NCBI GenBank assembly: GCA_016218915.1
Contig: JACRCQ010000074.1
Coordinates: forward strand, 186,001-250,000
Direction: 5' to 3'
From: Deltaproteobacteria bacterium
GTDB lineage: Bacteria > Myxococcota_A > Polyangia > Polyangiales > Polyangiaceae
DNA: 64,000 nt
Made by a program: the position numbers and the translations under genes. The stretch's first letter is position 1. Each line of letters starts with the position of its first letter. The notes under the pieces are model-generated. The model was not told the DNA's origin, did no database searches, and saw nothing but the letters and a program-made list of their open reading frames with translations. Shown one piece after another: positions 1-64,000 of this stretch.

Positions 1-1
1 T

Positions 2-889
2 GGCGACGCTCAGGAACCCGGGCTCGACACGCGGGCTCGGCTCTACAAGGGCAACCACCACATCGCGACCAGCGACAACACCACAACGCCGGGGTGGATC
101 CTTCGGCTGAACCAGCAGCCCAATGCCCACAGTTCGAACTTGAGTCTCGACCTGCCGTCCGATGGCGAGTACCGCCTGCTGGTGACCTCCAAGGGGAATC
201 GACAGGGCTCCGCAGAGGTCGTGGTCAAGACGCCGGACGTGGACTTCTGCGCCATCGCGACCGACTACGACGCAGCGAGCCAGACCCTGTTCTTCGGCGC
301 GCGCAACTTCGATACCGAGGCCGACGCCCAGCTCTGGCTGTCCCAGACCTGGCCCACGGCTGACACCGCGAACGTAGTCGCAGGTCCCTGCAACGAGCCG
401 CTGTCGTGCTCCCAGGACTATGCGCCCGTGTGCGCCCAGACCGCGCAGGGACAGAACATCCAGTTCAGCAACGAGTGCGCGTTCCGTGCGGCGGTGCTCT
501 CCGACGCTGGCGACGAAACGCCGCAGGAGTCCAAGGGCAAGTACGTTACGGGAGAGTGCGCGGACGTGGACCTGTGCGCCACGGCGATGGTGCAGTGGCC
601 CGAAAACACTGACACCTACGTGTACATCAAGAACTTCAACGACGATGCGGAAGCGCAGTCGTGGCTGTCTTCGATGCCGTACGTGATCAGCTCCAACGTC
701 AGGTCCGGGCCGTGCAACCAGCCGCCGAAGTGCCAGACAGGCTACTACCCCGTATGCGGCCAGGTGCTGATGGAGACGCCGCAGACCTTCTCGAACGAAT
801 GCTCGTTCAAGGAGGCCATCGGAGCGCAGGCCGGCGATGAGTACCCGTTGGAGGCCAAGGGCTTCTTCCACGTCGGCGCGTGCCAGTAG
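2..889 (+). CDS. Exported Kazal-repeat protein, C-terminal part (cut by the window edge)
   Basis: The reading frame is open from base 2 and has no convincing start, so the gene begins outside the window. The first ~75 visible residues look like a beta-rich pre-peptidase-C-like domain. Then come two modules of ~105 residues. Each has a Cys-bearing segment with the pattern NF(D/N)xxAxAQxWLS, then GPCN, then a Kazal-like domain with the core YxPVCxQ...TFSNECxF or its near variant. Kazal domains bind and inhibit serine proteases, but bacterial relatives are often just Cys-rich extracellular modules. Disulfides imply export. The gene converges on the Gly-rich lipoprotein gene with 21 bp between stops. 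I am sure of the Kazal-like pattern; inhibition of a protease is only possible. Confidence 0.85.
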   Translation, partial: GDAQEPGLDTRARLYKGNHHIATSDNTTTPGWILRLNQQPNAHSSNLSLDLPSDGEYRLLVTSKGNRQGSAEVVVKTPDVDFCAIATDYDAASQTLFFGARNFDTEADAQLWLSQTWPTADTANVVAGPCNEPLSCSQDYAPVCAQTAQGQNIQFSNECAFRAAVLSDAGDETPQESKGKYVTGECADVDLCATAMVQWPENTDTYVYIKNFNDDAEAQSWLSSMPYVISSNVRSGPCNQPPKCQTGYYPVCGQVLMETPQTFSNECSFKEAIGAQAGDEYPLEAKGFFHVGACQ

Positions 890-910
890 CACCTGCTGCT
901 GCGCCGGTCC

Positions 911-2548
911 TCAGTAGGAATTCACGACAATCCAGCCACCGCCGCCGCCACCGCCGCCTCCCCCTTGCCAGTGCTCGCCGCAGACGGCTTCCAGGGTGGG
1001 AGTGCCGGTGGTCCCGCCATTCGCACCGTTTCCAGGCCACTTGTTCGGCGTATAGCCACCATCAGCGCAAGAGCTGTCCAGCAGCCCTTCGCCGCGCTGG
1101 CCGGGCGTCGCTGGCGTCGTGTCCGCAGTGCCGTTGCCGCCTGCCGTCCCAATCTTGCCGCAGGGGCCATTGTGCGTGTCTCGCTGGCCCGGCCCGCCGC
1201 CTCCCCCGCCCCCGCCATTGGCGAAGACCTTGGAGTTGGTGATGACGCCCTTGCCTTCCAGCAAGATGGCGCCGCCGCTGCCGCCTCCACCCCCGCAGGA
1301 GGGCGCAAGCTGCGCCGTGTTCTCGGCCGCTGCCAGAGAGCCCGGGCCACCGCCTGCGCCACCCGCGGTGATGGCGCCTGTGATCACCACAGCACCGCTC
1401 GCGCTGATCTGTACTGCACCGCCACCATATCCACCTGCGCCGCCTGGGGCGATGAACTTGGTGGCATCGTCTTTCGATTGGCCGTCCGCGCCCTTGCCTC
1501 CAGCGCACCCTGCCCGCAGCGGAACGAGGCTGCAGCTGAGCGCAGGGCCAGCAAACTGCGTGGCAGGGCAGGAAGACGCTTCGCCAATGTCGCGCGCAGC
1601 CCCGCCGCTGCCTGCGAACTGGAAACCACCGCCGCCGCCTCCGTGGCTCGGAGTCCCTTCAGGAGCTGCACAGCCCGAAGCCGAAGCACCGGCCCCGGCC
1701 GAGCTCGAAGTCGATCCAGCATCGAGCGTACCTGCAATCTCGACCGCGCCGTCCACCATGAATGCCACTGGCTTGTCGCCCTGGAGTCGGATGGTGGAGC
1801 CCGACGTAACCGTCAGGCCCTTGACCCAGAAGATCGCGATGTTCGGGCCATTGGGCTGGGAGCGTGTTTCATACGGGAGGGTCACGCCACACAGGGTTGC
1901 AGTCCCTGACCCGACTGCAGGCAATGCGGAAGTGTCCAGCGTCTCGTCGCAGCTCAGCGTTGCTGCGGTCGCGTTCTCCCAATTCCAGTAGCTCGAAGGA
2001 TCGACGTTGCTCGGAGTGTAGGCGAAGCAATGGCCGCCAATGCCTTCGCAGCCGTTGACCGCGTTGCCGTCGCAATCGCGCGTCCCTGCGGGGCAGGGAG
2101 AGCAAATCCCTTCAGCGCACGCATTGCTGGCGCAGGGCACTGGCGCCCCATACTCTCCGCTGGCCAGACATGTGAGCACGCTTCCGCCCGAGCACAGCGT
2201 CTCACCTGGCGTGCACGGGCCGGCCGTTCCGCCTGCGCCCGCGGAGCCGGAGACGCCCCCGGTGCCGTCCATGCCCCCTGCGGCGCCGGCACCGCTCGTT
2301 CCCGCCACACCTGCCTCTGCGCCGCTGCCACCCTTGCCTTCGGAGCCACCGGAGCCTCCAACGGACGTCGCGGAATCCTGGCTTGCATCCGAGCCGGTCG
2401 CTGCATCGGACAGGTCTTCGACCGCCTCACCGTGGGAGTTCAAGGTGCAGGCAGGGATCAGGATTCCGGCAGCGAGTCCGATCACCGGCAGGCGCAGCCC
2501 CACTCGGGTTGACAGGTTCCTGGCGCCTCCGCGTGTCGCCTTGAGCAT
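911..2548 (-). CDS. Glycine-rich surface lipoprotein
   Basis: The protein is 545 residues from an ATG at 2548 (a GTG lies one codon upstream). The N-terminus has basic residues, a hydrophobic stretch and the lipobox LIPAC, so it should be a lipoprotein. After the Cys come an acidic segment, a Gly/Ser/Ala linker, a short Cys-rich region (pattern CxPGExLC...CxxG) that recalls surface-protein repeats of myxobacteria, and a ~330-residue Gly-rich domain with runs of six to ten Gly, ending in WIVVNSY. Such tails may form beta-helical or fibrous surface structures. The frame stays open ~80 codons upstream, but that part overlaps the acyltransferase gene and lacks a signal sequence, so I placed the start at the signal peptide. 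No enzymatic function is evident. Confidence 0.8.
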   Translation of the reverse strand: MLKATRGGARNLSTRVGLRLPVIGLAAGILIPACTLNSHGEAVEDLSDAATGSDASQDSATSVGGSGGSEGKGGSGAEAGVAGTSGAGAAGGMDGTGGVSGSAGAGGTAGPCTPGETLCSGGSVLTCLASGEYGAPVPCASNACAEGICSPCPAGTRDCDGNAVNGCEGIGGHCFAYTPSNVDPSSYWNWENATAATLSCDETLDTSALPAVGSGTATLCGVTLPYETRSQPNGPNIAIFWVKGLTVTSGSTIRLQGDKPVAFMVDGAVEIAGTLDAGSTSSSAGAGASASGCAAPEGTPSHGGGGGGFQFAGSGGAARDIGEASSCPATQFAGPALSCSLVPLRAGCAGGKGADGQSKDDATKFIAPGGAGGYGGGAVQISASGAVVITGAITAGGAGGGPGSLAAAENTAQLAPSCGGGGGSGGAILLEGKGVITNSKVFANGGGGGGGGPGQRDTHNGPCGKIGTAGGNGTADTTPATPGQRGEGLLDSSCADGGYTPNKWPGNGANGGTTGTPTLEAVCGEHWQGGGGGGGGGGWIVVNSY

Positions 2549-2585
2549 CACGACGATTCTAGCTGGGTCAGGGGGAATCGCAATG

Positions 2586-3206
2586 TCATGGAGCGCCCGG
2601 CACGGGGAGCGCGCCCTGCTCGGCAAGCTTGATCGGCGTGAAGAGGTGGGAGTTCTTCCCTTTGATTTCCCTGTAGAACGAGTTGATTCGGTCCGCATCT
2701 GCAGCCAGATCCTCGGTGGGCCAGAACACCTCCCCAAGCCCTCCGACCTTGCGCTCGTAGTCCAGGAAGCCGAGGATGATCGGGACCTGCGCACCGCGCG
2801 CGATGTGATAGAAGCCGGTCTTCCATCGACGAGCCTGGGAGCGCGTCCCTTCGGGCGGGATGATCACCATCAGACGATCCGCCTGCCGCACCAGACGCAC
2901 CACCTGGGGCACCAGATCGTGACGGTCTCGTCGATCAACGGCGATGCCTCCGAGCGCACGGAAGAACGTGCGAAACGGCGGACGGAAGAGGGTGTGCTTG
3001 CCGAGCCACTTGACCTGGACGCCGAGTGACCAGGCGACAGCGAGCGTGAAGGGAAGGTCCCAGTAGGAAGTGTGGGGCGCTGCGACGACCACGGCTTTGG
3101 GAATGTCAGGCGCCCCGCCCTCGACCTTCCATCCGAACACGTTGAGCCACAGATCTGCCAGGCGCTTCTTGACGCCTCGAGCTGCCCAGATCCTGCTTTC
3201 AGACAT
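2586..3206 (-). CDS. 1-acyl-sn-glycerol-3-phosphate acyltransferase family protein (PlsC-like)
   Basis: A 206-residue protein with the two hallmark acyltransferase motifs: HTSYWD at residues 45-50 (HX4D, catalytic His45 and Asp50) and PPEGTRS near residue 117, which binds the glycerol phosphate. This family transfers a fatty acyl group to lysophosphatidate or similar acceptors at the inner membrane face. The length fits the short soluble-looking branch of the family that processes unusual acceptors, so the exact substrate is open. The frame continues far upstream without clear coding character; the start at 3206 gives a normal N-terminus, and ATG at 3245 is an alternative. It lies 37 bp upstream of the Gly-rich lipoprotein gene on the same strand. 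Confidence 0.85.
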   Translation of the reverse strand: MSESRIWAARGVKKRLADLWLNVFGWKVEGGAPDIPKAVVVAAPHTSYWDLPFTLAVAWSLGVQVKWLGKHTLFRPPFRTFFRALGGIAVDRRDRHDLVPQVVRLVRQADRLMVIIPPEGTRSQARRWKTGFYHIARGAQVPIILGFLDYERKVGGLGEVFWPTEDLAADADRINSFYREIKGKNSHLFTPIKLAEQGALPVPGAP

Positions 3207-3471
3207 CCGGCGAGCATGCGCCTTCCGGAGAGCGGCGTCACCCATCTCCTGGCCGTTCGCTGCGTCGCCTGCTTTGGCAGGCGCTTCGCCCGACAGGCGC
3301 GGCGCGCTGCGGCGCATCGATCCGGGCAGTGAGGTCTTGCCGTCGTGATCGCGACGATCCCGCGTCAACAACCGCACGCATTCTGCGGTCTGCTCCGTCT
3401 GTCCCCTCTCCAAGCTCCGACCCATGCCTGGCGATTCGCACGGGCACGGATCGTGCTTCCTCGCACGGCCC

Positions 3472-5304
3472 ATGAAACGCAAGCGCGTCCTGCCGATCTG
3501 CATTGTGTGGGTGCCCGTCTGCATCGCACTCCTCGGGTGCGGCGACGCTGGTGATCCGGTCGAGCCGAGCCTCACCTCCGATGGCGGAGCCAGCCTGCAG
3601 GATGCCACGTTGGATGCGACGGATCCGACCGATGGAGAGCACAGCGATACGGCAAGCGATGTCGATCCAGCGTGCGGGGAAGCTGCGAGCCACATAGCCT
3701 CCTTCCCCAAGCCGCTGCTCGACCAGACGGTCGAATGGAAGAGCTGTCCCTTGGACGAAGCGAAAGGGACAGGCGACGGGGAGTGCGCGGACATCCGCGT
3801 TCCCTTGTTCTGGGACCAGCCTGAGGGAGAAACGATCCCGCTACGCATCAAGCGCAAGCTCGGCCCTGCGCCGCACGTGCGGCAGCTCTGGGTCAACGAA
3901 GGCGGGCCTGGCGGCTCGTCGGTCACCGACTTCGGGCCCATCCTGCAGGATTGGGCGAGCTACTTCCAGGCGGACATCTTTGCCATGGACCAGCGGGGAA
4001 CAGGGCAGTCGGTCCGCATGGGGTGCCCGGACCAGGAAAGCGGAAGCTCCGAAGGCGGGTTCTTCATCACGGACCAGGAGTGGCCGGCCTGCATCGAATA
4101 CCTGAAGAATCAGTGGTACGACACAGACGCCTTCACGGTGACGCAAACGGCCAGGGACCATGCGTTCGCGATCGAGCTGTTCCGACGTCCGTGCGGCAGG
4201 GTCTTCTACTATGGAGTCTCCTACGGAACCTATCTTGGTCACCGCTACGCACAGCTCTATCCGAACCAAGCCGACGCGATCCTCCTCGACTCCATGGTGC
4301 CTTCCGACGGGTGCTACCTCGATCGGCTCGATGAGAACGGGATCGTCACGGTGCGTAAGGTCTTGGAGGCTTGCTCGTCAGACCCGTTCTGCAACGGCAA
4401 GATGGGTGTCAAGGCGGAGGAGACGGCGTTGGCTGCGCTCGAGTCTTTCGGCAAGGGTGCGTGCGCGACGCTCAAGGGCAACGTGGCTCCAGACGGCCCT
4501 GCAGATGCCTACATGCGTATCCTCGCTGCGGTCCTTGCAGAGGATTGGTACGCCCGAACGCTGATGGTCGCCGCCTACTATCGACTCGCGCGATGCACGG
4601 ACGACGATGTGGTCGCTCTCACCAATCTGTTCGGCACGGTGCTGGGCATGGGCCCCGCGGCGCCTGCCGGCAAGTCGGACGTATATGACCGAGCGCAGTC
4701 CATGGCGCTCTTCTATCATGTTGCGTTCGCGGAGCTCATGAGCGGGCAGCCGCCGGATCCGGTGAGCCGATGGTACGATTCCCAGGCCAGAGTTGCATCG
4801 ACCTACCTCGACTATCGTGTCGCCAACGTAGCCAAGCTCGGCCTCTGGCCCGTGGCTCCCTCCGACCCATTCCATCACCAGTGGGCGTCGGCGGACGCGA
4901 GAATGCTCATTGTCAACGGCACGCTCGACTATCAGACGCCCATCGAGCTCGCTTCGCTCGTCAAGCCTCACCTGCAGGGATCTGCGCAGCACTTCGTGGA
5001 AGTCCCCCTGGCGAACCACTGCGTGCTCCGTCAATCACCAGTCCAGACGGCAGGAGCTCGACCGTGTGGCATGCAGATCGCGAAGTCGTGGTTCGAGGAC
5101 CCGACCTTGCCGCCAGACACGTCGTGCATCGCAGATCTTCGGCCCCTGGAGTTCACCGGGTCTGCTGCGTACGGTGCAGCGCTGATGGGAACCGACGACA
5201 TCTGGGAGGGTGTGCCGAAGGTGCAGTCCAAGCCGGTGTTGCCGGAAGCGATCGAAGTCGAAGCGATACGAGAGCAATTCCGAAGGAAGCTGCCGTGGCT
5301 GTGA
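3472..5304 (+). CDS. Secreted S33-family alpha/beta hydrolase lipoprotein (TAP-like peptidase)
   Basis: A 610-residue lipoprotein: the signal peptide ends in LLGC (Cys23), followed by a Ser/Asp-rich linker to about residue 70. The catalytic domain shows the S33 prolyl/tripeptidyl aminopeptidase signature: GGPGGS (residues 144-149, oxyanion loop), DQRGTGQS (173-180), the nucleophile elbow GVSYG (Ser250), Asp486 in LDYQTP and His516 in ANHC. The C-terminal part matches the TAP-like C-terminal domain. Expected role: release of N-terminal peptides outside the cytoplasm, useful to a predatory or proteolytic bacterium. ATG 3472 gives the signal peptide; ATG 3424 would add 16 residues in front. The gene is divergent from the acyltransferase across 265 bp with no clear promoter motif. 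Confidence 0.9.
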   Translation: MKRKRVLPICIVWVPVCIALLGCGDAGDPVEPSLTSDGGASLQDATLDATDPTDGEHSDTASDVDPACGEAASHIASFPKPLLDQTVEWKSCPLDEAKGTGDGECADIRVPLFWDQPEGETIPLRIKRKLGPAPHVRQLWVNEGGPGGSSVTDFGPILQDWASYFQADIFAMDQRGTGQSVRMGCPDQESGSSEGGFFITDQEWPACIEYLKNQWYDTDAFTVTQTARDHAFAIELFRRPCGRVFYYGVSYGTYLGHRYAQLYPNQADAILLDSMVPSDGCYLDRLDENGIVTVRKVLEACSSDPFCNGKMGVKAEETALAALESFGKGACATLKGNVAPDGPADAYMRILAAVLAEDWYARTLMVAAYYRLARCTDDDVVALTNLFGTVLGMGPAAPAGKSDVYDRAQSMALFYHVAFAELMSGQPPDPVSRWYDSQARVASTYLDYRVANVAKLGLWPVAPSDPFHHQWASADARMLIVNGTLDYQTPIELASLVKPHLQGSAQHFVEVPLANHCVLRQSPVQTAGARPCGMQIAKSWFEDPTLPPDTSCIADLRPLEFTGSAAYGAALMGTDDIWEGVPKVQSKPVLPEAIEVEAIREQFRRKLPWL

Positions 5305-5422
5305 CCCGGGGCGGCGTCAGCTTGGCCTGGGGGAGCAACCGGACAAGGCAGGGCGCGCAAGGGGGGGCGCATGGGACTTCGGTCGCGGCACCATCACGGT
5401 CGCGGGGCCATCCCAGCGATTG

Positions 5423-7819
5423 CTACTTCGCTACGAGGATCATCGAGGAGCGGGGCGGGACCGTGGCCGACGGTCCGCTGACCGTGGTGGCCGTGAGCAG
5501 CTCGTCGAACGAGCCGCTGGGAAGACCGCCGATGGACTGCTGGGCGTCGCCGCGGTTGACCAGCACGTACACGGTCTGGCTGCCCGATTCCATCTTGTAG
5601 GCCATGGTCTCGGACGTCGTGTTGCCGATCGTGGTGCGCGATCCCCTGCGGAGCGCCTCGTGATCCGCACGGATCTTGCCGAGCTTCTTGAGGTGGGCGA
5701 GGAGCAGATTCTGCCCTGCGCCGTAGCCGGTCCACTGCATCATGCGACGGTTGTCCGGATCGCCCGCGCCCGCGAGCCCGATCTCGTCACCGTAGTAGAT
5801 CAGCGGGATGCCCTTGGTGGTCATCAGGATGGTGAAGGCGTTGGCCATCCGCTCGTAGGCCGAGTTGCTCGCAGGCTGCCCCGGCATGTTGCTCCACGCC
5901 TTGTCCTTGCCGTTGGCCCACACGTCGTTCCACATCGGCGAGTCCTCGGCGAGGTGGATGGCACGCGGCAGGTCGTGGTTGCCGATGAACGTGCTCATGA
6001 TCGCAGCGCTGCCGTAGTAGCCGTCGTTGCCGTTCATGAACCCTTCGAGATCCGACATGGGCGCGGAGCGCGTGAGCAGCGACTGCGCGAGCCTCGCACG
6101 CAGCGGGAAGTCGAACTGCCCGTCGAGCATCGACGGATTGACGTAGTACTTGATGAGCCCTTGATCGCCCGTGTACGTCTCGCCAACCATGTAGAAGTGC
6201 TGGCCCGAGGTGGGCTCGATCTCGGCCTTCACGCGCGACCGGATGTCGAGCACCCACTGGTCTTCGATGTGCTTGACCGCGTCGAGACGGTACCCGTCGA
6301 TGCCGGTCTGCTGGATCCACCAGATCGTGTTGTCGATGCTCGCCTTGCGGGCATCGGCGTTCGTGAAGTTGAAGTCAGGCAGGTAGTCGCGGAACCAGCA
6401 ACGCTTGGCGTACTGGCCATCCCAGGGACAGGAGCTGTCGCCGCAGATGCAGTGGTGCGAGCCGTTGCCGTCGCTGAAGTCGAGCGGCCAGAACCAGTCG
6501 TTGTGCTGCGAGTAGAGTGCGGCGGCCGAGTGCATGTGGTTCATGGCGTAGTCGAGGATGACCTTCATCTGCTTGCCATGCGCAGCATCGACTACGGCCT
6601 TGAGCTCGACCATGGAGCCGAACCGCTCCTCGGTCTTGGTGAGATCGCTCGGCCAGTAGCCGTGGTACGCCGAGTACGGCTTGCCGTCGTCTCCGATTCC
6701 CATCGCTTCCGGGTTGTCCATCGGCACGGTCAGCCACAGCGTGTTGATCCCCAGATCGGTGAAGTACCCGTCGTTGATCTTCTGGAGCACGCCAGCCCAG
6801 TCACCGCCCTGGTAGTTCGCCTTGGGATCCACGCCCGGCACCGCTGTGCCGTTGTTCGACGCGTCGCCGTCCACGAAGCGATCCACGAACGCGAAGTACA
6901 TCACAGCGTCGCGCCAGTCGTAGCCGGTAGGGGGCTTGCCGCACGACCACCAGCCACACTTGACGTTCTTGAGCAAGGAATTGGGCGGATTGCCGGTGGT
7001 GTCGGGGTTGGCCGGGTCGAGTACCCAGTTCGTGCCATCGATCACGTACTTGTATTGAACCTGCGTGCCCCAGCTGAGCTCGACGAACGCCTTCCACCAG
7101 GCGCCGTCCTTGGTCATCGCCACGCCCTTGGTCCAGCCGTCGGTAGCCCAATCGCCACGCACCTCGACCGAGGTCTCGCTCGCCGCCGCGTACTGGAACT
7201 TGTGGTTGCACGTCCGGATCGTCTCCTCGCAATTGAGGGGAGCCGGCTCGGTCACGCACGACCACCACGTGCACGTCGTGCCCGCGAAGACCGAGTTCTT
7301 GCCACCCACGCCGTCGTCGACCTGGGGCGCCGGGCCCGGATCCGGCACCCAGGAGGTGCCATTGACGAGGAACTTGTACTGGAAGCTCCACCCCATCGGC
7401 ACCGGGACCGATGCAGTCCACACGTTGCCGTTCTTCTGCAGCGGGAAGCCCTTCTCCCAGCCGTCGGCGGCAAAGTCGCCGCGGAGCTCCACCGACGTCT
7501 CGGTGCCGCCGTCAAAGCCGACCGGATAGGTGAATTCCTGCGGACAGCGCTTGTATTCCTCGGCACAGACCGGAGGGCCTGGCTCTTCGATCACGTCCAC
7601 GCCGGCTTCGTTGGTCCCGCCAAGCCCGCCGTTACCGCCGTTCGCACCGGCACCGTTGCCGCCCTGGCCAGTGCCGCCAGGGTTGAAGCCACCGCTTCCG
7701 GCAGGATAGCTGCCGCCCTCGCCGCCCGCAGGCGAGTCAGGCCCACCGCAGCTCGCAACCGCGACGGCCATAGGAAGAGCAAGAAGAGGAAGCGCGACCA
7801 GCAACGACCTGGTGTTCAT
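5423..7819 (-). CDS. Alpha-amylase family lipoprotein (GH13) with two N-terminal starch/glycogen-binding-like domains
   Basis: A 798-residue lipoprotein (lipobox VASC, Cys24) with a Gly/Asn linker. Two similar ~90-residue beta-sandwich domains follow, each with the pattern TSVE(L/V)RGDxAxDGWxKG...QYK(F/Y), as in CBM48/AMPK-type glycogen-binding modules. A GH13 catalytic barrel follows with all four conserved regions: DYAMNH (~424), GYRLDAVKH (nucleophile Asp ~511), GETYTG (acid/base Glu ~546) and GNHD (~615). A beta-domain closes the protein. It should cleave alpha-1,4-glucans at the cell surface. ATG 7819 is chosen because it begins the signal peptide. The second GH13 gene lies directly upstream on the same strand, 129 bp away. 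Confidence 0.93.
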   Translation of the reverse strand: MNTRSLLVALPLLALPMAVAVASCGGPDSPAGGEGGSYPAGSGGFNPGGTGQGGNGAGANGGNGGLGGTNEAGVDVIEEPGPPVCAEEYKRCPQEFTYPVGFDGGTETSVELRGDFAADGWEKGFPLQKNGNVWTASVPVPMGWSFQYKFLVNGTSWVPDPGPAPQVDDGVGGKNSVFAGTTCTWWSCVTEPAPLNCEETIRTCNHKFQYAAASETSVEVRGDWATDGWTKGVAMTKDGAWWKAFVELSWGTQVQYKYVIDGTNWVLDPANPDTTGNPPNSLLKNVKCGWWSCGKPPTGYDWRDAVMYFAFVDRFVDGDASNNGTAVPGVDPKANYQGGDWAGVLQKINDGYFTDLGINTLWLTVPMDNPEAMGIGDDGKPYSAYHGYWPSDLTKTEERFGSMVELKAVVDAAHGKQMKVILDYAMNHMHSAAALYSQHNDWFWPLDFSDGNGSHHCICGDSSCPWDGQYAKRCWFRDYLPDFNFTNADARKASIDNTIWWIQQTGIDGYRLDAVKHIEDQWVLDIRSRVKAEIEPTSGQHFYMVGETYTGDQGLIKYYVNPSMLDGQFDFPLRARLAQSLLTRSAPMSDLEGFMNGNDGYYGSAAIMSTFIGNHDLPRAIHLAEDSPMWNDVWANGKDKAWSNMPGQPASNSAYERMANAFTILMTTKGIPLIYYGDEIGLAGAGDPDNRRMMQWTGYGAGQNLLLAHLKKLGKIRADHEALRRGSRTTIGNTTSETMAYKMESGSQTVYVLVNRGDAQQSIGGLPSGSFDELLTATTVSGPSATVPPRSSMILVAK

Positions 7820-7948
7820 GGCAAGCAGGGCCTTTCGGGCAAGAGATTCACCACACAGACCGGGCAATCAACCTCGCACCCTGTGGATGCTATCTTAGTG
7901 ACTCTATTCAGGGCAACGACTGTTTTCCCCATGATTTTCGAGCACGTA
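7820..7948 (-). promoter_or_regulatory. Probable promoter region between the two amylase genes
   Basis: The 129 bp between the stop of the upstream amylase gene and the start of the downstream one is clearly richer in A+T than its surroundings around 7885-7960. On the minus strand TTGCCC is followed after about 17-18 bases by a TAGCAT-like hexamer, a weak sigma-70-type arrangement. This suggests the downstream amylase gene has its own promoter. No operator or CRE-like site was recognised. Confidence 0.3.
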
Positions 7949-10117
7949 TCAGAGAGGACATGGATTTCCCGCAGGGACGAGCACACGAGCGGTCAGAGGT
8001 TCCACATGGACCGACTGTCCGTAGCCCTGGGTTCCAACCGGAACCGGTTCGTCGGCTAGCACATCCAGGTATACGCCAGGCGGCAAGGCGTTGCCAGACA
8101 GCTCGAGGTCGGTCGCAACCGCGCCTTTGTAGAGCACGACCACGACCGGCCAACCGTCGCCTGCATCGCGGCGATACACGTACCTGTCCCCGAGCGTCAT
8201 GAGCGGCACGCGCGCTCCCTGGCGCAGGGCCTTGGAGCAGCTTCTGAATCGCCCCAGCCTCCGGGTCTGATCGAGCAGCAGCTTGCGTGCAGGCGACAAG
8301 GTCTGCAGATCGGGCATCACGCGACGGCAGTCCGGATCCCCGGCGCCCGCCATGCCGGTTTCGTCGCCGTAGTAGATCACGGGCATGCCGGGCACGGTGA
8401 GCAGCAGCGCCAGCGCCATGGCCTGCCTCTGGTATGGGGTCGCATCGTCGGGCTGGACGGGCGGGTTCGTCCAGGGATCCCCACCGCCGCCCCCGGTGAT
8501 CTCGGACATGAACCGCGAAGTATCGTGGTTGCCGATGATCCGCGCGAGCACGGCGCCCGAGCCTTCCAGGGCGACCTCGGTTTCGTGCAGTGCGCTCTCG
8601 ACCTGGTCGAACCCTGCCTTGTTGGCAGCGACTGCTTCGCGCATCGCCCACATCAAGGGGAAGTCGAACGCGCTGTCGAGCCCATCCGGACCCATGAAGT
8701 AGCGGATGCTGGCGATCCCCGAGCGACCTGACCCTGTGAAGACCTCTCCGAGCACGAACTTCTCGGTGCGAGGGGCCCAAGCGGTTCGGAGCCCATGCGC
8801 GATACGACGCGTGGTCGCCCGAGGCATCATCGGCACGGCATCGATGCGCACGCCATCGGTGTCGAACTGATCGCTCCACCAGATCGCGTCCTGGACGGTG
8901 AGATCCATGACCTCGTGATTCTGGAACCGGAAATCAGGCAGATAGTCGGTGAACCAGCACGTCTCGATGTGCGTGGACCAGGGGCACGCTGCGTTGCCGC
9001 ACACGCACTTGTCGTGAAACCAGTCCGTCCCCTTGTGCTCGACGTAGCGCGGGTGGGTTTCGTAGACATGGTTGGGCACGAAGTCGAGCAGCAGCCGGAT
9101 ACCGCGCGCATGAGCGGCTGCCACCAGATCGCGCAGAGCCTGGTCGCCACCGATGTGGGGATCCACCTTGCGATCATCGATGGGCCAGTACCCGTGGTAG
9201 GCTTCGTACATGTGGCTGCCGCTGCCCTCGCGCATCTCCGTGGGGTTGAGGTAGACCGGAGTGAGCCACAGCACGCTCACGCCGAGAGCGTCGAAAGTCC
9301 CCTTGTCGAGCTCTGCGCGGATTCCGTCGAGCGTGCCACCGGCCCGGTTGCCCGGCGTGGCTGGTGCAGCGAGCTGGGCGCCAGCGTCACCACGGAAGCG
9401 ATCGATCACGATCTGGTAGAGGAGCCCATCCTGCCAGGTGGCTGCCGCAGGCTTGACCCAGGCGGCTGCACGCGCAGGACCGGCTGCGCGCCCGTCCGTG
9501 TCCGAGGCTTCGACGATCAGCGAGTGCTTGCCTTTGGGAAGGTTGCTGCCACGCAAGGAGATCTTCCCACTCGCCGGGTCGACCGATTGCACGGACAGGA
9601 AGGTTCCATCCCTCAAACGTGCGCGTGCGCTCGACGGATCCACTGCCTTGCCCGTGGAGGCCGAGAGGAAGGATGCCTCGAGGGTCAAGGAGCCATCGTC
9701 GCTTGCCTCGATCTTGTCCACGCGCACTTCGGGAAGGGAGCAATCGCCGACCAGCAGCAGGGAGACCTCCTGCTCGTCGCGAAACGTGCTGAGAGGGTTG
9801 CGCTCGTCGAGCTGCGGGACTCCGTCGACCTGCACCAGGTAGCCGTTGTCTCCTGGCGGCAGCTGCAAGATGGTCTTGAACCACCCTGCGCCAGCGGAAG
9901 GAACAGGCGTTGGAGCTGCCCAGCCGTTCCAGCTTCCGAGCAGGGACACCTGCTTCGCCGAGGGAGCGTTGACCCAGATGGTCTGCGAGCAGTCGCGGGC
10001 GGGCGGGGAGGGAGAGGGAGGAGCAGGGTCAGAGTGGCAAGAGGCCAATGAGAGGGCAAGGGCAAGGGCAAGGGCAGGGGCAGGGGCAAGGCCTCGGATC
10101 GGAGGAAGAGCGCGCAT
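7949..10117 (-). CDS. Second alpha-amylase family lipoprotein (GH13)
   Basis: A 722-residue lipoprotein whose signal peptide is an Ala-Leu repeat ending in LASC (Cys27). Residues ~45-130 form a CBM48/glycogen-binding-like domain (pattern LLGSWNGW). A ~90-residue beta domain follows, then the GH13 barrel from about residue 225. The four GH13 regions are visible: DFVPNH, GVRIDAVP (nucleophile Asp ~424), GEVFTG (Glu ~456) and GNHDTSR (~529). The usual Lys-His after the nucleophile region is replaced by Pro-Met, so specificity may differ from its neighbour. It probably acts with the adjacent amylase on external starch, glycogen or maltodextrins. ATG 10117 begins the signal peptide. Confidence 0.93.
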   Translation of the reverse strand: MRALPPIRGLAPAPALALALALSLASCHSDPAPPSPSPPARDCSQTIWVNAPSAKQVSLLGSWNGWAAPTPVPSAGAGWFKTILQLPPGDNGYLVQVDGVPQLDERNPLSTFRDEQEVSLLLVGDCSLPEVRVDKIEASDDGSLTLEASFLSASTGKAVDPSSARARLRDGTFLSVQSVDPASGKISLRGSNLPKGKHSLIVEASDTDGRAAGPARAAAWVKPAAATWQDGLLYQIVIDRFRGDAGAQLAAPATPGNRAGGTLDGIRAELDKGTFDALGVSVLWLTPVYLNPTEMREGSGSHMYEAYHGYWPIDDRKVDPHIGGDQALRDLVAAAHARGIRLLLDFVPNHVYETHPRYVEHKGTDWFHDKCVCGNAACPWSTHIETCWFTDYLPDFRFQNHEVMDLTVQDAIWWSDQFDTDGVRIDAVPMMPRATTRRIAHGLRTAWAPRTEKFVLGEVFTGSGRSGIASIRYFMGPDGLDSAFDFPLMWAMREAVAANKAGFDQVESALHETEVALEGSGAVLARIIGNHDTSRFMSEITGGGGGDPWTNPPVQPDDATPYQRQAMALALLLTVPGMPVIYYGDETGMAGAGDPDCRRVMPDLQTLSPARKLLLDQTRRLGRFRSCSKALRQGARVPLMTLGDRYVYRRDAGDGWPVVVVLYKGAVATDLELSGNALPPGVYLDVLADEPVPVGTQGYGQSVHVEPLTARVLVPAGNPCPL
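10054..10089. repeat. Hexanucleotide tandem repeat encoding the signal-peptide core
   Basis: Six consecutive copies of GGGCAA/GGGCAG (plus strand) lie inside the amylase signal peptide and encode the alternating Ala-Leu hydrophobic core. Each gain or loss of a unit adds or removes two residues without a frameshift, so the repeat could tune the length of the hydrophobic core. Confidence 0.85.
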
Positions 10118-10164
10118 GAAGACATGGCAAGCGTAGCATGCCGCGGCGAGGTTCCGACAAGGCG

Positions 10165-10176
10165 CGTCAATTGACG
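10165..10176. promoter_or_regulatory. Perfect 12-bp palindrome upstream of the beta-lactamase-fold gene
   Basis: CGTCAATTGACG is a perfect dyad 32 bp ahead of the ATG at 10209, between the divergent amylase and beta-lactamase-like genes. Position and symmetry suit an operator. Its half-site GTCAA recurs in dyads at 22440, 37784 and 53488, but there with a 4-bp spacer. Confidence 0.35.
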
Positions 10177-10208
10177 TGCATGGACCTCCAGGCTACGCGT
10201 CGGACGCC

Positions 10209-12278
10209 ATGAAAGACGCTCTTCGCTACGCATCCGTGCTCGTGCTCGTCGTGCTCTCTGCCTGCGGCGCTCCTGAGCAGCGCCCGCTCACCCCTCCGCC
10301 GCCGCCACCGGTACCGGCTCCGAGCGCACTGCCACCGGCGAGCGCTTCGGCGGCTCCGACCAAGACCGCGCCGGAGAAGCTCGCGGACAACTCCCCTCGC
10401 ACGACAGCGGCAGGCACCACGTTCACGGCACCTGGCGGATGGACGATCGAGAGCGATGGGAACCGCACGATCCTCACGGGTCCGGAGCCGGATCTGAGGA
10501 TCGCGATCGTGGAGTCAGCGATCAAGAGCGCAGACGAAGCGGTCGCAGCCGCGTGGCCTGCGTTGCGACCGGACTTCAAGCGTCCGCTCAAGCTGATGAC
10601 GCCGCTGCCCGGTCGCCGGGGCTGGGATCTGAGGCGCGACTACGACTACGAGACTTCGCCGAACGAGAAGCTCGTCGTGTTCGCGGTGGCGCTGCGCCAC
10701 GACGACAAGTGGCTCACCTTGGTGGTCGAGTCAGGCCAGGCTTCGTTCGAGAAGCGCGTTGCGAGCTTGAGGCTCGTGCGCGACAGCCTTCGTCCGAAGG
10801 GCTACACGAAGGAGACCTTTGCGGGCAAGAAGGCCCAGGAGCTCGACGCGGCGAAGATCAAGCAGCTGACCGACTTCGTGGACCAGGGGAGAAAGGCGCT
10901 GTCGCTTCCGGGCGTGGCGATCAGCGTGCTGCAAGGGGGCAAGGTCGCATTCGAGGGCGGGTTCGGCGAGCGCGAGCTCGGCAAGCCGGCCAAGGTGGAT
11001 GCGGACACGCTGTTCATGATCGCGTCGAACACCAAGGCGTTGGCGACCCTGCTTCTCGCCAAGGAGGTCGACGAGGGGAAGTTCACCTGGGAGACGCCGG
11101 TGACGAGCGTGTACCCGTCGTTCAAGCTCGGGAGTGCGGAGACGACGAGCAAGGTGCTGATGAAGCACCTGGTGTGCGCCTGCACCGGCCTGCCGCGTCA
11201 GGACATGGAATGGCTCTTCGAGTACGACAAGGCGAGCCCGAAGAGCGCCATGGAGCTGCTGGGCACCATGGAGCCCACGACGAAGTTCGGAGAGTCGTTC
11301 CAGTACTCGAACCTGATGGCTTCGGCCGCCGGGTTCATCGGCGGTCACGTGGCCTATCCGAAGATGGAGCTGGGCGACGCGTTCGACGAGGCGATGAAGA
11401 AGAAGATCTTCGAGCCGCTAAAGATGAAGTCGACCACGTTCGACTTTGCGCGGGCGCTGGCTGGCAATCACGCGTCGCCGCATGGAGAAGGGGCGGACGG
11501 CAAGATGGCGGTCGCGCGCATGGACATCAATCGCTCGATCATCCCGGCTCGTCCTGCGGGCGGGGCGTGGTCGAGCGCGCGAGAGCTCGCCAGGTACGTG
11601 CAGATGGAGATCGACAAGGGCAAGCTCGCGGACGGCAAGTCGCTCTTGAGCGCGCCATGCCTGCTTGCGCGACGCGATCCCCAGGTATCGCTCGGCGAGA
11701 ACAAGAGCTACGGCATGGGGCTGATGGTGGACGCCGAATACGGCGTGACCGTGGTTCACCACGGTGGAGACATGATCGGCTACCACAGCGACATGTTCTG
11801 GCTGCCGGAGCATGGGGTGGGAGGAGTGATCCTGACCAACGGGGACGGGGGCTGGCTGCTGCGCAAGCCGTTCGTTCGCCGGGTGCTGGAGCTGCTGTTC
11901 GACGGCAAGCCCGAGGCCATGGAGGACACGCTGGCAGCAGCCATGACGCGTTCTGCCGAGATCGCGAAGGTGCGCGAGCGGCTGGTGGTGCCTCCGGCAG
12001 CCGAGGCTTCAGCGCGTCTGGCAGGTCACTACAAGAGCAAAGCCCTGGGCGAAATCGTGGTGCGGGGCACGGGCGCCGAGCGCGTGTTCGACCTTGGCGA
12101 ATGGAAGAGCGCAGTGGGGTCGCGCAAGAACGACGACGGGACCACGTCGATGATCACGGTCGACCCCGGAGTCGGTGCTGAAGGCGGGTTCGAGTTCGTG
12201 CTGGCCGAGAAGAACGGCAAGCGCGCGCTGATTCTGCGGGACATGCAGCACGAGTACGAGTTCACCGAGGTGCCCTGA
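10209..12278 (+). CDS. Beta-lactamase-fold serine hydrolase lipoprotein (class C / esterase family)
   Basis: A 689-residue lipoprotein: the signal ends in LSAC and a Pro/Ala/Ser-rich linker follows. Residues ~70-200 form an extra N-terminal domain of unknown type. The C-terminal two thirds is a serine beta-lactamase-related domain with SNTK (Ser273, Lys276: SxxK), YSN (Tyr366) and HHGG (~517-520, in place of KTG). The HxG variant is typical of the EstB/LACTB/D-aminopeptidase-like branch rather than true AmpC lactamases. It may hydrolyse D-peptides, esters or beta-lactam-like compounds outside the cytoplasm. ATG 10209 is preferred to the upstream TTG/ATG-like starts because it begins the signal peptide. 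Confidence 0.88.
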   Translation: MKDALRYASVLVLVVLSACGAPEQRPLTPPPPPPVPAPSALPPASASAAPTKTAPEKLADNSPRTTAAGTTFTAPGGWTIESDGNRTILTGPEPDLRIAIVESAIKSADEAVAAAWPALRPDFKRPLKLMTPLPGRRGWDLRRDYDYETSPNEKLVVFAVALRHDDKWLTLVVESGQASFEKRVASLRLVRDSLRPKGYTKETFAGKKAQELDAAKIKQLTDFVDQGRKALSLPGVAISVLQGGKVAFEGGFGERELGKPAKVDADTLFMIASNTKALATLLLAKEVDEGKFTWETPVTSVYPSFKLGSAETTSKVLMKHLVCACTGLPRQDMEWLFEYDKASPKSAMELLGTMEPTTKFGESFQYSNLMASAAGFIGGHVAYPKMELGDAFDEAMKKKIFEPLKMKSTTFDFARALAGNHASPHGEGADGKMAVARMDINRSIIPARPAGGAWSSARELARYVQMEIDKGKLADGKSLLSAPCLLARRDPQVSLGENKSYGMGLMVDAEYGVTVVHHGGDMIGYHSDMFWLPEHGVGGVILTNGDGGWLLRKPFVRRVLELLFDGKPEAMEDTLAAAMTRSAEIAKVRERLVVPPAAEASARLAGHYKSKALGEIVVRGTGAERVFDLGEWKSAVGSRKNDDGTTSMITVDPGVGAEGGFEFVLAEKNGKRALILRDMQHEYEFTEVP

Positions 12279-12305
12279 GCGGGTGTCATCGAAGCGCGGT
12301 CGCGG

Positions 12306-13349
12306 CTACGTCCGAACCTGCAGGCGCGTGCAGTACGGATTGTCGACCGTGGTGCCGGTTGCGAGCCAGGCCATGCACGTGCACCCTGCGCGGCATATCC
12401 CGCCGAGCTCGCAGCTCGCGCACGCGCCCCGCAGCGATGCCCGCTCGAATCCGCGATTGTAGGAGAACGCGCCCGGAGCACTCCAGATCGTGGCCAGCGA
12501 CTGGCTCCGAAGATTGCCCTCGTCGAATTCGGCGGGCATCGCCAGACACCCGCGCACGGTGCCATCCGAGGTGATCGCCACGGCCTGCAAGCCCGCCTGG
12601 CATGCGGCCCAGACCTTGGTGCCTGACCGGTTGCCTGTTCGAAGCAGCGGCTCGTTTCTGCCGTACCAGCCGATCGTGTCTGCTGCGATCACGTGCATGC
12701 GTCCCTGCGAGACTGCTCGGACCACCTGCTCCTCGAGGCCGGCAATCGCCTCAGGCCCCAGACAGATGCTCTTCGGCGTGCGACCTGTGGGGAGGGTCAG
12801 CTGGATCTGCCATCCCTCGAAATGGGCGTGTGCCAGCAAGTCGTGGGTCGCGCTGAGCTCGCCCAGGTTTCGCTGGTTCACTTGCGTGACTGCGCCGATC
12901 CGCACGCCTTGCCTTCGCAAGGCAGCGGCTCCATCGAGGGCACGTCGCAGCGCTCCGGCGCCCCGCAGGGAGTCGTGCACTTCGGGCGGACCGTCGATCG
13001 AGAAGCTGACCGACTCGAATCCGGCCGCTCCGATCCTCTCTGCTTGCGCGCAGGCGGCCAGGCCGTTGGTGATCAGGTCGATTTTCATGCCTGCCGAGCG
13101 GATCGCGACGGCGATCTCGAACCAGTCGTGGCGCAGCAGCGGCTCGCCACCGGACAGGGTCACGATGGTGCAGCCCATACCTGCGAGCTGCGCCACCACG
13201 TCAAGTGCCTCTTTCGTCGACAGCTCCTGGGATCTTGCGTGACCGGCGTCAGACCCGCAATGCTCGCACGCCGCATTGCAGGCGAGGGTCAGCTCCCAGA
13301 CGCACACGAGGGGAACAGGCCGATCGGGGATGGTGGGAGAGCGGGTCAT
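12306..13349 (-). CDS. Radical SAM/SPASM enzyme, third gene of the coupled operon
   Basis: A 347-residue protein. The radical SAM cluster motif is CNAACEHC (Cys24, Cys28, Cys31), followed by SGGEPLL in the SAM-binding region. The C-terminus has a SPASM-type Cys array: a first Cys pair around GTVRGC, then CxxC, GGICRAGC and a final PYC, which should bind auxiliary [4Fe-4S] clusters. SPASM enzymes usually modify peptides or proteins (thioether or C-C crosslinks, formylglycine, epimerisation). Its ATG lies inside the stop of the preceding SPASM gene (ATGA, 13346-13349), so translation is coupled. It is a clear paralogue of that neighbour: both end in CRAGCT(C/S)MA...TGT...DNPYC. The substrate is not known; the Cys-rich operon partner is the obvious candidate. 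Confidence 0.93.
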   Translation of the reverse strand: MTRSPTIPDRPVPLVCVWELTLACNAACEHCGSDAGHARSQELSTKEALDVVAQLAGMGCTIVTLSGGEPLLRHDWFEIAVAIRSAGMKIDLITNGLAACAQAERIGAAGFESVSFSIDGPPEVHDSLRGAGALRRALDGAAALRRQGVRIGAVTQVNQRNLGELSATHDLLAHAHFEGWQIQLTLPTGRTPKSICLGPEAIAGLEEQVVRAVSQGRMHVIAADTIGWYGRNEPLLRTGNRSGTKVWAACQAGLQAVAITSDGTVRGCLAMPAEFDEGNLRSQSLATIWSAPGAFSYNRGFERASLRGACASCELGGICRAGCTCMAWLATGTTVDNPYCTRLQVRT

Positions 13350-14407
13350 CGCGCCCGCTGCACGCAGTACGGGTTGTCGTAGATCGTCCCCGTCACGGCG
13401 TAGGCCATGGAGGTGCAGCCCGCGCGACACACCTGGCGGAAAGGACACGCGGCGCATTCTCCGACCAGCTTCGACTCGTCCCATCGCGTGTTGTAGGCGA
13501 ATCGGGCTTCATCCGCCCATAGATCGGCGAACGATTCGTTGCGGAGGTCTCCAACGACGAAGGAGTCCGGGTGCGTGGGGCACCCTTTGACCGAGCCATC
13601 GGATTGCACGCACACGGCGAGGCACCCTGCCATGCAGCCAGTGAAGAACGTGCTCATGCCGCCCACGGCGCGACGAATCACCGGCTCCTCGCGGGCGTAG
13701 TAGCCGATGTTGTCGGCAACCATCAGCTTCACGCGGCCATCGCGCGCCAGCGCTGCGAGCCTGCGGTGCAGGTCGCCGAGGGATGCGGGGTCGATCAGCA
13801 TGGGCGAGCTGCATTGCAGGAGCCTGCCCAGCGGAAACGCGAGCTGCACCTGCCAGGCTTCCACTCCCATCTCCGCGAGCGATTCGTAGATCGCCTCGAG
13901 CTCGCCCAGGTTGCGGCGATGGATCTGCGTGATCACCGCGGAGCGCAAGGGAGATCGCACGATCCGTTCGAGCCCGGCCATCGCCTGATCGTAGCGAGAC
14001 CCCACCGCAGAAGGTGACACGCGAACCCAGTCGTGCACCTCGCGCGTTCCGTCGATCGACACCGCCACTCCGCCAACGCCGACCTCGACCATCTTCGAGA
14101 TCGCTGCATCGTCCAGCAGCAGGCCGTTGGTGACGACCTTGACCAGCATGCCGTGGCGCGCGAGCCTGGCTGCCACCTGATCCCAGTCGGTGCGGAGCAA
14201 GGGCTCTCCGCCGGTCAGGCTCACGTCGATGCAGCCTGCCCCGGCGAGCTGGTCGGCGATGCGCAGCAAGTCCTGGGTGTCGAGCTCGCCGGGTCTCGGC
14301 GTCCCTGCGCTCACCTCGCAGTGGCGGCAGCGCAGATTGCAGGCGGTGGTGATTTCCCACACGCAGGTCCGCGGGACACGTTTGACCAACGACGGCAGAG
14401 GTCTCAT
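13346..14407 (-). CDS. Radical SAM/SPASM enzyme, second gene of the coupled operon
   Basis: A 353-residue protein with CNLRCRHC (Cys23, Cys27, Cys30) for the SAM-binding [4Fe-4S] cluster, TGGEPLL, and a C-terminal SPASM array (CMAGC...GSVKGC...CAAC...QVCRAGC...PYC). It overlaps both neighbours by four bases: its ATG sits in the stop of the 278-residue gene (14404-14407), and its stop overlaps the start of the other SPASM gene. Two related but diverged SPASM enzymes in one transcript suggest two successive or distinct modifications of a shared substrate, or a heteromeric maturase. Anaerobic sulfatase-maturation-type activity is a less likely alternative, since no sulfatase is seen nearby. Confidence 0.93.
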   Translation of the reverse strand: MRPLPSLVKRVPRTCVWEITTACNLRCRHCEVSAGTPRPGELDTQDLLRIADQLAGAGCIDVSLTGGEPLLRTDWDQVAARLARHGMLVKVVTNGLLLDDAAISKMVEVGVGGVAVSIDGTREVHDWVRVSPSAVGSRYDQAMAGLERIVRSPLRSAVITQIHRRNLGELEAIYESLAEMGVEAWQVQLAFPLGRLLQCSSPMLIDPASLGDLHRRLAALARDGRVKLMVADNIGYYAREEPVIRRAVGGMSTFFTGCMAGCLAVCVQSDGSVKGCPTHPDSFVVGDLRNESFADLWADEARFAYNTRWDESKLVGECAACPFRQVCRAGCTSMAYAVTGTIYDNPYCVQRAR

Positions 14408-15240
14408 CGCTTGGGAAGGGTCACACCCCTGTACGGCTTGGGCATCGAGCACAGCGTACCGTTGAGGAATGCGTCCTTGACCTTGGCGTAGTCCGAGTTG
14501 AGCTGCGAGGTGTCGTACTGGCAGCACTCCATCATCAGCTGCAGCTCCTGCGCGATCTGCTGCGGCGTTCCGGCGGCGAACAGCTCGGTCAACCCCTGAT
14601 CCCAGCTCGCGTTGAGCCCGGAGAAACAATAGCAGAGCGAGGACTTCTGGGCGTCACCCAGCTGGGACGAGGCAAGCGTGTCGAACAGCACCGATTCCTT
14701 GTCGAGCACGCAGCCGTTGGCCCACCCTGCGTCGACCGGTTGAGCGTCCTTGCCTGCCTCCGCGGCTCCATCCTTGGAGGCGTCTGTCGCCTGCGAATCC
14801 GCGCTCGCGTCGCTCGGAACGGACTGCGTGCCGGTCTCCACATTGCCGCCGCATCCTACCGCGACCCAGCCGATCAGCAGGAAGGCGCCGAGCACCGGAG
14901 CCGCGAGAGGACGCGTGAACGCACGCCAGGTGCCAGGATCCGGCTTGTCAGGAAGCGAGCTTCGCAGCTCGGCGATGAGGGCTTCGAGATTCCAGGAGCG
15001 CAGCAGCTCCGCATCGCGCGTCGGGAGCCGGTCCTGCTCGGAGGCAGCCTGGATCACGGACGCGATCAGGTCGCGAAGAGCGGGCCAGAACGCGGAATCG
15101 GCGCGCCGTTCGGCGAGCAGCGCGTAGAGCCGGCCATAGGTCTCATCGAGGCTGGACCACGGTTCGACGTGCACGCCTTGGGCGGCGAGGAATGCGCGGA
15201 CGCGGTGGGTGACCGTTGCGGCGAGGGCAGGGCGTTGCAT
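14404..15240 (-). CDS. Cys-rich single-span membrane protein heading the radical SAM operon (candidate substrate)
   Basis: A 278-residue protein of unrecognised family. Residues 1-110 are soluble and mostly helical. Residues ~111-129 form one hydrophobic span ending in VGCGG. A low-complexity Asp/Ala/Ser linker runs to ~170, and a compact C-terminal domain holds six Cys (177, 203, 205, 239, 240, 264), including CYC and ECC. The VAVGC sequence looks like a lipobox, but it sits at residue 130 with no internal Met before it, so it is either an internal signal-anchor or a start-site puzzle. Being first in an ATGA-coupled operon with two SPASM enzymes makes it the likely substrate or scaffold. The gene is divergent from the MYXO-CTERM gene across 53 bp. 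Function is inferred only from context. Confidence 0.8.
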   Translation of the reverse strand: MQRPALAATVTHRVRAFLAAQGVHVEPWSSLDETYGRLYALLAERRADSAFWPALRDLIASVIQAASEQDRLPTRDAELLRSWNLEALIAELRSSLPDKPDPGTWRAFTRPLAAPVLGAFLLIGWVAVGCGGNVETGTQSVPSDASADSQATDASKDGAAEAGKDAQPVDAGWANGCVLDKESVLFDTLASSQLGDAQKSSLCYCFSGLNASWDQGLTELFAAGTPQQIAQELQLMMECCQYDTSQLNSDYAKVKDAFLNGTLCSMPKPYRGVTLPKR

Positions 15241-15293
15241 TCCTCGAGGCTATCATTTGCGCGGCCGGAGCGATTGCGATCTATCATCCTGCC

Positions 15294-16151
15294 ATGCCCA
15301 AACTCCTGCGGCTCGTCGTCTTGTGCGTGGCCTGGATGTGCCTTCTCTTGGACAGCGCCGCCCACGCGGACCTCGCCCCAGACCCTGGATGGCGCCGGAT
15401 CAGCTACTCGTTCTCGATCGAGAACACGCAAGCTTATGGCGACTACGTGTTTCTTGCCTACCCATGCTCGTCGTCCAACGGCCGACCCATGTTCACGGTC
15501 GCGGTCGTGACCGGAGCCCCGGTGACCGTGGGATCCCGCGGGGGAATGCCCCGAATCTACGCAGTGCCCAAGGCAGAGTATGAGAAGAGCAAGGAGTCGA
15601 TTGCCGGCGACGACGTCAGGACCGCGGCAATCAAAGCGATCCCTGGTGTCCTGGAATCGAGCTTCCGGGTCCAGCCCATGCACGGAGTGGGAGAGGATCA
15701 GCCCATCGACGGGGCACACGACGTGCTCAAGGTCGTCAAGTGCGACAAGACCGGGCTGGAGGTGGCTCCGAGCAAGGTTCGATACCACACGCTCAAGGGC
15801 AAGACGGTGGAGCTCGCGTACGGCAGCGGCGGTCAGCGTCCATCGCCGGCGCAAGCCCTGGCAAAGGGGACCTCCCCGGATTCGAGCGCAGCAGCGTCGG
15901 CCCCTCCTGCGCCCACTGCCCCTCCGAATGCGCTGGATGCATCCCCTGCCCCGTCGAATCCCCCCTCCTCCGCTGTGCCGACCCCAAGTGCGATCCCGAC
16001 GCCCGCTGCTTCGACCACGGGTCGCGGATGTGGGGGCTGCATGATGGGTGGAAGCGAGCCTGGCGCCGGCGCCGTCATCTTCCTCGCATCGTTCGCGTGT
16101 CTGCTGCGAAGACGAGGGTCACGCCGCTGGCTGGATCGCGTGCGCGGCTGA
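15294..16151 (+). CDS. Exported protein with MYXO-CTERM-type sorting tail
   Basis: A 285-residue protein: signal peptide (MPKLLRLVVL...AHADL), a ~180-residue extracytoplasmic domain with three Cys and no recognised family, and a Pro/Ala/Ser linker. The tail has GCGGC, a hydrophobic span and RRRGSRR. That order (Cys-containing motif, transmembrane helix, Arg cluster) is the MYXO-CTERM surface-sorting signal found in Myxococcota, processed by a myxosortase-type protease. The protein is therefore expected to be displayed on the cell surface. ATG 15294 begins the signal peptide; the longer upstream frame overlaps the divergent gene. Its 3' end overlaps the antisense AgmX-like fragment by 77 bp. 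Confidence 0.87.
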   Translation: MPKLLRLVVLCVAWMCLLLDSAAHADLAPDPGWRRISYSFSIENTQAYGDYVFLAYPCSSSNGRPMFTVAVVTGAPVTVGSRGGMPRIYAVPKAEYEKSKESIAGDDVRTAAIKAIPGVLESSFRVQPMHGVGEDQPIDGAHDVLKVVKCDKTGLEVAPSKVRYHTLKGKTVELAYGSGGQRPSPAQALAKGTSPDSSAAASAPPAPTAPPNALDASPAPSNPPSSAVPTPSAIPTPAASTTGRGCGGCMMGGSEPGAGAVIFLASFACLLRRRGSRRWLDRVRG

Positions 16152-16743
16152 GACGAATCACGCCTCCAGCACCTCCGCACGCGTCGCCGCAACCGCCCCC
16201 TGGCCCGAGGCCTGAGCTTCCTGTTGCAGCGCCGAGCTCGTCGCCCCACATGTTTCCTCGCGCGTGGACGGGATCGGTGCCGATCGAAGCATCGCGTCCC
16301 CAGGGCGCGAACACTGCATCCGCCTGCGAGCGCGCGAGCGTGCCGATCATGCCGAGCTCCACGGCATTCGCAGCCCCTGCGGCGTCGGCGATGTGAGGGT
16401 CTGGGTTGTCGACAGGTCCCTGCACGCCATAGCGGCCATCGCGCCTGGCAACCGGCAGGCCCATCTTGCTGCCGGCCCGCATACCGCATCGCGTCGGAGG
16501 CCCGGACGCTCCCATGGCATTCTCGGAAGGAGTCAGGTCATCTTCGGCCGCGCGCTCGGCGGCCGCGACCAGGTACCGATGGATCAAGACCGTGTTGTCG
16601 TGCACGGATGAGTCTGGGGCTCCGATGTGGAGGGGCGGGGATGCCATGGCAGCCGAAGCCAAGACGAGAGCATGGGCGATCGCAGACAAGCCTATGCACG
16701 AAGCCGGGTAGGAGGCGCGGGATGGGCTCGGCTCTGGCTCCAT
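16075..16743 (-). pseudogene. Truncated AgmX/TonB-like protein fragment
   Basis: The 222-residue frame contains RYGVQGPVDNPDPHIA, then AVELGMIGTL, then APWGRD, RGNMWGDELG and a Gly-rich stretch. From memory, this succession matches the middle of long AgmX/PglI-type, TonB-like proteins of Polyangiales, in which a Gly-rich segment leads into a C-terminal TonB-like domain. Here that domain is absent: the frame ends in unrelated sequence inside the antisense 3' end of the MYXO-CTERM gene. No Shine-Dalgarno sequence precedes ATG 16743. I therefore read it as a truncated paralogue or decaying fragment, though a short expressed protein is possible. A database search would settle the family call. Confidence 0.55.
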
Positions 16744-16890
16744 GTGAAGTTGGAGTGCGGGCGGACGTGGTTGTTCCCAGCTCCGCGCAGCAGGGAGGCA
16801 GGTTTCTCCGACGACTTGTCAGTGCGACCCCTGTGCCATACGCTGGGTCCAGGTAGATCAAACGCGCCGACACGGCGTCAGGAGGCTCCC

Positions 16891-18741
16891 GTGCGCACAC
16901 GAACCGGCCTTTTCCTGTTCCTTGCTTTCGCTGCTGCGGCAGCATGCTCGGCTGGCGGAGGAGAGAGCTCTTTCCCGCCCGGAAGCGGAGGGGGCGGCGG
17001 CGCGAAAGGGGGTGCAGGAGGCACGTTCAACCCAGGAGGCTCCGGCGGCTCGTACATCGATCTGGATGCATCGGGCGACAGCTCCAGCTGCGACCAGCAC
17101 TGCTCCAACGACCTGCATTCGATCCTCGACTGCAACAACGTGGTCGTGAAGAAGTGCCCGGATGATCAAGGGTGCGGCAAGGGCGGCTGCGTGCCTGCGT
17201 GCGACGCGGCGAAGGCCAACAAGTCCACGATCGGGTGCGACTACTACTCGGTCGATCCGGACATCATCTCCGAGGGCGCTGGGGCGTGCTTTGCGGCGTA
17301 CATCGCGAACACGTGGAGCTCGCCGGTCAAGCTCACGCTCGAGCGCGGCGGGCAGACGTACGATGCGGCCAACTTCGCGCGCGTGCCATCGGGCAGCGGA
17401 AAGAACCTGTCCTATGCGCCGTTGCCCAACGGCGAGATTCCGCCGGGGGAGGTTGCGATCCTGTTCCTCGCGCGATTCGGCAGCACGCTGGTGGACTGCC
17501 CGGTCCCCCCTGCGTACACGGTGGGCGACGGTGCGATCCACGGCACGGGCCGGGGCTCGGCATTCCACATCACGTCCTCGGCGCCCGTGGTCGCCTACGA
17601 CATCTTCCCCTATGGCGGGGGCCAGGTTGCGGCCACCAGCGCAACGCTGCTCTTGCCGACCACAGCGTGGGGAACGAACTACATCGCAGTCGACGCATTT
17701 CGCAAGAGCCAGCTCGTGCCCCAGGCGCAGCCATCGATCGACATCGTGGCTTCGGAAGACGGCACCACGGTGACGATCAGCCCGGTGGTGGCGATCAAGG
17801 CAGGCGCGAACGTGGAGGGGACGGGCGCAGGCGTGCCGAAGGAGTACACGCTCAACAAGGGCGAGATCCTGCAGTTCACGCAGGACCAGGAGCTGATCGG
17901 AAGCCCCATCCAGTCCGACAAGCCGATCGCGCTCTGGGGTGCGGCAACGTGCTTGAACATCGACGTCGGCTCGGCTGCGTGCGACTCGGCGCACCAGCAG
18001 ATTCCGCCAGTGAATGCACTTGGACACGAGTACGTGGCAGTGCGCTATCGCAATCGGTTCGACAACAAGGAGGAGTCGCCGCCGTGGCGCATGGTGGGCG
18101 CAGTGGATGGCACAGTGCTCACCTACGATCCCGCGCAGCCGTCAGGAGCGCCGTCCTCGCTCGACACGAGCCAGGTTGCCGAGTTCCGCGCGCCCGGACC
18201 CTTTGTGGTCAAGAGCCAGGACAAGGACCACCCGTTCTACATGTCCGCGCACATGACAGGCTGCCAGGAGGTGGATCCCACCACCGCGGACTGCCGGGGC
18301 GATCCGGAGTTCGTCAACGTGATCCCACCGCAGCAGTACCTGGCGTCGTACGTGTTCTTCACGGATCCGACCTACCCTGAGACCAACCTGGTGCTGGTGC
18401 GATCCAAGACCAAGGATGGGTTCAAGGAGGTGAATCTGGACTGCGCGGGCGATGTGCAGGGCTGGCAGTCGCTCGACGGCGCGGGCAGCTACGAGTACAC
18501 GCGCATCGATCTGGTTCGAGGGAATTTCCAGGGGCAGAATGGTTGCGACAACGGTCGCCACGAGATCAAGAGTGACGGGCCTTTCGGGCTGACGGTGTGG
18601 GGTTGGGGGAGCGCGGCGACGGGTGGCCAGTTTGGAATGCCGGGCTCCGGGTTCTACTCACTTGCGGTGAGCTACGCGTATCCTGCGGGGGCGAGCGTGG
18701 AGCCGATCAACACCGTGGTCGTGCCTCCTGTTCCGAAGTAG
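16891..18741 (+). CDS. IgGFc-binding-type surface lipoprotein
   Basis: A 616-residue lipoprotein starting at GTG 16891, chosen because GGAGG sits six bases upstream and the signal peptide (ending AAAC) begins there. A Gly-rich linker and a small Cys-rich module (six Cys between residues ~75 and 115) precede a ~450-residue beta-rich domain. Its core resembles the IgGFc_binding N-terminal family: YDIFPYGG, LLPTTAWGTNY, SEDGTTVTISP, a GE(I/V)LQF segment and SDKPIALWGAATC. In bacteria this family is a surface adhesion-type domain; the name comes from a mammalian mucin-like protein and does not imply antibody binding. No partner gene is obvious. Confidence 0.85.
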   Translation: MRTRTGLFLFLAFAAAAACSAGGGESSFPPGSGGGGGAKGGAGGTFNPGGSGGSYIDLDASGDSSSCDQHCSNDLHSILDCNNVVVKKCPDDQGCGKGGCVPACDAAKANKSTIGCDYYSVDPDIISEGAGACFAAYIANTWSSPVKLTLERGGQTYDAANFARVPSGSGKNLSYAPLPNGEIPPGEVAILFLARFGSTLVDCPVPPAYTVGDGAIHGTGRGSAFHITSSAPVVAYDIFPYGGGQVAATSATLLLPTTAWGTNYIAVDAFRKSQLVPQAQPSIDIVASEDGTTVTISPVVAIKAGANVEGTGAGVPKEYTLNKGEILQFTQDQELIGSPIQSDKPIALWGAATCLNIDVGSAACDSAHQQIPPVNALGHEYVAVRYRNRFDNKEESPPWRMVGAVDGTVLTYDPAQPSGAPSSLDTSQVAEFRAPGPFVVKSQDKDHPFYMSAHMTGCQEVDPTTADCRGDPEFVNVIPPQQYLASYVFFTDPTYPETNLVLVRSKTKDGFKEVNLDCAGDVQGWQSLDGAGSYEYTRIDLVRGNFQGQNGCDNGRHEIKSDGPFGLTVWGWGSAATGGQFGMPGSGFYSLAVSYAYPAGASVEPINTVVVPPVPK

Positions 18742-18953
18742 CGCTGCAGCTTGCTTCGTGCCCCATCTCGAGCCGCCGACGGAGAAGCGAGCGGCCATGG
18801 GTTTCGTGGTTCGCGGAGCGCCGGGGTCCGAAGTCGACGCCCCGCACTCACATGGACCGCTGCTGGGCAGGTAAGTTCCCTGAAACATGAAGTCACAAAT
18901 ATCCGGCACCCAAGCGCTCGGAATGAACAGCGCCTCGTGCTAGTTGATCGCTC

Positions 18954-20489
18954 GTGGCCGCTATCGACAGCATCCTCGGGCTGGTGGCGCAGCAGGGCGC
19001 TACCGAGCTGCGCGTAGGCACCGATCGAGAACCCGAGATGTATCGCGGAGCCACGCGCCTGCGACTCGCGCTCGACTCGACCCCGGATGACACGCTCCGT
19101 CTGCTGCTCGGGCCGCTGCTGGGGCCAGACAGGGAAGCGATCCTCGTGGAGAGCGGCTCGATCGAGTTCCTGCACATCGTGCCGGGGAACGGCGAATTTC
19201 ATGTCGTGATGAAGCGCCGCGAGGCGGAGCCGGGTCACGCGCTTGCCGCCTTTGACGTCGTGTTTCACCGCGGGCAGCCCAAGCAGAGCCCTGCGCCTGC
19301 GGTTCCATCGAGAGCGGTTTCCGCCCTGTCTGAACCGGCGGTGCCCCACGCCCCGGCGCCGATCAGCGAGCGGGCAGAGCTGCTGGCAGAAGGAGCACGC
19401 GTCGCTTCTGCCGCATCGCTCGCCGACCCTGGCCCAGGGCTCGTGGCGCTGCTCGAGCATGCGGTGTCGTTGCGAGCATCGGACCTGCACGTGCGGGAGG
19501 GGGAGCGCCCTGCGCTGAGGATCGATGGACGTTTGCAGGTCATCCTGGCGGATCCTGTGGCGAGCCTGGGCGAGCTTCTCGGCGAATCGCTGTGGGCGAG
19601 GACGCAGACCGCGATCGAGAACGGCTGCTCTGTGGACGTGGCGTTCGAGGTTCCGGGGACCGGACGGTTCCGGCTGAACGTCTACGCTGCCTCGGAGCGA
19701 GCGTGCGCGTCGATCCGAGTGCTGCCTGCGACGGTGCCCGCGCTTGCGACCTTGCAGATGCCGATGGCGCTCGATGAGCTCGTGGATCTGCCGCACGGCC
19801 TGGTGATCGTGTGTGGTCCGACGGGGTCAGGCAAGAGCACGACGCTGGCGGCCTTGGCGCAGGAGGCGTTGCGACGCAGATCGATCGTACTCATCAGCCT
19901 CGAGGATCCGATCGAGTACCGCCTGCGATGCGGGCAGAGCGGCTCGCTGGTGCGTCAGCGCGAGGTGGGGCGCGACGTGCGTGACTTTCCTACCGGGCTT
20001 CGGGATGCGTTGCGCGAGGATCCGGATGTGCTTCTCATCGGAGAGATGCGCGATGCGGACAGCATCGGGCTGACGTTGACGGCAGCGGAGACCGGCCATC
20101 TGGTGCTGGCGAGCCTGCACAGCCGATCGACGGCATCCGCAGTGGAGCGAGTTGTGGACACGTATCCGCCGGAGCGACAGGGGCAGATTCGAGTGCAGCT
20201 GGCGGACTCGCTTCGGGCCGTGATCTCGCAGCGTCTGCTCCCGCACGCATGCGGCGAGGGAAGGATTCCAGCGGTCGAGGTCCTTCGGGTGACCTACAAC
20301 GTGGCGAACGTGATCCGGGAAGGCCGGACAGCGCAGCTGGCGACGGCGATGCAGTCGGGTCGCAAGGAGGGGCAGCTTCCCCTCGAGCGGTGCCTGGCGG
20401 ACCTGGTGCGAAGCGGGCAGGTCCGGATCGAGGATGCACGGGTCGTGGCCAACGATCAGGCCGCGCTCGGCTCGTACCTGCAGGGGTGA
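18954..20489 (+). CDS. PilT-like type IV pilus ATPase with a duplicated N-terminal domain
   Basis: A 511-residue ATPase from GTG 18954; an in-frame stop lies just upstream. The C-terminal half has the PilT signature: Walker A GPTGSGKST (~288), an Asp-box region SLEDPIEYR, Walker B DVLLIGEMRD (~358) and the His box LASLHSRST. Retraction ATPases power pilus retraction and twitching. PilT is normally ~350 residues. The extra ~160 residues look like a second, diverged copy of the PilT N-terminal (PAS-like) domain: compare GATELRVGTDREPEMYRGATRL with RASDLHVREGERPALRIDG. A Pro/Ala-rich linker joins the two. It stands alone, so it may be an accessory PilT/PilU-type motor or regulator. Confidence 0.9.
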   Translation: MAAIDSILGLVAQQGATELRVGTDREPEMYRGATRLRLALDSTPDDTLRLLLGPLLGPDREAILVESGSIEFLHIVPGNGEFHVVMKRREAEPGHALAAFDVVFHRGQPKQSPAPAVPSRAVSALSEPAVPHAPAPISERAELLAEGARVASAASLADPGPGLVALLEHAVSLRASDLHVREGERPALRIDGRLQVILADPVASLGELLGESLWARTQTAIENGCSVDVAFEVPGTGRFRLNVYAASERACASIRVLPATVPALATLQMPMALDELVDLPHGLVIVCGPTGSGKSTTLAALAQEALRRRSIVLISLEDPIEYRLRCGQSGSLVRQREVGRDVRDFPTGLRDALREDPDVLLIGEMRDADSIGLTLTAAETGHLVLASLHSRSTASAVERVVDTYPPERQGQIRVQLADSLRAVISQRLLPHACGEGRIPAVEVLRVTYNVANVIREGRTAQLATAMQSGRKEGQLPLERCLADLVRSGQVRIEDARVVANDQAALGSYLQG

Positions 20490-20511
20490 GGGGGTCGCCG
20501 GAGTCGGTTGC

Positions 20512-22266
20512 TCACGCTCGTGCGAGCTCGAATCTGGACACCAGGCCGTTGAGATCCTCGACCTGGGCGCGCAGGCTCTCCGAAGCGCTCGACGACTGCT
20601 CGGCGCTGGCTGCATTGCGCTGGGCCACAGAGTCGAGGTCCGCGAGCGACTTGTTGGCGTGCCGGATCTCGTCTGCCTGCTGGGAGGCTTCGGTGCCGAG
20701 CGCGTTGACCAGATCTGCGACCTTTCCCACGGACACGGTGATGTCGCCGAGGTTGCCGCGCACGCCGTTGCAGATCGATTCGCCTTGCTCGGCGAGCTTG
20801 AGCGACTGTCCGATCAGCAGCTCGGTCTTTCGCGCAGCGTCCTTGGCTTGCTGAGCGAGAGAGCGCACCTCTTCGGCGACGACCGCGAAGCTGCGGCCTG
20901 CGTCGCCTGCGCGCGCAGCTTCCACGGCTGCGTTGAGCGCGAGCAGATTGGTCTGGAATGCGATGTCGTTGATGTCGCGAATGATGGCGGCCGTGCTCTC
21001 GGCTGCCTGCTTGATGCAGGTCATCGAGGCGGACATCTCGACCATCGAGCCCTGCCCCTTGAGGGTTGCCGAGCGGGTCGACTCTGCGAGGCTGCGCGCC
21101 TGGTTCATCCGCTCTGCGCTGCTGCGCGTTCGATCGGCGATGCTCTTGAACTGCGTAGCTGCGCCGTCGACCACAGCGGCCTGATGCGACGCTCCTTCTG
21201 CGACGTCCTGGCTCGCAGATGCGATCTGCTCTGCCACCGTTCCGATCCCCCCTACCGACTCGGCCACGGTCTGCAGCGAGCTGTTGAGCTCGTCGATGAT
21301 CCGGTTCACACCGGCTACCAGCTCGCTCCAGCTCCCTTGGAAGCCCTTGGCATTGCCCCGGACGAGCAGATTGCCGGACGCGACGGATGAAGACAGCCGG
21401 GAGGTTTCCCGGAGCAGGCCGTTCATCTGGCTGATGCATCCATTCAAGCTCTTCCGCAGCTCGTCGTACTCGCCTGCACAGGGATCCTTCAGAGGCTCCG
21501 GGATCCGGCCGCTGGCAATCAGGCCGACGTAGCTCTCGGCCTGGCGCAAGGGATTGACGAGCAGATCGAGCGACTCGTTGAGGCCGCGCAGGAGCTTTCG
21601 GTAGACGCCGGTGGTTCGATCCGGATGGGTACGCTCTGACAGAGTGCCCTCGCGCGCTGCCCGAATCGCCACGCCGACCTCTTCGACCAGCACCCGGATG
21701 GCGGCTCCGGTGGCGTTCAGCCCCTGGGTGATCTCGGCGAGCTCACCGGAGTACTCCTCTACGACCTGGGGTGGCGTCTGCCCGCGTCCGAGCTGGGCAA
21801 GATGGGAGGAGGCGAGCTTGAGCGGCCCGGTCAGCGAGTCGAGCATCGCGTTGATGGATGCGATCTGAACGCCGCTGTAGGAGCCCTCGTACTTGTCGAT
21901 GTCTGCGCGGACGTCGAGCCGCCCTTCGCGGGCTGCTCCTACCAGAAGCTTGATGTCGTCATCGCGCATGCGAACCTGGTGCGTGACCCTGACGACCGCC
22001 TGGCGGATGTTTTCGGACTCGCCAGCGCGGGGCTCCTGCGGCACGGGCGGCACCACGCCGCGAGCGAGCCCGTCGCAGAACTCCACTGCGACCCAGGACC
22101 CACGGCGCATCTCGTCCATTACTTCATTGACCAGCTCCAGCACGCGGCGGTTCTCGCCTTCCGCTGCGTGGGTGTTGGCGCGTTCAGAGAGCTGTCCGGC
22201 TCGCGCACAGTCGGCGAGGCGAAGCAGCTCGTCGATCACGGGGTTGGAAGATGTCGTGGACAACAA
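20512..22266 (-). CDS. Soluble methyl-accepting chemotaxis protein with HAMP-like repeats
   Basis: A 584-residue receptor without any transmembrane span. Residues ~1-110 are a helical N-terminal region. Then come HAMP-like helical modules (patterns [33 protein letters not shown]). The C-terminal coiled-coil hairpin has the conserved tip [27 protein letters not shown] split by the turn, which contacts CheA and CheW. It should sense a cytoplasmic signal or respond through partners. The start is a TTG at 22266 with a GAGGG about ten bases upstream; no ATG fits well. It converges with the PilT-like gene (22-bp gap), which suggests, without proving, a link to pilus motility. Confidence 0.9.
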
Positions 22267-22439
22267 GGTTGTGTGCCCTCACTTTCACGATGAATCCAGC
22301 GTGGACGGTGCAATGATGGGGCCGCGCTCGCAGCTGTCCGTGGCCGGGGAAAACGCGGAAAGCCGCCGCTCCAAACCGGACGACGCTGGAAACCGAGGGC
22401 AAATCGCGTACCGCGGAGCGTCATGGCGCGAACACGCCT

Positions 22440-22453
22440 GTCAACGCTTTGAC
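22440..22453. promoter_or_regulatory. GTCAA-n4-TTGAC palindrome in the divergent receptor/kinase region
   Basis: GTCAACGCTTTGAC lies in the 284-bp gap between the divergent chemoreceptor and Ser/Thr kinase genes. A -10-like TATCAT at 22510-22515 could serve the kinase gene, which would put the palindrome near -70. Almost the same 14-mer occurs upstream of cheA at 53488 and inside a gene at 37784. An operator is plausible but unproven. Confidence 0.35.
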
Positions 22454-22550
22454 GGGGCCGAAGGGCGAGCTCGCCGAGGTCGCGCGTGACGCGGCCCGCT
22501 GGCGCGGCGTATCATGAAGCCTGCCCGCGACGGATCGGGGCGGAGCATCC

Positions 22551-24002
22551 ATGGAAGGGAGACATCAGCTTCCGGTTCGCGTCGGGGAAACCATCTCGGG
22601 CAAGTACCGGATCGATCGCGTGATCGGGGCTGGCGGCATGGGCGTCGTGGTCCAGGCCATGCACCTGCAGCTCGAGCAGCGCGTCGCGATCAAGTTCCTG
22701 CTACCCGATGCGGTCCAGAACCCTGAAGTGGTGACGCGTTTCGCGCGCGAGGCAAGGGCAGCAGCAAAGGTCCAGGGCGAGCACATCGTGCGGGTCATGG
22801 ATGTTGCGCAGCTCGAGACCGGCATCCCCTACATGGTGATGGAGTACCTCGAGGGTAGCGATCTGTCTGACGTGCTCAAGTCCCGTGGGCAGCTCCCGAT
22901 CGAGGAGGCGGTCGGCTACGTGCTGGAAGCGTGCGAAGCGGTGGCGGATGCACATGCGCAAGGGATCGTGCATCGAGACTTGAAGCCGGCGAACCTGTTT
23001 CTCGCGCGCAGGTCGGATCGCTCCACAGTGCTCAAGGTGCTCGACTTCGGCATCTCGAAGGCGATGCCGGGCGCGGCTGGAAGCAGCTCCGAGATGAGCC
23101 TGACCAAAACCTCGGCCGTGATGGGCTCGCCGCTGTACATGTCGCCCGAGCAGATGCGCTCTACGCGCACGGTCGATGCGCGCACGGACATCTGGGCCTT
23201 GGGCGTCATCCTCTACGAGCTCCTCACGCGCAAGGTGCCGTTCGAGTCCGATGCGATGCCTGAGCTGTGCGCCATGATCCTGACCGAGCCGCCGCGGCCG
23301 ATCGCGTCCTTGCGACCGGACGTACCTGCTGCGCTTGCGACTGCGATTGAGACTTGCCTGCACAAGGCTCCTGACGAGCGCTACCAGAGCGTGGCCGAGC
23401 TTGCGGCAGCGATCGCGCCGTTCGGCTCGGCCAGCGCGCAGGTGCACGTGAGCCGTGCCCGTTCGGTGCTGCTCGCGGCCGGCATGGCCGTGCGCAACAC
23501 CGAGCCCAGCATTCCCGAAGCGCCGGCGGCGACAGGGCTGGGCGGATCGACGGGCGTTGCGTGGAGCCCGCAGGACACGGGGAAGCGCAGCACGCGCTCG
23601 ACGGGCAAGTGGACTGCAGCGCTGCTGGTCGCGATGGTGGTGATCGCGATTCCAACGGTGGTGCTGATTCGGGGCAAGCTCGGCTCGCAGACCGCCACCG
23701 ATGATACCGCCAGCGCTCCGGTGCCCGCGGTTGCCGACAAGTCAGCGGTGTCGCCGGTGGTCGTGCTCGATCCGGATGCGGAGGCAATCCCTGCGGCGGC
23801 CCGCTCATCCATTCCTGCGCCGAGCGCATCCGTGGCATCCACATCGGTCGCGGGAGGATCCACACGATCGACTCCGGTGCGTACGGAGCCGCCTGGCACG
23901 TCCAAGACGCCACCTGCACCTTCGGCGACGACGGCTTCGACGCCGGTCGTGCCGCCGCCTGCGACCACACCGAAGAACAAGCTGGACATCAACCTGAAGT
24001 GA
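22551..24002 (+). CDS. Membrane-anchored Hanks-type Ser/Thr protein kinase
   Basis: A 483-residue protein. The kinase domain covers residues ~18-290: Gly loop GAGGMG, the ATP-binding Lys in VAIKF (~48), the catalytic loop VHRDLKPAN (~140), DFGISK and the SPEQ version of APE. A hydrophobic span at ~355-375 anchors it, followed by a ~110-residue Ser/Thr/Pro/Ala-rich tail expected outside the cytoplasm. GGAG five bases before ATG 22551 supports the start. It is followed after six bases by a PEGA-domain protein gene and then a lipoprotein gene, so the three probably form an operon: kinase plus envelope proteins, possibly targets or sensors. Confidence 0.94.
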   Translation: MEGRHQLPVRVGETISGKYRIDRVIGAGGMGVVVQAMHLQLEQRVAIKFLLPDAVQNPEVVTRFAREARAAAKVQGEHIVRVMDVAQLETGIPYMVMEYLEGSDLSDVLKSRGQLPIEEAVGYVLEACEAVADAHAQGIVHRDLKPANLFLARRSDRSTVLKVLDFGISKAMPGAAGSSSEMSLTKTSAVMGSPLYMSPEQMRSTRTVDARTDIWALGVILYELLTRKVPFESDAMPELCAMILTEPPRPIASLRPDVPAALATAIETCLHKAPDERYQSVAELAAAIAPFGSASAQVHVSRARSVLLAAGMAVRNTEPSIPEAPAATGLGGSTGVAWSPQDTGKRSTRSTGKWTAALLVAMVVIAIPTVVLIRGKLGSQTATDDTASAPVPAVADKSAVSPVVVLDPDAEAIPAAARSSIPAPSASVASTSVAGGSTRSTPVRTEPPGTSKTPPAPSATTASTPVVPPPATTPKNKLDINLK

Positions 24003-24008
24003 AGGGCA

Positions 24009-25607
24009 ATGCGGGGGAAGACGAATCGTGCGCATAGGATGACGCCATGGCTGGCCCTGGTGGTCATGGCAGCGGGGTTGGTGGCGCCGTGGGCAGCGGC
24101 GAAGCCAAAGGCGGGAAAGAAGACGGCCACTTCCGCGTCGGCGTCTGCTTCGGCCCCTGCAGGACCCAAGCCGCTCGCTGAGACGCTGACAGGGCAGGCC
24201 AAGCAGGACTACGAGTCGGCGCGTCTGCTGTACGGCGACGGGGATCACGCTGGGGCGTTGCTCAAGTTCAAAGCGGCCTACGAGCAATCCCATGACGCCC
24301 GGCTCCTGTGGAACATGGGCGCATGCGAGAAGAACCTGCGTCACTACGCCAAGGTGCTGGTGCTGGTGCGCAGGTATCTCGAGGAAGGGGGCGCGCTGCT
24401 GACCGACCAGGATCGGACCGAGTCGCGCGAGCTCCTGAACACGGTGGAAGCGTTCACTGCTGCATTGAAGCTGACGGTGAATGAGGCGGGCGCGGAGGTC
24501 TTCGTCGACGACGAGTCGGTGGGAGCCACGCCGCTTCCATCGCCGGTGGTAGTGGACATCGGTGTTCGACGAATCCGGGTGAAGAAGGAAGGTTTCGTGG
24601 AGCACCTGGCATCCTTGCCCGTGGGAGGAAGCAAGGAGGTGGCGATCACGGTGGACCTCGTGAAGGAAGTCCATGAGGGGAAGCTTACGGTCAAGACGAG
24701 CGCGGATGCGTCGATCTGGCTGGACGGCAAGCTGGTGGGAAAGGGCACCTGGACCGGGTCGGTCCCGAGCGGTGGGCATACTTTGCGCGTGACGGCCGAG
24801 GGGATGGTCCCCTACCAATCCGAGGTTCTGGTTCAGGACAAGGAGAACCGGGCGGTAGAGGTTCCGCTCGCACGCGTGGTGCAGCCAATCGTCATGGCGA
24901 AGCCTGAAGAGGAGACGGGTGCGCTGCACGGCTTCGAGCTCGGGCTGCGAACCGGATACGGGTTCACCAAACCCACAGGCACGGAGCAGCCGATGTCGGC
25001 GGTCGGGTTCGTGCCCATCGGTCTGGACATCGGCTACCGGTTGGGAAGGCCGACCTACCTCGGACTCTCCCTGGAATATGCCGCCTGGGATACGAGCAAT
25101 ACCTGCGGTGTAGATCGCCATGGTGCTGCGCCGTTGTCGCCCGCAGACCTCCAGGCCCGGTACGGCTACGACCAATGCGTCCACATGCGCGCGGCTGTCA
25201 CGCTGCTGTTCCACATGCTGCCCAGGACGATCGTGGATCCCTGGTTCGGATTCGACGTGGGTCCACAGCTGTCGTATCTGCACTACAAGACGTTCGATCC
25301 GCTGAATCCGCAGGCTGGCACGACGCAAGGGGACGATGGTGACATCGCGCTCAACACCGGTGCCCAGATCGGAATCGATGTCAGGATATGGCGAGGGCTC
25401 GCATTTGGCCCCTTTGCCAGGGCGGCCATGCTCCTGGGCGACACCTTCCGGCAGCACGAGGAAGAGAACACGGGACCGACGGATCCGGGACAACAGTCTC
25501 TCATCTGTCGCACGAACAACGGATGCAACACGAGCCCTTCGTCCGACGGCAAGGGAGGGCCCAATCCTCAGGCAATCTTCGGACTGCGCGTTGCGTACAC
25601 GTTCTGA
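24009..25607 (+). CDS. Exported PEGA-domain protein with C-terminal beta-barrel-like region
   Basis: A 532-residue protein. A signal peptide (ending PWAAAKP) and a Lys/Ala/Ser linker precede a ~100-residue TPR-like helical region (pattern YGDGDHAGALLKFKAAYE). Two PEGA domains follow (~155-300; signatures VDDESVGATPL and LDGKLVGKGTW), which in this family sit in the envelope and contact surface polymers. The C-terminal ~230 residues have alternating hydrophobic strands and end in RVAYTF, the terminal-aromatic pattern of outer-membrane beta-barrels. It starts six bases after the kinase stop. Kinase-plus-PEGA pairs are common in Polyangiales. Its exact role is unknown. Confidence 0.88.
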   Translation: MRGKTNRAHRMTPWLALVVMAAGLVAPWAAAKPKAGKKTATSASASASAPAGPKPLAETLTGQAKQDYESARLLYGDGDHAGALLKFKAAYEQSHDARLLWNMGACEKNLRHYAKVLVLVRRYLEEGGALLTDQDRTESRELLNTVEAFTAALKLTVNEAGAEVFVDDESVGATPLPSPVVVDIGVRRIRVKKEGFVEHLASLPVGGSKEVAITVDLVKEVHEGKLTVKTSADASIWLDGKLVGKGTWTGSVPSGGHTLRVTAEGMVPYQSEVLVQDKENRAVEVPLARVVQPIVMAKPEEETGALHGFELGLRTGYGFTKPTGTEQPMSAVGFVPIGLDIGYRLGRPTYLGLSLEYAAWDTSNTCGVDRHGAAPLSPADLQARYGYDQCVHMRAAVTLLFHMLPRTIVDPWFGFDVGPQLSYLHYKTFDPLNPQAGTTQGDDGDIALNTGAQIGIDVRIWRGLAFGPFARAAMLLGDTFRQHEEENTGPTDPGQQSLICRTNNGCNTSPSSDGKGGPNPQAIFGLRVAYTF

Positions 25608-25620
25608 GGGCACAGGTGGG

Positions 25621-26847
25621 ATGATGGCAGAAAGGTCCGTACGGTGGATGGTGGCCATGCTGGCAGGTGTGCTGGGGTGCACCGGCTTCGGGGACACGAA
25701 GGACCCTGCAGTGGAGCTCGCAGGTCCCCACGCCTCCGGCATCCTGTCCTTGCCCGATTCGTTTGACCTCAAGTATGTGGGCTCCACGGCTGCGGACGAC
25801 ACGGCGGTGTATGCGATGCTGGCCGCGCACGGAACCGGCACGGTCAATCGTTCGCTGTGGAAGGTGCCCAAGGACGCTGCGCCTGCCACTCGGATCTGGT
25901 CGCAGAGCAACAGTCCGGGACAGGACATCGGTGAGCCGCGCGTGGCGCTGAGCAGTGACGCAGTGTACTGGGTGCAGGCGGCAACCGGTGCCCCCAATGC
26001 CCAGAAGAGCTGCGAGGTCTGGCGATGGGGGAAAGACGGCAAGGCAGAACCTGCAGTGAAGTGGACGCTGTTCGACGGGAGCTTCTGCCGTCCAGCAGGG
26101 TTCGCGATCTCCGGCACCAGGGTGGCCTTGGCAACGATCACGAGCGCGTGCAACTCTGGCGATTCCTCCTCTGCAATGGAGCTGTGCCCGTCGCAATCGC
26201 TGGCGGGCAATCTCGCGGTCTGGTCCGCGAGTGCATCGGGGAATCCCTCGTCGAGCAAGCCGTTGAGCCGATTGGTCGCAGGGTATCTGGATAGCGCCGT
26301 GGCGATCGACGATTCCGACGTGTACTGGTTCGAGGGCGTCTCGCCGGACAACAGCGGTCCGGGATGGAATGGAGGAGCGCTCTACAAGACGAGCGGTACC
26401 CAGGCGAACGACACGGTGCACACGATCATGTCGTTCGACTCGCTGAGCTATCCGGTGGGAATCGCGATTGCGGGGTCGGACGTCCACGTGGCGTTCATGC
26501 CGCCCATGCCGGACGGCGGCGGCCCGATCATGGCGGGGTGCAAGCTCGCGAGGGTCTCCAAAGCAGGAGGGGCGGCGACCCCGATTGCAGACGTCCCGGC
26601 GCGGCTGTGCTTTGGGTTGCACTCGGACGGAGCGAGCAGCTACTACGCATCGCAATGGATCCAGGATGCTGGCGAGCAAGCGACGGAAGCGGTGGGGCGC
26701 GTTCCGGGGAGCGCTGGGCCCTTGCCGGGCACGGTCGTGCTCGAGCGCGAGGATCTACGCCTTCGGCAGGTGCTCACAAGTGGAACGGACCTTGTGCTGG
26801 TGTCCCAGCACCACGTCATCAAGCTGCCCAAGTCCCTTGTACCCTGA
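25621..26847 (+). CDS. Lipoprotein with beta-propeller-like repeats
   Basis: A 408-residue lipoprotein: signal MMAERSVRWMVAMLAGVLGC, lipobox LGC. The body has repeated ~45-60-residue units with patterns such as DDTAVYAML, SSDAVYWVQ, DDSDVYWFEG and TDLVLVSQH, typical of a beta-propeller in which each blade carries D(S/T)xVYW. Such lipoproteins are abundant in Polyangiales and have no assigned function. Start at ATG 25621 (ATG 25624 is equally possible). It begins 13 bases after the PEGA gene and is probably the last gene of the kinase operon. It converges on the next gene with a 7-bp gap. Confidence 0.82.
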   Translation: MMAERSVRWMVAMLAGVLGCTGFGDTKDPAVELAGPHASGILSLPDSFDLKYVGSTAADDTAVYAMLAAHGTGTVNRSLWKVPKDAAPATRIWSQSNSPGQDIGEPRVALSSDAVYWVQAATGAPNAQKSCEVWRWGKDGKAEPAVKWTLFDGSFCRPAGFAISGTRVALATITSACNSGDSSSAMELCPSQSLAGNLAVWSASASGNPSSSKPLSRLVAGYLDSAVAIDDSDVYWFEGVSPDNSGPGWNGGALYKTSGTQANDTVHTIMSFDSLSYPVGIAIAGSDVHVAFMPPMPDGGGPIMAGCKLARVSKAGGAATPIADVPARLCFGLHSDGASSYYASQWIQDAGEQATEAVGRVPGSAGPLPGTVVLEREDLRLRQVLTSGTDLVLVSQHHVIKLPKSLVP

Positions 26848-26854
26848 GAGGGGC

Positions 26855-27307
26855 TCAGGGGAGCGTGGCCCGGGTTCTGCGTCGGATCCCTTCGAGCAGA
26901 TAGGCCATGATCAGGCAGATGCCATTGCGCTGCACGCCGAACACCTCGCGGTCGTCAAATCGGGTCGCAAAGTCGAGCCACTCGTCGTTGAGAACGCGTT
27001 GGTGATCCAGGGGAATGTAATCAAGGGCAAAGACTTCTCCCACCTTGGAGCGCAAGTAGTCGAAGATGGTCCGGTCGCGGATCCTCTCCTTCACCGCCTC
27101 CACAGTGACATCGCTGCACGCACCTGAGCCAAGGGCGGCGTTCAGGTGGAAGCACATGGCGATGTGGATGCGGCTGCTCATGGCGCGGAAGCTTGGGCAG
27201 CTTGCTTCATGGCGCGTTGTGGAGCAGGACACAAGCAGGGAAATCGCGACGTGGCGGGCAATCGGCGGACGTTCGGGCGGATCGGGGCCTGCGAATCCAA
27301 CGCCCAT
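26855..27307 (-). CDS. Small hypothetical protein, second gene of a two-gene unit
   Basis: The frame encodes 150 residues from ATG 27307, six bases after the stop of the upstream small gene. A second ATG at 27181 would give a tidier 108-residue protein (MSSRIHIAM...). Codon use in the last 108 codons is strongly GC3-rich like real genes here, while the first 40 codons are less convincing. No family is recognised. A C-terminal helix carries RNGICLIMAYLLEGIRRR, and there is an acidic stretch DEWLDFATRFDDRE. The tight pairing suggests the two small proteins work together. A toxin-antitoxin-like role is conceivable but has no direct support. Confidence 0.55.
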   Translation of the reverse strand: MGVGFAGPDPPERPPIARHVAISLLVSCSTTRHEASCPSFRAMSSRIHIAMCFHLNAALGSGACSDVTVEAVKERIRDRTIFDYLRSKVGEVFALDYIPLDHQRVLNDEWLDFATRFDDREVFGVQRNGICLIMAYLLEGIRRRTRATLP

Positions 27308-27313
27308 GGCCGA

Positions 27314-27640
27314 TCAGCCTTTGTCGCGGCTGCGTCGAGGGGGGACCGTATCGACGAGCATCGAGTTCACGATGTTGATCGTGCAGGGTCCGATGCTGCC
27401 TGCTACGGAGGGGGCGGGCAGGGTCGGGACGCGCGTGTCGTGGACGACCTCGCCCCAGGAGCGGTCTGGCATGAGGTCCTCGAGATGTCGCAGGCCGAAC
27501 TCGATGGCAAGGTCGAGCATGTCGTTGCGCTCGCGCCCGCTGAGCACGTGATCTCCGATGGCCCGGCCGCGCCTCACCAGCACATCGAGACGCTCCAGGT
27601 TGTCCGTGGTCAGGCCTATCGTGATCGGGATCTTGCTCAT
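27314..27640 (-). CDS. Small hypothetical protein, possible helix-rich DNA- or protein-binding
   Basis: A 108-residue protein with a strong Shine-Dalgarno sequence (GGAGGGAGGA) just before ATG 27640. The N-terminus begins with a beta-like segment (SKIPITIGLTTDNLERLDVL), followed by helices containing RERNDMLDLAIEFGLRHLE. A strand followed by two helices faintly recalls ribbon-helix-helix regulators, but the length and the C-terminal half (VPTLPAPSVAGSIGPCTI) do not fit a known family. It sits directly upstream of another small gene. Real gene: likely. Function: unknown. Confidence 0.7.
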   Translation of the reverse strand: MSKIPITIGLTTDNLERLDVLVRRGRAIGDHVLSGRERNDMLDLAIEFGLRHLEDLMPDRSWGEVVHDTRVPTLPAPSVAGSIGPCTINIVNSMLVDTVPPRRSRDKG

Positions 27641-27754
27641 CGAATCCTCCCTCCGGAATGCTTCTCCGGCAGGACCGTCCGCGGTTGAGGCCGCGGCTTT
27701 GTATCGTGCCGATTCGGCATGCGCGCATGTTCGGCACGCCAGATCTGCGTGGTC

Positions 27755-28678
27755 TCAGGGTCCCACCACCCGATTCCTCCCCGCTTCTTTCGCTGCGTAC
27801 AGCCGTCGATCTGCAACTTCCACCAGACGAGCCCCGGTTCGCTGGTCGCCGCAATCCGAGAGGCTGGCAACACCCGCGCTCAAAGTGATGCTGATATCCT
27901 GCTGCTCCCAGGGAATGCGCGCGGCAGCCACACCGAGGCGTATGCGTTCTGCCATGGCGCAGGCGCCCTGCAGGTCGATTCCACGGGCGATAACCGCGAA
28001 TTCCTCGCCACCAAATCGACATGCCACGTCCTCGGCTCGGACGACCCTGGCCAACAGGCTTCCGACGTCTTGCAGGACTTTGTCGCCTGCGGGATGGCCG
28101 TAGCTGTCGTTGACGCGCTTGAAATGATCGATATCCAGCATCGCGAGCGCGAGCTCCGAGTGATGGCGAACCGCGTAGGCGACCTCGGCTGCCAGACGCT
28201 CCTCGAAGTGCCCCCGGTTGAAGACGCCGGTCAAAGGGTCGCGGACGCTCGATCGATACAGCGTACGCATGAGCGTCTCTTCGAGCTCGTCGGCCATGGC
28301 AAAGCGCAAGCTGACGCCGGGGCCGAGCTGCATCCGATCGCCATGACGCAGGATCTGGCTGCGGACGCGCTCGCCGTTGAGGAAGACGCCGTTGCGCGCC
28401 GCCATGTCGTGCAGCACGTAGAAGCCGCCTTGGGACACGATCCGGGCATGCACGCGGCTGACGCCCGCATCGTCGATCTGGATTTCGCACTGCAAGCCGC
28501 GGCCGATCAGCACGTCGCCTTCGATGCGGTGCACCTTGCCGGCTTCCGGGCCTGCGATGACCACGAGCGTGGCGCGGTCCCTAGGGGCAACGGCCGGTGG
28601 AAGCGACAGATCCAGCGTGTCCCGGGTGAATGCCAGGTCATCGCACGTCTGGTTGACGGGGAGGGAGGATGGGCTCAT
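27755..28678 (-). CDS. FHA-GGDEF diguanylate cyclase
   Basis: A 307-residue cytoplasmic protein. Residues ~40-130 form an FHA domain (LIGRG, then SRVHARI, then NGVFLNG), which binds phosphothreonine peptides. Residues ~145-305 form a GGDEF domain with the active signature FGGEEF, and an RxxD inhibitory site (RAED) five residues before it. The enzyme should make c-di-GMP from two GTP, be feedback-inhibited by product, and be steered by a Thr-phosphorylated partner. That partner could be one of the Ser/Thr kinases in the window or its target. ATG 28678 is chosen; the longer frame overlaps the divergent gene. It is one of two diguanylate cyclases here. Confidence 0.94.
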   Translation of the reverse strand: MSPSSLPVNQTCDDLAFTRDTLDLSLPPAVAPRDRATLVVIAGPEAGKVHRIEGDVLIGRGLQCEIQIDDAGVSRVHARIVSQGGFYVLHDMAARNGVFLNGERVRSQILRHGDRMQLGPGVSLRFAMADELEETLMRTLYRSSVRDPLTGVFNRGHFEERLAAEVAYAVRHHSELALAMLDIDHFKRVNDSYGHPAGDKVLQDVGSLLARVVRAEDVACRFGGEEFAVIARGIDLQGACAMAERIRLGVAAARIPWEQQDISITLSAGVASLSDCGDQRTGARLVEVADRRLYAAKEAGRNRVVGP

Positions 28679-28806
28679 GGCGCACTCCGCGAACGTATGG
28701 GGAGGCCACCGACACGTTGCACTCGACGAGAAAGCAATCATCGGGCCAACGCGAAGAACGGGAATCGCGGGTTGGAAGGGTCACCGTTCCGTGGTGCAAT
28801 GGAGCC

Positions 28807-29688
28807 TTGGAGACGCTCGGCAGGACAGCGGCATGGGTTGCAGCCGCAGGGGTTATGCTGGTTGCATCGGGGTGCAGCAGCGCGGACGAAGGAGCCCCTG
28901 CCACAGGGTGGCATGCGGACGCCTCGGCCGAGGTGGGCGTCGACGCACAAGCAGAGCCCGAGCCCATGGTGGAGACTTCCGCGGAAGGCTGGGTCGAGGC
29001 ACAAGCAGAAGCTTCCCTGGAAGCAGCAGCCGAATCGTCGCTCGAAGCGCAGGTGGAGGCTGGGGCCTGTCCGGCGGAGATGGTTCTGGTCGGCAGCGTT
29101 TGCATGGATCGGTACGAAGCGCCGAACAAGCTGGGCGAGCTGCCGCTGGTGATGCTGCACTTCGACGAGGCGGAGTCGTGGTGCGCGCACCGGGGCAAGC
29201 GGCTGTGCTTCGACGACGAATGGACGCTGGCTTGCGGCGGCCCGGATGCGCTGGCGTACCCGTACGGCGACACGCTCGATCCAGGCGTGTGCAACGACGA
29301 CCAGGTGTGGAAGCAATACAATCAGACGCTGCTCAACGGGTGGCCGTGGACGCTTGCGACCGACGAGATCGAGACTCTGGGGGAGCTACTCGACGCAGCG
29401 CGAGCGACGGGGGCAACGGGCAAGGCGGCTGCGGATCACGTGGAGGCGCTCTACCAGGGCACTGCGGCAGGAGTGAAGATCGGGTGCGTAGGGCCTGCGG
29501 CGGTATTCGACCTCACGGGGAACGTGGAGGAGTGGACGCGCAGGCGGGATGGGGGAGAGACGAGCTTCCACGGCAATCTGAAGGGGAGATACTGGGCTGA
29601 GTCGCGAACGTGTCAGCAAGGGGTGAAGACCCACGGGGACACGTTCCGGTTCTACGAGATAGGGTTTCGGTGCTGCAGGGAGTTGTAG
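28807..29688 (+). CDS. FGE-sulfatase (SUMF1-like) domain lipoprotein
   Basis: A ~293-residue lipoprotein if translation starts at TTG 28807, which gives a clean signal peptide ending VASGC. The frame is open to ATG 28669, but those 46 residues lack signal character. After an Ala/Glu-rich linker the domain shows FGE-sulfatase landmarks: CPAEMVLVGSVCMDRYEAPN, GKRLCFDDEWTLAC, TGNVEEW and the closing GFRCC. The family includes formylglycine-generating enzymes and many non-catalytic relatives; I cannot tell which applies. Divergent from the FHA-GGDEF gene. Start uncertain, family call firm. Confidence 0.82.
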   Translation: METLGRTAAWVAAAGVMLVASGCSSADEGAPATGWHADASAEVGVDAQAEPEPMVETSAEGWVEAQAEASLEAAAESSLEAQVEAGACPAEMVLVGSVCMDRYEAPNKLGELPLVMLHFDEAESWCAHRGKRLCFDDEWTLACGGPDALAYPYGDTLDPGVCNDDQVWKQYNQTLLNGWPWTLATDEIETLGELLDAARATGATGKAAADHVEALYQGTAAGVKIGCVGPAAVFDLTGNVEEWTRRRDGGETSFHGNLKGRYWAESRTCQQGVKTHGDTFRFYEIGFRCCREL

Positions 29689-29730
29689 GGGAGCGCGCTG
29701 GCGCCGGGAAATGGCGTCTAGAGAGCCCTG

Positions 29731-30672
29731 CTATTTGAACACCTCTGACGCGCGTGTGGCAGAGGCAGCGCGGCGAATCCACGTTTCTAGGGTGGGCAGG
29801 TCGGTGCAAGCGAGCACGGTGGCACGTTGCTTCTTCGAGATCTCGACCGATCGAGCAGAAAGGACTTCGAGCAACGCTTCGGCCCTTCCGAGTGCCACAC
29901 CACGCGCTTCGCCTTCCTCGCGTCCTTCCTCGCGTCCTTCCTCGCGTCCTTCCTCGCGCCCTTCCTCGCGCCCTTCCTCGCGACCGATCGCCATCCACTT
30001 GCGAACCGCGGGAGTGTCGTGCTTGGGGTTGGCCTGAATCATCTCTTCCTCCAACGCTTCGCGGGCTGCTCGTCCCAGCGCGCTGCAAAGCAAATCATAC
30101 CAGAACCGGACTTGGTGGCCATCCAGTACCGAGATCGCACGCACCGCGACCCGAGCAGCGTCGAGCGCTTGGGGCGTGCGCGCTGAAGCAAGTGCGTGGA
30201 GCACGGCCAGCTCGGGCAGGGATGCGATCTCGTCCGCAGGGAGCATTCCCAAGGAGGCTGACGGGCCGACCACCCACGCCTGAAAGGTGTTCGCCCCGGG
30301 GCCGAGCCGAACCACATGCGCAGCCCATCGGGCAACCGACTTCGAGATGCAAACAACCATCACGACGACAGGACACGCGAGTCGAGCACGCGTTGCAGCG
30401 GCGTAGACCGGCCACACCAGGAGCTTGTTGCCTCGCCGGCGCAACTGGACCTCGATGATCACTGCAAGGACTGGTGCGGCGTGGCGCCGGAAGACCAGCG
30501 CGAGATCCGCGTTGTACGCAGGCGGTCGGCTCTGATCGAAGGTCGCTGACTCGACCGCAGGGTGGGCTCCTTTCAGAAGCTCAGGCTCGACGGTGGTGGC
30601 CAGCAACGGCGCTGCGATCTCCGGACGGGACCTGAAGAGCTCGACAATGCCTTCGTGGAGCAGGCTGGGCAT
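29731..30672 (-). CDS. Rpn/PD-(D/E)XK-type putative nuclease with REEG tandem repeat
   Basis: A 313-residue protein. The N-terminal half resembles the Rpn-like recombination-promoting nuclease/putative transposase group: PSLLHEGIVELFRSRPE, then ADLALVFR, then VIIEVQLRRRGNK, which fits the D...ExQ core of PD-(D/E)XK nucleases. A helical region follows, then a charged segment of six exact REEG repeats, then a helical C-terminus. Related proteins occur in many copies in large myxobacterial genomes. It is not flanked by inverted repeats, so I do not call it a mobile element. ATG 30672 is used; a TTG four codons upstream also fits. Confidence 0.75.
   Translation of the reverse strand: MPSLLHEGIVELFRSRPEIAAPLLATTVEPELLKGAHPAVESATFDQSRPPAYNADLALVFRRHAAPVLAVIIEVQLRRRGNKLLVWPVYAAATRARLACPVVVMVVCISKSVARWAAHVVRLGPGANTFQAWVVGPSASLGMLPADEIASLPELAVLHALASARTPQALDAARVAVRAISVLDGHQVRFWYDLLCSALGRAAREALEEEMIQANPKHDTPAVRKWMAIGREEGREEGREEGREEGREEGREEGEARGVALGRAEALLEVLSARSVEISKKQRATVLACTDLPTLETWIRRAASATRASEVFK
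29912..29983. repeat. Six tandem copies of a 12-bp unit (REEG repeat)
   Basis: The plus strand shows CCTTCCTCGCG plus one variable base six times in a row. On the minus strand each unit encodes Arg-Glu-Glu-Gly. The copies are nearly identical at DNA level, with the variable base at third-codon positions of Gly. Recent expansion by slippage is likely, and copy number could vary between strains without shifting the frame. Confidence 0.92.
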
Positions 30673-30742
30673 GGTCGGGTCCAAAGCACGACACGGGCCA
30701 ACCCAAAATGCTCAGAAACGGCCAGAAATGCGAGATTCGCAA

Positions 30743-30756
30743 GTGGCGGCCGCCAC
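30743..30756. repeat. 14-bp palindrome, first of a pair
   Basis: GTGGCGGCCGCCAC is a perfect dyad in the gene-poor stretch upstream of the Rpn-like gene. A related, interrupted dyad lies at 30812-30828. Preceding bases are similar (AAGTGGCGG in both). Confidence 0.5.
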
Positions 30757-30791
30757 GTCGTTGTACGGCAATTCCTTCTCCCATCCGTCAA

Positions 30792-31058
30792 CTATCCCGC
30801 AGAAACAGCGAAGTGGCGGGCCGCCACTCTTGGATCGGCGCCGCCACTGTGACCACGCGAGATCGACACCCGGGCACGGACGGGGGAAAGGGGGTCACAG
30901 GACCCCTGCTCGGCGACCGTGCCGCCGCATGCGGCCACGCTGAAGGTGGCGACCAGGAGCCATGAAGCGGCAATCGAACCCAGAGCAAGCAGAGCCGGAG
31001 CCAGTGCATCGGGCGGGCTGCTTCCTGGGTCGCGAGAATATTCACCTCCACCCCTCAA
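30792..31058 (-). CDS. Possible small lipoprotein or gene remnant
   Basis: An 88-residue frame with a convincing signal segment (GSIAASWLLVATFSVAAC) and the lipobox VAAC, followed by only ~45 residues that run through the inverted-repeat region. The only starts are TTG/GTG and a basic N-terminus is weak. It may be the decayed 5' end of a lipoprotein gene, or a true tiny lipoprotein. Apart from this and the palindromes I see nothing else in the 416 bp between 30673 and 31088. Confidence 0.25.
   Translation of the reverse strand: MRGGGEYSRDPGSSPPDALAPALLALGSIAASWLLVATFSVAACGGTVAEQGSCDPLSPVRARVSISRGHSGGADPRVAARHFAVSAG
30812..30828. repeat. 17-bp interrupted palindrome, second of a pair
   Basis: AGTGGCGG-G-CCGCCACT, with 8-bp arms around a single base. 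A half-site CCGCCACT follows at 30841. The three elements within ~105 bp could be operators or remnants of a mobile-element end. Confidence 0.5.
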
Positions 31059-31088
31059 GTTCTTCGAAACGAGCCGTTCTCAGGGATC

Positions 31089-31322
31089 GTGAGACCCATA
31101 ACCTCTGTTGCGCTCGAGGGTATCCAACGCGCCGACGCCGACATGCTGGCGGCGGCAACCAGGACCGCTCAGTCGACGGCAACGGCTGGTGGGCTCGACA
31201 CCGGGCAGCTCGCCGCGGACACGGTCACCATCATGTCTGCCAAGGCGCAGCTGCGCGCCTGTGTCGCGGTCGCCCGGACCGCTGACGAGGTCACCCGCAG
31301 TCTGCTCGATCTGGTGGGCTGA
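31089..31322 (+). CDS. Small protein with weak resemblance to flagellar rod/hook C-termini
   Basis: A 77-residue protein from GTG 31089 with AGGG just upstream. It is all-helical: ALEGIQRADADMLAAATRT, then an Ala/Thr/Gly turn, then TVTIMSAKAQLRACVAVA and TADEVTRSLLDLVG. The final pattern (SAKAQLRA...TADEVxxSLLDL) recalls the conserved C-terminal helix of FlgG/FlgE-type axial proteins, in which AQRAYEAN...TADEML is typical. No flagellar genes are nearby, and the match is too short to rely on. It lies 136 bp upstream of a Ser/Thr kinase gene on the same strand. Confidence 0.5.
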   Translation: MRPITSVALEGIQRADADMLAAATRTAQSTATAGGLDTGQLAADTVTIMSAKAQLRACVAVARTADEVTRSLLDLVG

Positions 31323-31458
31323 ACGGCCTTCCTCCCCTCCCCGACCACCTCCGACCACACGCCGCGTCGCTCTCGCGAAGCCGTCCCCCAACTACTTGCG
31401 GACAATCGCTCAAGCCTCGCGCTCCGCGGGCGTTCAGGGATCAGCAGAGCCTTCGACC

Positions 31459-33165
31459 ATGCTCGACATCGGCCAGATCCTCGATGACAAGTACGAGATC
31501 GTCCGTCCCCTCGGACATGGCGGCATGGGTGCGGTCTTCGAGGCGCTGCATCTACGGATCAAGCGCCGCGTGGCGGTCAAGGTGATCCTCGACGAGCGAC
31601 TGCGACGCAACTCCGAGGCGATGGCGCGCTTTCGCAGGGAAGCGAGCGCCACTGGGCGCATCGAATCGCAGCACATCGCCCAGGTTCTGGACACAGGAGA
31701 GGATCCACGCACCGGGTACACGTACATCGTGATGGAGCTGTTGTCCGGCATGGATCTGGACGCGCTCAGCGACCGACTCGGTCCCCTTCCCCCTCGTCTG
31801 GTGCTACGCGTGCTGGCGCAAGCGCTGCTCGGGCTGTCCAAGGCCCATGATGCAGGCGTCATCCACCGCGACATCAAGCCGGGCAATCTGTTCGTCGCAA
31901 AGCGCGATGCCGGCGAAGTGGTGGTCAAGGTGCTCGACTTCGGCATTGCCAAGACGCGCAACGAGGAGTCGAAGCAGGACAAACCTGCGACATCCATCAC
32001 GCAGAGTGGCGTTGTGGTCGGCTCGCTCGACTATCTGTCTCCAGAGCAGGGAATGGGCTTGAGCGACCTGGATCATCGTACCGACATCTGGTCGCTGGGC
32101 ATCGTTGCCTACAAGGCACTCACCGGTACGACGCCGCATGGCCACATCAGCAATGTCGGGTGCCGCCTGATGTCGATCTGCCAGGAGCCGGTGCGCCAAC
32201 TGCAGGATCTCGCACCGTGGGTGCCTCCCAGCCTGGCCTCGCAGGTGCACAAGGCGCTCAGCATCGATCGATCGCGTCGATTCCAGTCGGCGACGGAGTG
32301 GTTCGAGCTCGCCTCGCTCTTCCTTCCGGACGGGTGGACCATTCACGAGCGGATGCTTCAGCCTCTGAATGAAGCGGAGAAGGCGAAGGTCTCCACCCGG
32401 CTGGTGATGACCCCGACCGGCACGCCGGCGAGCGACGCTGCAGCGGTCTGCGAAGCTGAGCTTGCGGGGGAAGGCGAAGGGGCGCTGCTCGGCGGAGCGT
32501 GCGAGCCTGCCAAGGAGCCGCAGCGCGGCGGCGCTGCCATCGCCTCGACGGGCAAAGGCGACCCTCGTGCATGTCCGAAGCCACGGGCCGGCGGAGTATT
32601 CGAGCGGCTCGAGGCGGCGTATGCAGCCGCGGGGAGGTGGGACTCTCTCATCGACCTGTACGAGGGCAGGATCAAGACCCGCACGGCTACGGCGGAGAAG
32701 ACCGAGCTGATGCGGCGGCTCGCGCGGATATTCGGCTCCAGGTTGCGCAACAAGGACCGGGCATTCAACCTGTTGCTCAAGGCGTACTGGACCGACCTGA
32801 TGGATACGGCGACGATCGAGCAGCTCGAGCGTGCAGCCGAAGAGGCCAATCGCTGGAGCGATCTCGTGGCGGCGGGAGCGAAGTGGCTGACCGAGGAGAC
32901 CACAGCAGAGCGCGGGCTGCCCCTCGGCATCCAGCTCGCCAAGTGGTATTCGGAGCACGGCCATGCGGACCGCGCCCGGCCGCTGCTCGAATGGGCCATT
33001 CCCCTTTCGCGGGATTGGCCATGGGCACTGCAGAGGATTGCGGACGTGTACCGGAAGATGGGGCAGATCGAGGACGCTGCGCGGCTCGTCGGGGCGCCCC
33101 CCCCAGAGCCATCCGGACCCCTGGTGGAAAAGGCGGCGGCACAGCATGTCCCGCCGGGATTGTGA
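31459..33165 (+). CDS. Cytoplasmic Hanks-type Ser/Thr kinase with helical C-terminal domain
   Basis: A 568-residue protein. The kinase domain (residues ~10-295) has GHGGMG, the Lys in VAVKVI, IHRDIKPGN, DFGIAK and LSPEQ. A linker of ~75 residues is followed by a ~190-residue helical-repeat region (pattern YAAAGRWDSLIDLYEGRI...KDRAFNLLLKAYW), similar to TPR-like domains used for partner binding. No transmembrane span is seen. ATG 31459 begins just before the kinase core; the longer frame upstream overlaps the small gene. The next gene begins nine bases after its stop and is probably its operon partner. Confidence 0.93.
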   Translation: MLDIGQILDDKYEIVRPLGHGGMGAVFEALHLRIKRRVAVKVILDERLRRNSEAMARFRREASATGRIESQHIAQVLDTGEDPRTGYTYIVMELLSGMDLDALSDRLGPLPPRLVLRVLAQALLGLSKAHDAGVIHRDIKPGNLFVAKRDAGEVVVKVLDFGIAKTRNEESKQDKPATSITQSGVVVGSLDYLSPEQGMGLSDLDHRTDIWSLGIVAYKALTGTTPHGHISNVGCRLMSICQEPVRQLQDLAPWVPPSLASQVHKALSIDRSRRFQSATEWFELASLFLPDGWTIHERMLQPLNEAEKAKVSTRLVMTPTGTPASDAAAVCEAELAGEGEGALLGGACEPAKEPQRGGAAIASTGKGDPRACPKPRAGGVFERLEAAYAAAGRWDSLIDLYEGRIKTRTATAEKTELMRRLARIFGSRLRNKDRAFNLLLKAYWTDLMDTATIEQLERAAEEANRWSDLVAAGAKWLTEETTAERGLPLGIQLAKWYSEHGHADRARPLLEWAIPLSRDWPWALQRIADVYRKMGQIEDAARLVGAPPPEPSGPLVEKAAAQHVPPGL

Positions 33166-33174
33166 GACAAGTCC

Positions 33175-34224
33175 ATGTTGAGAAGATCCAAGTCGTCACG
33201 ACCGCCGCCTGCGAAGCCCACGCCGCGACAACAGGCCCAGTCGATTGCGGGCTATTCGAAGATCGATGACGCGGAGCTGCTCGAAGCGGTCCTGAGCGGT
33301 GCTTCGGAGACCGACATCGTCACGCAGGGCAAGCGAGCGACCGCGCGGCAGGTGGTCGACGATGCATTTGCCATGTACCACAAGGCATGGGAGTTCGTTC
33401 GTCGACTCGATCCCAGTCGCAAGTCGGTGCTGCGGGGCTGCTCGCGCGATCTTCTAATCCTGGCGGCACGTCAGGCGATTCTGCTCGACGACCTGCTGAT
33501 TCGCCAGGAGGCGAATGCCAAGGAGCAAGCCGACGCGCACCAGAAAGGGCGACAGCAGCTTCAGGCCGCGTTCGACAAGGCCACGAAGCTCCGGGACCAG
33601 GCGCGTCGATTGTTCAACAAGATCGTGGGAACGGACGCGGCAGCCCAGGCGGAGACCAACGTCGCGGCACTGGCCGAGGACAGCGGCGGCTCCATCGTGG
33701 ATGCCCTGGAGCAGCTGGCGCAGTATGGGCGGAGGCTGCTGTCCGACGACGACCCGACGCGTCGCCAGTGCGTACGCATCTATGGGCTCGACGCCGAATA
33801 CGTGCAGATGCTCATCGACTCGAAGGAAGAGCTGATTCGCTGCGAATCCGAGTTCGAGTCGCTCGCAGAGGCAGGCAATGCCGAGGAGCAGATACACTGG
33901 TGTGCAGGCGTCAATCTGCTGCTGATGACCCAGATCATCGAGGCGTTCCTGGGCGCCAACGAGCTGGATTCGTCGGTGCCGTTCCTTCGCCCTGCGCACC
34001 ACGAGCACTTGGTGCGGCGCATCTCCCGGCTCCCTCCCCCGCCCTTGCCGCGGGCCCTGGCGCCCAAGGTCACGGGCATCTCTCCTCTTCCTGCGCCTGC
34101 CGCTGCGGCCAAGGCTACTCGTCAGTACGTGGCAGCGCCAGTGGCGCCGCGGATTGCCTATGCCGAAGAACGCCGGACCGGCCCCGTCGGCCTCGCTTTC
34201 AAGGGAAGGCTGGGCGGGAGATAG
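33175..34224 (+). CDS. Hypothetical helical protein co-transcribed with the kinase
   Basis: A 349-residue soluble protein of no recognised family. Residues 1-20 are basic and Pro-rich. Residues ~30-270 are helical and include a long charged, coiled-coil-like region (QEANAKEQADAHQKGRQQLQ onward). The last ~75 residues are Pro/Ala-rich. The gene starts nine bases after the kinase stop, so they share a transcript. It could be a substrate or scaffold of that kinase. Only the operon link supports this. Confidence 0.75.
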   Translation: MLRRSKSSRPPPAKPTPRQQAQSIAGYSKIDDAELLEAVLSGASETDIVTQGKRATARQVVDDAFAMYHKAWEFVRRLDPSRKSVLRGCSRDLLILAARQAILLDDLLIRQEANAKEQADAHQKGRQQLQAAFDKATKLRDQARRLFNKIVGTDAAAQAETNVAALAEDSGGSIVDALEQLAQYGRRLLSDDDPTRRQCVRIYGLDAEYVQMLIDSKEELIRCESEFESLAEAGNAEEQIHWCAGVNLLLMTQIIEAFLGANELDSSVPFLRPAHHEHLVRRISRLPPPPLPRALAPKVTGISPLPAPAAAAKATRQYVAAPVAPRIAYAEERRTGPVGLAFKGRLGGR

Positions 34225-34532
34225 AGCGCCCCGGAGAAACTAGCAACTAGGAACAGCAACACGGGAACGCGAACGGAGAACCGCTACGCACGTTGCTCGG
34301 CTCTGCGGCGAGCTGTGTTGGCGGATGCTGTCAGGGGCGGGGACGCTCAGCGATATCGTCGCCCTTGCGGAGCACTCCGTGTTCTGCGTTCGCGTCGCTA
34401 TTCCTGGTACTGCGCGTCCGAAGCTCGCAGCGGGATCATGGGGCAGCGCCGGCTCGTCTGGATTCTTGGTTCAGCGCTTGCGACTCGTGTGAAGACACGA
34501 CGCTTGAGCCCGCCCCTCCCCTTCCTTGCGTC
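34225..34532. other. Intergenic stretch with no recognised gene
   Basis: The 308 bp between the convergent hypothetical-protein and Gly/Ala-rich lipoprotein genes holds only short frames without codon bias or ribosome sites. No terminator hairpin with a U-run was seen. Confidence 0.5.
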
Positions 34533-35417
34533 TCACTGCGCCACGCACACGCCTGCTCCGATTCCAGCCGGGAGCAGCTGGTGCGTGCAGGTGCCTGTGG
34601 GGCAATCGCCCGATTCGCAGCAAAGGCGCACGCAGCGTCCAGCAACGCAAGAGTGTCCTTCCGTGCATACGGAGTACTGGTTGTCGCAGTGCTGACAGGC
34701 AGCGATCGGCCCGAGCGTCTGGCAATTGGTCTTGATCTGGTCGCCCAGGGAGATCAGCACGCAATGGGCAGCGGGGCCGCACAGCGTATCGTTGACCGGG
34801 TTGCAGGGAGCTGAGGACATGCATGCTCCGGAGATACCCGCCTTGTACGGGCTGGCGGAGCACTCGAGCGCAGCGCAATTGCACGTAGGAAGGAGGCGAG
34901 CTTCCAGTGCGCACGCAAGGCTCCAGCGCACTGTGCAGCAGTCGGGACGAGCCTGGCACACTGCTACAGAGCAATCATTCTCAGTCGGAGGAACGTCGGG
35001 GCTGCCGTAGCAGACGTCGAACGCAGCGCCGCCAGCTCCAGCAGCGCCAGCGACTCCAGCGCTTCCTGCGGCGGCACCTTCGGACCCGCTGTCGGGCTGG
35101 GCGCCGCCGGCTCCGGCCGATCCGCCCTGCAAAGGCGTTCCCCCGGCGCCCGCTGCAGAGGCAGCGCTCCCAGCGCCTGCCTGCCCTCCAGCTGGCGTCG
35201 CGCCTCCAGCTCCTGACATGCCGCCCGCCTGCCCCCCGGTCACCTTGGAGCCACCTTGGCCTGATGCTCCACCGGTACCTGTGCCCGCAGCGGACTCTGC
35301 GGTCGCAGCGTCGGCCTCGCCCCCTGCCTGGAATTCTCCGCCCCCGCAGGCCGCAGCTCCAACCAGAGCTATCGCTGCCGCTACGGTGAGGACGAAGGCT
35401 GCTTTGGTGTTGAGCAC
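34533..35417 (-). CDS. Cys-rich lipoprotein with Gly/Ala linker
   Basis: A 294-residue lipoprotein from GTG 35417. GGAAGGG lies eight bases upstream, and the signal peptide ending AAAC begins there; ATG 35510 would add 31 residues of unlikely N-terminus. A ~120-residue Gly/Ala/Ser/Gln linker leads to a C-terminal domain with about two dozen Cys, arranged in pairs (PDCC, CNCAALEC, CDNQYSVC, LCCESGDCPTGTC). The multi-disulfide domain must fold outside the cytoplasm. Similar modular lipoproteins are widespread in Polyangiales; no function is assigned. Confidence 0.8.
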   Translation of the reverse strand: MLNTKAAFVLTVAAAIALVGAAACGGGEFQAGGEADAATAESAAGTGTGGASGQGGSKVTGGQAGGMSGAGGATPAGGQAGAGSAASAAGAGGTPLQGGSAGAGGAQPDSGSEGAAAGSAGVAGAAGAGGAAFDVCYGSPDVPPTENDCSVAVCQARPDCCTVRWSLACALEARLLPTCNCAALECSASPYKAGISGACMSSAPCNPVNDTLCGPAAHCVLISLGDQIKTNCQTLGPIAACQHCDNQYSVCTEGHSCVAGRCVRLCCESGDCPTGTCTHQLLPAGIGAGVCVAQ

Positions 35418-35575
35418 GGATCGGGCCCTTCCCGGGCTGAGGTCGAAATCGGAGCACGCAGGCTCTTCCGCCCCCCAGAACGACCGGTAGGCATCGACCT
35501 TGAGGGGCATCTCGAACTGCGCGGCTCAAGGCGAGGACTGCGCGCCCGTTAAGGGAAATACACAGAGGTCGTCCG

Positions 35576-37048
35576 ATGAAACAGATCCGCTGTCGTGGTT
35601 GGGTCGCCGCGTTGTGTCTGTGCGTGTTCGCTCTCACCCCCCTGAGCATGGCGACAGCTGGCAAGAGCGGGCACATCGCCCTGGTCAAGGGCTCGTCGCC
35701 TGGCCTTTCGCTCCGGGCCACCCCTGTGAGCCCCTGGCAGCCGGTGGCAGGCGAGCAGCCCATCCTTCCCGGTGGCACGCTCCGGACCGGCTCCGAGGGC
35801 GCGATGGCAGCCCTGGTCGGCGGAACGCGCGTCGACATGATGCCCGAATCGGCCCTGCAGCTGTACGCGCCGACCGAGGTGAACCTCGAGCCAGGCCCAA
35901 CGACCCGCGTGGACCGTGCGGATCTGAAGAAGGGAATGGTGTGGGCCAATGTTCCACAGGGCGGCAGGCCGCTGCTCGCGGTGACGGCCAAGGACATCAT
36001 GGTCGCGTTCCGGCTTGGAAGAGGCTATGCGCGGCTCACGCCTTCGGCGGTGATCGTGGCGGTGGAAGAAGGCAGCGCCAAGGTTGCGAACACAGGCAAG
36101 TGGACGTCGCTGTCATCGGGCCAGTACCTGGTCGTGCACGCGCCCGGGCGGCAGGAGGGTCCCAAGCCGCTTCCTCCAGCGCCTACCTTCTCGACCGATG
36201 CATGCCACGCGACACCTTCCCAGGCGTGCGCGATCGCTGTCGTCTCCGGGGATGGTGCAGCCCGTGTCGGAGCCCGCTGGCAGCCGCAAGCGTCGGGATG
36301 CCGCTACCACGTCGAGCTGATGCGAGGGCCTGACGGCGGTGAGGTCCTGCAGAAGGTGGAGCTGGAGGGCGACAAGACCGCGTTCACCTCGGACCCTCTT
36401 CCCATCGGAGCGTACTCGCTCGCGGTGCGCGCGATCAATTCCGAGGGAATCGAGGGCGTCAGGATCGTGCGCGCGATGAGGGTCGTCCGCTTCCTTCCTG
36501 ATCCTGGCGTGCACTGGATTGGGCCAGAGCAGGTGTTCGTGGCTGCTCCTGGACGCAGGGTAAGGATGGATGGTTCGCCGGGCCTGCTGAGCGCATGGGA
36601 AGGTACCCACTTCCTTCCGGTGCCGGCCGGACACTCGCTCCTTGCGCGTGCCGTGAAGCAGACATTTCGGCTGAGGATCGACTCGGTGCCGACAGACGAC
36701 GTCGCTGTGGCGCTCGAGCCCTTGGCGTTGCGGGCCGACGCGCGGCTGACCCCGCAGACTGCGATGTGGCCGCGCGACCGCGTATTCATCGATATTCGCC
36801 TTTTCGACCCGAGCCATCGGATCGACCCCAAGACCGTGATGCCGCGGCTCCGCGCCTCGATCAACGGCTCGCCGATCCAGGTGGGGCTGGCTCGGGCGGG
36901 TGACACGTGGCGGGCAGAGATCCCGGCGCGGAATGGACCCGGGCCGTGGGTCATCCGCACGGACGTGCTCGACAACGATGACAACGTCATCGGCCAGGAA
37001 ATTCTGAACGTCGTGGGCAGGGAATCTTCCGCGAAGACCCTCTGGTGA
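35576..37048 (+). CDS. Periplasmic FecR-domain-like protein
   Basis: A 490-residue protein with a signal peptide (ending TATAGK). Residues ~30-200 resemble the FecR beta-roll domain: GTLRTGSEGAMAALVGGTRVDMMPES, LKKGMVWANVP, VAVEEGSAKVA and SLSSGQYLVV. Here FecR is used as a periplasmic ligand- or peptidoglycan-interaction domain rather than with an ECF sigma factor, since no sigma gene adjoins. The rest contains fibronectin-like beta domains (YHVELMRGPDG...IGAYSLAVRAIN). AGAGG-like sequence precedes ATG 35576. It is followed 105 bp later by the membrane coiled-coil protein gene. Confidence 0.8.
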   Translation: MKQIRCRGWVAALCLCVFALTPLSMATAGKSGHIALVKGSSPGLSLRATPVSPWQPVAGEQPILPGGTLRTGSEGAMAALVGGTRVDMMPESALQLYAPTEVNLEPGPTTRVDRADLKKGMVWANVPQGGRPLLAVTAKDIMVAFRLGRGYARLTPSAVIVAVEEGSAKVANTGKWTSLSSGQYLVVHAPGRQEGPKPLPPAPTFSTDACHATPSQACAIAVVSGDGAARVGARWQPQASGCRYHVELMRGPDGGEVLQKVELEGDKTAFTSDPLPIGAYSLAVRAINSEGIEGVRIVRAMRVVRFLPDPGVHWIGPEQVFVAAPGRRVRMDGSPGLLSAWEGTHFLPVPAGHSLLARAVKQTFRLRIDSVPTDDVAVALEPLALRADARLTPQTAMWPRDRVFIDIRLFDPSHRIDPKTVMPRLRASINGSPIQVGLARAGDTWRAEIPARNGPGPWVIRTDVLDNDDNVIGQEILNVVGRESSAKTLW

Positions 37049-37074
37049 GAAGGAAGAATCGGGCCAATCCGATC

Positions 37075-37141
37075 TGGCCTCGCGTTTGCACCATGCGACT
37101 CGAACGAGTCTGACTCGTGCGTCGCTCGCCTTGCGGGCGAC
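37075..37141 (+). promoter_or_regulatory. Candidate sigma-54 promoter, dyad and 5' hairpin ahead of the membrane coiled-coil gene
   Basis: Three elements lie in order. TGGCCTCGCGTTTGCA (37075-37090) has the GG and GC of a sigma-54 promoter spaced by exactly ten bases. An inverted repeat GACTCG-AA-CGAGTC (37097-37110) follows. A 9-bp-stem hairpin (37121-37141, loop CTT) ends three bases before the GGAGG of the next gene. The hairpin could act in the 5' UTR or as the end of the preceding transcript; no U-run follows. Confidence 0.35.
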
Positions 37142-37153
37142 ATGGAGGTCCGC

Positions 37154-38524
37154 ATGGGCTGGTCCCGCAGATGTTTCGCTTTTCTGACCATTCTGGTGCT
37201 GCTCGTTGCAACGCCAGCACTTGCACGCGCCGGTGAGGGAGAGCCTGGACCAGGGTGCGTGCGTCTGGTCGGCGAATCGAGCGAATCGTTTGCGATCACC
37301 ATCGGGCCCCGATGCGATCTACGGGAAGCTGCGCGGCTATTTCCGCAGGTCGATCCGGAAACTGGCCGAACGCTGCCCATGCAGGAGCAGCTGCGGTCGA
37401 TCTTCGCGATGAACGAGGCTCGCCATGCGTCGGGCCAGAGCAAAGTACGCACGGTAGGGCGAGCATGCGTGCCCACGGGGCAGGCGCCAGGCTCGGCGAC
37501 GGCCGAGGAGCTCGAGATCTGCCCGCGGGGTCTGGTCAACTACTTCGGAGTCGCCAGCCACGGAAGTGTGGCTGTGATCCAGGTGCCCAAAGCGCGCGTT
37601 CTCACCCGCGCCCAGCGGCTGGACGCTCTGGCGCGATCAGCGTGCAGCGCATTGTCGGGCACGAGGGAGGCTGGTTCAGGCGGCAGGGCAACGGAGGTCG
37701 TGTCCGGTTGCCGCCAGCTGCTGGGAAACGACGCCGTCGCCGCTCCTGCGCCGCAAGCGTCAGAGGAACCCCCAGCACCCAGTGTCAAGGCTTTGACGCC
37801 GGAGCCAGAGAGCAGACAGAAGCAAGCTGAGCCCAGGGCGCAGCCGGCGGCAGCGCGTTGGCCTGCGCAACCTTCGGACGGTCGTGGATCCTATGCGGTA
37901 CTCTTTCTGATCGCGCTGGCGCTCGCAGGGGGCGGATTCGGGTGGCTGCGGTACCGCAACGACGCGGCGCGCGCTGCGGCCACGGCAGCGGGTGGCCCAG
38001 CGCACGAGGGCAAGGTCGTGGTCGATCGGGACATGCTCTCCCGCGCCATGCTGGAGGTGAACCGGGAGTTCAAGGCCAGGCTGGATCAAGAGCGTTCCCG
38101 TCACGAGCAGGAGATCGAGCGTTGGCGCACCATGGCTCAGGAGCTGGAGGACCGGCTCAGGCAGCGAACCTCGCAGCCCGCGCCGGAGCCTGCGCGCAGA
38201 CGCGCAGCGCGTGAGAAGGAAGAGAACCTACAGGCGGAGATCCAGCGGATGCAGGAGGCTCACCTCGCCGAGGTGAGCGCCAGGGACGACCAGATCGCCC
38301 GGCTGCAGGGAGCGCGAGAAGGGATCGAGCGTCAGCTGGCCGGGCTCAACGCGGAGCTGCTCAAGCACAGGAAACGAGAGGTCTCGCTTCGCACGCGTCT
38401 TTCTGCAGCGCGGCAGAAGGGCGCTGGAAGCTCACTTCGCCCGAGGGAGCATCACGAGGCAGGAGCGGGAGGCCTGCCCGCGCCAAGAGCCGAAGCCGGG
38501 TTCGCTGTGGCGTTCAACCCCTGA
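37154..38524 (+). CDS. Membrane protein with periplasmic domain and cytoplasmic coiled coil
   Basis: A 456-residue protein. It has an N-terminal signal sequence (MGWSRRCFAFLTILVLLVAT), a ~210-residue probable periplasmic part with four or five Cys and a Pro/Glu/Ala linker, one transmembrane span near residues 245-265 (YAVLFLIALALAGGGFGWL), then ~190 residues of charged coiled coil (KARLDQERSRHEQEIERWR onward). GGAGG five bases before ATG 37154 decides the start over ATG 37142. The layout suits a transducer linking periplasmic sensing to a cytoplasmic partner. The GGDEF gene 130 bp downstream is a candidate partner. Confidence 0.78.
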   Translation: MGWSRRCFAFLTILVLLVATPALARAGEGEPGPGCVRLVGESSESFAITIGPRCDLREAARLFPQVDPETGRTLPMQEQLRSIFAMNEARHASGQSKVRTVGRACVPTGQAPGSATAEELEICPRGLVNYFGVASHGSVAVIQVPKARVLTRAQRLDALARSACSALSGTREAGSGGRATEVVSGCRQLLGNDAVAAPAPQASEEPPAPSVKALTPEPESRQKQAEPRAQPAAARWPAQPSDGRGSYAVLFLIALALAGGGFGWLRYRNDAARAAATAAGGPAHEGKVVVDRDMLSRAMLEVNREFKARLDQERSRHEQEIERWRTMAQELEDRLRQRTSQPAPEPARRRAAREKEENLQAEIQRMQEAHLAEVSARDDQIARLQGAREGIERQLAGLNAELLKHRKREVSLRTRLSAARQKGAGSSLRPREHHEAGAGGLPAPRAEAGFAVAFNP

Positions 38525-38654
38525 ACGCGAGCAGCGCCTCCGGCGTCCCTCCACGCTTCCCGTCCTCAAGGAAGGACGAATCGAGCCGTTCTAGGGAACG
38601 AGTTTCCTGCGGGACGCGGATGGCCGCGACAACGCAGACTCACGGGAAAACCAC

Positions 38655-39842
38655 ATGTTCTGGAGCCGAAGCTCTTCCAAGCCTGCTGCAGCACCCGAGG
38701 GAAGCGTTCCGCCGCAGGGACAACCCGCCGTACGGGACAAAGGTGTCTCGCAAGCGCCGCGAGCCGGCGACGAGGCAGAGGCTGCGATCGACACGGTGGG
38801 AGCGATGCTTCGCACGCTGGGCAAGCACGCCATCCAGGTAGCGGACGCTGATCCGGCGCAGGTAGCTTGTGAGTTCGAGGACTGGGCGCGGCACGTGCTC
38901 GTACGTGCCCCACGCCCTGGCCGCGCGGCCCCCACCCACGGGGAGGTGGTACGCCGGGACTGGGCGGGTCTTCGTGTGTGGCTCCAGGGTCATCGCAAGG
39001 CCGAGTCAGAATCCGTGGAAAAGGCCATAGCAGATCTCCGTGGAGCGCTGTGGGCGCTGGTGCGTTGCTTTGCCCGGGCTCTGTCCGAGGATGGGGAATC
39101 GGATGGGCAGGTGAATGTGCAGCTGCAGCGTCTCAAGGGCGTAGTGGAGCTCGACAACCCGGAGGAGATCAAGCGCGAGGCGGTGGCTATTGCCGAATGC
39201 ATCGGCGAGGTGCTGGTGAGCCGCAAGGCACGCCAAGCGAGCCGGCTCGAGGAGCTGGCGGAGCGGCTCAAGGCGCTGGACAACGAGCTGGAAGATGCCA
39301 AGCGCGAGAGTGCGACGGATCCTCTTACACGGCTGTTCAATCGGGGAGCCTTCGACGAGCATCTGTCGAGGATGCTGGACATGTCGTGCCTGACCGGGCA
39401 GCGCATCTGCCTTCTGCTGATCGACATCGATCACTTCAAGCTCGTGAATGACAAGTACGGCCACCCCGGGGGCGACGCCGTGCTGCGGGAGCTGGCCGAC
39501 TGCATCACACGCAGCTTTCTGCGCCGAGGGGACTTCGTTGCCCGCTACGGCGGAGAAGAGTTCGCTGTGGTGGTGAGCGAGGTCGCGGCCGAGGACGGCG
39601 TCAAGCTCGCCGAAAGGTTGCGCCTCTCGATCTCCAGGATGGTCGTGCGATACAACAGCGCGGAGATCCGCATCACGGCATCCATCGGCGTAGCCGCGGT
39701 CGTCGCCGGTCGTCCTGCAGCAGAATGGCTCGCGCGTGCGGACCGGGCGCTCTACGCTGCGAAAAAGGCCGGCCGCAACCGCGTTCTGTGCGACGACGAC
39801 GTGCGTGCGGGTGCTTCCGAGTCACCGCGAAAAAGCGCGTAG
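38655..39842 (+). CDS. GGDEF diguanylate cyclase
   Basis: A 395-residue cytoplasmic protein. Residues ~40-215 are helical with a coiled coil (RLEELAERLKALDNELEDAK) leading into the GGDEF domain (~220-380). The active site reads YGGEEF, and the I-site RRGD lies five residues before it, so the enzyme should be active and product-inhibited. No REC, PAS or GAF domain is visible in the N-terminus. It follows the membrane coiled-coil gene on the same strand and converges on the GYF-kinase gene with a 7-bp gap. Confidence 0.94.
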   Translation: MFWSRSSSKPAAAPEGSVPPQGQPAVRDKGVSQAPRAGDEAEAAIDTVGAMLRTLGKHAIQVADADPAQVACEFEDWARHVLVRAPRPGRAAPTHGEVVRRDWAGLRVWLQGHRKAESESVEKAIADLRGALWALVRCFARALSEDGESDGQVNVQLQRLKGVVELDNPEEIKREAVAIAECIGEVLVSRKARQASRLEELAERLKALDNELEDAKRESATDPLTRLFNRGAFDEHLSRMLDMSCLTGQRICLLLIDIDHFKLVNDKYGHPGGDAVLRELADCITRSFLRRGDFVARYGGEEFAVVVSEVAAEDGVKLAERLRLSISRMVVRYNSAEIRITASIGVAAVVAGRPAAEWLARADRALYAAKKAGRNRVLCDDDVRAGASESPRKSA

Positions 39843-39849
39843 CCGCGAT

Positions 39850-41193
39850 TCAACGCCACAGCCCGGGGAACAGGTCGGTGATCGGACGCCACCCGTCCCA
39901 GCCGTCCTTCCACACGAGCGCCGACCGTGGCACGCGCTCTTCCTGGGCGCCCCACAAGAGCTGTGTGGCGCGCATCGGCCCCACGGTCGTGGTGCCGTCC
40001 GAGATGTAGTACTGCCCGAGCCCCACGAGCTCGGGATTCGCATATCCGATCAAAGCCGGATCGATCGGGCCAGCCCTCCACGTGTGGCCTGCGGCGGGAG
40101 GGGGAGCCGTCTCACGCAAGCTCTGCTCGACACGCGCTTCGTCCGCCTGAAACCCGTGTACGAGGTCGCCGTCGAGCTCGTCAGCGCGAATCCATTCGCG
40201 CCATCCCTTGCGCCAGATCAAGGCAGACACACCCATGGCGCCGGTGCCGATTCCGTCGCGCAGCAGAGAGTTCGACACCGGTCCGACCGTGACCCCCTCG
40301 CTTCTGACATAGTACGATTCCGCCTCGCGGGCGGGTTGCTCCTCTGGACGCGGAGCTTTGCACAGCATGTCAAGCGCAAGTGCCATCTCCGTCGCGTCCT
40401 GGAATCGCAGCTCCGGCTCTCGCTGCAATGCCCGCTGCGTCCAGGCGTCGAATCCAGGGGGCACGTTGGGCTGCAGCTTGGAGGGGACCGGGATCGGATC
40501 GCGGCAGATCGCGACGATCTGCTCGGAGGCGTTGAGCTGGGCAAACGGGAGTCGGCCGACCATGCACTGGAAAGCGAGCACGCCCAGAGCCCACAAGTCG
40601 GCGCGGTGGTCCACCGCCTGCCCTTGGCACTGCTGGGGACTCATGTGCGACAGCGAGCCGATGGCGCAGCCGCTTTGGGTGCCTGGCACGCCGGGCGGCA
40701 GCTCGATCTTGGCGAGCCCGAAGTCGAGGACTTTGACCAGCTCCGGACCTTCCTCCTCGAACTGCAGGAAGATGTTGTCGGGCTTGATGTCCCGGTGCAC
40801 GATCCCTGCGCGATGCGCATGAGACAACGCCCTAGCAACTTGCCGTACAATCCGCGCCGCTTCCGGGTGCGGCAGGGCTCCGTCCCGCCTCAACCGCACG
40901 GAGAGAGGCTCGCCTTCCAGAAGCTCCATCGCGATGAACGGCCCCAGCGACGGGTCCACGTCATAGTCGATGATCTGGACGATATGCCGTGACCGAAGCT
41001 GCGCGGCGGTCCTCGCCTCCCTGCGGAATCTCTTGACCGCCTCTTCGTTCCGCGCCAGCTCGTGCGTCATGAGCTTGATCGCAACTTCCCGTCCCGTGGC
41101 GCGCTGCTCACTCAACCACACCGACCCCATCGCCCCGCGCCCGAGCGGACGCAGCAACGTGAAGCGACCATCCATGAGTTGACGCATCGACAT
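39850..41193 (-). CDS. Ser/Thr kinase with two C-terminal GYF_2-like domains
   Basis: A 447-residue protein. The kinase domain (residues ~8-270) has GRGAMG, the Lys in VAIKLM, VHRDIKPDN and DFGLAK; the APE region reads MSPQQ. Two similar ~50-residue domains follow: YYVRSEGVTVGP...LIWRKGWREW and YYISDGTTTVGP...LVWKDGWDGW. These match the GYF_2 pattern (Y-Y-x-x...G-P-...W-x-x-G-W-x-x-W) and probably bind Pro-rich peptides. No transmembrane span is seen, so it acts in the cytoplasm. AGGA precedes ATG 41193. Divergent from the receiver-PilZ gene across 41 bp. Confidence 0.92.
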   Translation of the reverse strand: MSMRQLMDGRFTLLRPLGRGAMGSVWLSEQRATGREVAIKLMTHELARNEEAVKRFRREARTAAQLRSRHIVQIIDYDVDPSLGPFIAMELLEGEPLSVRLRRDGALPHPEAARIVRQVARALSHAHRAGIVHRDIKPDNIFLQFEEEGPELVKVLDFGLAKIELPPGVPGTQSGCAIGSLSHMSPQQCQGQAVDHRADLWALGVLAFQCMVGRLPFAQLNASEQIVAICRDPIPVPSKLQPNVPPGFDAWTQRALQREPELRFQDATEMALALDMLCKAPRPEEQPAREAESYYVRSEGVTVGPVSNSLLRDGIGTGAMGVSALIWRKGWREWIRADELDGDLVHGFQADEARVEQSLRETAPPPAAGHTWRAGPIDPALIGYANPELVGLGQYYISDGTTTVGPMRATQLLWGAQEERVPRSALVWKDGWDGWRPITDLFPGLWR

Positions 41194-41234
41194 CGGAGTC
41201 CTGCACCGTACTGAACGTAGCTTCTGGAGCGATC

Positions 41235-42581
41235 TTGAGCGGTGGACCGCAGGAACCGGCGGCGGAATCGCGATTGTCTAAGGATCGGGTCCGGGGAGCC
41301 GTTCAGGGAGTCTGCAAGAACGCCGCAATGGCCTTGCCGCCCATGGGGCGCGCCCTGCGCCCAACGACGGGAGATCGTGCCGTGCTTGACAGGACCTGTT
41401 CCACGCTGCAACCAATCGCGCGTCCGGTGGCGCAAGAGCGGGCTCGCCCCGTCGTCGCCATGGGCCGGCTCAGCCGCCGCCAGCAGGAGCGGATCACCCG
41501 GGCCGCGAGCGCAGCGTGCCTGGAGGTGGAATTCCTGGACGGCGATTCACCAGCGACGCCCTGGTTCGACAGCCACGACGCGCTCGCGGTGCTGGTGGCC
41601 CTGGGGCAGCCAGGCACGGAAGCCACCTGCATCTCGATCCGCTCCAATCCTGCGCTCTCGCCGGTACCGATTCTCGGCCTCGCGCAAGAGGTGCAAGAGC
41701 TGAGCTTTGCCGACATCTACGGTGTTGGCGGCGACGACGTGGTGAATCTCACGAATCCGGTTGCGTTGGAGCGAAGGTTCCACACCTTGCCCCGAAATCT
41801 GGCGCACCAGGCCCCGACGCCACGCGGCAAGGTGCTGCTCGTGGATGCAGATGACCGGCGCCGCCTGCTCATGGCTCGCCTGCTGCGCAACGCTGGCTAC
41901 GACATCCACTTCTCTCTCGACGTCCGGGAGCTTGGCGAGATGGCGCTCTCTGCGGACATCGTCCTGGTCGCCGTAGACGTCGAGCTCGATCCGGCCGGCG
42001 TTGTGGGGGCACTCGCCGCCACGCGCTCCGCAGGCATCACTTCGCCGTGGGTCCTGTCCGTGCCTCCCAAGAGAATGGGGAGGATGATGGAGCTGACCCG
42101 CGGCGTGAGCGGGGTGACGCTCTCGGACGCCTTTGCGCCCCTCGAGAACATCCTCTTCACGGCCAACGAGGCATTGCGCGGCTCCATGGCGGAGCGTCGG
42201 TCGAGCCCACGGCTGCTCTACGGGGCAACGGTCGGATTCCGCACAGCCGGTCGAGAGGCCGACGACCATGGATTCGTCTACAACATCAGCGCAGGCGGGC
42301 TCTACGTGCGAACCCTCGCTCCGCTGATGAGCGGCGACGAGGCGTGGATCGAGCTGAGGCCTCCGCGCACCGACCGGTACGTGCGCCTGGAGGCGAAGGT
42401 CGTCTGGCAGCGACTCTTCGGACCGGTGGGTGGTGCCACCGTCCCTCCGGGCTTCGGCCTGTGCATCACCGGCGGCTCTGCAGGGGATCTCAAGCGGTTC
42501 CAGGACGGCTATGGGAGCTTCGCAAGGGATCTCGCATCGGTCGCGATGTCCATGGCGCCTCGACAGGGAGTATCGCAATGA
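41235..42581 (+). CDS. Receiver-like/PilZ protein, coupled to the kinase-PilZ gene
   Basis: A 448-residue protein if it starts at TTG 41235 (GGAG five bases upstream); ATG 41328 is an alternative. Residues ~75-180 look like a diverged receiver-type alpha/beta domain. Residues ~195-310 form a clearer receiver-like domain (KVLLVDADDRRRLLMARLL), but the phospho-acceptor site is not clearly conserved. Residues ~315-430 form a PilZ domain with both c-di-GMP motifs: RSSPR (RxxxR) and NISAGG (NxSxxG). The stop overlaps the next ATG (ATGA, 42578-42581). It should report c-di-GMP binding to a partner, most simply the kinase-PilZ protein next door. Confidence 0.85.
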   Translation: MSGGPQEPAAESRLSKDRVRGAVQGVCKNAAMALPPMGRALRPTTGDRAVLDRTCSTLQPIARPVAQERARPVVAMGRLSRRQQERITRAASAACLEVEFLDGDSPATPWFDSHDALAVLVALGQPGTEATCISIRSNPALSPVPILGLAQEVQELSFADIYGVGGDDVVNLTNPVALERRFHTLPRNLAHQAPTPRGKVLLVDADDRRRLLMARLLRNAGYDIHFSLDVRELGEMALSADIVLVAVDVELDPAGVVGALAATRSAGITSPWVLSVPPKRMGRMMELTRGVSGVTLSDAFAPLENILFTANEALRGSMAERRSSPRLLYGATVGFRTAGREADDHGFVYNISAGGLYVRTLAPLMSGDEAWIELRPPRTDRYVRLEAKVVWQRLFGPVGGATVPPGFGLCITGGSAGDLKRFQDGYGSFARDLASVAMSMAPRQGVSQ

Positions 42582-43999
42582 TCCACGGCAGCGGGAGCGA
42601 ACCGGTCACGATGGCGGCTGGGGGACTCGCCCTTTCCCTGACCCGTGACGCGCAGGGCGACGACAACCTGCGCAGCCGCTCGACGCTCCGAGACTGCCCA
42701 AGACCCCTGTGCGCGGTCGGCAACGTCACCCCCGCGTCGGTCCGGGACGTCGGCGACGTAGTAGGGGGGCGCTACCGGATCCATCGCGAGATTGCCCGCG
42801 GGGGAATGTGCGTCGTCTTCTGCGCAACCCACCAGTTCTCCGGACGCAGCGTTGCGTTGAAGCTGCTGCGCAAGGAGTACGCTGACGATCATCGAGCCCG
42901 GATCCGGCTGCTGCGAGAGGCGCGGCTCATGGAGATGAGCCGGTCGGAGTTCGTGGTAGATCTGCTCGACGCAGGGATGGAGGATGACGGGTCGCCGTAC
43001 CTGGTGATGGAGATGCTCGAGGGCAGGACGCTGGACGGGCTTCTGGCAGCACGCTGGACCCTGAGCGTGCCTCAGGCGGCCGCGATCGGAAGGGACTTGT
43101 GCAAAGCGCTGGCGGTCATCCACGACAAATCCATCGTCCATCGCGACGTCAAGCCGGCGAACGTGATCCTCGTGCGCACGCCGGATGGAAGGACCTCGGC
43201 CAAGCTGATCGACTTCGGCATAGCCGCGTTGATGGGACCGTCAGAGGGCCCTGTGGGCCAGCCTGCGGTGGATTCCAAGATCACGGCGGCAGGGGAGTTC
43301 TTCGGCACTCCGGAGTATGTCGCGCCCGAGACCGTGCAGTCCCCGGAGAGCCTCGATCGCAGGAGCGACCTATTCTCTCTCGGTGTGACTCTGTTCGAGT
43401 GCATATCCGGTGCGGTACCGTTCACCGGCTCCTTCGGCGAGGTGTTTGCAAAGGTGATTCTCGCGGGCACTCCGCCGGACGTCCGCAAGACACGCAAAGG
43501 CGTCCCCGATGCCCTGGCCGAAGCGCTCCGAAAAGCGATGTGCGCGAAGGCAGTGGACCGCTACGACGATGCGTCGCAGTTCGAGCGCGCGCTGGCGGAG
43601 GCGATCGCGCAACCGACGCCCGAGGCGACTTCCGAGGCGCGAATGCCCCCTCCTTTGCCCGTGTCCACCGCGGTGCAGCGTCGTCGCTATGCGCGAGTCC
43701 CGTACGTCACACCCGTCTCCATCATCCTGTCCGACCAGAAGGTGGTCACCGGTCGTAGCGAGGATGTCTCGGAAGGTGGGCTGCTGGTCGTGACCGAGCA
43801 GGCTTTCCCCGACAATGCAACCGTCGAGGTCCGGTTCGTGACACCGATCTTCGGCCGTACGGCCCATGCGCGTGCGGTGACCCGGTGGATCCGCACTGCG
43901 CGGGACAAGGCGGCCGTCGGCCTGGAGTTCACGTCCATCGCCGACAACATCCGGCAAGAGATCGCGAGATTCGCCTCCCAGTCCCAGGCAGAGAAGTAG
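42578..43999 (+). CDS. Ser/Thr kinase-PilZ fusion
   Basis: A 473-residue protein. The kinase domain (residues ~65-335) has an altered Gly loop (ARGGMC where GxGGMG is usual), the ATP-binding Lys in ALKLL, VHRDVKPAN (~187), DFGIAA and VAPE. The C-terminal ~105 residues are a PilZ domain with RRYAR (RxxxR) and DVSEGG (DxSxxG), the full c-di-GMP-binding signature. c-di-GMP could therefore control phosphorylation directly. Start ATG 42578 lies in the upstream stop and has GGGAG upstream. The gene converges with cheB with one base between stops. No transmembrane span. Confidence 0.93.
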   Translation: MIHGSGSEPVTMAAGGLALSLTRDAQGDDNLRSRSTLRDCPRPLCAVGNVTPASVRDVGDVVGGRYRIHREIARGGMCVVFCATHQFSGRSVALKLLRKEYADDHRARIRLLREARLMEMSRSEFVVDLLDAGMEDDGSPYLVMEMLEGRTLDGLLAARWTLSVPQAAAIGRDLCKALAVIHDKSIVHRDVKPANVILVRTPDGRTSAKLIDFGIAALMGPSEGPVGQPAVDSKITAAGEFFGTPEYVAPETVQSPESLDRRSDLFSLGVTLFECISGAVPFTGSFGEVFAKVILAGTPPDVRKTRKGVPDALAEALRKAMCAKAVDRYDDASQFERALAEAIAQPTPEATSEARMPPPLPVSTAVQRRRYARVPYVTPVSIILSDQKVVTGRSEDVSEGGLLVVTEQAFPDNATVEVRFVTPIFGRTAHARAVTRWIRTARDKAAVGLEFTSIADNIRQEIARFASQSQAEK

Positions 44000-44000
44000 G

Positions 44001-45513
<1,513 letters not shown>

Positions 45514-45517
<4 letters not shown>

Positions 45518-45909
45518 GACGGCTTGGCTCCGGAATCTCCGAGGACGGCCAGGACCACGCTTCGGAAGCCTTCTGGACGAAAAGGCTTCTTGAGGTAGGC
45601 GCGTATTCCGCGCTTCTTGAGCGCTTCGATGACGACTGGGTTCTGCTCCGCCGAGACGATGACCACCGGAATGCTCACCAGCAGATCGTCCCCGGCCATC
45701 TTCTCCACGAGCTCCACGCCCCCCATGCAGGGCATGTTCAGGTCTGCGAACACGATGTCGATCCATTGATGTGCAAGAACCTCGAGTGCTTCCAGCCCGT
45801 TGGCAGCTTCGTGGACCTGCCCGACCTGCAGGCCCGCCATGTCGATGGACTTGCGGACCATGGAGCGGATCACCGAGGAGTCGTCGACAATGAGGATGCT
45901 GTAGCTCAT
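45514..45909 (-). CDS. cheY: CheY-like response regulator
   Basis: A 131-residue stand-alone receiver. The acidic pair is DD at residues 9-10 (LIVDDSS), the phospho-acceptor is Asp56 (FADLNMP) and the conserved Lys is in LKKPF. It is the likely output of CheA phosphorylation. Overlaps cheD upstream and cheX downstream by four bases each. The target (motor, pilus or other) is not visible here. Confidence 0.95.
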
Positions 45910-46430
45910 GACTCACTCCTTCGCGTGGCATCGAAGGGCGGTTGGGCGCCGCTCGACAGGAGCGTCTCGGCTCCGTGGATTCGGACCCGGACCCGACCGC
46001 TTCCGACGTCGAGCGACAGCGTGCGGGATACATCCCCACCCACGTGCTCTGCGGTAATGATGACGTTGTTCTTCCAGAAGATCTTGCGCAGCAGGGTGTA
46101 GTTGCGCTTTCCGATGTTGAACACGTGCTCGTTGTCCTGGATCTGCGCTCCACCGGCCACGTACACGAGCAAGTCCGCCTTGCGGCAACCCAGGGCGTAC
46201 ATGCTCTCGAACAGCAGCGGGATGCCGGTGTCGCCAAACATCACCGGGTTCTCCTTGCCACGGTCGCTGGCAGCCGAGCAGGTCGGAAGCATGTAGTGGA
46301 TCATGCCTCCAGCTCGGCGCACCGGGTCATGGAGCGCTACGGCGATGCAAGACCCGAGCGCGTACGTGACCAGGGTCACGTCTGGATTCGGGCTGACCTG
46401 CATCTCGGCGATGCTCACGACCAACGGCAT
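45906..46430 (-). CDS. cheD: Chemoreceptor glutamine deamidase CheD
   Basis: A 174-residue protein with the CheD active-site residues: Cys28 in LGSCIAV and His45 in GGMIHYMLP. CheD deamidates receptor glutamines to adjust adaptation and can bind CheC/CheX-type phosphatases. ATG 46430 shares one base with the stop of cheR (TGATG); a TTG just upstream is less likely. It overlaps cheY by four bases. Confidence 0.96.
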   Translation of the reverse strand: MPLVVSIAEMQVSPNPDVTLVTYALGSCIAVALHDPVRRAGGMIHYMLPTCSAASDRGKENPVMFGDTGIPLLFESMYALGCRKADLLVYVAGGAQIQDNEHVFNIGKRNYTLLRKIFWKNNVIITAEHVGGDVSRTLSLDVGSGRVRVRIHGAETLLSSGAQPPFDATRRSES

Positions 46431-47269
46431 CAAGGCTCTCCCTCCGGGTCGTCGTCATCCGCGCATTTCTCGTACGCGGAAGGGGCCACGCGCTTCAGCT
46501 TCGTAGCGATGTTGTTGAGCGTCTCGGCATGCCCGATGTACAGCAGGCCGCCCGGGGCGAGCAGGCGCTCGATCTCGCTGATCAGGGCTGCGCGCTCCCG
46601 TTGCTCGAAGTAGATCATGACGTTGCGACAGAAGACGGAGTCCAGGGGCCCTTTCATGGGAAAGGGTGGGGTCGCAAGATTCAGCCGCTTGAACACGACC
46701 ATCCGCTTGAGGGTGTCGATCACGCGCCAGCGCTTCTCGCCGCTGGCTTCGTCGCGCTCCGCGCTGAAGTAGCGGCTCAAGAGCCGCGACGGCAGGGGCT
46801 CCACGACCTCCGCCGGATAGACGCCCTCGCGGGCCGTGGCAAGTGCGCGCGTCGAGATGTCCGTGGCCAAGATCCGGATGTCCGCATCGAATCCCTCGAA
46901 CACATCGTGAAGGACCATCGCAAGCGTGTAGGGCTCTTCGCCGGTGGAGCTCGCGGCGCACCACAGGCGTATCGTGGAGCGCCGCTGCGCGCGCCAGCGC
47001 TCAGCCGCAGCGCGAAGCTGAACGAAGTGCTCAGCCTCGCGCATGAATCGGGTGTAGTTGGTCGAGATGGCGTCCAGGAACTGAATCATCTCCTCTCCCG
47101 AATCGTCGTGCTCGAGGTACTGCAGGTACTCGACCGGGTTGTCGAGCTGCAGCGCGCGAAGGCGCTTGCCGATCCTCGAGGCCAGGAGCGTCTCCTTGCC
47201 GGGTCGCAGGGAGATGCCCGCGGTGTCGCGTGCGATCTGGGAGAGCTTGCGGAAGACGATGGGCTCCAT
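46430..47269 (-). CDS. cheR: Chemoreceptor methyltransferase CheR
   Basis: A 279-residue protein with the CheR N-terminal helical domain and the SAM-binding domain, including WCAASSTGEEPYTLAM, the Asp in LATDIS and FCRNVMIYF. It methylates receptor glutamates using S-adenosylmethionine. ATG 47269 has AGGA nearby. It starts 20 bp after the large receptor gene, its probable main substrate. No C-terminal pentapeptide tether site was sought or seen on the receptor. Confidence 0.97.
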   Translation of the reverse strand: MEPIVFRKLSQIARDTAGISLRPGKETLLASRIGKRLRALQLDNPVEYLQYLEHDDSGEEMIQFLDAISTNYTRFMREAEHFVQLRAAAERWRAQRRSTIRLWCAASSTGEEPYTLAMVLHDVFEGFDADIRILATDISTRALATAREGVYPAEVVEPLPSRLLSRYFSAERDEASGEKRWRVIDTLKRMVVFKRLNLATPPFPMKGPLDSVFCRNVMIYFEQRERAALISEIERLLAPGGLLYIGHAETLNNIATKLKRVAPSAYEKCADDDDPEGEP

Positions 47270-47289
47270 GGAGTCCTGGTGGTTGCTTG

Positions 47290-49959
47290 CTAGAACGATG
47301 CGAGGTCAGGGTCCGAGTCCAGCGGGATCACATCCTCGGCGTGCAGCCGAATTCCACCGTTGCCGCCGTTGCCGCCATTGGAGCGCGCGGGCTTGCGGTC
47401 CGCGACCTTCTTGGGAGCAGCGTGGGCCGGGGCGCCCTTCGCCTGGCGGGCGCCAGCTCCGGCAACGGACCGGGTCGTGGTTCGCGAGAGCTGGAACTGG
47501 CCGACCATGGCGGCCAGCTCCTGCGACTGGCTGGCGAGCTCTTCCGCCGCGCTCGACGACTCCTCGGCATTGGCCGCATTCTGCTGGGTGACCTTGTCCA
47601 TCTCGGTGAGGGCCTTGTTGACCTGTCCGATGCCTTTGGACTGCTCGCGGCTCGCAGCGGCGATTTCGCCTACGATGTTGGTGACCTTGGTGACCGACTC
47701 GTTGATCTCGGCCAGATTGCCATTGACCTCCTGGGAGATAGCCTGGCCGCCTTCGGCGAGCTTGACCGACTGGCCGATGAGCTCATCGGTCTTGCGCGCC
47801 GCTTCCTTGGCCCGTTGTGCGAGATTCCGGACCTCTTCCGCGACCACGGCGAAGCCTCTGCCGGCGTCGCCTGCGCGCGCCGCTTCCACTGCGGCATTGA
47901 GGGCCAGCAGGTTCGTCTGGAAGGCAATGTCGTTGATGTCGCGGATGATCACGGCGGTGCCCTCGGCCGACGACCGGATCTTGCCCATCGCCTCGAGCAT
48001 CTGGACCATGGCGCGAGCGCCCTTGTCGGCAGCGAGTCGTGTCCCTTCTGCGAGCGTCTTGGCCTGCATGGTATTGTCGGCGTTCTGTTGGGTCATGCCT
48101 GCCATCTCCTCCATGCTGGAGGAGGTCTGCTCGAGGGCGCTCGCCTGCTCCGAAGCGCCCTGCGCTACGGACTGGCTACCTGAAGCGATTTGACCCGAAG
48201 CCGCGGAGATCTGGTCCACGGCCTGGGCGACCTGCGCCAGAGCGTCGTGCAGGGCCGCTGCTGTCGAGTTCACTGCACCCTTGATCTTCGCATGGTCGCC
48301 TTGGAAGTCGCTCGTCACTCTCGCACGCAGATCGCGCTCGGCTAGCTTCTCGAGGACTCCTGAAGCTTCGATGACCGGCTCCAGGACCGCGTCGAGCGTA
48401 TCGTTGACGCCCTGGACGATCTTTCGATAGTCACCTTGGTGCTTCGTGGCGTCCGCGCGAGTCGACAGGCGACCTTCCACGGCCGCCTTGGAGAGCATCT
48501 CCGCGTCGGCGACAAGCTCTTTGACCGCGTCGATGCAGGTGTTGAGGTTGTTCTTGATCAGGTTGAAGTCGCCGCTGTAGGCGTCAGTGATCTTGGGCGG
48601 GATGTCGCCCTTGGAGATCTGGTCGACGTACCCGGCGGCCACGTTGAGCGGTCCGATGACCGCGTCGAGCGTATCATTGACGCCGCCGACGATCTTGCCG
48701 AAGTCCCCCTTGTGCCTGGAGGCATCGGCCCGGGTCGCGAGCCGTCCTTCGACAGCTGCGCGGGACAGGAAGCTCGCATCAGCCACAAGGGCTTTGAGAT
48801 TGGAGCGCAGCAGCTCCAGGTTGTCGTTGATGAAAGCCTTCTTGCCGGGGAATCGCTCGAGCTCCGCCTCGAAGTTGCCGGCAGCGAACTGGGCGACACA
48901 GGCCATGGCCTTCTTCTTGACGCTGATGTGGCCTTTGACCATGTCGTTGACGCCCTTGGACATGGTCCGGAAGGCACCCTCGAACTGTTCCTCGTGAATC
49001 ACTACATCAATGTCACCGGCGTCGTGCTGCCTGGACATCTCGGCCATCTGGCCGATGAACTCCAGGACGTTCCCACGGAGGCGCTCCAGGTTCTCGTTGA
49101 TGAACGACTTCTTGCCCGGGAACTTCTCGAGCTCCGCGTGGAAGTTGCCCTTGGAGAACTCGGCGACGCAGGCCATGGCCTTCTTCTTGACGCTGATATG
49201 GCCCTTGACCATGTCGTTGACGCCCTTCGACATCGTGCGGAAGGCGCCTTCGAATTGCTCCTCCTGAATCACCACATCGATGTCGCCAGCGTCGTGCTGC
49301 ATGGACATCTCGGCCATCTGGCGCATGAACTCCTTGACGTTCTTGCGCAGGTGTTCGAGGTTGTCGTTGATGAAAGCCTTCTTGCCGGGGAATCGCTCCA
49401 GCTCTGCGTCGAAGTTGCCGGCAGCGAACTCGGCGACGCAGGCCATGGCCTTCTTCTTGACGCTGATATGGCCCTTGACCAGGTCGTTGACGCCCTTGGC
49501 CATGACGCGGTAGATGCCCTCGAAATTGTCTTCGGGGATCATGACGTCGATATCGCCGGCGTTGTGCTGGTCGGACATGTGTGCGATGGCGTCGGCCAGC
49601 GCCTTGACCGCCGCGGTTCCTGAATCTTCGCAAAGCATTGCGACGACGCCTGCGGTGGAAGAGCCGCTGCGCACCGGGCGCGCTTTGAGCAGGAACTTCT
49701 TGTCACCGAGCGCGATGTCGGCTTCGGTCGCCTCGCCATCGGCGAGGACCTCATCGAGAACGGTTGAACGTTTTTTGGGATACAGACCGGACCACGACTT
49801 CTTTCCGAGCACGTCGGCCGCGACGCGGCCGGTGAGCTCCTCCATCGCGGCGTTCCACACCGTGACTTTGCCTGACTCGTCGATTGCCACGACGGGCACG
49901 GGCAATGCGCGAAGGTGCGCGTCGGCTGCACGAATCGTATCCTGCTCGTTCGTCTCCAT
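47290..49959 (-). CDS. Large cytoplasmic chemoreceptor: PAS, three 90-residue repeats, HAMP-like modules, signalling hairpin
   Basis: An 889-residue methyl-accepting protein without transmembrane spans. Residues ~12-115 form a PAS domain ([20 protein letters not shown]). Residues 128-397 are three tandem 90-residue repeats, each with QH(N/D)AGDIDV...[30 protein letters not shown]. Two further HAMP-like modules follow (AAVEGRL(A/S)TRADA). The signalling hairpin has [17 protein letters not shown] and [17 protein letters not shown]. The tail is Ala/Lys/Gly-rich. GGGGGAG precedes ATG 49959. It should be the main receptor for the adjacent CheA/CheW and sense a cytoplasmic cue, perhaps redox or a small ligand through PAS. 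Confidence 0.96.
48769..49578. repeat. Three exact-length 270-bp tandem repeats within the receptor gene
   Basis: A marker beginning CATGGCCTTCTTCTTGACG occurs at 48904, 49174 and 49444, exactly 270 bp apart. The repeats encode residues 128-397 as three 90-residue copies with high DNA identity, which points to recent duplication or homogenisation. Confidence 0.93.
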
Positions 49960-50044
49960 TTGATCGCTCCCCCGGTGCGGCCAACTCCGGTCCTTTTGCC
50001 GCAGTTCGGACTTTCTTTGGATGGCCCATGGCGGGCCGAATGGA

Positions 50045-50569
50045 TCAGCTCTGCGCCGTTGCCTGGACGTTGCGGGACTCTGCGGCGCTGAGGACCTTGC
50101 CGATGTCGAGCAGGAAGATCACGCGCTTCTCTGCTTTACCGATCCCGAGAATGAAGTCGGTATCGAGGGCCCCAGAGCCGAAGTCCGGCGGCGGCTCGAT
50201 CTGGTCCGGCGCAATGCTCAGCACCTCGAGCACCTCGTCGACCAGAATGCCCATGGTGTAGTCCTGACCTTCGGTCCGGTACTGCACCACGATGATCACC
50301 GTCTGGTCCGTGGCCTCGATCCGGTCCATGTCGAACTTGAGCCGCAAGTCGACCACGGGGATGACCTTGCCGCGGAGATTGATGACCCCGCGAATGAACT
50401 CCCGGGTCCGGGGCACACGGGTGATGTCCATCAACCCGATGATCTCCCGCACCTTGAGGATCTCGAGGCCATACTCTTCGTTCGCCAGCTTGAACGTCAT
50501 GTACTTCCCTGCCAGCCCAGCGGATGCCGATAGGCTTGCCGTCGCAATCGCCGCTGCTTGCTCGTTCAT
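50045..50569 (-). CDS. cheW: Chemotaxis coupling protein CheW
   Basis: A 174-residue CheW-fold protein: [21 protein letters not shown], then [27 protein letters not shown], then [14 protein letters not shown] and FILGIGK. It bridges the receptor tip and CheA. ATG 50569 is chosen because AAGGGA lies upstream at normal spacing; ATG 50596 is possible. It sits 45 bp after cheA and 85 bp before the receptor gene. Confidence 0.97.
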
Positions 50570-50614
50570 CGATGTCGTCCCTTCTTCGTCATGCACCCCG
50601 CTCCATGAACGGTT

Positions 50615-53254
50615 TCACGGTGCACACACTTGAGAAAATTGTTCTCGCGTGGCACGTTCTTTCGGTCGCCCGACCTCGTCGAGCCCCGCAAGGCCCCCGA
50701 TCTCCGCCATGTTCAGGATCAACCCTACTCGCCCATCGGATAGAATTGCTGCCCCGGACACGAACCGAATGTTCGCCAGTCCCGTTCCCAGGCTCTTGAT
50801 CACCACCTGCTGCTGCGTGATGACCTCGTCGACCAGCAACCCGAGCTTCTTTCCCAGGCTCTCCACAATCACCACCAGTCCCCGGGTGGGGTCCTGCTGC
50901 GCGCCTGCCACTACGAAGAGCCGATCGAGCCGCATCAGGGGCAGGATTTCCCCTCGAACGTTCACCAGCTCGCCTTTCGACGCAAACGACACGAGCATGG
51001 ACGCATCGGGCTGGATCGACTCGATGATGGATAGGGTCGGCAGGATGTAGCGCTCCTCCCCGCAGCGCACGAGCATCCCGTCGATGATCGCAAGAGTGAG
51101 AGGGAGAACGATCTTGAACGTGGTCCCCTCTCCTCGCTTGGTGGAGATGAGAACGCGGCCCCGCATCTTTTCGACATTGCGCTTGACCACATCCATCCCC
51201 ACGCCTCGCCCTGAGATCTCCGTGACCTGGGCCGCTGTAGAGAACCCCGGCGCGAAGATGAGATTGTAGACCTCTGCATCGGTGAGCTTGTCCGGATCGC
51301 TGATCAGCCCTTTCGAGAGCGCCTTGCGCGCAATCGTTTCGCGGTCCAACCCTCTTCCGTCGTCGGCAACCTCGATGACGATGCTACCCCCCTCGTGGAA
51401 CGCCGACAGGCGCACGGTCCCCATCGCGGGCTTGCCAACACGAAGGCGATCCTCTGCGGGCTCGAGTCCATGGTCCAGCGAGTTGCGGATCATGTGGACG
51501 AGAGGGTCGCCGACCTGCTCGACCATGCTGCGGTCCATCTCGGTACCTTCGCCGGAGGTGATGAGCTGGACCTGCTTGTCTGCCTTCTTGCCCAGATCGC
51601 GCGCCATGCGCGCCATCTTCTGAAACACGCCTCGCACCGGGACCATGCGCATGCGCATGCCGACGTCCTGCAAGTCGCGCGTGATCTTGGACAGCTGGCT
51701 CAGGTAGTTCTGGACGCGCGGGCTGGTGAGGGACACCACCTCGGGCGCGTGGGCCACCATGGTCTCGACGATGACGAGCTCGCCGATCATCTCTACGAGG
51801 GAATCGACGCGAGCGAGGTCGACCTTGATGGTTTCCTGGAGTCTGTGGCCCTGGGCACCTGTGGAGGGGTCCACGACAGCGTTCTGCGCGCGCAGCGCCT
51901 GGGCCACCTGCTTGGGTTTGACCGCGCCCTGGGCAATCAGCTCCTCACCGAGCCGCCTGCCCGTGACCTTCTGCGCTTTGAGCGCTTCGTCGATGACCGC
52001 AGAAGGGACGTCAAGCGGAGGCATCGAGAGGATCTCGCCGAGCCGCATTCCGGGGAGCGGGTCTGGCTGGGATTCCGCCACAGGGGCTCCCTGACGCGCT
52101 GCCTCGAGCCGATCCAGCAGCCCTTGGAGCCCCTCGGTCAGCTCGAACTCGGTGCCTGTCTCGATCCCGCGTCGGACCTTGCGCATCATCGACGCAGCCA
52201 TCTCGGTAGAATCGAAGACGAGGTCCACGACCGGACCGCGGAGCTCGAGCTTGCCCTCGCGGACCCGATTGAGCATGGACTCGGTGGCATGCGCGAGCGA
52301 CGTGACCTGCTGGACTTCAAGCGCACCTGCCACGCCCTTGATGGTGTGGAAGATGCGGAACAGCAGATTGACCGCTTCCGGGTCTGCTCCCTCCCGCTCG
52401 ACGTTCATCAGCACCTGATCCACGCGGCCCAGGCCGTCCTCACTCTCGTGCAGGAACTCAGCGAACAGGGCGATCGTTTCCTCGTCGCGCTCCACGCGCG
52501 GCTGCTGGCAGGTCGCCTCCACCGCTGGCGTCGACGGCGCTGCGATCCGAATCTCCGCAGCTGGGATCGCGAGCGCGGCCTCGGCCGCCGGAGCAGGAGG
52601 CGGGGCTTGCTTGGCGAGATAGTGCAGGATGGTCGTGGCTGAAGGCTCGGGTCTTCCCTCAGCAGCGTCGATTGCCGCAGAGCGCAGCCAGTCACACGCA
52701 CGAAGCAGGCGATCGGCCCAGTCAGCGCCTGGAGTGCGCTGCAGGACCTCCTCCACGGCGTGGCAGACCGTGGCGGACGCACTCAGCCCCAGCACGCCGG
52801 ATTCTCCCTTGAGCGTGTGAATCCGTCGGCAGAGCATTCCCAGAGCTTCCTCGTCGCCTTGCTCGGCGGCCAGGATCTCGGTCTCCGCTTCATCCAGGCT
52901 CGTTCGCGCGCCGTCCGCGAACTCCCGCATCAGCGCCGGGTCCACGAGCGGGCTCGAGGCCCCGGCAGCCTTCTCGGCCGCCTGGGCCGCCTCGAGGCAC
53001 CGTTGAATCTCCGACACGTTGCTGCAGATCTGGTCCAGCGCGGACTGCGCTTCGTCACCCTCTGCTTCGCTCAGCGCTTCGAGCTGAGCGCTGCATCGGT
53101 CGATCAGCCCAGCTGCGTCCTGTGCCAAGGGATGGGTCCGCAGCTGCGCCAGCAGCTTGGCAACCTGTTCGATGGAGCTCGCGTCGGAAGGGTCTGCCGC
53201 CATGACTGCAGCGGCCAGCTCATCCAGCACGGCAAGGGCTTGCGGAGTCGTCAT
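50615..53254 (-). CDS. cheA: CheA histidine kinase with two Hpt domains and a MshEN-like insert
   Basis: An 879-residue kinase. Hpt1 has RRIHTLKGESG (His146) and Hpt2 has IFHTIKGVAG (His303). Residues 404-457 hold two copies of a motif beginning RLGE and ending ALxAQ, separated by exactly five residues, the layout of MshEN c-di-GMP-binding domains; the first copy is degenerate (Pro in place of Gly). The dimerisation and catalytic core follows: N-box MIRNSLDHG, DDGRGLD, and GRGVGMDVV. A CheW-like domain ends the protein. No receiver. Start ATG 53254. It phosphorylates CheY and CheB in the operon. The MshEN reading is from pattern only. Confidence 0.96.
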   Translation of the reverse strand: MTTPQALAVLDELAAAVMAADPSDASSIEQVAKLLAQLRTHPLAQDAAGLIDRCSAQLEALSEAEGDEAQSALDQICSNVSEIQRCLEAAQAAEKAAGASSPLVDPALMREFADGARTSLDEAETEILAAEQGDEEALGMLCRRIHTLKGESGVLGLSASATVCHAVEEVLQRTPGADWADRLLRACDWLRSAAIDAAEGRPEPSATTILHYLAKQAPPPAPAAEAALAIPAAEIRIAAPSTPAVEATCQQPRVERDEETIALFAEFLHESEDGLGRVDQVLMNVEREGADPEAVNLLFRIFHTIKGVAGALEVQQVTSLAHATESMLNRVREGKLELRGPVVDLVFDSTEMAASMMRKVRRGIETGTEFELTEGLQGLLDRLEAARQGAPVAESQPDPLPGMRLGEILSMPPLDVPSAVIDEALKAQKVTGRRLGEELIAQGAVKPKQVAQALRAQNAVVDPSTGAQGHRLQETIKVDLARVDSLVEMIGELVIVETMVAHAPEVVSLTSPRVQNYLSQLSKITRDLQDVGMRMRMVPVRGVFQKMARMARDLGKKADKQVQLITSGEGTEMDRSMVEQVGDPLVHMIRNSLDHGLEPAEDRLRVGKPAMGTVRLSAFHEGGSIVIEVADDGRGLDRETIARKALSKGLISDPDKLTDAEVYNLIFAPGFSTAAQVTEISGRGVGMDVVKRNVEKMRGRVLISTKRGEGTTFKIVLPLTLAIIDGMLVRCGEERYILPTLSIIESIQPDASMLVSFASKGELVNVRGEILPLMRLDRLFVVAGAQQDPTRGLVVIVESLGKKLGLLVDEVITQQQVVIKSLGTGLANIRFVSGAAILSDGRVGLILNMAEIGGLAGLDEVGRPKERATREQFSQVCAP

Positions 53255-53568
53255 TGCCGGGCCCTCCGTAGCTCGTCGGAAATGCGAGCCGCGCGCGAGA
53301 TCGCCCGGCAGGGGCATTGGAAACAAGCATCGTGCGTTCGATTGACGAAAGTGTGCATGTCGGTCATGGGGGCCTCGGTCTGCGAACATCCCCAGCTCTG
53401 CAAGTTGCCTGCCGTGGAAAGTGCGTTGGCCCATCGGTCCTGGGGCCTGGCCACCGCAGCACGCGTCATCCGGCTGTGGCAGGGAGCGTCAAGGCTTTGA
53501 CGCCTGGCTGCTGCGGGGAGCACCAGGACAGAAAGCATCGTGTTGCGGCCGGATTGATGAGGGGGAGC
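53255..53568. promoter_or_regulatory. Upstream region of cheA with palindrome and sigma-54-like site
   Basis: The 314 bp carry no credible gene. GTCAAGGCTTTGAC (53488-53501, extended to GCGTCAA-n4-TTGACGC) is a dyad shared with the site at 22440. On the minus strand CGGCAGGCAACTTGCA (53399-53414) has the GG-n10-GC spacing of a sigma-54 promoter, 145 bp ahead of cheA, but departs from consensus at two of the flanking bases. Confidence 0.3.
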
Positions 53569-54066
53569 TCAGGCGGCACGGAGCGTCATCTTGCCGTTGC
53601 CGTAGGCGGGGATCATCACTTCGACGTCGAGGCGCGTCACCGGGTGGAACATCACCTCACGGACCGGGTCCGGGATGGTACCTGGGAAGGCCAGGGTGCC
53701 ACGGAAGGAGATGCGTGGACCATTGTCTGCGAGGAAGAGCTGGGAGCAGACGTTGAGGATTTCCTTGAAGTTCTCCATCAGGCCCGGAGAAAGGCTCCGG
53801 GCGCGGATCGCTTCCTGGGCCACGCCCGCCGGCACCAGCGACAGGCAGGCTGCAAGGTGAGCGGCAAGGGGCAGGTCGAAGACGCAGACTCCGGAGACCT
53901 CTCCCTCGTTGGTCTGGAAGTGCGCGACGACCGCAGGGGTCGGAGCAGCGAGATTCAGGGCCACGGTGGAGCGCTTGACCGTGATGGGACGCATGAGCAG
54001 ACCTGACAGCAGCCTCGAAACCGTCTCGGGCGTGGTGAGCGATTTCGTGGACTTCGCCGGGCTCAT
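53569..54066 (-). CDS. CheX/CheC-like protein
   Basis: A 165-residue protein without a clear named family. Residues ~95-115 contain SPGLMENFKEILNVCSQLF, in which Glu102-x-x-Asn105 matches the phosphatase signature of CheC/CheX. The final ~50 residues form a beta-rich region (MFHPVTRLDVEVMIPAYGNG). It starts five bases after the stop of a cheY and lies downstream of a true cheX, which supports a chemotaxis role. The catalytic reading is tentative because the second half of the motif is poorly conserved. Confidence 0.7.
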   Translation of the reverse strand: MSPAKSTKSLTTPETVSRLLSGLLMRPITVKRSTVALNLAAPTPAVVAHFQTNEGEVSGVCVFDLPLAAHLAACLSLVPAGVAQEAIRARSLSPGLMENFKEILNVCSQLFLADNGPRISFRGTLAFPGTIPDPVREVMFHPVTRLDVEVMIPAYGNGKMTLRAA

Positions 54067-54071
54067 GGCAT

Positions 54072-54434
54072 TCAGGCCCCCATGCTGCCGATCGTCTCCT
54101 CGAACACCTTGGGAGTGAAGGGCTTGGTGATCAGGAACTGCGCGCCAGCGGCCGCGGCCGTGTCCTTCATCTCCTGGCTCGCCTCGGAGGTCACGAAGCC
54201 GAACGGTATCGAGTTGTTTGCGCTCCGTAGCGCACGAAGAAGCTCGATTCCAGACATCTCCGGCATGTTCCAGTCGCACAGCACGAGATTCGGCTGGCTG
54301 GTCTCGATGGCAGTGAGAGCTTCGCGCCCATTGCCCGCTTCCACCAGCGTGGCATCGCCGTAGCCTGCTTGTCGCAAGGTGCGCGCGACGATCATCCGCA
54401 TTGCCTTGCTATCGTCGACGATCAGGATCTTCAT
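54072..54434 (-). CDS. cheY: Second CheY-like response regulator
   Basis: A 120-residue receiver with MKILIVDDSK at the N-terminus (acidic DD at 7-8), phospho-acceptor Asp54 in LCDWNMPEMSG and the Lys in ITKPF. ATG 54434 is preferred because GGAGG lies five bases upstream; ATG 54437 or 54446 are alternatives. It stands between a cheX gene and a CheX-like gene, so it is probably a phosphate sink or a second output of the same CheA. Confidence 0.95.
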   Translation of the reverse strand: MKILIVDDSKAMRMIVARTLRQAGYGDATLVEAGNGREALTAIETSQPNLVLCDWNMPEMSGIELLRALRSANNSIPFGFVTSEASQEMKDTAAAAGAQFLITKPFTPKVFEETIGSMGA

Positions 54435-54496
54435 CATAGCCTCCATCGCTTCGCGTCATCGGGGCGCCTCTCTGGGCTCGATGCGCGACGCTCCTT

Positions 54497-54946
54497 TCAA
54501 TGGGCATTTCGCTCCAGCACTCCAACCATGAACGGGTGCCCGTCGGTGGCGAGCGAGAGTTGAATCAAGACTGACGTGCCTGGGACACCGACCCGGTACT
54601 CGCGCCCTTCCACCACGGCAGGCAGCGAGAGCTGGCATCCAGCCGGAAGGTGTATCTTCAGATTGCCCGCGATCATGTTCACGACCTCCCCGAGCGCGTC
54701 GCGAACCTCGTCGGGGGAGGCTTCGGACGGCGCGGTGCCGAACATGGCCGCAGCGATGCGACCTGCGAGCTCCGGAAGGCAGCGGAGCGTGACGGCGCCC
54801 TGCCAGAGGCCGGTCATCTGCACGATGGAAGTCATCGTTGGCTCCGCGGACGGAACGGTGAGGGTGGTCCGCTCGAACTGCATGTCGAGGGTGGAAGACC
54901 AGACTGCCTCGACAATCTGGACGACGTCGCTTTCAGCGAGCCGCAT
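54497..54946 (-). CDS. cheX: CheX-type phosphatase
   Basis: A 149-residue protein with the ExxN phosphatase motif at Glu87 and Asn90 in DALGEVVNMIAGNLK, followed by the alpha/beta pattern of CheX (HLPAGCQLSLPAVVEG). AAGGAG eight bases upstream fixes ATG 54946. It is the first gene of the small cheX-cheY-cheX-like unit that precedes cheA, and the third CheX/CheC-type phosphatase counted in this system. The divergent neighbour is the glucosaminidase gene. Confidence 0.9.
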   Translation of the reverse strand: MRLAESDVVQIVEAVWSSTLDMQFERTTLTVPSAEPTMTSIVQMTGLWQGAVTLRCLPELAGRIAAAMFGTAPSEASPDEVRDALGEVVNMIAGNLKIHLPAGCQLSLPAVVEGREYRVGVPGTSVLIQLSLATDGHPFMVGVLERNAH

Positions 54947-55178
54947 GGGATGTGCTCCTTGAAGCCGCATAGGGCGGCAACGTCCTGCGCTGGAGCAACC
55001 TTCGGGCCGTCCATGGCCGGCTCGGTTTCGGCGCACAACGTGCACGTCTTCGAGCTGCGCAGGCGACTTTCTCGTGCACATCGTGGATATGCCAATCCCG
55101 AATGCGTGTTCCGTTTGACGCCAAGCAGTCAGCGGATTGTCGCTCGCGGCACCCGTAGCTTCTCTGGAAGGAGCCCGG

Positions 55179-56072
55179 GTGGTTGCGCTTCGGTCGGCCC
55201 GAACCTTGCTCCAGAAGAGGTCGATGCTCCCAGTCGGTCCCGTCCTCATGGCACCGCGGTCGGTCGCAGACGGACCGTTGGCTGCAGTCCCCCCCCGGTC
55301 TGGGGAGCCCTTTCGCACCGAGCTGCTTGCCCAGGTCCACAAGGCCGTGGCCCGCACCCCTGCAGAGGTGGCGATCCAGCACACGCCGATGACGCTGGAC
55401 GAGGTCGGCTCGACGCTCTCGGCTGCCTGGAGAGCGTTGCACGGGGAGGATCCGCCGGAGGGGCTGGTACCGCTCCTGACGGGCCAGGTCTCGATCGAGA
55501 CCGGGGGCGGCGTAGGAATGCTGAACAACAACTTCGCTGGAATCAAGGGGACCGGCCCGTCCGGCATGACCGTACGGTGGCGCACGACCGAGGGCTCTGG
55601 AAAGAATCTCCAGCACGTGGTCGACCGGTTCCGCGCGTACCGCTCTGCAGAGGAAGGTGCCACGGACTATCTGCGTCTGCTGGAATCGAGGTTCGGCACC
55701 GCGCTGGAATGCGCGAAGACGGGCGACGCGAACGGCTTCGTGCACGAGCTCAAGAAAGCCGGCTACTTCACGGGCGACGAGAAGGTCTATGCGCGGGTGG
55801 TCGGAACGGTAGCTGCCCGGAGCGGGTTGGCGGAGGGTGCGGCTGTAGCCGAGCCCAGGGCTGCGCCGCCGCCTGTAAAGGCCAGTGCCCGGCCGGCCGG
55901 ACCCAAGCCCATCGAGCTTCCGTCGTCGGTTCGCACGGACGAGCTGGAGTGGGTTTCGGTGATGACGACGATGAGCGTGGCAGACGAGCTTGCCCGGGCA
56001 GCGATGCGAATCGCAGCGACTCCGGAGGAAGCACGTACGCACCGCGACTGGTTGACGGAGGTGACCGCATGA
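55179..56072 (+). CDS. Glucosaminidase-like (FlgJ C-terminal/GH73-type) protein coupled to the neu genes
   Basis: A 297-residue protein from GTG 55179, chosen because AAGGAG lies five bases upstream. Residues ~60-190 resemble a GH73-type glucosaminidase: LLTGQVSIETGGGVGMLNNNFAGIKG, then RWRTTEG, RFRAYRSAEEGATDYLRLL and the closing VYARVV. This fold cleaves the glycan strands of peptidoglycan, as in FlgJ. No signal peptide is visible, so it may be exported by another route or act on a different substrate. The C-terminal ~100 residues are Ala/Pro-rich. The stop overlaps the start of neuA (ATGA), which ties it to surface-glycan synthesis. Confidence 0.78.
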   Translation: MVALRSARTLLQKRSMLPVGPVLMAPRSVADGPLAAVPPRSGEPFRTELLAQVHKAVARTPAEVAIQHTPMTLDEVGSTLSAAWRALHGEDPPEGLVPLLTGQVSIETGGGVGMLNNNFAGIKGTGPSGMTVRWRTTEGSGKNLQHVVDRFRAYRSAEEGATDYLRLLESRFGTALECAKTGDANGFVHELKKAGYFTGDEKVYARVVGTVAARSGLAEGAAVAEPRAAPPPVKASARPAGPKPIELPSSVRTDELEWVSVMTTMSVADELARAAMRIAATPEEARTHRDWLTEVTA

Positions 56073-56770
56073 TCGTGGGATTCATTCCTGCCCGCGGGGG
56101 CTCGAAGCGACTACCGCGCAAGAACATACGAACCTTTGCAGGCAAGCCGCTGATCGCGCACACGATCGCACAAGCTCTTGCCGCCCGGTGCATGGATCGG
56201 TGCGTGGTGTCGACCGACGACGACGAGATCGCGGGCATTGCGGCCCGGCACGGAGCCGAGGTCGTGTGGCGCCCTGCGGAGCTGGCGACCGACGTGTCGC
56301 CGACCGGAGCCGCCGCCCAGCACGTGCTGGCGGAGCTGGCAGGCGACGATGTGGAGGCGATCGTCACGCTCCAGCCCAATTGCCCGCTGCGTCCAGCTGG
56401 CATCGTGGACACGGCCGTAGCGCTGTTTCGCGCAGACGCGGCGGATTCGGTGGTATCGGTCACGCGAAGCGCGGAGAAGGGCGGCCTCCTCGTGGAGGGG
56501 CGTTTCACGCCCGACTATCGTCCCGGGACGCGCAGCCAGGACATGCCCGAGCGCTACTATGAGAATGGCGTAATCTACGTCTCGCGGGCATCGATGGTAC
56601 GGGAGCGCGCTGACCTCTTCGGCGTACGCATTACGCCGCTCGTGCTCGATTCGTTCTACGCGCGCGGCGACATCGACACCGCGCTCGACTTCGCTGTTGC
56701 GGAGTTCCTCTTCGATCGATGCAAGGACCACGTCCCACAGGGACTCGAGTCTCCCGGAGGATTGGCATGA
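56069..56770 (+). CDS. neuA: CMP-nonulosonate (CMP-sialic acid-type) cytidylyltransferase
   Basis: A 233-residue protein with the CTP-binding motif ARGGSKRLPRKN (residues 8-19), STDDDEI and the LQPNCPLR region. It activates a nonulosonic acid (sialic, legionaminic or pseudaminic) with CTP. The family is certain; which sugar cannot be decided from this gene alone. Overlaps the glucosaminidase stop and the neuB start by four bases each. Confidence 0.9.
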   Translation: MIVGFIPARGGSKRLPRKNIRTFAGKPLIAHTIAQALAARCMDRCVVSTDDDEIAGIAARHGAEVVWRPAELATDVSPTGAAAQHVLAELAGDDVEAIVTLQPNCPLRPAGIVDTAVALFRADAADSVVSVTRSAEKGGLLVEGRFTPDYRPGTRSQDMPERYYENGVIYVSRASMVRERADLFGVRITPLVLDSFYARGDIDTALDFAVAEFLFDRCKDHVPQGLESPGGLA

Positions 56771-57798
56771 GCTCATTCGACCTTTGCGGGCGCCGCGTCG
56801 GCACCGACGAGCCACCCCTGGTGATCGCAGAAGTGGGCATCAACCACGAAGGAAGCTACGAGAAGGCGCTGCGGATGGTGCACGACGCGCACGCGGCCGG
56901 GTGCGAGTGCGTGAAGTTCCAGTGCCATGTCGTGGACGACGAGATGGTGCCGAACCGGGTCATACCTGCCAACGCCAAGGAGAGCATCTGGGACATCATG
57001 GTCCGATGCTCGCTCACCCGGGAGGAGGAAGTGCTGCTCAAGCGCGAGGTGGAGTCGCTCGGAATGATCTACCTGAGCACGCCGTTCTCCCGGGCTGCGG
57101 CCTTGCGGCTGGAGAGCATGGGAGTCGGCGCCTACAAGATCGGCTCCGGCGAGTGCAACAACGACCCATTGCTTCGGCTCGTGGCCTCCTTCGGCAAGCC
57201 GGTCATCTTGAGCACGGGCATGAACGACCTCACGTCGGTGCAGCGCGCCGCGGCGATCCTCCGCACCGCAGGCGTGCCCTTCGCATTGATGCATTGCACG
57301 TCGATGTACCCCACTCCGTACGACAAGGTCCGTCTACCGGCCCTGGCCGATCTGGCAAAGGCGTTCCCGGACACCGTGCTCGGGCTGTCCGACCACTCTC
57401 TGGGCAACTACACGTGTCTGGGTGCGGTGGCGCTCGGCGCCAGAATCCTGGAGAAGCACTTCACGTCGGACATGTCCTGGCCTGGCCCGGACGTTCCGAT
57501 CTCGATCGACCCGGAGGGCCTGGCCGATCTGATCCGCGGATCGCGCGCGATCCAGCTGGCGATGCGCGGCAGCAAGACGGTGCTGGCCGAGGAGGAGCCG
57601 ACGATTCGGTTCGCCTACGCGAGTGTCGTAGCGACCCGTGACATCGCAGCCGGCGATGTGCTCACCGAGGACAACGTGTGGGTGAAGCGTCCTGGCACCG
57701 GAGAGATCCCGGCGCGTCGCTACGACGAAGTCCTCGGGCGCCGGGCCGCTCGCGACATACCGACCAACCGGCAGCTTGCATGGGGCGATCTCGGATGA
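56767..57798 (+). CDS. neuB: Nonulosonate synthase (NeuB family)
   Basis: A 343-residue enzyme with the NeuB barrel: VIAEVGINHEGS, KFQCH, STPFSRAAAL, KIGSGE and LGLSDHS, and a C-terminal antifreeze-like SAF domain (~285-343). It condenses phosphoenolpyruvate with an N-acetyl-mannosamine-type sugar. Full length. Sits between neuA and neuC with ATGA overlaps on both sides. Confidence 0.93.
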   Translation: MSSFDLCGRRVGTDEPPLVIAEVGINHEGSYEKALRMVHDAHAAGCECVKFQCHVVDDEMVPNRVIPANAKESIWDIMVRCSLTREEEVLLKREVESLGMIYLSTPFSRAAALRLESMGVGAYKIGSGECNNDPLLRLVASFGKPVILSTGMNDLTSVQRAAAILRTAGVPFALMHCTSMYPTPYDKVRLPALADLAKAFPDTVLGLSDHSLGNYTCLGAVALGARILEKHFTSDMSWPGPDVPISIDPEGLADLIRGSRAIQLAMRGSKTVLAEEEPTIRFAYASVVATRDIAAGDVLTEDNVWVKRPGTGEIPARRYDEVLGRRAARDIPTNRQLAWGDLG

Positions 57799-59000
57799 GC
57801 CGGCCCCAAGAGATCGGGACGATCATGGAACCGAAGCGAATCATGTTCGTGACAGGTACGCGTGCCGATTTTGGCAAGCTCAAGCCCCTGATGGAGAAGG
57901 TACGGGACACTGCTGGATTCGAGTACGGCATCTTTGCCACGGGGATGCACATGCTCGCGCGCTACGGCTCGACGGTGCTCGAGATCACGAAGGCGGGATT
58001 CGACCGCATCTTCCCCTACATCAACCAGGACGCGTCGGTGAACTCACAGATGGATCTGGTGCTCGCCAATACCATCCAGGGTCTGGGGCATTACGTCCGC
58101 GAATCGCGTCCGGACATGATCGTCATCCACGGCGACCGCATCGAGGCGCTCGCCGGCGCGATCGTCGGCGCCCTCAACGACATACTCGTTGCCCACGTCG
58201 AAGGCGGCGAGCTGTCCGGCACGATCGACGAGCTCCTGCGCCACTCCATCAGCAAGCTTTCGCACGTGCACTTCGTGTCGAACGAAGATGCCCGCAGGCG
58301 GCTCGTGCAGATGGGAGAAGCCCAGGAATCCGTGCTGGTGATCGGCTCGCCGGACATCGACATCATGCTCTCGAGCCGGCTGCCGGCGCTGCAGGAGGTC
58401 AAGAGCTACTACTCGGTTCCCTTCGATGACTACTCGATCGTGATGTACCACCCGGTGGTCACCGAGCTGCCTGCTCTGCGTGGGAACATCCGCGAGGTGC
58501 TCGCGGCGTTGCAGGGTTCTGGCAGCAACTACGTGGTCATCTATCCGAACAACGACTCAGGGTCCGAGATCATCATGCAGGAGCTGGAAGCGCTCCGGGG
58601 GCAGGAGCGCTTCCGCTTGCTGCCGTCCATGAGGTTCGAGTACTTCCTGACCCTGCTCAAGAACGCGACGTCGATAGTCGGCAACTCGAGCTCCGGAATC
58701 CACGAGGCTCCGGTCTATGGCGTGCCCACGATCAACATCGGCACGCGCCAGCTGAACCGGTTCCAGCACCCCTCCATCGTGAACGTGCCCGAGGATGCAA
58801 CGATGCTCCTGGAGGCGCTGCGAGGCCCCATTTGCAGGGTTCCGCCTTGCTTCCACTTCGGCGACGGAGAGAGCGCGACACGATTCGCGGCCCACCTGCG
58901 CGACCCCGACCTGTGGAGCACTCCGCGCCAGAAGCAGTTCCGTGACCTCAGAAGCCTGAGGCCGCCGGTGAGCGCCGAGCCTCTGGCGCTTGCGGTCTGA
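57795..59000 (+). CDS. neuC: UDP-N-acetylglucosamine 2-epimerase (hydrolysing, NeuC/LegG type)
   Basis: A 401-residue GT-B-fold epimerase: FVTGTRADFGKLKPLM near the start, IVIHGDRIEALAGAI, HVEGGELSGTIDE, YHPVVTE and VGNSSSGIHEAP. It makes the ManNAc-type precursor used by NeuB. With neuA and neuB it completes a short nonulosonic-acid pathway from UDP-GlcNAc; no dehydratase, aminotransferase or acetyltransferase for the legionaminic or pseudaminic routes is in the window, so a Neu5Ac-type product is the simplest reading. Confidence 0.93.
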   Translation: MSRPQEIGTIMEPKRIMFVTGTRADFGKLKPLMEKVRDTAGFEYGIFATGMHMLARYGSTVLEITKAGFDRIFPYINQDASVNSQMDLVLANTIQGLGHYVRESRPDMIVIHGDRIEALAGAIVGALNDILVAHVEGGELSGTIDELLRHSISKLSHVHFVSNEDARRRLVQMGEAQESVLVIGSPDIDIMLSSRLPALQEVKSYYSVPFDDYSIVMYHPVVTELPALRGNIREVLAALQGSGSNYVVIYPNNDSGSEIIMQELEALRGQERFRLLPSMRFEYFLTLLKNATSIVGNSSSGIHEAPVYGVPTINIGTRQLNRFQHPSIVNVPEDATMLLEALRGPICRVPPCFHFGDGESATRFAAHLRDPDLWSTPRQKQFRDLRSLRPPVSAEPLALAV

Positions 59001-59083
59001 CCCGGCCTTGCCCGCCCTCCCTCGAAGGGCTCAAGTCCCTCGCTATCGTGTCGTTTCAAGAGTCGCAAACCTCGAGGTCCCGC

Positions 59084-60145
59084 ATGGCGACGACCACCTC
59101 CATCCGTGTGCTTTGCGTCGACGACGACCCATCCCTGCTGCGACTCTGGTCCATGGGGTTGGGTGCGGCCGGAATGCGCGTGCATTCAGAGTGCGAATCC
59201 GAGTCGGCCCTGCGTGCGATCGATACGCAGGCGTTCGACGTGGTGCTCTGCGACTACCGGATGCCAGGGCTGGACGGGATCGACGTGCTGGCGCACGCGC
59301 GCGACAAGCAGCCCGACGCAGTTTGCGTCATGATCTCCGCCCAGAGCGACTTCGACATGGCGATGCAGGCCGTCAACCGCGTCGGAGTATTTCGCCTCCT
59401 GGCCAAGCCCGTCCGGATCCACGACTTGCGGGAGGCGATCCACCTGGCCGCGCAGTCTTCTCGCCTCTACGCCGAGAACCGCAGGCTCACCGCTGCGCTC
59501 GCTGAACGCAATGCCATTCTGGAGCAGATGAACGCGGAGCTCGAAGCCCGGGTCGCAGCCCAGGCCATGCGTGCCGTGTGCACCCTGCTTCACACGCTGG
59601 GGCTGTGGAGCGAGGACCATCAGCGTGACGCCACGCTGACCACGCAACTCGCCCTGCGTCTGAGCGAGCGCATGGGGCTGGATGCGGAGCACAGGGCAGC
59701 GATCGAGCTCGGGGCCCCCCTGCACGACATCGGGATGCTCGCAGTACCTCGCAGCCTGCTGGTGTATCCGGGCTCGCTCGATCCGGACTCGGAGGAAGAG
59801 GTCCGCAAGCACGTGAGCATGGGAAGCTTGCTGGTGCGCGGGCTCGGGCTCGCACAGGATGCGCAGCGCGTCGTGGAGGACCATCACGAGCACTGGGACG
59901 GCTCCGGGTATCCCAGGGGGCTGTCCGGAGAGGACATCTACATCGGTGCACGCGTGGTGGCGGTGTGCGACAGCTACGTCGCCTTGCGAAGCGTCGGCCC
60001 TCGCCGCAACCCGGTCTCCCACTCGATGGCGCTGCTCGACGTCAAGCAATGGTCCGGGAGCCGCTTCGATCCGTCAGTGGTCACCGCGCTTTGCGGGCTG
60101 AGCCACGCGGAAGCGGAAGCAGCCCTGATCACGCTCCAGGGCTGA
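59084..60145 (+). CDS. Receiver-HD-GYP-type response regulator with altered HD motif
   Basis: A 353-residue protein. The receiver has CVDDD, phospho-acceptor Asp57 (LCDYRMP) and the Lys in LAKPV. A coiled-coil linker leads to an HD-GYP domain with HDIGM at 214-218 and HHEHWDGSGYP from 267. Canonical enzymes read HDIGK; here the Lys is Met. HD-GYP proteins hydrolyse c-di-GMP; the change may lower or alter activity. GAGG six bases before ATG 59084 decides the start. HDOD and hybrid histidine kinase genes follow. Confidence 0.9.
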   Translation: MATTTSIRVLCVDDDPSLLRLWSMGLGAAGMRVHSECESESALRAIDTQAFDVVLCDYRMPGLDGIDVLAHARDKQPDAVCVMISAQSDFDMAMQAVNRVGVFRLLAKPVRIHDLREAIHLAAQSSRLYAENRRLTAALAERNAILEQMNAELEARVAAQAMRAVCTLLHTLGLWSEDHQRDATLTTQLALRLSERMGLDAEHRAAIELGAPLHDIGMLAVPRSLLVYPGSLDPDSEEEVRKHVSMGSLLVRGLGLAQDAQRVVEDHHEHWDGSGYPRGLSGEDIYIGARVVAVCDSYVALRSVGPRRNPVSHSMALLDVKQWSGSRFDPSVVTALCGLSHAEAEAALITLQG

Positions 60146-60156
60146 CGCCACTTTTT
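60121..60156 (+). terminator. Weak terminator-like hairpin at the end of the HD-GYP gene
   Basis: AGCCCTG and CAGGGCT form a 7-bp stem with a 9-base loop across the last codons, and TTTTT follows after eight bases. The gap before the U-run is long, so this is only a possible terminator. Confidence 0.25.
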
Positions 60157-60216
60157 CCTCCATCTTCAGCGTTCAGAGCCGTTCAACAGCAAAGCAGACA
60201 GTTGATCGGCAAATCC

Positions 60217-61083
60217 ATGATCGATCTTGCACTCAAGCGGAGCATTCTCGAGCTTCGGGACCTTCCCACTCTTCCCGAGGTGGTCACGAGAATCGTGCGA
60301 ACCATAGAGGACGGTGCTTCATCGGCCGCGGACGTCTGCGCGGTTCTCGAGATGGACCACGCGATTTCAGCTCGGGTTCTGCGGCTCGCCAATTCCGCAT
60401 TCTACGGCTTGTCTCGCAACATCGGGACCATGCGCCGGGCCGTGGTCGTCATCGGATTCGAGGGAGTGCGCCTGCTGGCCATGGCGACTTCGGTCTATGA
60501 CGCGCTCGGACATTGCAGACAGGCGGTGCTCGATCCGCGGGACTTCTGGATGCATTCGTTCGGAGCAGCGCGCGCAGCGCTGCTGATCTCCAAGCGGGCG
60601 CGCATGCAGGAGTGTCCGGAGACGCACTTCACGGCCGGGCTGCTGCACGACTTCGGGAAGTACATCCTGGCTCTCGCCTTCAAGCAGCGATATGTCGAAG
60701 TCCTCGAGACGGCGAGGCAAACGGGAGCACCCCTGTGTGCGGTGGAACGCTCAACTTTGCATACGACGCACGGCGAGGTAGGGGCCTTTGTCGCGCGACG
60801 GTGGCAGTTCCCCGAGAGGCTCGCGGAGACGACAGCGATGGTGGAAGGCTACCGTTCGTGCACGAGCGGACTACGGCGCGATGTCTACGTCGTAGCCATG
60901 GCCGACCAACTCTCCTGCCTGGCGGGCTTCGGCCTCGCCGGCGAGAGCTCTCCTGCCACAGTCGATCCGTGGCTCCTCGGCGCCCTGGGGTTGGACCAGG
61001 TAGAGATGGCGCAGCTGCTCGAAGAGCTGCACGCGGTACGCGATGACACCGAGTGTCTGCTCGAGCAGATGAGGGAGGGTTGA
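60217..61083 (+). CDS. HDOD-domain signalling protein
   Basis: A 288-residue protein consisting almost wholly of an HDOD domain: LPTLPEVVTRIV at the start, DHAISARVLRLANSAFYG, IGTMRRAVVVIGFEGVR, and LHDFGKYILAL, where the HD pair survives. HDOD proteins lack clear catalysis and act as signalling adaptors beside c-di-GMP and two-component genes. ATG 60217 is chosen; the frame upstream overlaps the HD-GYP gene. The next gene starts three bases after its stop. Confidence 0.9.
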   Translation: MIDLALKRSILELRDLPTLPEVVTRIVRTIEDGASSAADVCAVLEMDHAISARVLRLANSAFYGLSRNIGTMRRAVVVIGFEGVRLLAMATSVYDALGHCRQAVLDPRDFWMHSFGAARAALLISKRARMQECPETHFTAGLLHDFGKYILALAFKQRYVEVLETARQTGAPLCAVERSTLHTTHGEVGAFVARRWQFPERLAETTAMVEGYRSCTSGLRRDVYVVAMADQLSCLAGFGLAGESSPATVDPWLLGALGLDQVEMAQLLEELHAVRDDTECLLEQMREG

Positions 61084-61086
61084 GCC

Positions 61087-63264
61087 ATGCCGGACGTTCC
61101 GCAGCAGTCGTGGGCTCAACCTGCGCGCCCGTACGCAATCGCGCTGCGCGACATGGCCGGCCGCTACGAGGAGCTCGTCCGCGGGCTTTCGATCCTCAAG
61201 CAGATCGACTCGCTGGATGATCCGCAGCGTCCCTTGCGGGACATCTGCATCCGGTTGCTGCAGACCATCACGCAGAACCTGCTGGCGGACAACGGCTCTC
61301 TGATGATGCTCGACGCCCGCGGCGAGCATCTGGAGTTGTGGGCAGCCACCGGCTTTCTCGAAGAAGAGGCCACCTGGATCGTGGACCAGGGGTCGCACAC
61401 GAAGTTCCGGGTCGGCGAAGGATTCGCCGGCAGAGCGGTGGAGACAGGCCAGCCCATCAGCTCCGAGGACGTGACCGGAAGCGTGGACTTCCTCCCGCAA
61501 CCAGGATCGCGCGTCGTGATTCGCTCGCTGATGTGTTTTCCTCTCGTCGTCGAGGGCCGCCCCATCGGCGTCATCAACCTGAGCCGCTCCGCTCCGCCTC
61601 CCTTCGGCCGTGACGTCGAGTGCATGATGGGCCTGGTAGCCGAGCGCTGTGCAAGGCTCCTCGCCAGCCATCGAGTCCATGCGGCCCGTCGCGAAAGCGA
61701 AGCGTACCATCAGCTCGTGTGCGAGAATGCGGGCGACGGAATCCTCGTATTCGACGCATCCGGCAAGCTCGTCACGGCCAACGCGGTCGCAGCGAAGCTG
61801 CTGGAGTCACCCCTGGAAGGGCTCCTGGATGGGAGTCAGTCCTGCACGCAGCACGTGGTGCTGGAAGACCTGCCGGGGCTGCTCGCGAGCCGGACCGGAG
61901 AGCTGGCAGCTTCGGAGCCTCGGACGGTCGAGTACCGGATTGCCACCCTGTCCGGGGTCGCCCGTCATCTCGAGGAGCGCAGCTCGGCCGTGCTCGATCC
62001 CCAGGGTAGGCTCCTTCGCCGCGTGTGCGTCGTCCGGGACAGCACCGAGCGCAAGCGCGCTGAGGAATCGCGCCAGCTGCTCGAGGTGCAGCTCTATCAC
62101 GCGCAGAAGATGGAGGCGCTCGGAGAGCTCGCCGGCGGCGTTACGCACGACTTCAACAATCTGCTCACGGGAATCCTGGGGAGCGCCGGATTGGCCCGTA
62201 CCACCAACGACATTGCGGAGCTGCGGGAGCTGCTGGGCGACATCGAGACAGCTGCGGGACGTGCTTCCGCTCTGACGCGGCAGCTTCTGAGCATGAGCCG
62301 TCGCGCCTTGCCCGCGCGACGCCCCGTCGACGTAGCGGCATTGCTCCGCGAGGTCGCGGGCGTCATTCGCAACACCTTCGACCGCAGGATCCGGATCGCC
62401 GTCGACAGCGACAGCGAGGTCGGCCTGGCCCTGGCGGATTCTGGGCAGATTCACCAGATGCTCCTCAACCTATGCGTCAATGCCCGCGACTCGCTCCTGG
62501 AGAAGTCCTGCGCCACAGGCAACGACGATCTGTCGGTCTCGCTGCACGCCGGCAATGCCAGGATTGACGAGGCCTACTGCAGCGCGCACATCGAGGCCAC
62601 TCCGGGTGACTACGTGCGAATCGACGTTGCGGACACCGGCTCGGGGATCCCCGCGGAAGCCCAGGCGCGAATCTTCGAGCCCTTCTTCACGACCAAAGGA
62701 GAGACCGGCGGCACCGGCCTCGGCCTGGCGATCGTATACGGCATCATCAAGCAGCACAGCGGCTGGATCGTGCTCGATTCCGAGCCCGGGCTGGGCACCA
62801 CCTTCCGCGTCTTCCTGCCCGTCGCCCCGAGCGAGTCCGTGGCCTCGATCGTGCCCCCTACCTTCAAGGTCAGCGGCGGCAGCGAGACCATACTGCTGGT
62901 CGACGACGACGAGGTCGTGCGGAAGCTCGCGAGGAGAGTCCTCGTCCGGCTCGGCTACACGGTTCTGATGGCCAACGACGGTCTGGAATGCCTCGAGACC
63001 TACGAGCGCGAAGCTGGGAGAATCGACGCGATCATCCTGGACCTGTGCATGCCGCGGATGTCCGGGGAGGAAGTCCTCAAGCGCATCCTCGCAAACCATC
63101 CTGATGCCCGTATCATCGTGTCGAGCGGACACACCCAGAGGGAAGCCGCAGAGCTGGAGCTACCCCAGCGACCTGCCGGCTACCTTACCAAGCCGTACTC
63201 GCATGCGCAGATGGCGACAGTGCTGCGTCGCGTGCTGGACGGCAGGATGCAGGAGGACGGCTGA
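61087..63264 (+). CDS. Hybrid histidine kinase: GAF, PAS-like, HisKA, HATPase, receiver
   Basis: A 725-residue soluble hybrid kinase. A GAF domain lies at ~45-195 (LLADNGSLMMLDARGE...FPLVVEGRPIGVINLS) and a PAS-like domain at ~205-325. The HisKA domain has His354 in VTHDFNNLL, the HATPase has NLCVNARDS, DTGSGIP and GTGLGLAIVYG, and the C-terminal receiver has LVDDDE, phospho-acceptor Asp652 (LDLCMP) and LTKPY. It probably passes phosphate to its own receiver and then on to another protein, possibly the HD-GYP regulator two genes upstream. Three bases separate it from the HDOD gene. Confidence 0.95.
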   Translation: MPDVPQQSWAQPARPYAIALRDMAGRYEELVRGLSILKQIDSLDDPQRPLRDICIRLLQTITQNLLADNGSLMMLDARGEHLELWAATGFLEEEATWIVDQGSHTKFRVGEGFAGRAVETGQPISSEDVTGSVDFLPQPGSRVVIRSLMCFPLVVEGRPIGVINLSRSAPPPFGRDVECMMGLVAERCARLLASHRVHAARRESEAYHQLVCENAGDGILVFDASGKLVTANAVAAKLLESPLEGLLDGSQSCTQHVVLEDLPGLLASRTGELAASEPRTVEYRIATLSGVARHLEERSSAVLDPQGRLLRRVCVVRDSTERKRAEESRQLLEVQLYHAQKMEALGELAGGVTHDFNNLLTGILGSAGLARTTNDIAELRELLGDIETAAGRASALTRQLLSMSRRALPARRPVDVAALLREVAGVIRNTFDRRIRIAVDSDSEVGLALADSGQIHQMLLNLCVNARDSLLEKSCATGNDDLSVSLHAGNARIDEAYCSAHIEATPGDYVRIDVADTGSGIPAEAQARIFEPFFTTKGETGGTGLGLAIVYGIIKQHSGWIVLDSEPGLGTTFRVFLPVAPSESVASIVPPTFKVSGGSETILLVDDDEVVRKLARRVLVRLGYTVLMANDGLECLETYEREAGRIDAIILDLCMPRMSGEEVLKRILANHPDARIIVSSGHTQREAAELELPQRPAGYLTKPYSHAQMATVLRRVLDGRMQEDG

Positions 63265-63277
63265 CTGGATTGGATGG

Positions 63278-64000
63278 CTAGCGCCCCTGAGCCCGGACGC
63301 AACGGAAGCCCACCGGGCCGCGCATGTCCGCCGGGGCGGTGGCTCGCGCGTAGCCGTAGCCATACACGAGACCGCTCGCCCAAGACCCACCCCTCACGAT
63401 CTTCATGGCGCCGCTCTTCGGGCCCTTCGGATCGGTCGTGGGGCCGGGCGCGTAGGAGCCCGCGTAGTCGGCAACCCATTCTGCGACATTGCCGATGATG
63501 TCGAACACGACGCGCATGGGATCCGCAGGTGGCACGGAGCCCACCGGTCGAGGCTGGCCTCCCACGTACTGCGCGCACGGACCTCCGCTGTACCCGCCGA
63601 GCACAGCCCGGCTGCAGGCGAAGTCCTCTCCCCACGGAAAGACGGACGCCCCCGGTCCGCGCGCCGCATATTCCCACTGCGCCTCCGTGGGCAGCGTTCG
63701 GCCTCCGTCCCAGGCGCAGAAGCCGCTGGCTTCCTCCCAGGTGATGCCGATGATCGGCAACGCGTCCGATGCTCCCGCTGAGGAGCTCCAGGTGCTGGTC
63801 GCGCCGGTAGGAGGGGCAACGCAGAGCCCGGCCTGCACGCAGGCGCGAAACCTGCCCACCGTGACCTCGTACGTGTCAATCACGAAGCGCGAGAGCGACA
63901 CTTGATGTGCAGGCGTGTGGTCCGCAAAGGCCTCCCCGAGATTGGGGCTGTCGCTTCCCATGGAGAACGAGCCTGCTTCGATGCAGGTCTCTCCCGCGTA
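63278..64000 (-). CDS. FGE-sulfatase (SUMF1-like) domain protein, partial at the window edge
   Basis: The frame remains open from 63961 to the last base of the window (YAGETCIEAGSFS then MGSD), so the gene starts outside. The visible 240 residues carry the FGE-sulfatase fold: SMGSDSP, VSLSRFVIDTYEVTVGRF, LPTEAQWEYAARG, IGNVAEWVAD, RGGSWAS and the closing GFRCVRA. The conserved W-E-Y and N-V-A-E-W motifs are intact. The family includes formylglycine-generating enzymes and many non-catalytic domains fused to kinases or lipoproteins; without the N-terminus I cannot say which. It converges on the hybrid kinase gene with a 13-bp gap. Confidence 0.9.
   Translation of the reverse strand, partial: YAGETCIEAGSFSMGSDSPNLGEAFADHTPAHQVSLSRFVIDTYEVTVGRFRACVQAGLCVAPPTGATSTWSSSAGASDALPIIGITWEEASGFCAWDGGRTLPTEAQWEYAARGPGASVFPWGEDFACSRAVLGGYSGGPCAQYVGGQPRPVGSVPPADPMRVVFDIIGNVAEWVADYAGSYAPGPTTDPKGPKSGAMKIVRGGSWASGLVYGYGYARATAPADMRGPVGFRCVRAQGR

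Follow-up and report, generated by a model that had tools for sequence, protein, structure and literature searches.

What do two radical SAM/SPASM enzymes modify when they are encoded next to a protein of no recognised family, and at which residue? The question is raised by a three-gene operon (A, B and C) on the reverse strand of the window, meaning here the whole stretch of 64,000 nucleotides analysed (Table 1). An earlier note on this DNA had proposed that A, a large membrane-tethered protein, is the substrate of B and C and that its six Cys are their target.

Table 1. Features of the A-B-C operon (window positions)
Feature	Position	Strand	Basis
Gene A, lipoprotein-like substrate candidate, 278 aa	14404..15240	-	no Pfam or NCBIfam family
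A residues 1-104, N-terminal helical domain, predicted cytoplasmic leader/recognition	14929..15240	-	AF2; conserved in 13 homologues
A residues 112-130, hydrophobic span and lipobox-like AVGC (C130)	14851..14907	-	equivalent in 19/19 A
A residues 177-264, helical six-Cys domain, lineage-specific	14449..14712	-	AF2 pLDDT ~85
27-residue helix L..LF..G.PE.IA..LE.M, common to short and long A	14518..14598	-	profile search
A residues 270-278, YRGVTLPKR, predicted modification site	14407..14433	-	tag conserved in 19/19 A
ATGA overlap, stop of A / start of B	14404..14407	-	
Gene B, radical SAM/SPASM enzyme, 353 aa	13346..14407	-	Pfam, tree clade, fold
ATGA overlap, stop of B / start of C	13346..13349	-	
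Gene C, radical SAM/SPASM enzyme, 347 aa	12306..13349	-	Pfam, tree clade

Gene set and homologues of A

The coupling of the three genes by two ATGA overlaps, already remarked in the earlier note, is borne out at both junctions. The operon holds no additional gene; its neighbours code for a beta-lactamase-family hydrolase, an alpha-amylase, a protein without assignment and an IgGFc-binding-type protein, and neither transporter nor protease genes were found among the flanking genes inspected. The window belongs to contig C54 of a 9.2-Mb genome (G000), where two further A-B-C sets lie on contigs C73 and C5. Since the set recurs twice elsewhere in this genome and also in other genomes, its arrangement is not due to chance. 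Four A-type proteins are encoded in the window genome, three next to their own B-C pair and one solitary. The C73 protein (236 aa) has no Cys domain, and the C5 protein is a lipoprotein-like product of 93 aa (MMRSDRRPALAKSVGVAAAFGAALAPGCSSS...APAYKGVTFT). The solitary representative, an A-like lipoprotein of 122 aa on contig C50 (G000:C50:145376-145744; L242 9.4-9.9 kb), ends with PLYKGVSF, has no SPASM gene within ~9 kb and may be a substrate served in trans by enzymes encoded elsewhere in the genome. It was detected with the C5 protein as query through a match covering residues 13-81; because this match excludes the tail, the C50 ending is an independent confirmation of the C-terminal tag described below.

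Homologues were searched in 184 order-level genomes, 379 phylum-level genomes and GTDB contigs, and many of those found stem from draft metagenome-assembled genomes. The A-type proteins amount to 19: the four of the window genome and fifteen from other Myxococcota or Myxococcota-like genomes, which adjoin B-clade enzymes. Every B locus found carries a neighbouring A gene, mostly immediately upstream with a spacing of 0-50 bp. The enzyme adjoining A in genome G353 is of C-type according to the tree, and B sits on a neighbouring contig piece; at another locus (L161 2726-8610, G314:C63), three tandem A genes are followed by three SPASM genes, two of B-type and one of C-type. Genome G433 encodes two A-like proteins, recovered with the A profile, that end with DDGYGTH and DDGDGTH, keep the Cys and lack Y-x-G-V; the 6 kb inspected contain no SPASM gene, which fits a co-occurrence of Y-x-G-V with the enzymes. 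Genome G398 is an unexplained exception to this pairing of tag and enzymes: its A-like protein, encoded convergently with a B/C-clade SPASM gene, retains the Cys and ends with DDDDDDDDH, with no Tyr in the tail. Weak matches to the A profile (E 1e-9 to 1e-5), spread over many genomes of the phylum, span only the hydrophobic/acidic linker and were rejected as composition matches.

Architecture of A and its C-terminal tag

The earlier description of A as a 278-residue protein with a helical N-terminus, one hydrophobic span and six C-terminal Cys (C177, C203, C205, C239, C240 and C264) is correct in each element, as is its lack of a recognised family, with zero matches in Pfam and NCBIfam. A Foldseek search against the PDB gave no structural relative below E 3.7, and no enzyme-like domain was found in A. 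What had been overlooked is a seventh Cys, C130, lipobox-like and at the end of the span, together with the terminal YRGVTLPKR. AF2 assigns pLDDT >90 across residues 11-60 of the N-terminal domain, and predicts the linker following the lipobox and the C-terminal tail to be disordered. All 19 A proteins carry a lipobox-like Cys after a hydrophobic stretch, as called by an in-house hydropathy scan, not SignalP. The 27-residue helix is a possible enzyme-docking element; its profile, built from the A sequences themselves, matches only the four A genes in the window genome and gives ten strong matches in the phylum sample, every one an A protein.

The motif Y-[K/R/A/L]-G-[V/A] occurs near the C-terminus of every A protein (19/19), with its Tyr 5-14 residues before the end and Val at the last position in 18. 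By comparison, only four matches were found in the last 25 residues of 1063 other coding-like ORFs from the same loci, and two of these are one additional A gene counted twice. In the A protein of WGAH01000416 the tag comes straight after the lipobox (...SLTAC-YKGVTPEA), so that the product of signal peptidase II would be a lipopeptide of just nine residues, consisting of the lipidated Cys and the tag; no other single observation points as strongly to the tag as the core of the substrate. A possible further type of tag was noticed at L071 (2826-3380), where two SPASM genes lie by a gene for a short, lipoprotein-like product in which HKYSAGVY / HRYSGGAY is repeated.

The six Cys are not conserved among homologues: the whole domain is present in 12 A proteins and missing in the other 7, including those of C50, G054, WGAH, C5 and C73, the last two beside B-C pairs. 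Cys-centred chemistry was therefore rejected for the family as a whole, and A departs from sactipeptide and ranthipeptide systems, where conserved Cys would be expected in the modified region of all substrates. The substrate role proposed for A gains from its presence beside B-clade enzymes at every B locus found, but the Cys lose their place as targets with the absence of their domain beside some B-C pairs. A is very probably a substrate of the SPASM enzymes, though not via its six Cys.

Relationships of enzymes B and C

That B and C are two paralogous radical SAM/SPASM enzymes is confirmed by Pfam (radical SAM, E 1e-22 and 2e-19; SPASM, 3e-7 and 2e-8) and by their 41% identity, the duplication being old. 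Both carry CxxxCxxC and B also the full SPASM Cys pattern, as is characteristic of radical SAM/SPASM maturases, and the nearest solved folds to B are SkfB and PqqE. Neither A nor B nor C matched an RRE or PqqD domain. Among NCBIfam models, TIGR04103 (nif11-class peptide radical SAM maturase 3) scores best for each enzyme, at 225.8 bits for B and 243.0 for C, far under the curated cut-off of 725. TIGR03913 comes second (225 and 201 bits; cut-off 591.75), TIGR04133 gives 159 and 133 bits (cut-off 425), and A has no match to TIGR04134.

A careful tree, with reference enzymes included and PlpX itself left out, recovers a B group (90/93) and a C group (76/65) in a joint clade (93/95) that also includes the G398 pair. 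A first quick tree had drawn C closer to the XYG enzymes, a position rejected with the careful tree; we are moderately sure that B and C belong together. Their sister clade contains enzymes adjoining XYG-rich partners, some of them in the window genome: single SPASM enzymes beside, or fused to, XYG-rich lipoproteins (YGIP, LYGLPP), as well as enzymes of the GDL-motif type, paired with PYGPA peptides, and of TIGR04103. Among the latter, a cyanobacterial enzyme of Nostoc sp. C057 is 39% identical to C and adjoins a Nif11 peptide ending with LYGLPPELF. Throughout this part of the superfamily, SPASM enzymes recur next to Tyr-Gly, often carried by a lipoprotein.

Several related loci deserve mention in their own right. 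Single frames joining the enzyme to a hydrophobic span, a Cys and a multi-XYG tail (LYGLPP, YYGID) are found in the window genome at L020 5042-6541 (C21), L022 4546-6096 (C45) and L023 5144-6607 (C72), and fusions of the same build at L162, L171, L172, L060, L062 and L065; they are apparent enzyme-substrate fusions spanning the membrane, and the C72 tail has LYGLPP in common with the Nostoc Nif11 peptide. Acidic double-disulfide repeat lipoproteins (NF033662) with YGIP/YMAP/YAAP between the repeats lie by a single SPASM gene at L019 4412-5242 (G000:C58), L021 3647-4888 (C27), L036, L050 and L059. Lipoproteins of this family with KYGIP or YAAP are also encoded at L243 (G000:C71:54000-71000) and L244 (C64:1-12000), with no SPASM gene in the stretch, and a C23 repeat protein (L239) has neither a SPASM neighbour nor KYGIP/YAAP-type motifs. 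Finally, in two distant genomes (L164 6538-7776 and L058 4402-5685) a gene resembling L,D-transpeptidases by eye comes after a related SPASM gene.

Putative modification of the tag and known systems

We consider it rather probable, from the features described above, that B and C change A at the tag Tyr in the cytoplasm, before export and lipidation at C130. On the disordered tail the enzymes would target the Tyr of Y-x-G-V and would find it through the helical N-terminal domain, the L..LF..G.PE.IA..LE.M helix or both. The internal signal-anchor would then direct A to export and the ordinary lipoprotein machinery would lipidate it at C130, giving a protein that is anchored to the membrane or the cell surface and has a chemically modified tail. 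The second enzyme may share the reaction or make a second change. Modification is placed before export because B and C have no signal peptide. Against this scheme, a lipobox placed after an N-terminal domain of ~100 residues is a non-standard lipoprotein signal, and the G398 A-like protein has no tail Tyr despite radical SAM enzymes of the B/C clade.

We infer chemistry centred on the Tyr of Y-x-G-V from the kinship of the enzymes, and a splicease-type excision of tyramine, with loss of C8H9NO (135.0757 Da), is the leading candidate, albeit a tentative one. Against a splicing-type model stand the scores of B and C, far under the TIGR04103 cut-off, the order Y-x-G instead of X-Y-G and the lack of a PlpY-like RRE. 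Room for another reaction at the same site of the same substrate, for example a Tyr-Val C-C crosslink, an oxidative decarboxylation or an epimerisation, maybe in two steps by B and C, is given by the additional residue separating Tyr from Gly, by the conservation of Val and by the presence of two enzymes. Such a reaction is rather unlikely: the Val kept in nearly all tags, unlike XYG motifs, the separate clade of B and C outside the XYG enzymes, the pair of enzymes suggesting two steps and the precedent of mycofactocin MftC, which decarboxylates a peptide Tyr and joins it to Val (PMC8326336), argue for it, but the closest relatives whose substrates can be recognised work next to Tyr-Gly motifs. 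A three-residue cyclophane (triceptide) at the Tyr was rejected, as position i+2 is Gly, without a beta carbon, in 19/19.

The tail could instead be a docking or sorting tag only, with the enzymes acting on another protein or a small molecule. Short C-terminal tags can indeed serve as sorting signals, but the operon offers no alternative candidate substrate, close relatives of the enzymes adjoin or are fused to multi-XYG tails, and one A member is hardly more than a tag after a lipobox, all of which makes this reading improbable. Modification of the six-Cys domain, by a thioether or similar, is very unlikely: some SPASM enzymes do make thioethers, and the window protein and most homologues have the domain, but the A proteins of C5, C73, G054 and WGAH lie beside enzymes without it, the tagless A-like proteins of G433 and G398 retain their Cys, and these could form plain disulfides once exported. 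A more ambitious extension of the Tyr-tag reading, which we regard as doubtful, is a two-enzyme backbone rewriting of surface lipoproteins, in which B and C would together turn Y-x-G-V tails into reactive (e.g. keto-amide) ends on several lipid-anchored substrates of one cell, in trans, with a nine-residue lipopeptide as the smallest in one relative; the products could serve as membrane-anchored protease traps.

The preferred modification of the tag Tyr would be a little-studied decoration of bacterial surface proteins, including members without conserved Cys. For an unstudied SPASM branch it offers a defined site, a single Tyr within a short tag at the C-terminus, and the A family is a natural set of substrates of widely differing size. 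If confirmed, it would link radical-SAM chemistry to the bacterial lipoprotein pathway, a link shown only for MNIO enzymes in the literature searched, and may give a short leader-free C-terminal tag for placing reactive groups on proteins. As spliceotide products are reported as protease inhibitors, in a report cited in PMC11117315, a surface-anchored form would suggest a role in defence or predation in myxobacteria.

SPASM-lipoprotein pairs (by their NCBIfam names), spliceases and MNIO lipoprotein RiPPs are already known; the A family, the Y-x-G-V tag, the paired enzymes and the domain preceding the lipobox were absent from the libraries and literature searched, with a possible overlap with Scott et al. 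2022. Taken strictly, the operon belongs to none of the splicease, TIGR04133/TIGR04134 and DAG-RiPP families. PlpX cuts out tyramine at XYG (PMC11002830, PMC10533398), and PlpXY acts also on tags within larger proteins (PMC10533398). The A-B-C set resembles these systems by its best NCBIfam match and its Tyr-Gly-centred tag, and the LYGLPP core of the Nostoc TIGR04103 locus is that of the XYG-tail SPASM fusions of the window genome. It differs by a tag near the C-terminus, by the absence of a Nif11 leader and by its two distinct SPASM enzymes, and none of the three splicease hallmarks (TIGR04103 cut-off, XYG in the substrate, RRE partner) was found.

The Bacteroidales TIGR04133 and TIGR04134 pair, named in NCBIfam with its function undescribed there, also has a SPASM enzyme by a small lipoprotein, whose Tyr-Gly (ACYGTP, PEYGMP) lies at the lipobox or shortly behind it, but with one enzyme, no N-terminal domain and YG on the N-side of the mature protein; the TIGR04133 enzymes form a separate, more distant clade in the careful tree (100/100). 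A large membrane-tethered substrate, considered unusual in the earlier note, is so with respect to classic RiPPs, but less so given these already named lipoprotein substrates and the RiPP substrates of protein size or lipoprotein type that have been published with a different enzyme family (PMC12636315). The TIGR03913 GDL-motif maturases and DUF1843 peptides share PYGPA/PYGAG in the partner peptides; these are short and not lipoproteins, there is one enzyme, and B and C score below the cut-off. The DAG-RiPPs, hybrids of RiPP and lipoprotein (DybA/DybH, NedABC; PMC12636315), have MNIO enzymes acting at Cys motifs, in a survey that mined MNIO clusters only and states that other kinds may exist. 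Some of their substrates exceed 30 kDa, a C-terminal motif alone can guide the enzyme on such >30 kDa proteins, and cytoplasmic modification of MNIO-modified lipoproteins can come before lipidation (PMC12636315). The A proteins resemble them in a lipobox precursor with putative cytoplasmic modification at a short C-terminal motif, and the hydropathy scan places the hydrophobic stretch and lipobox Cys upstream of that motif in 19 of 19.
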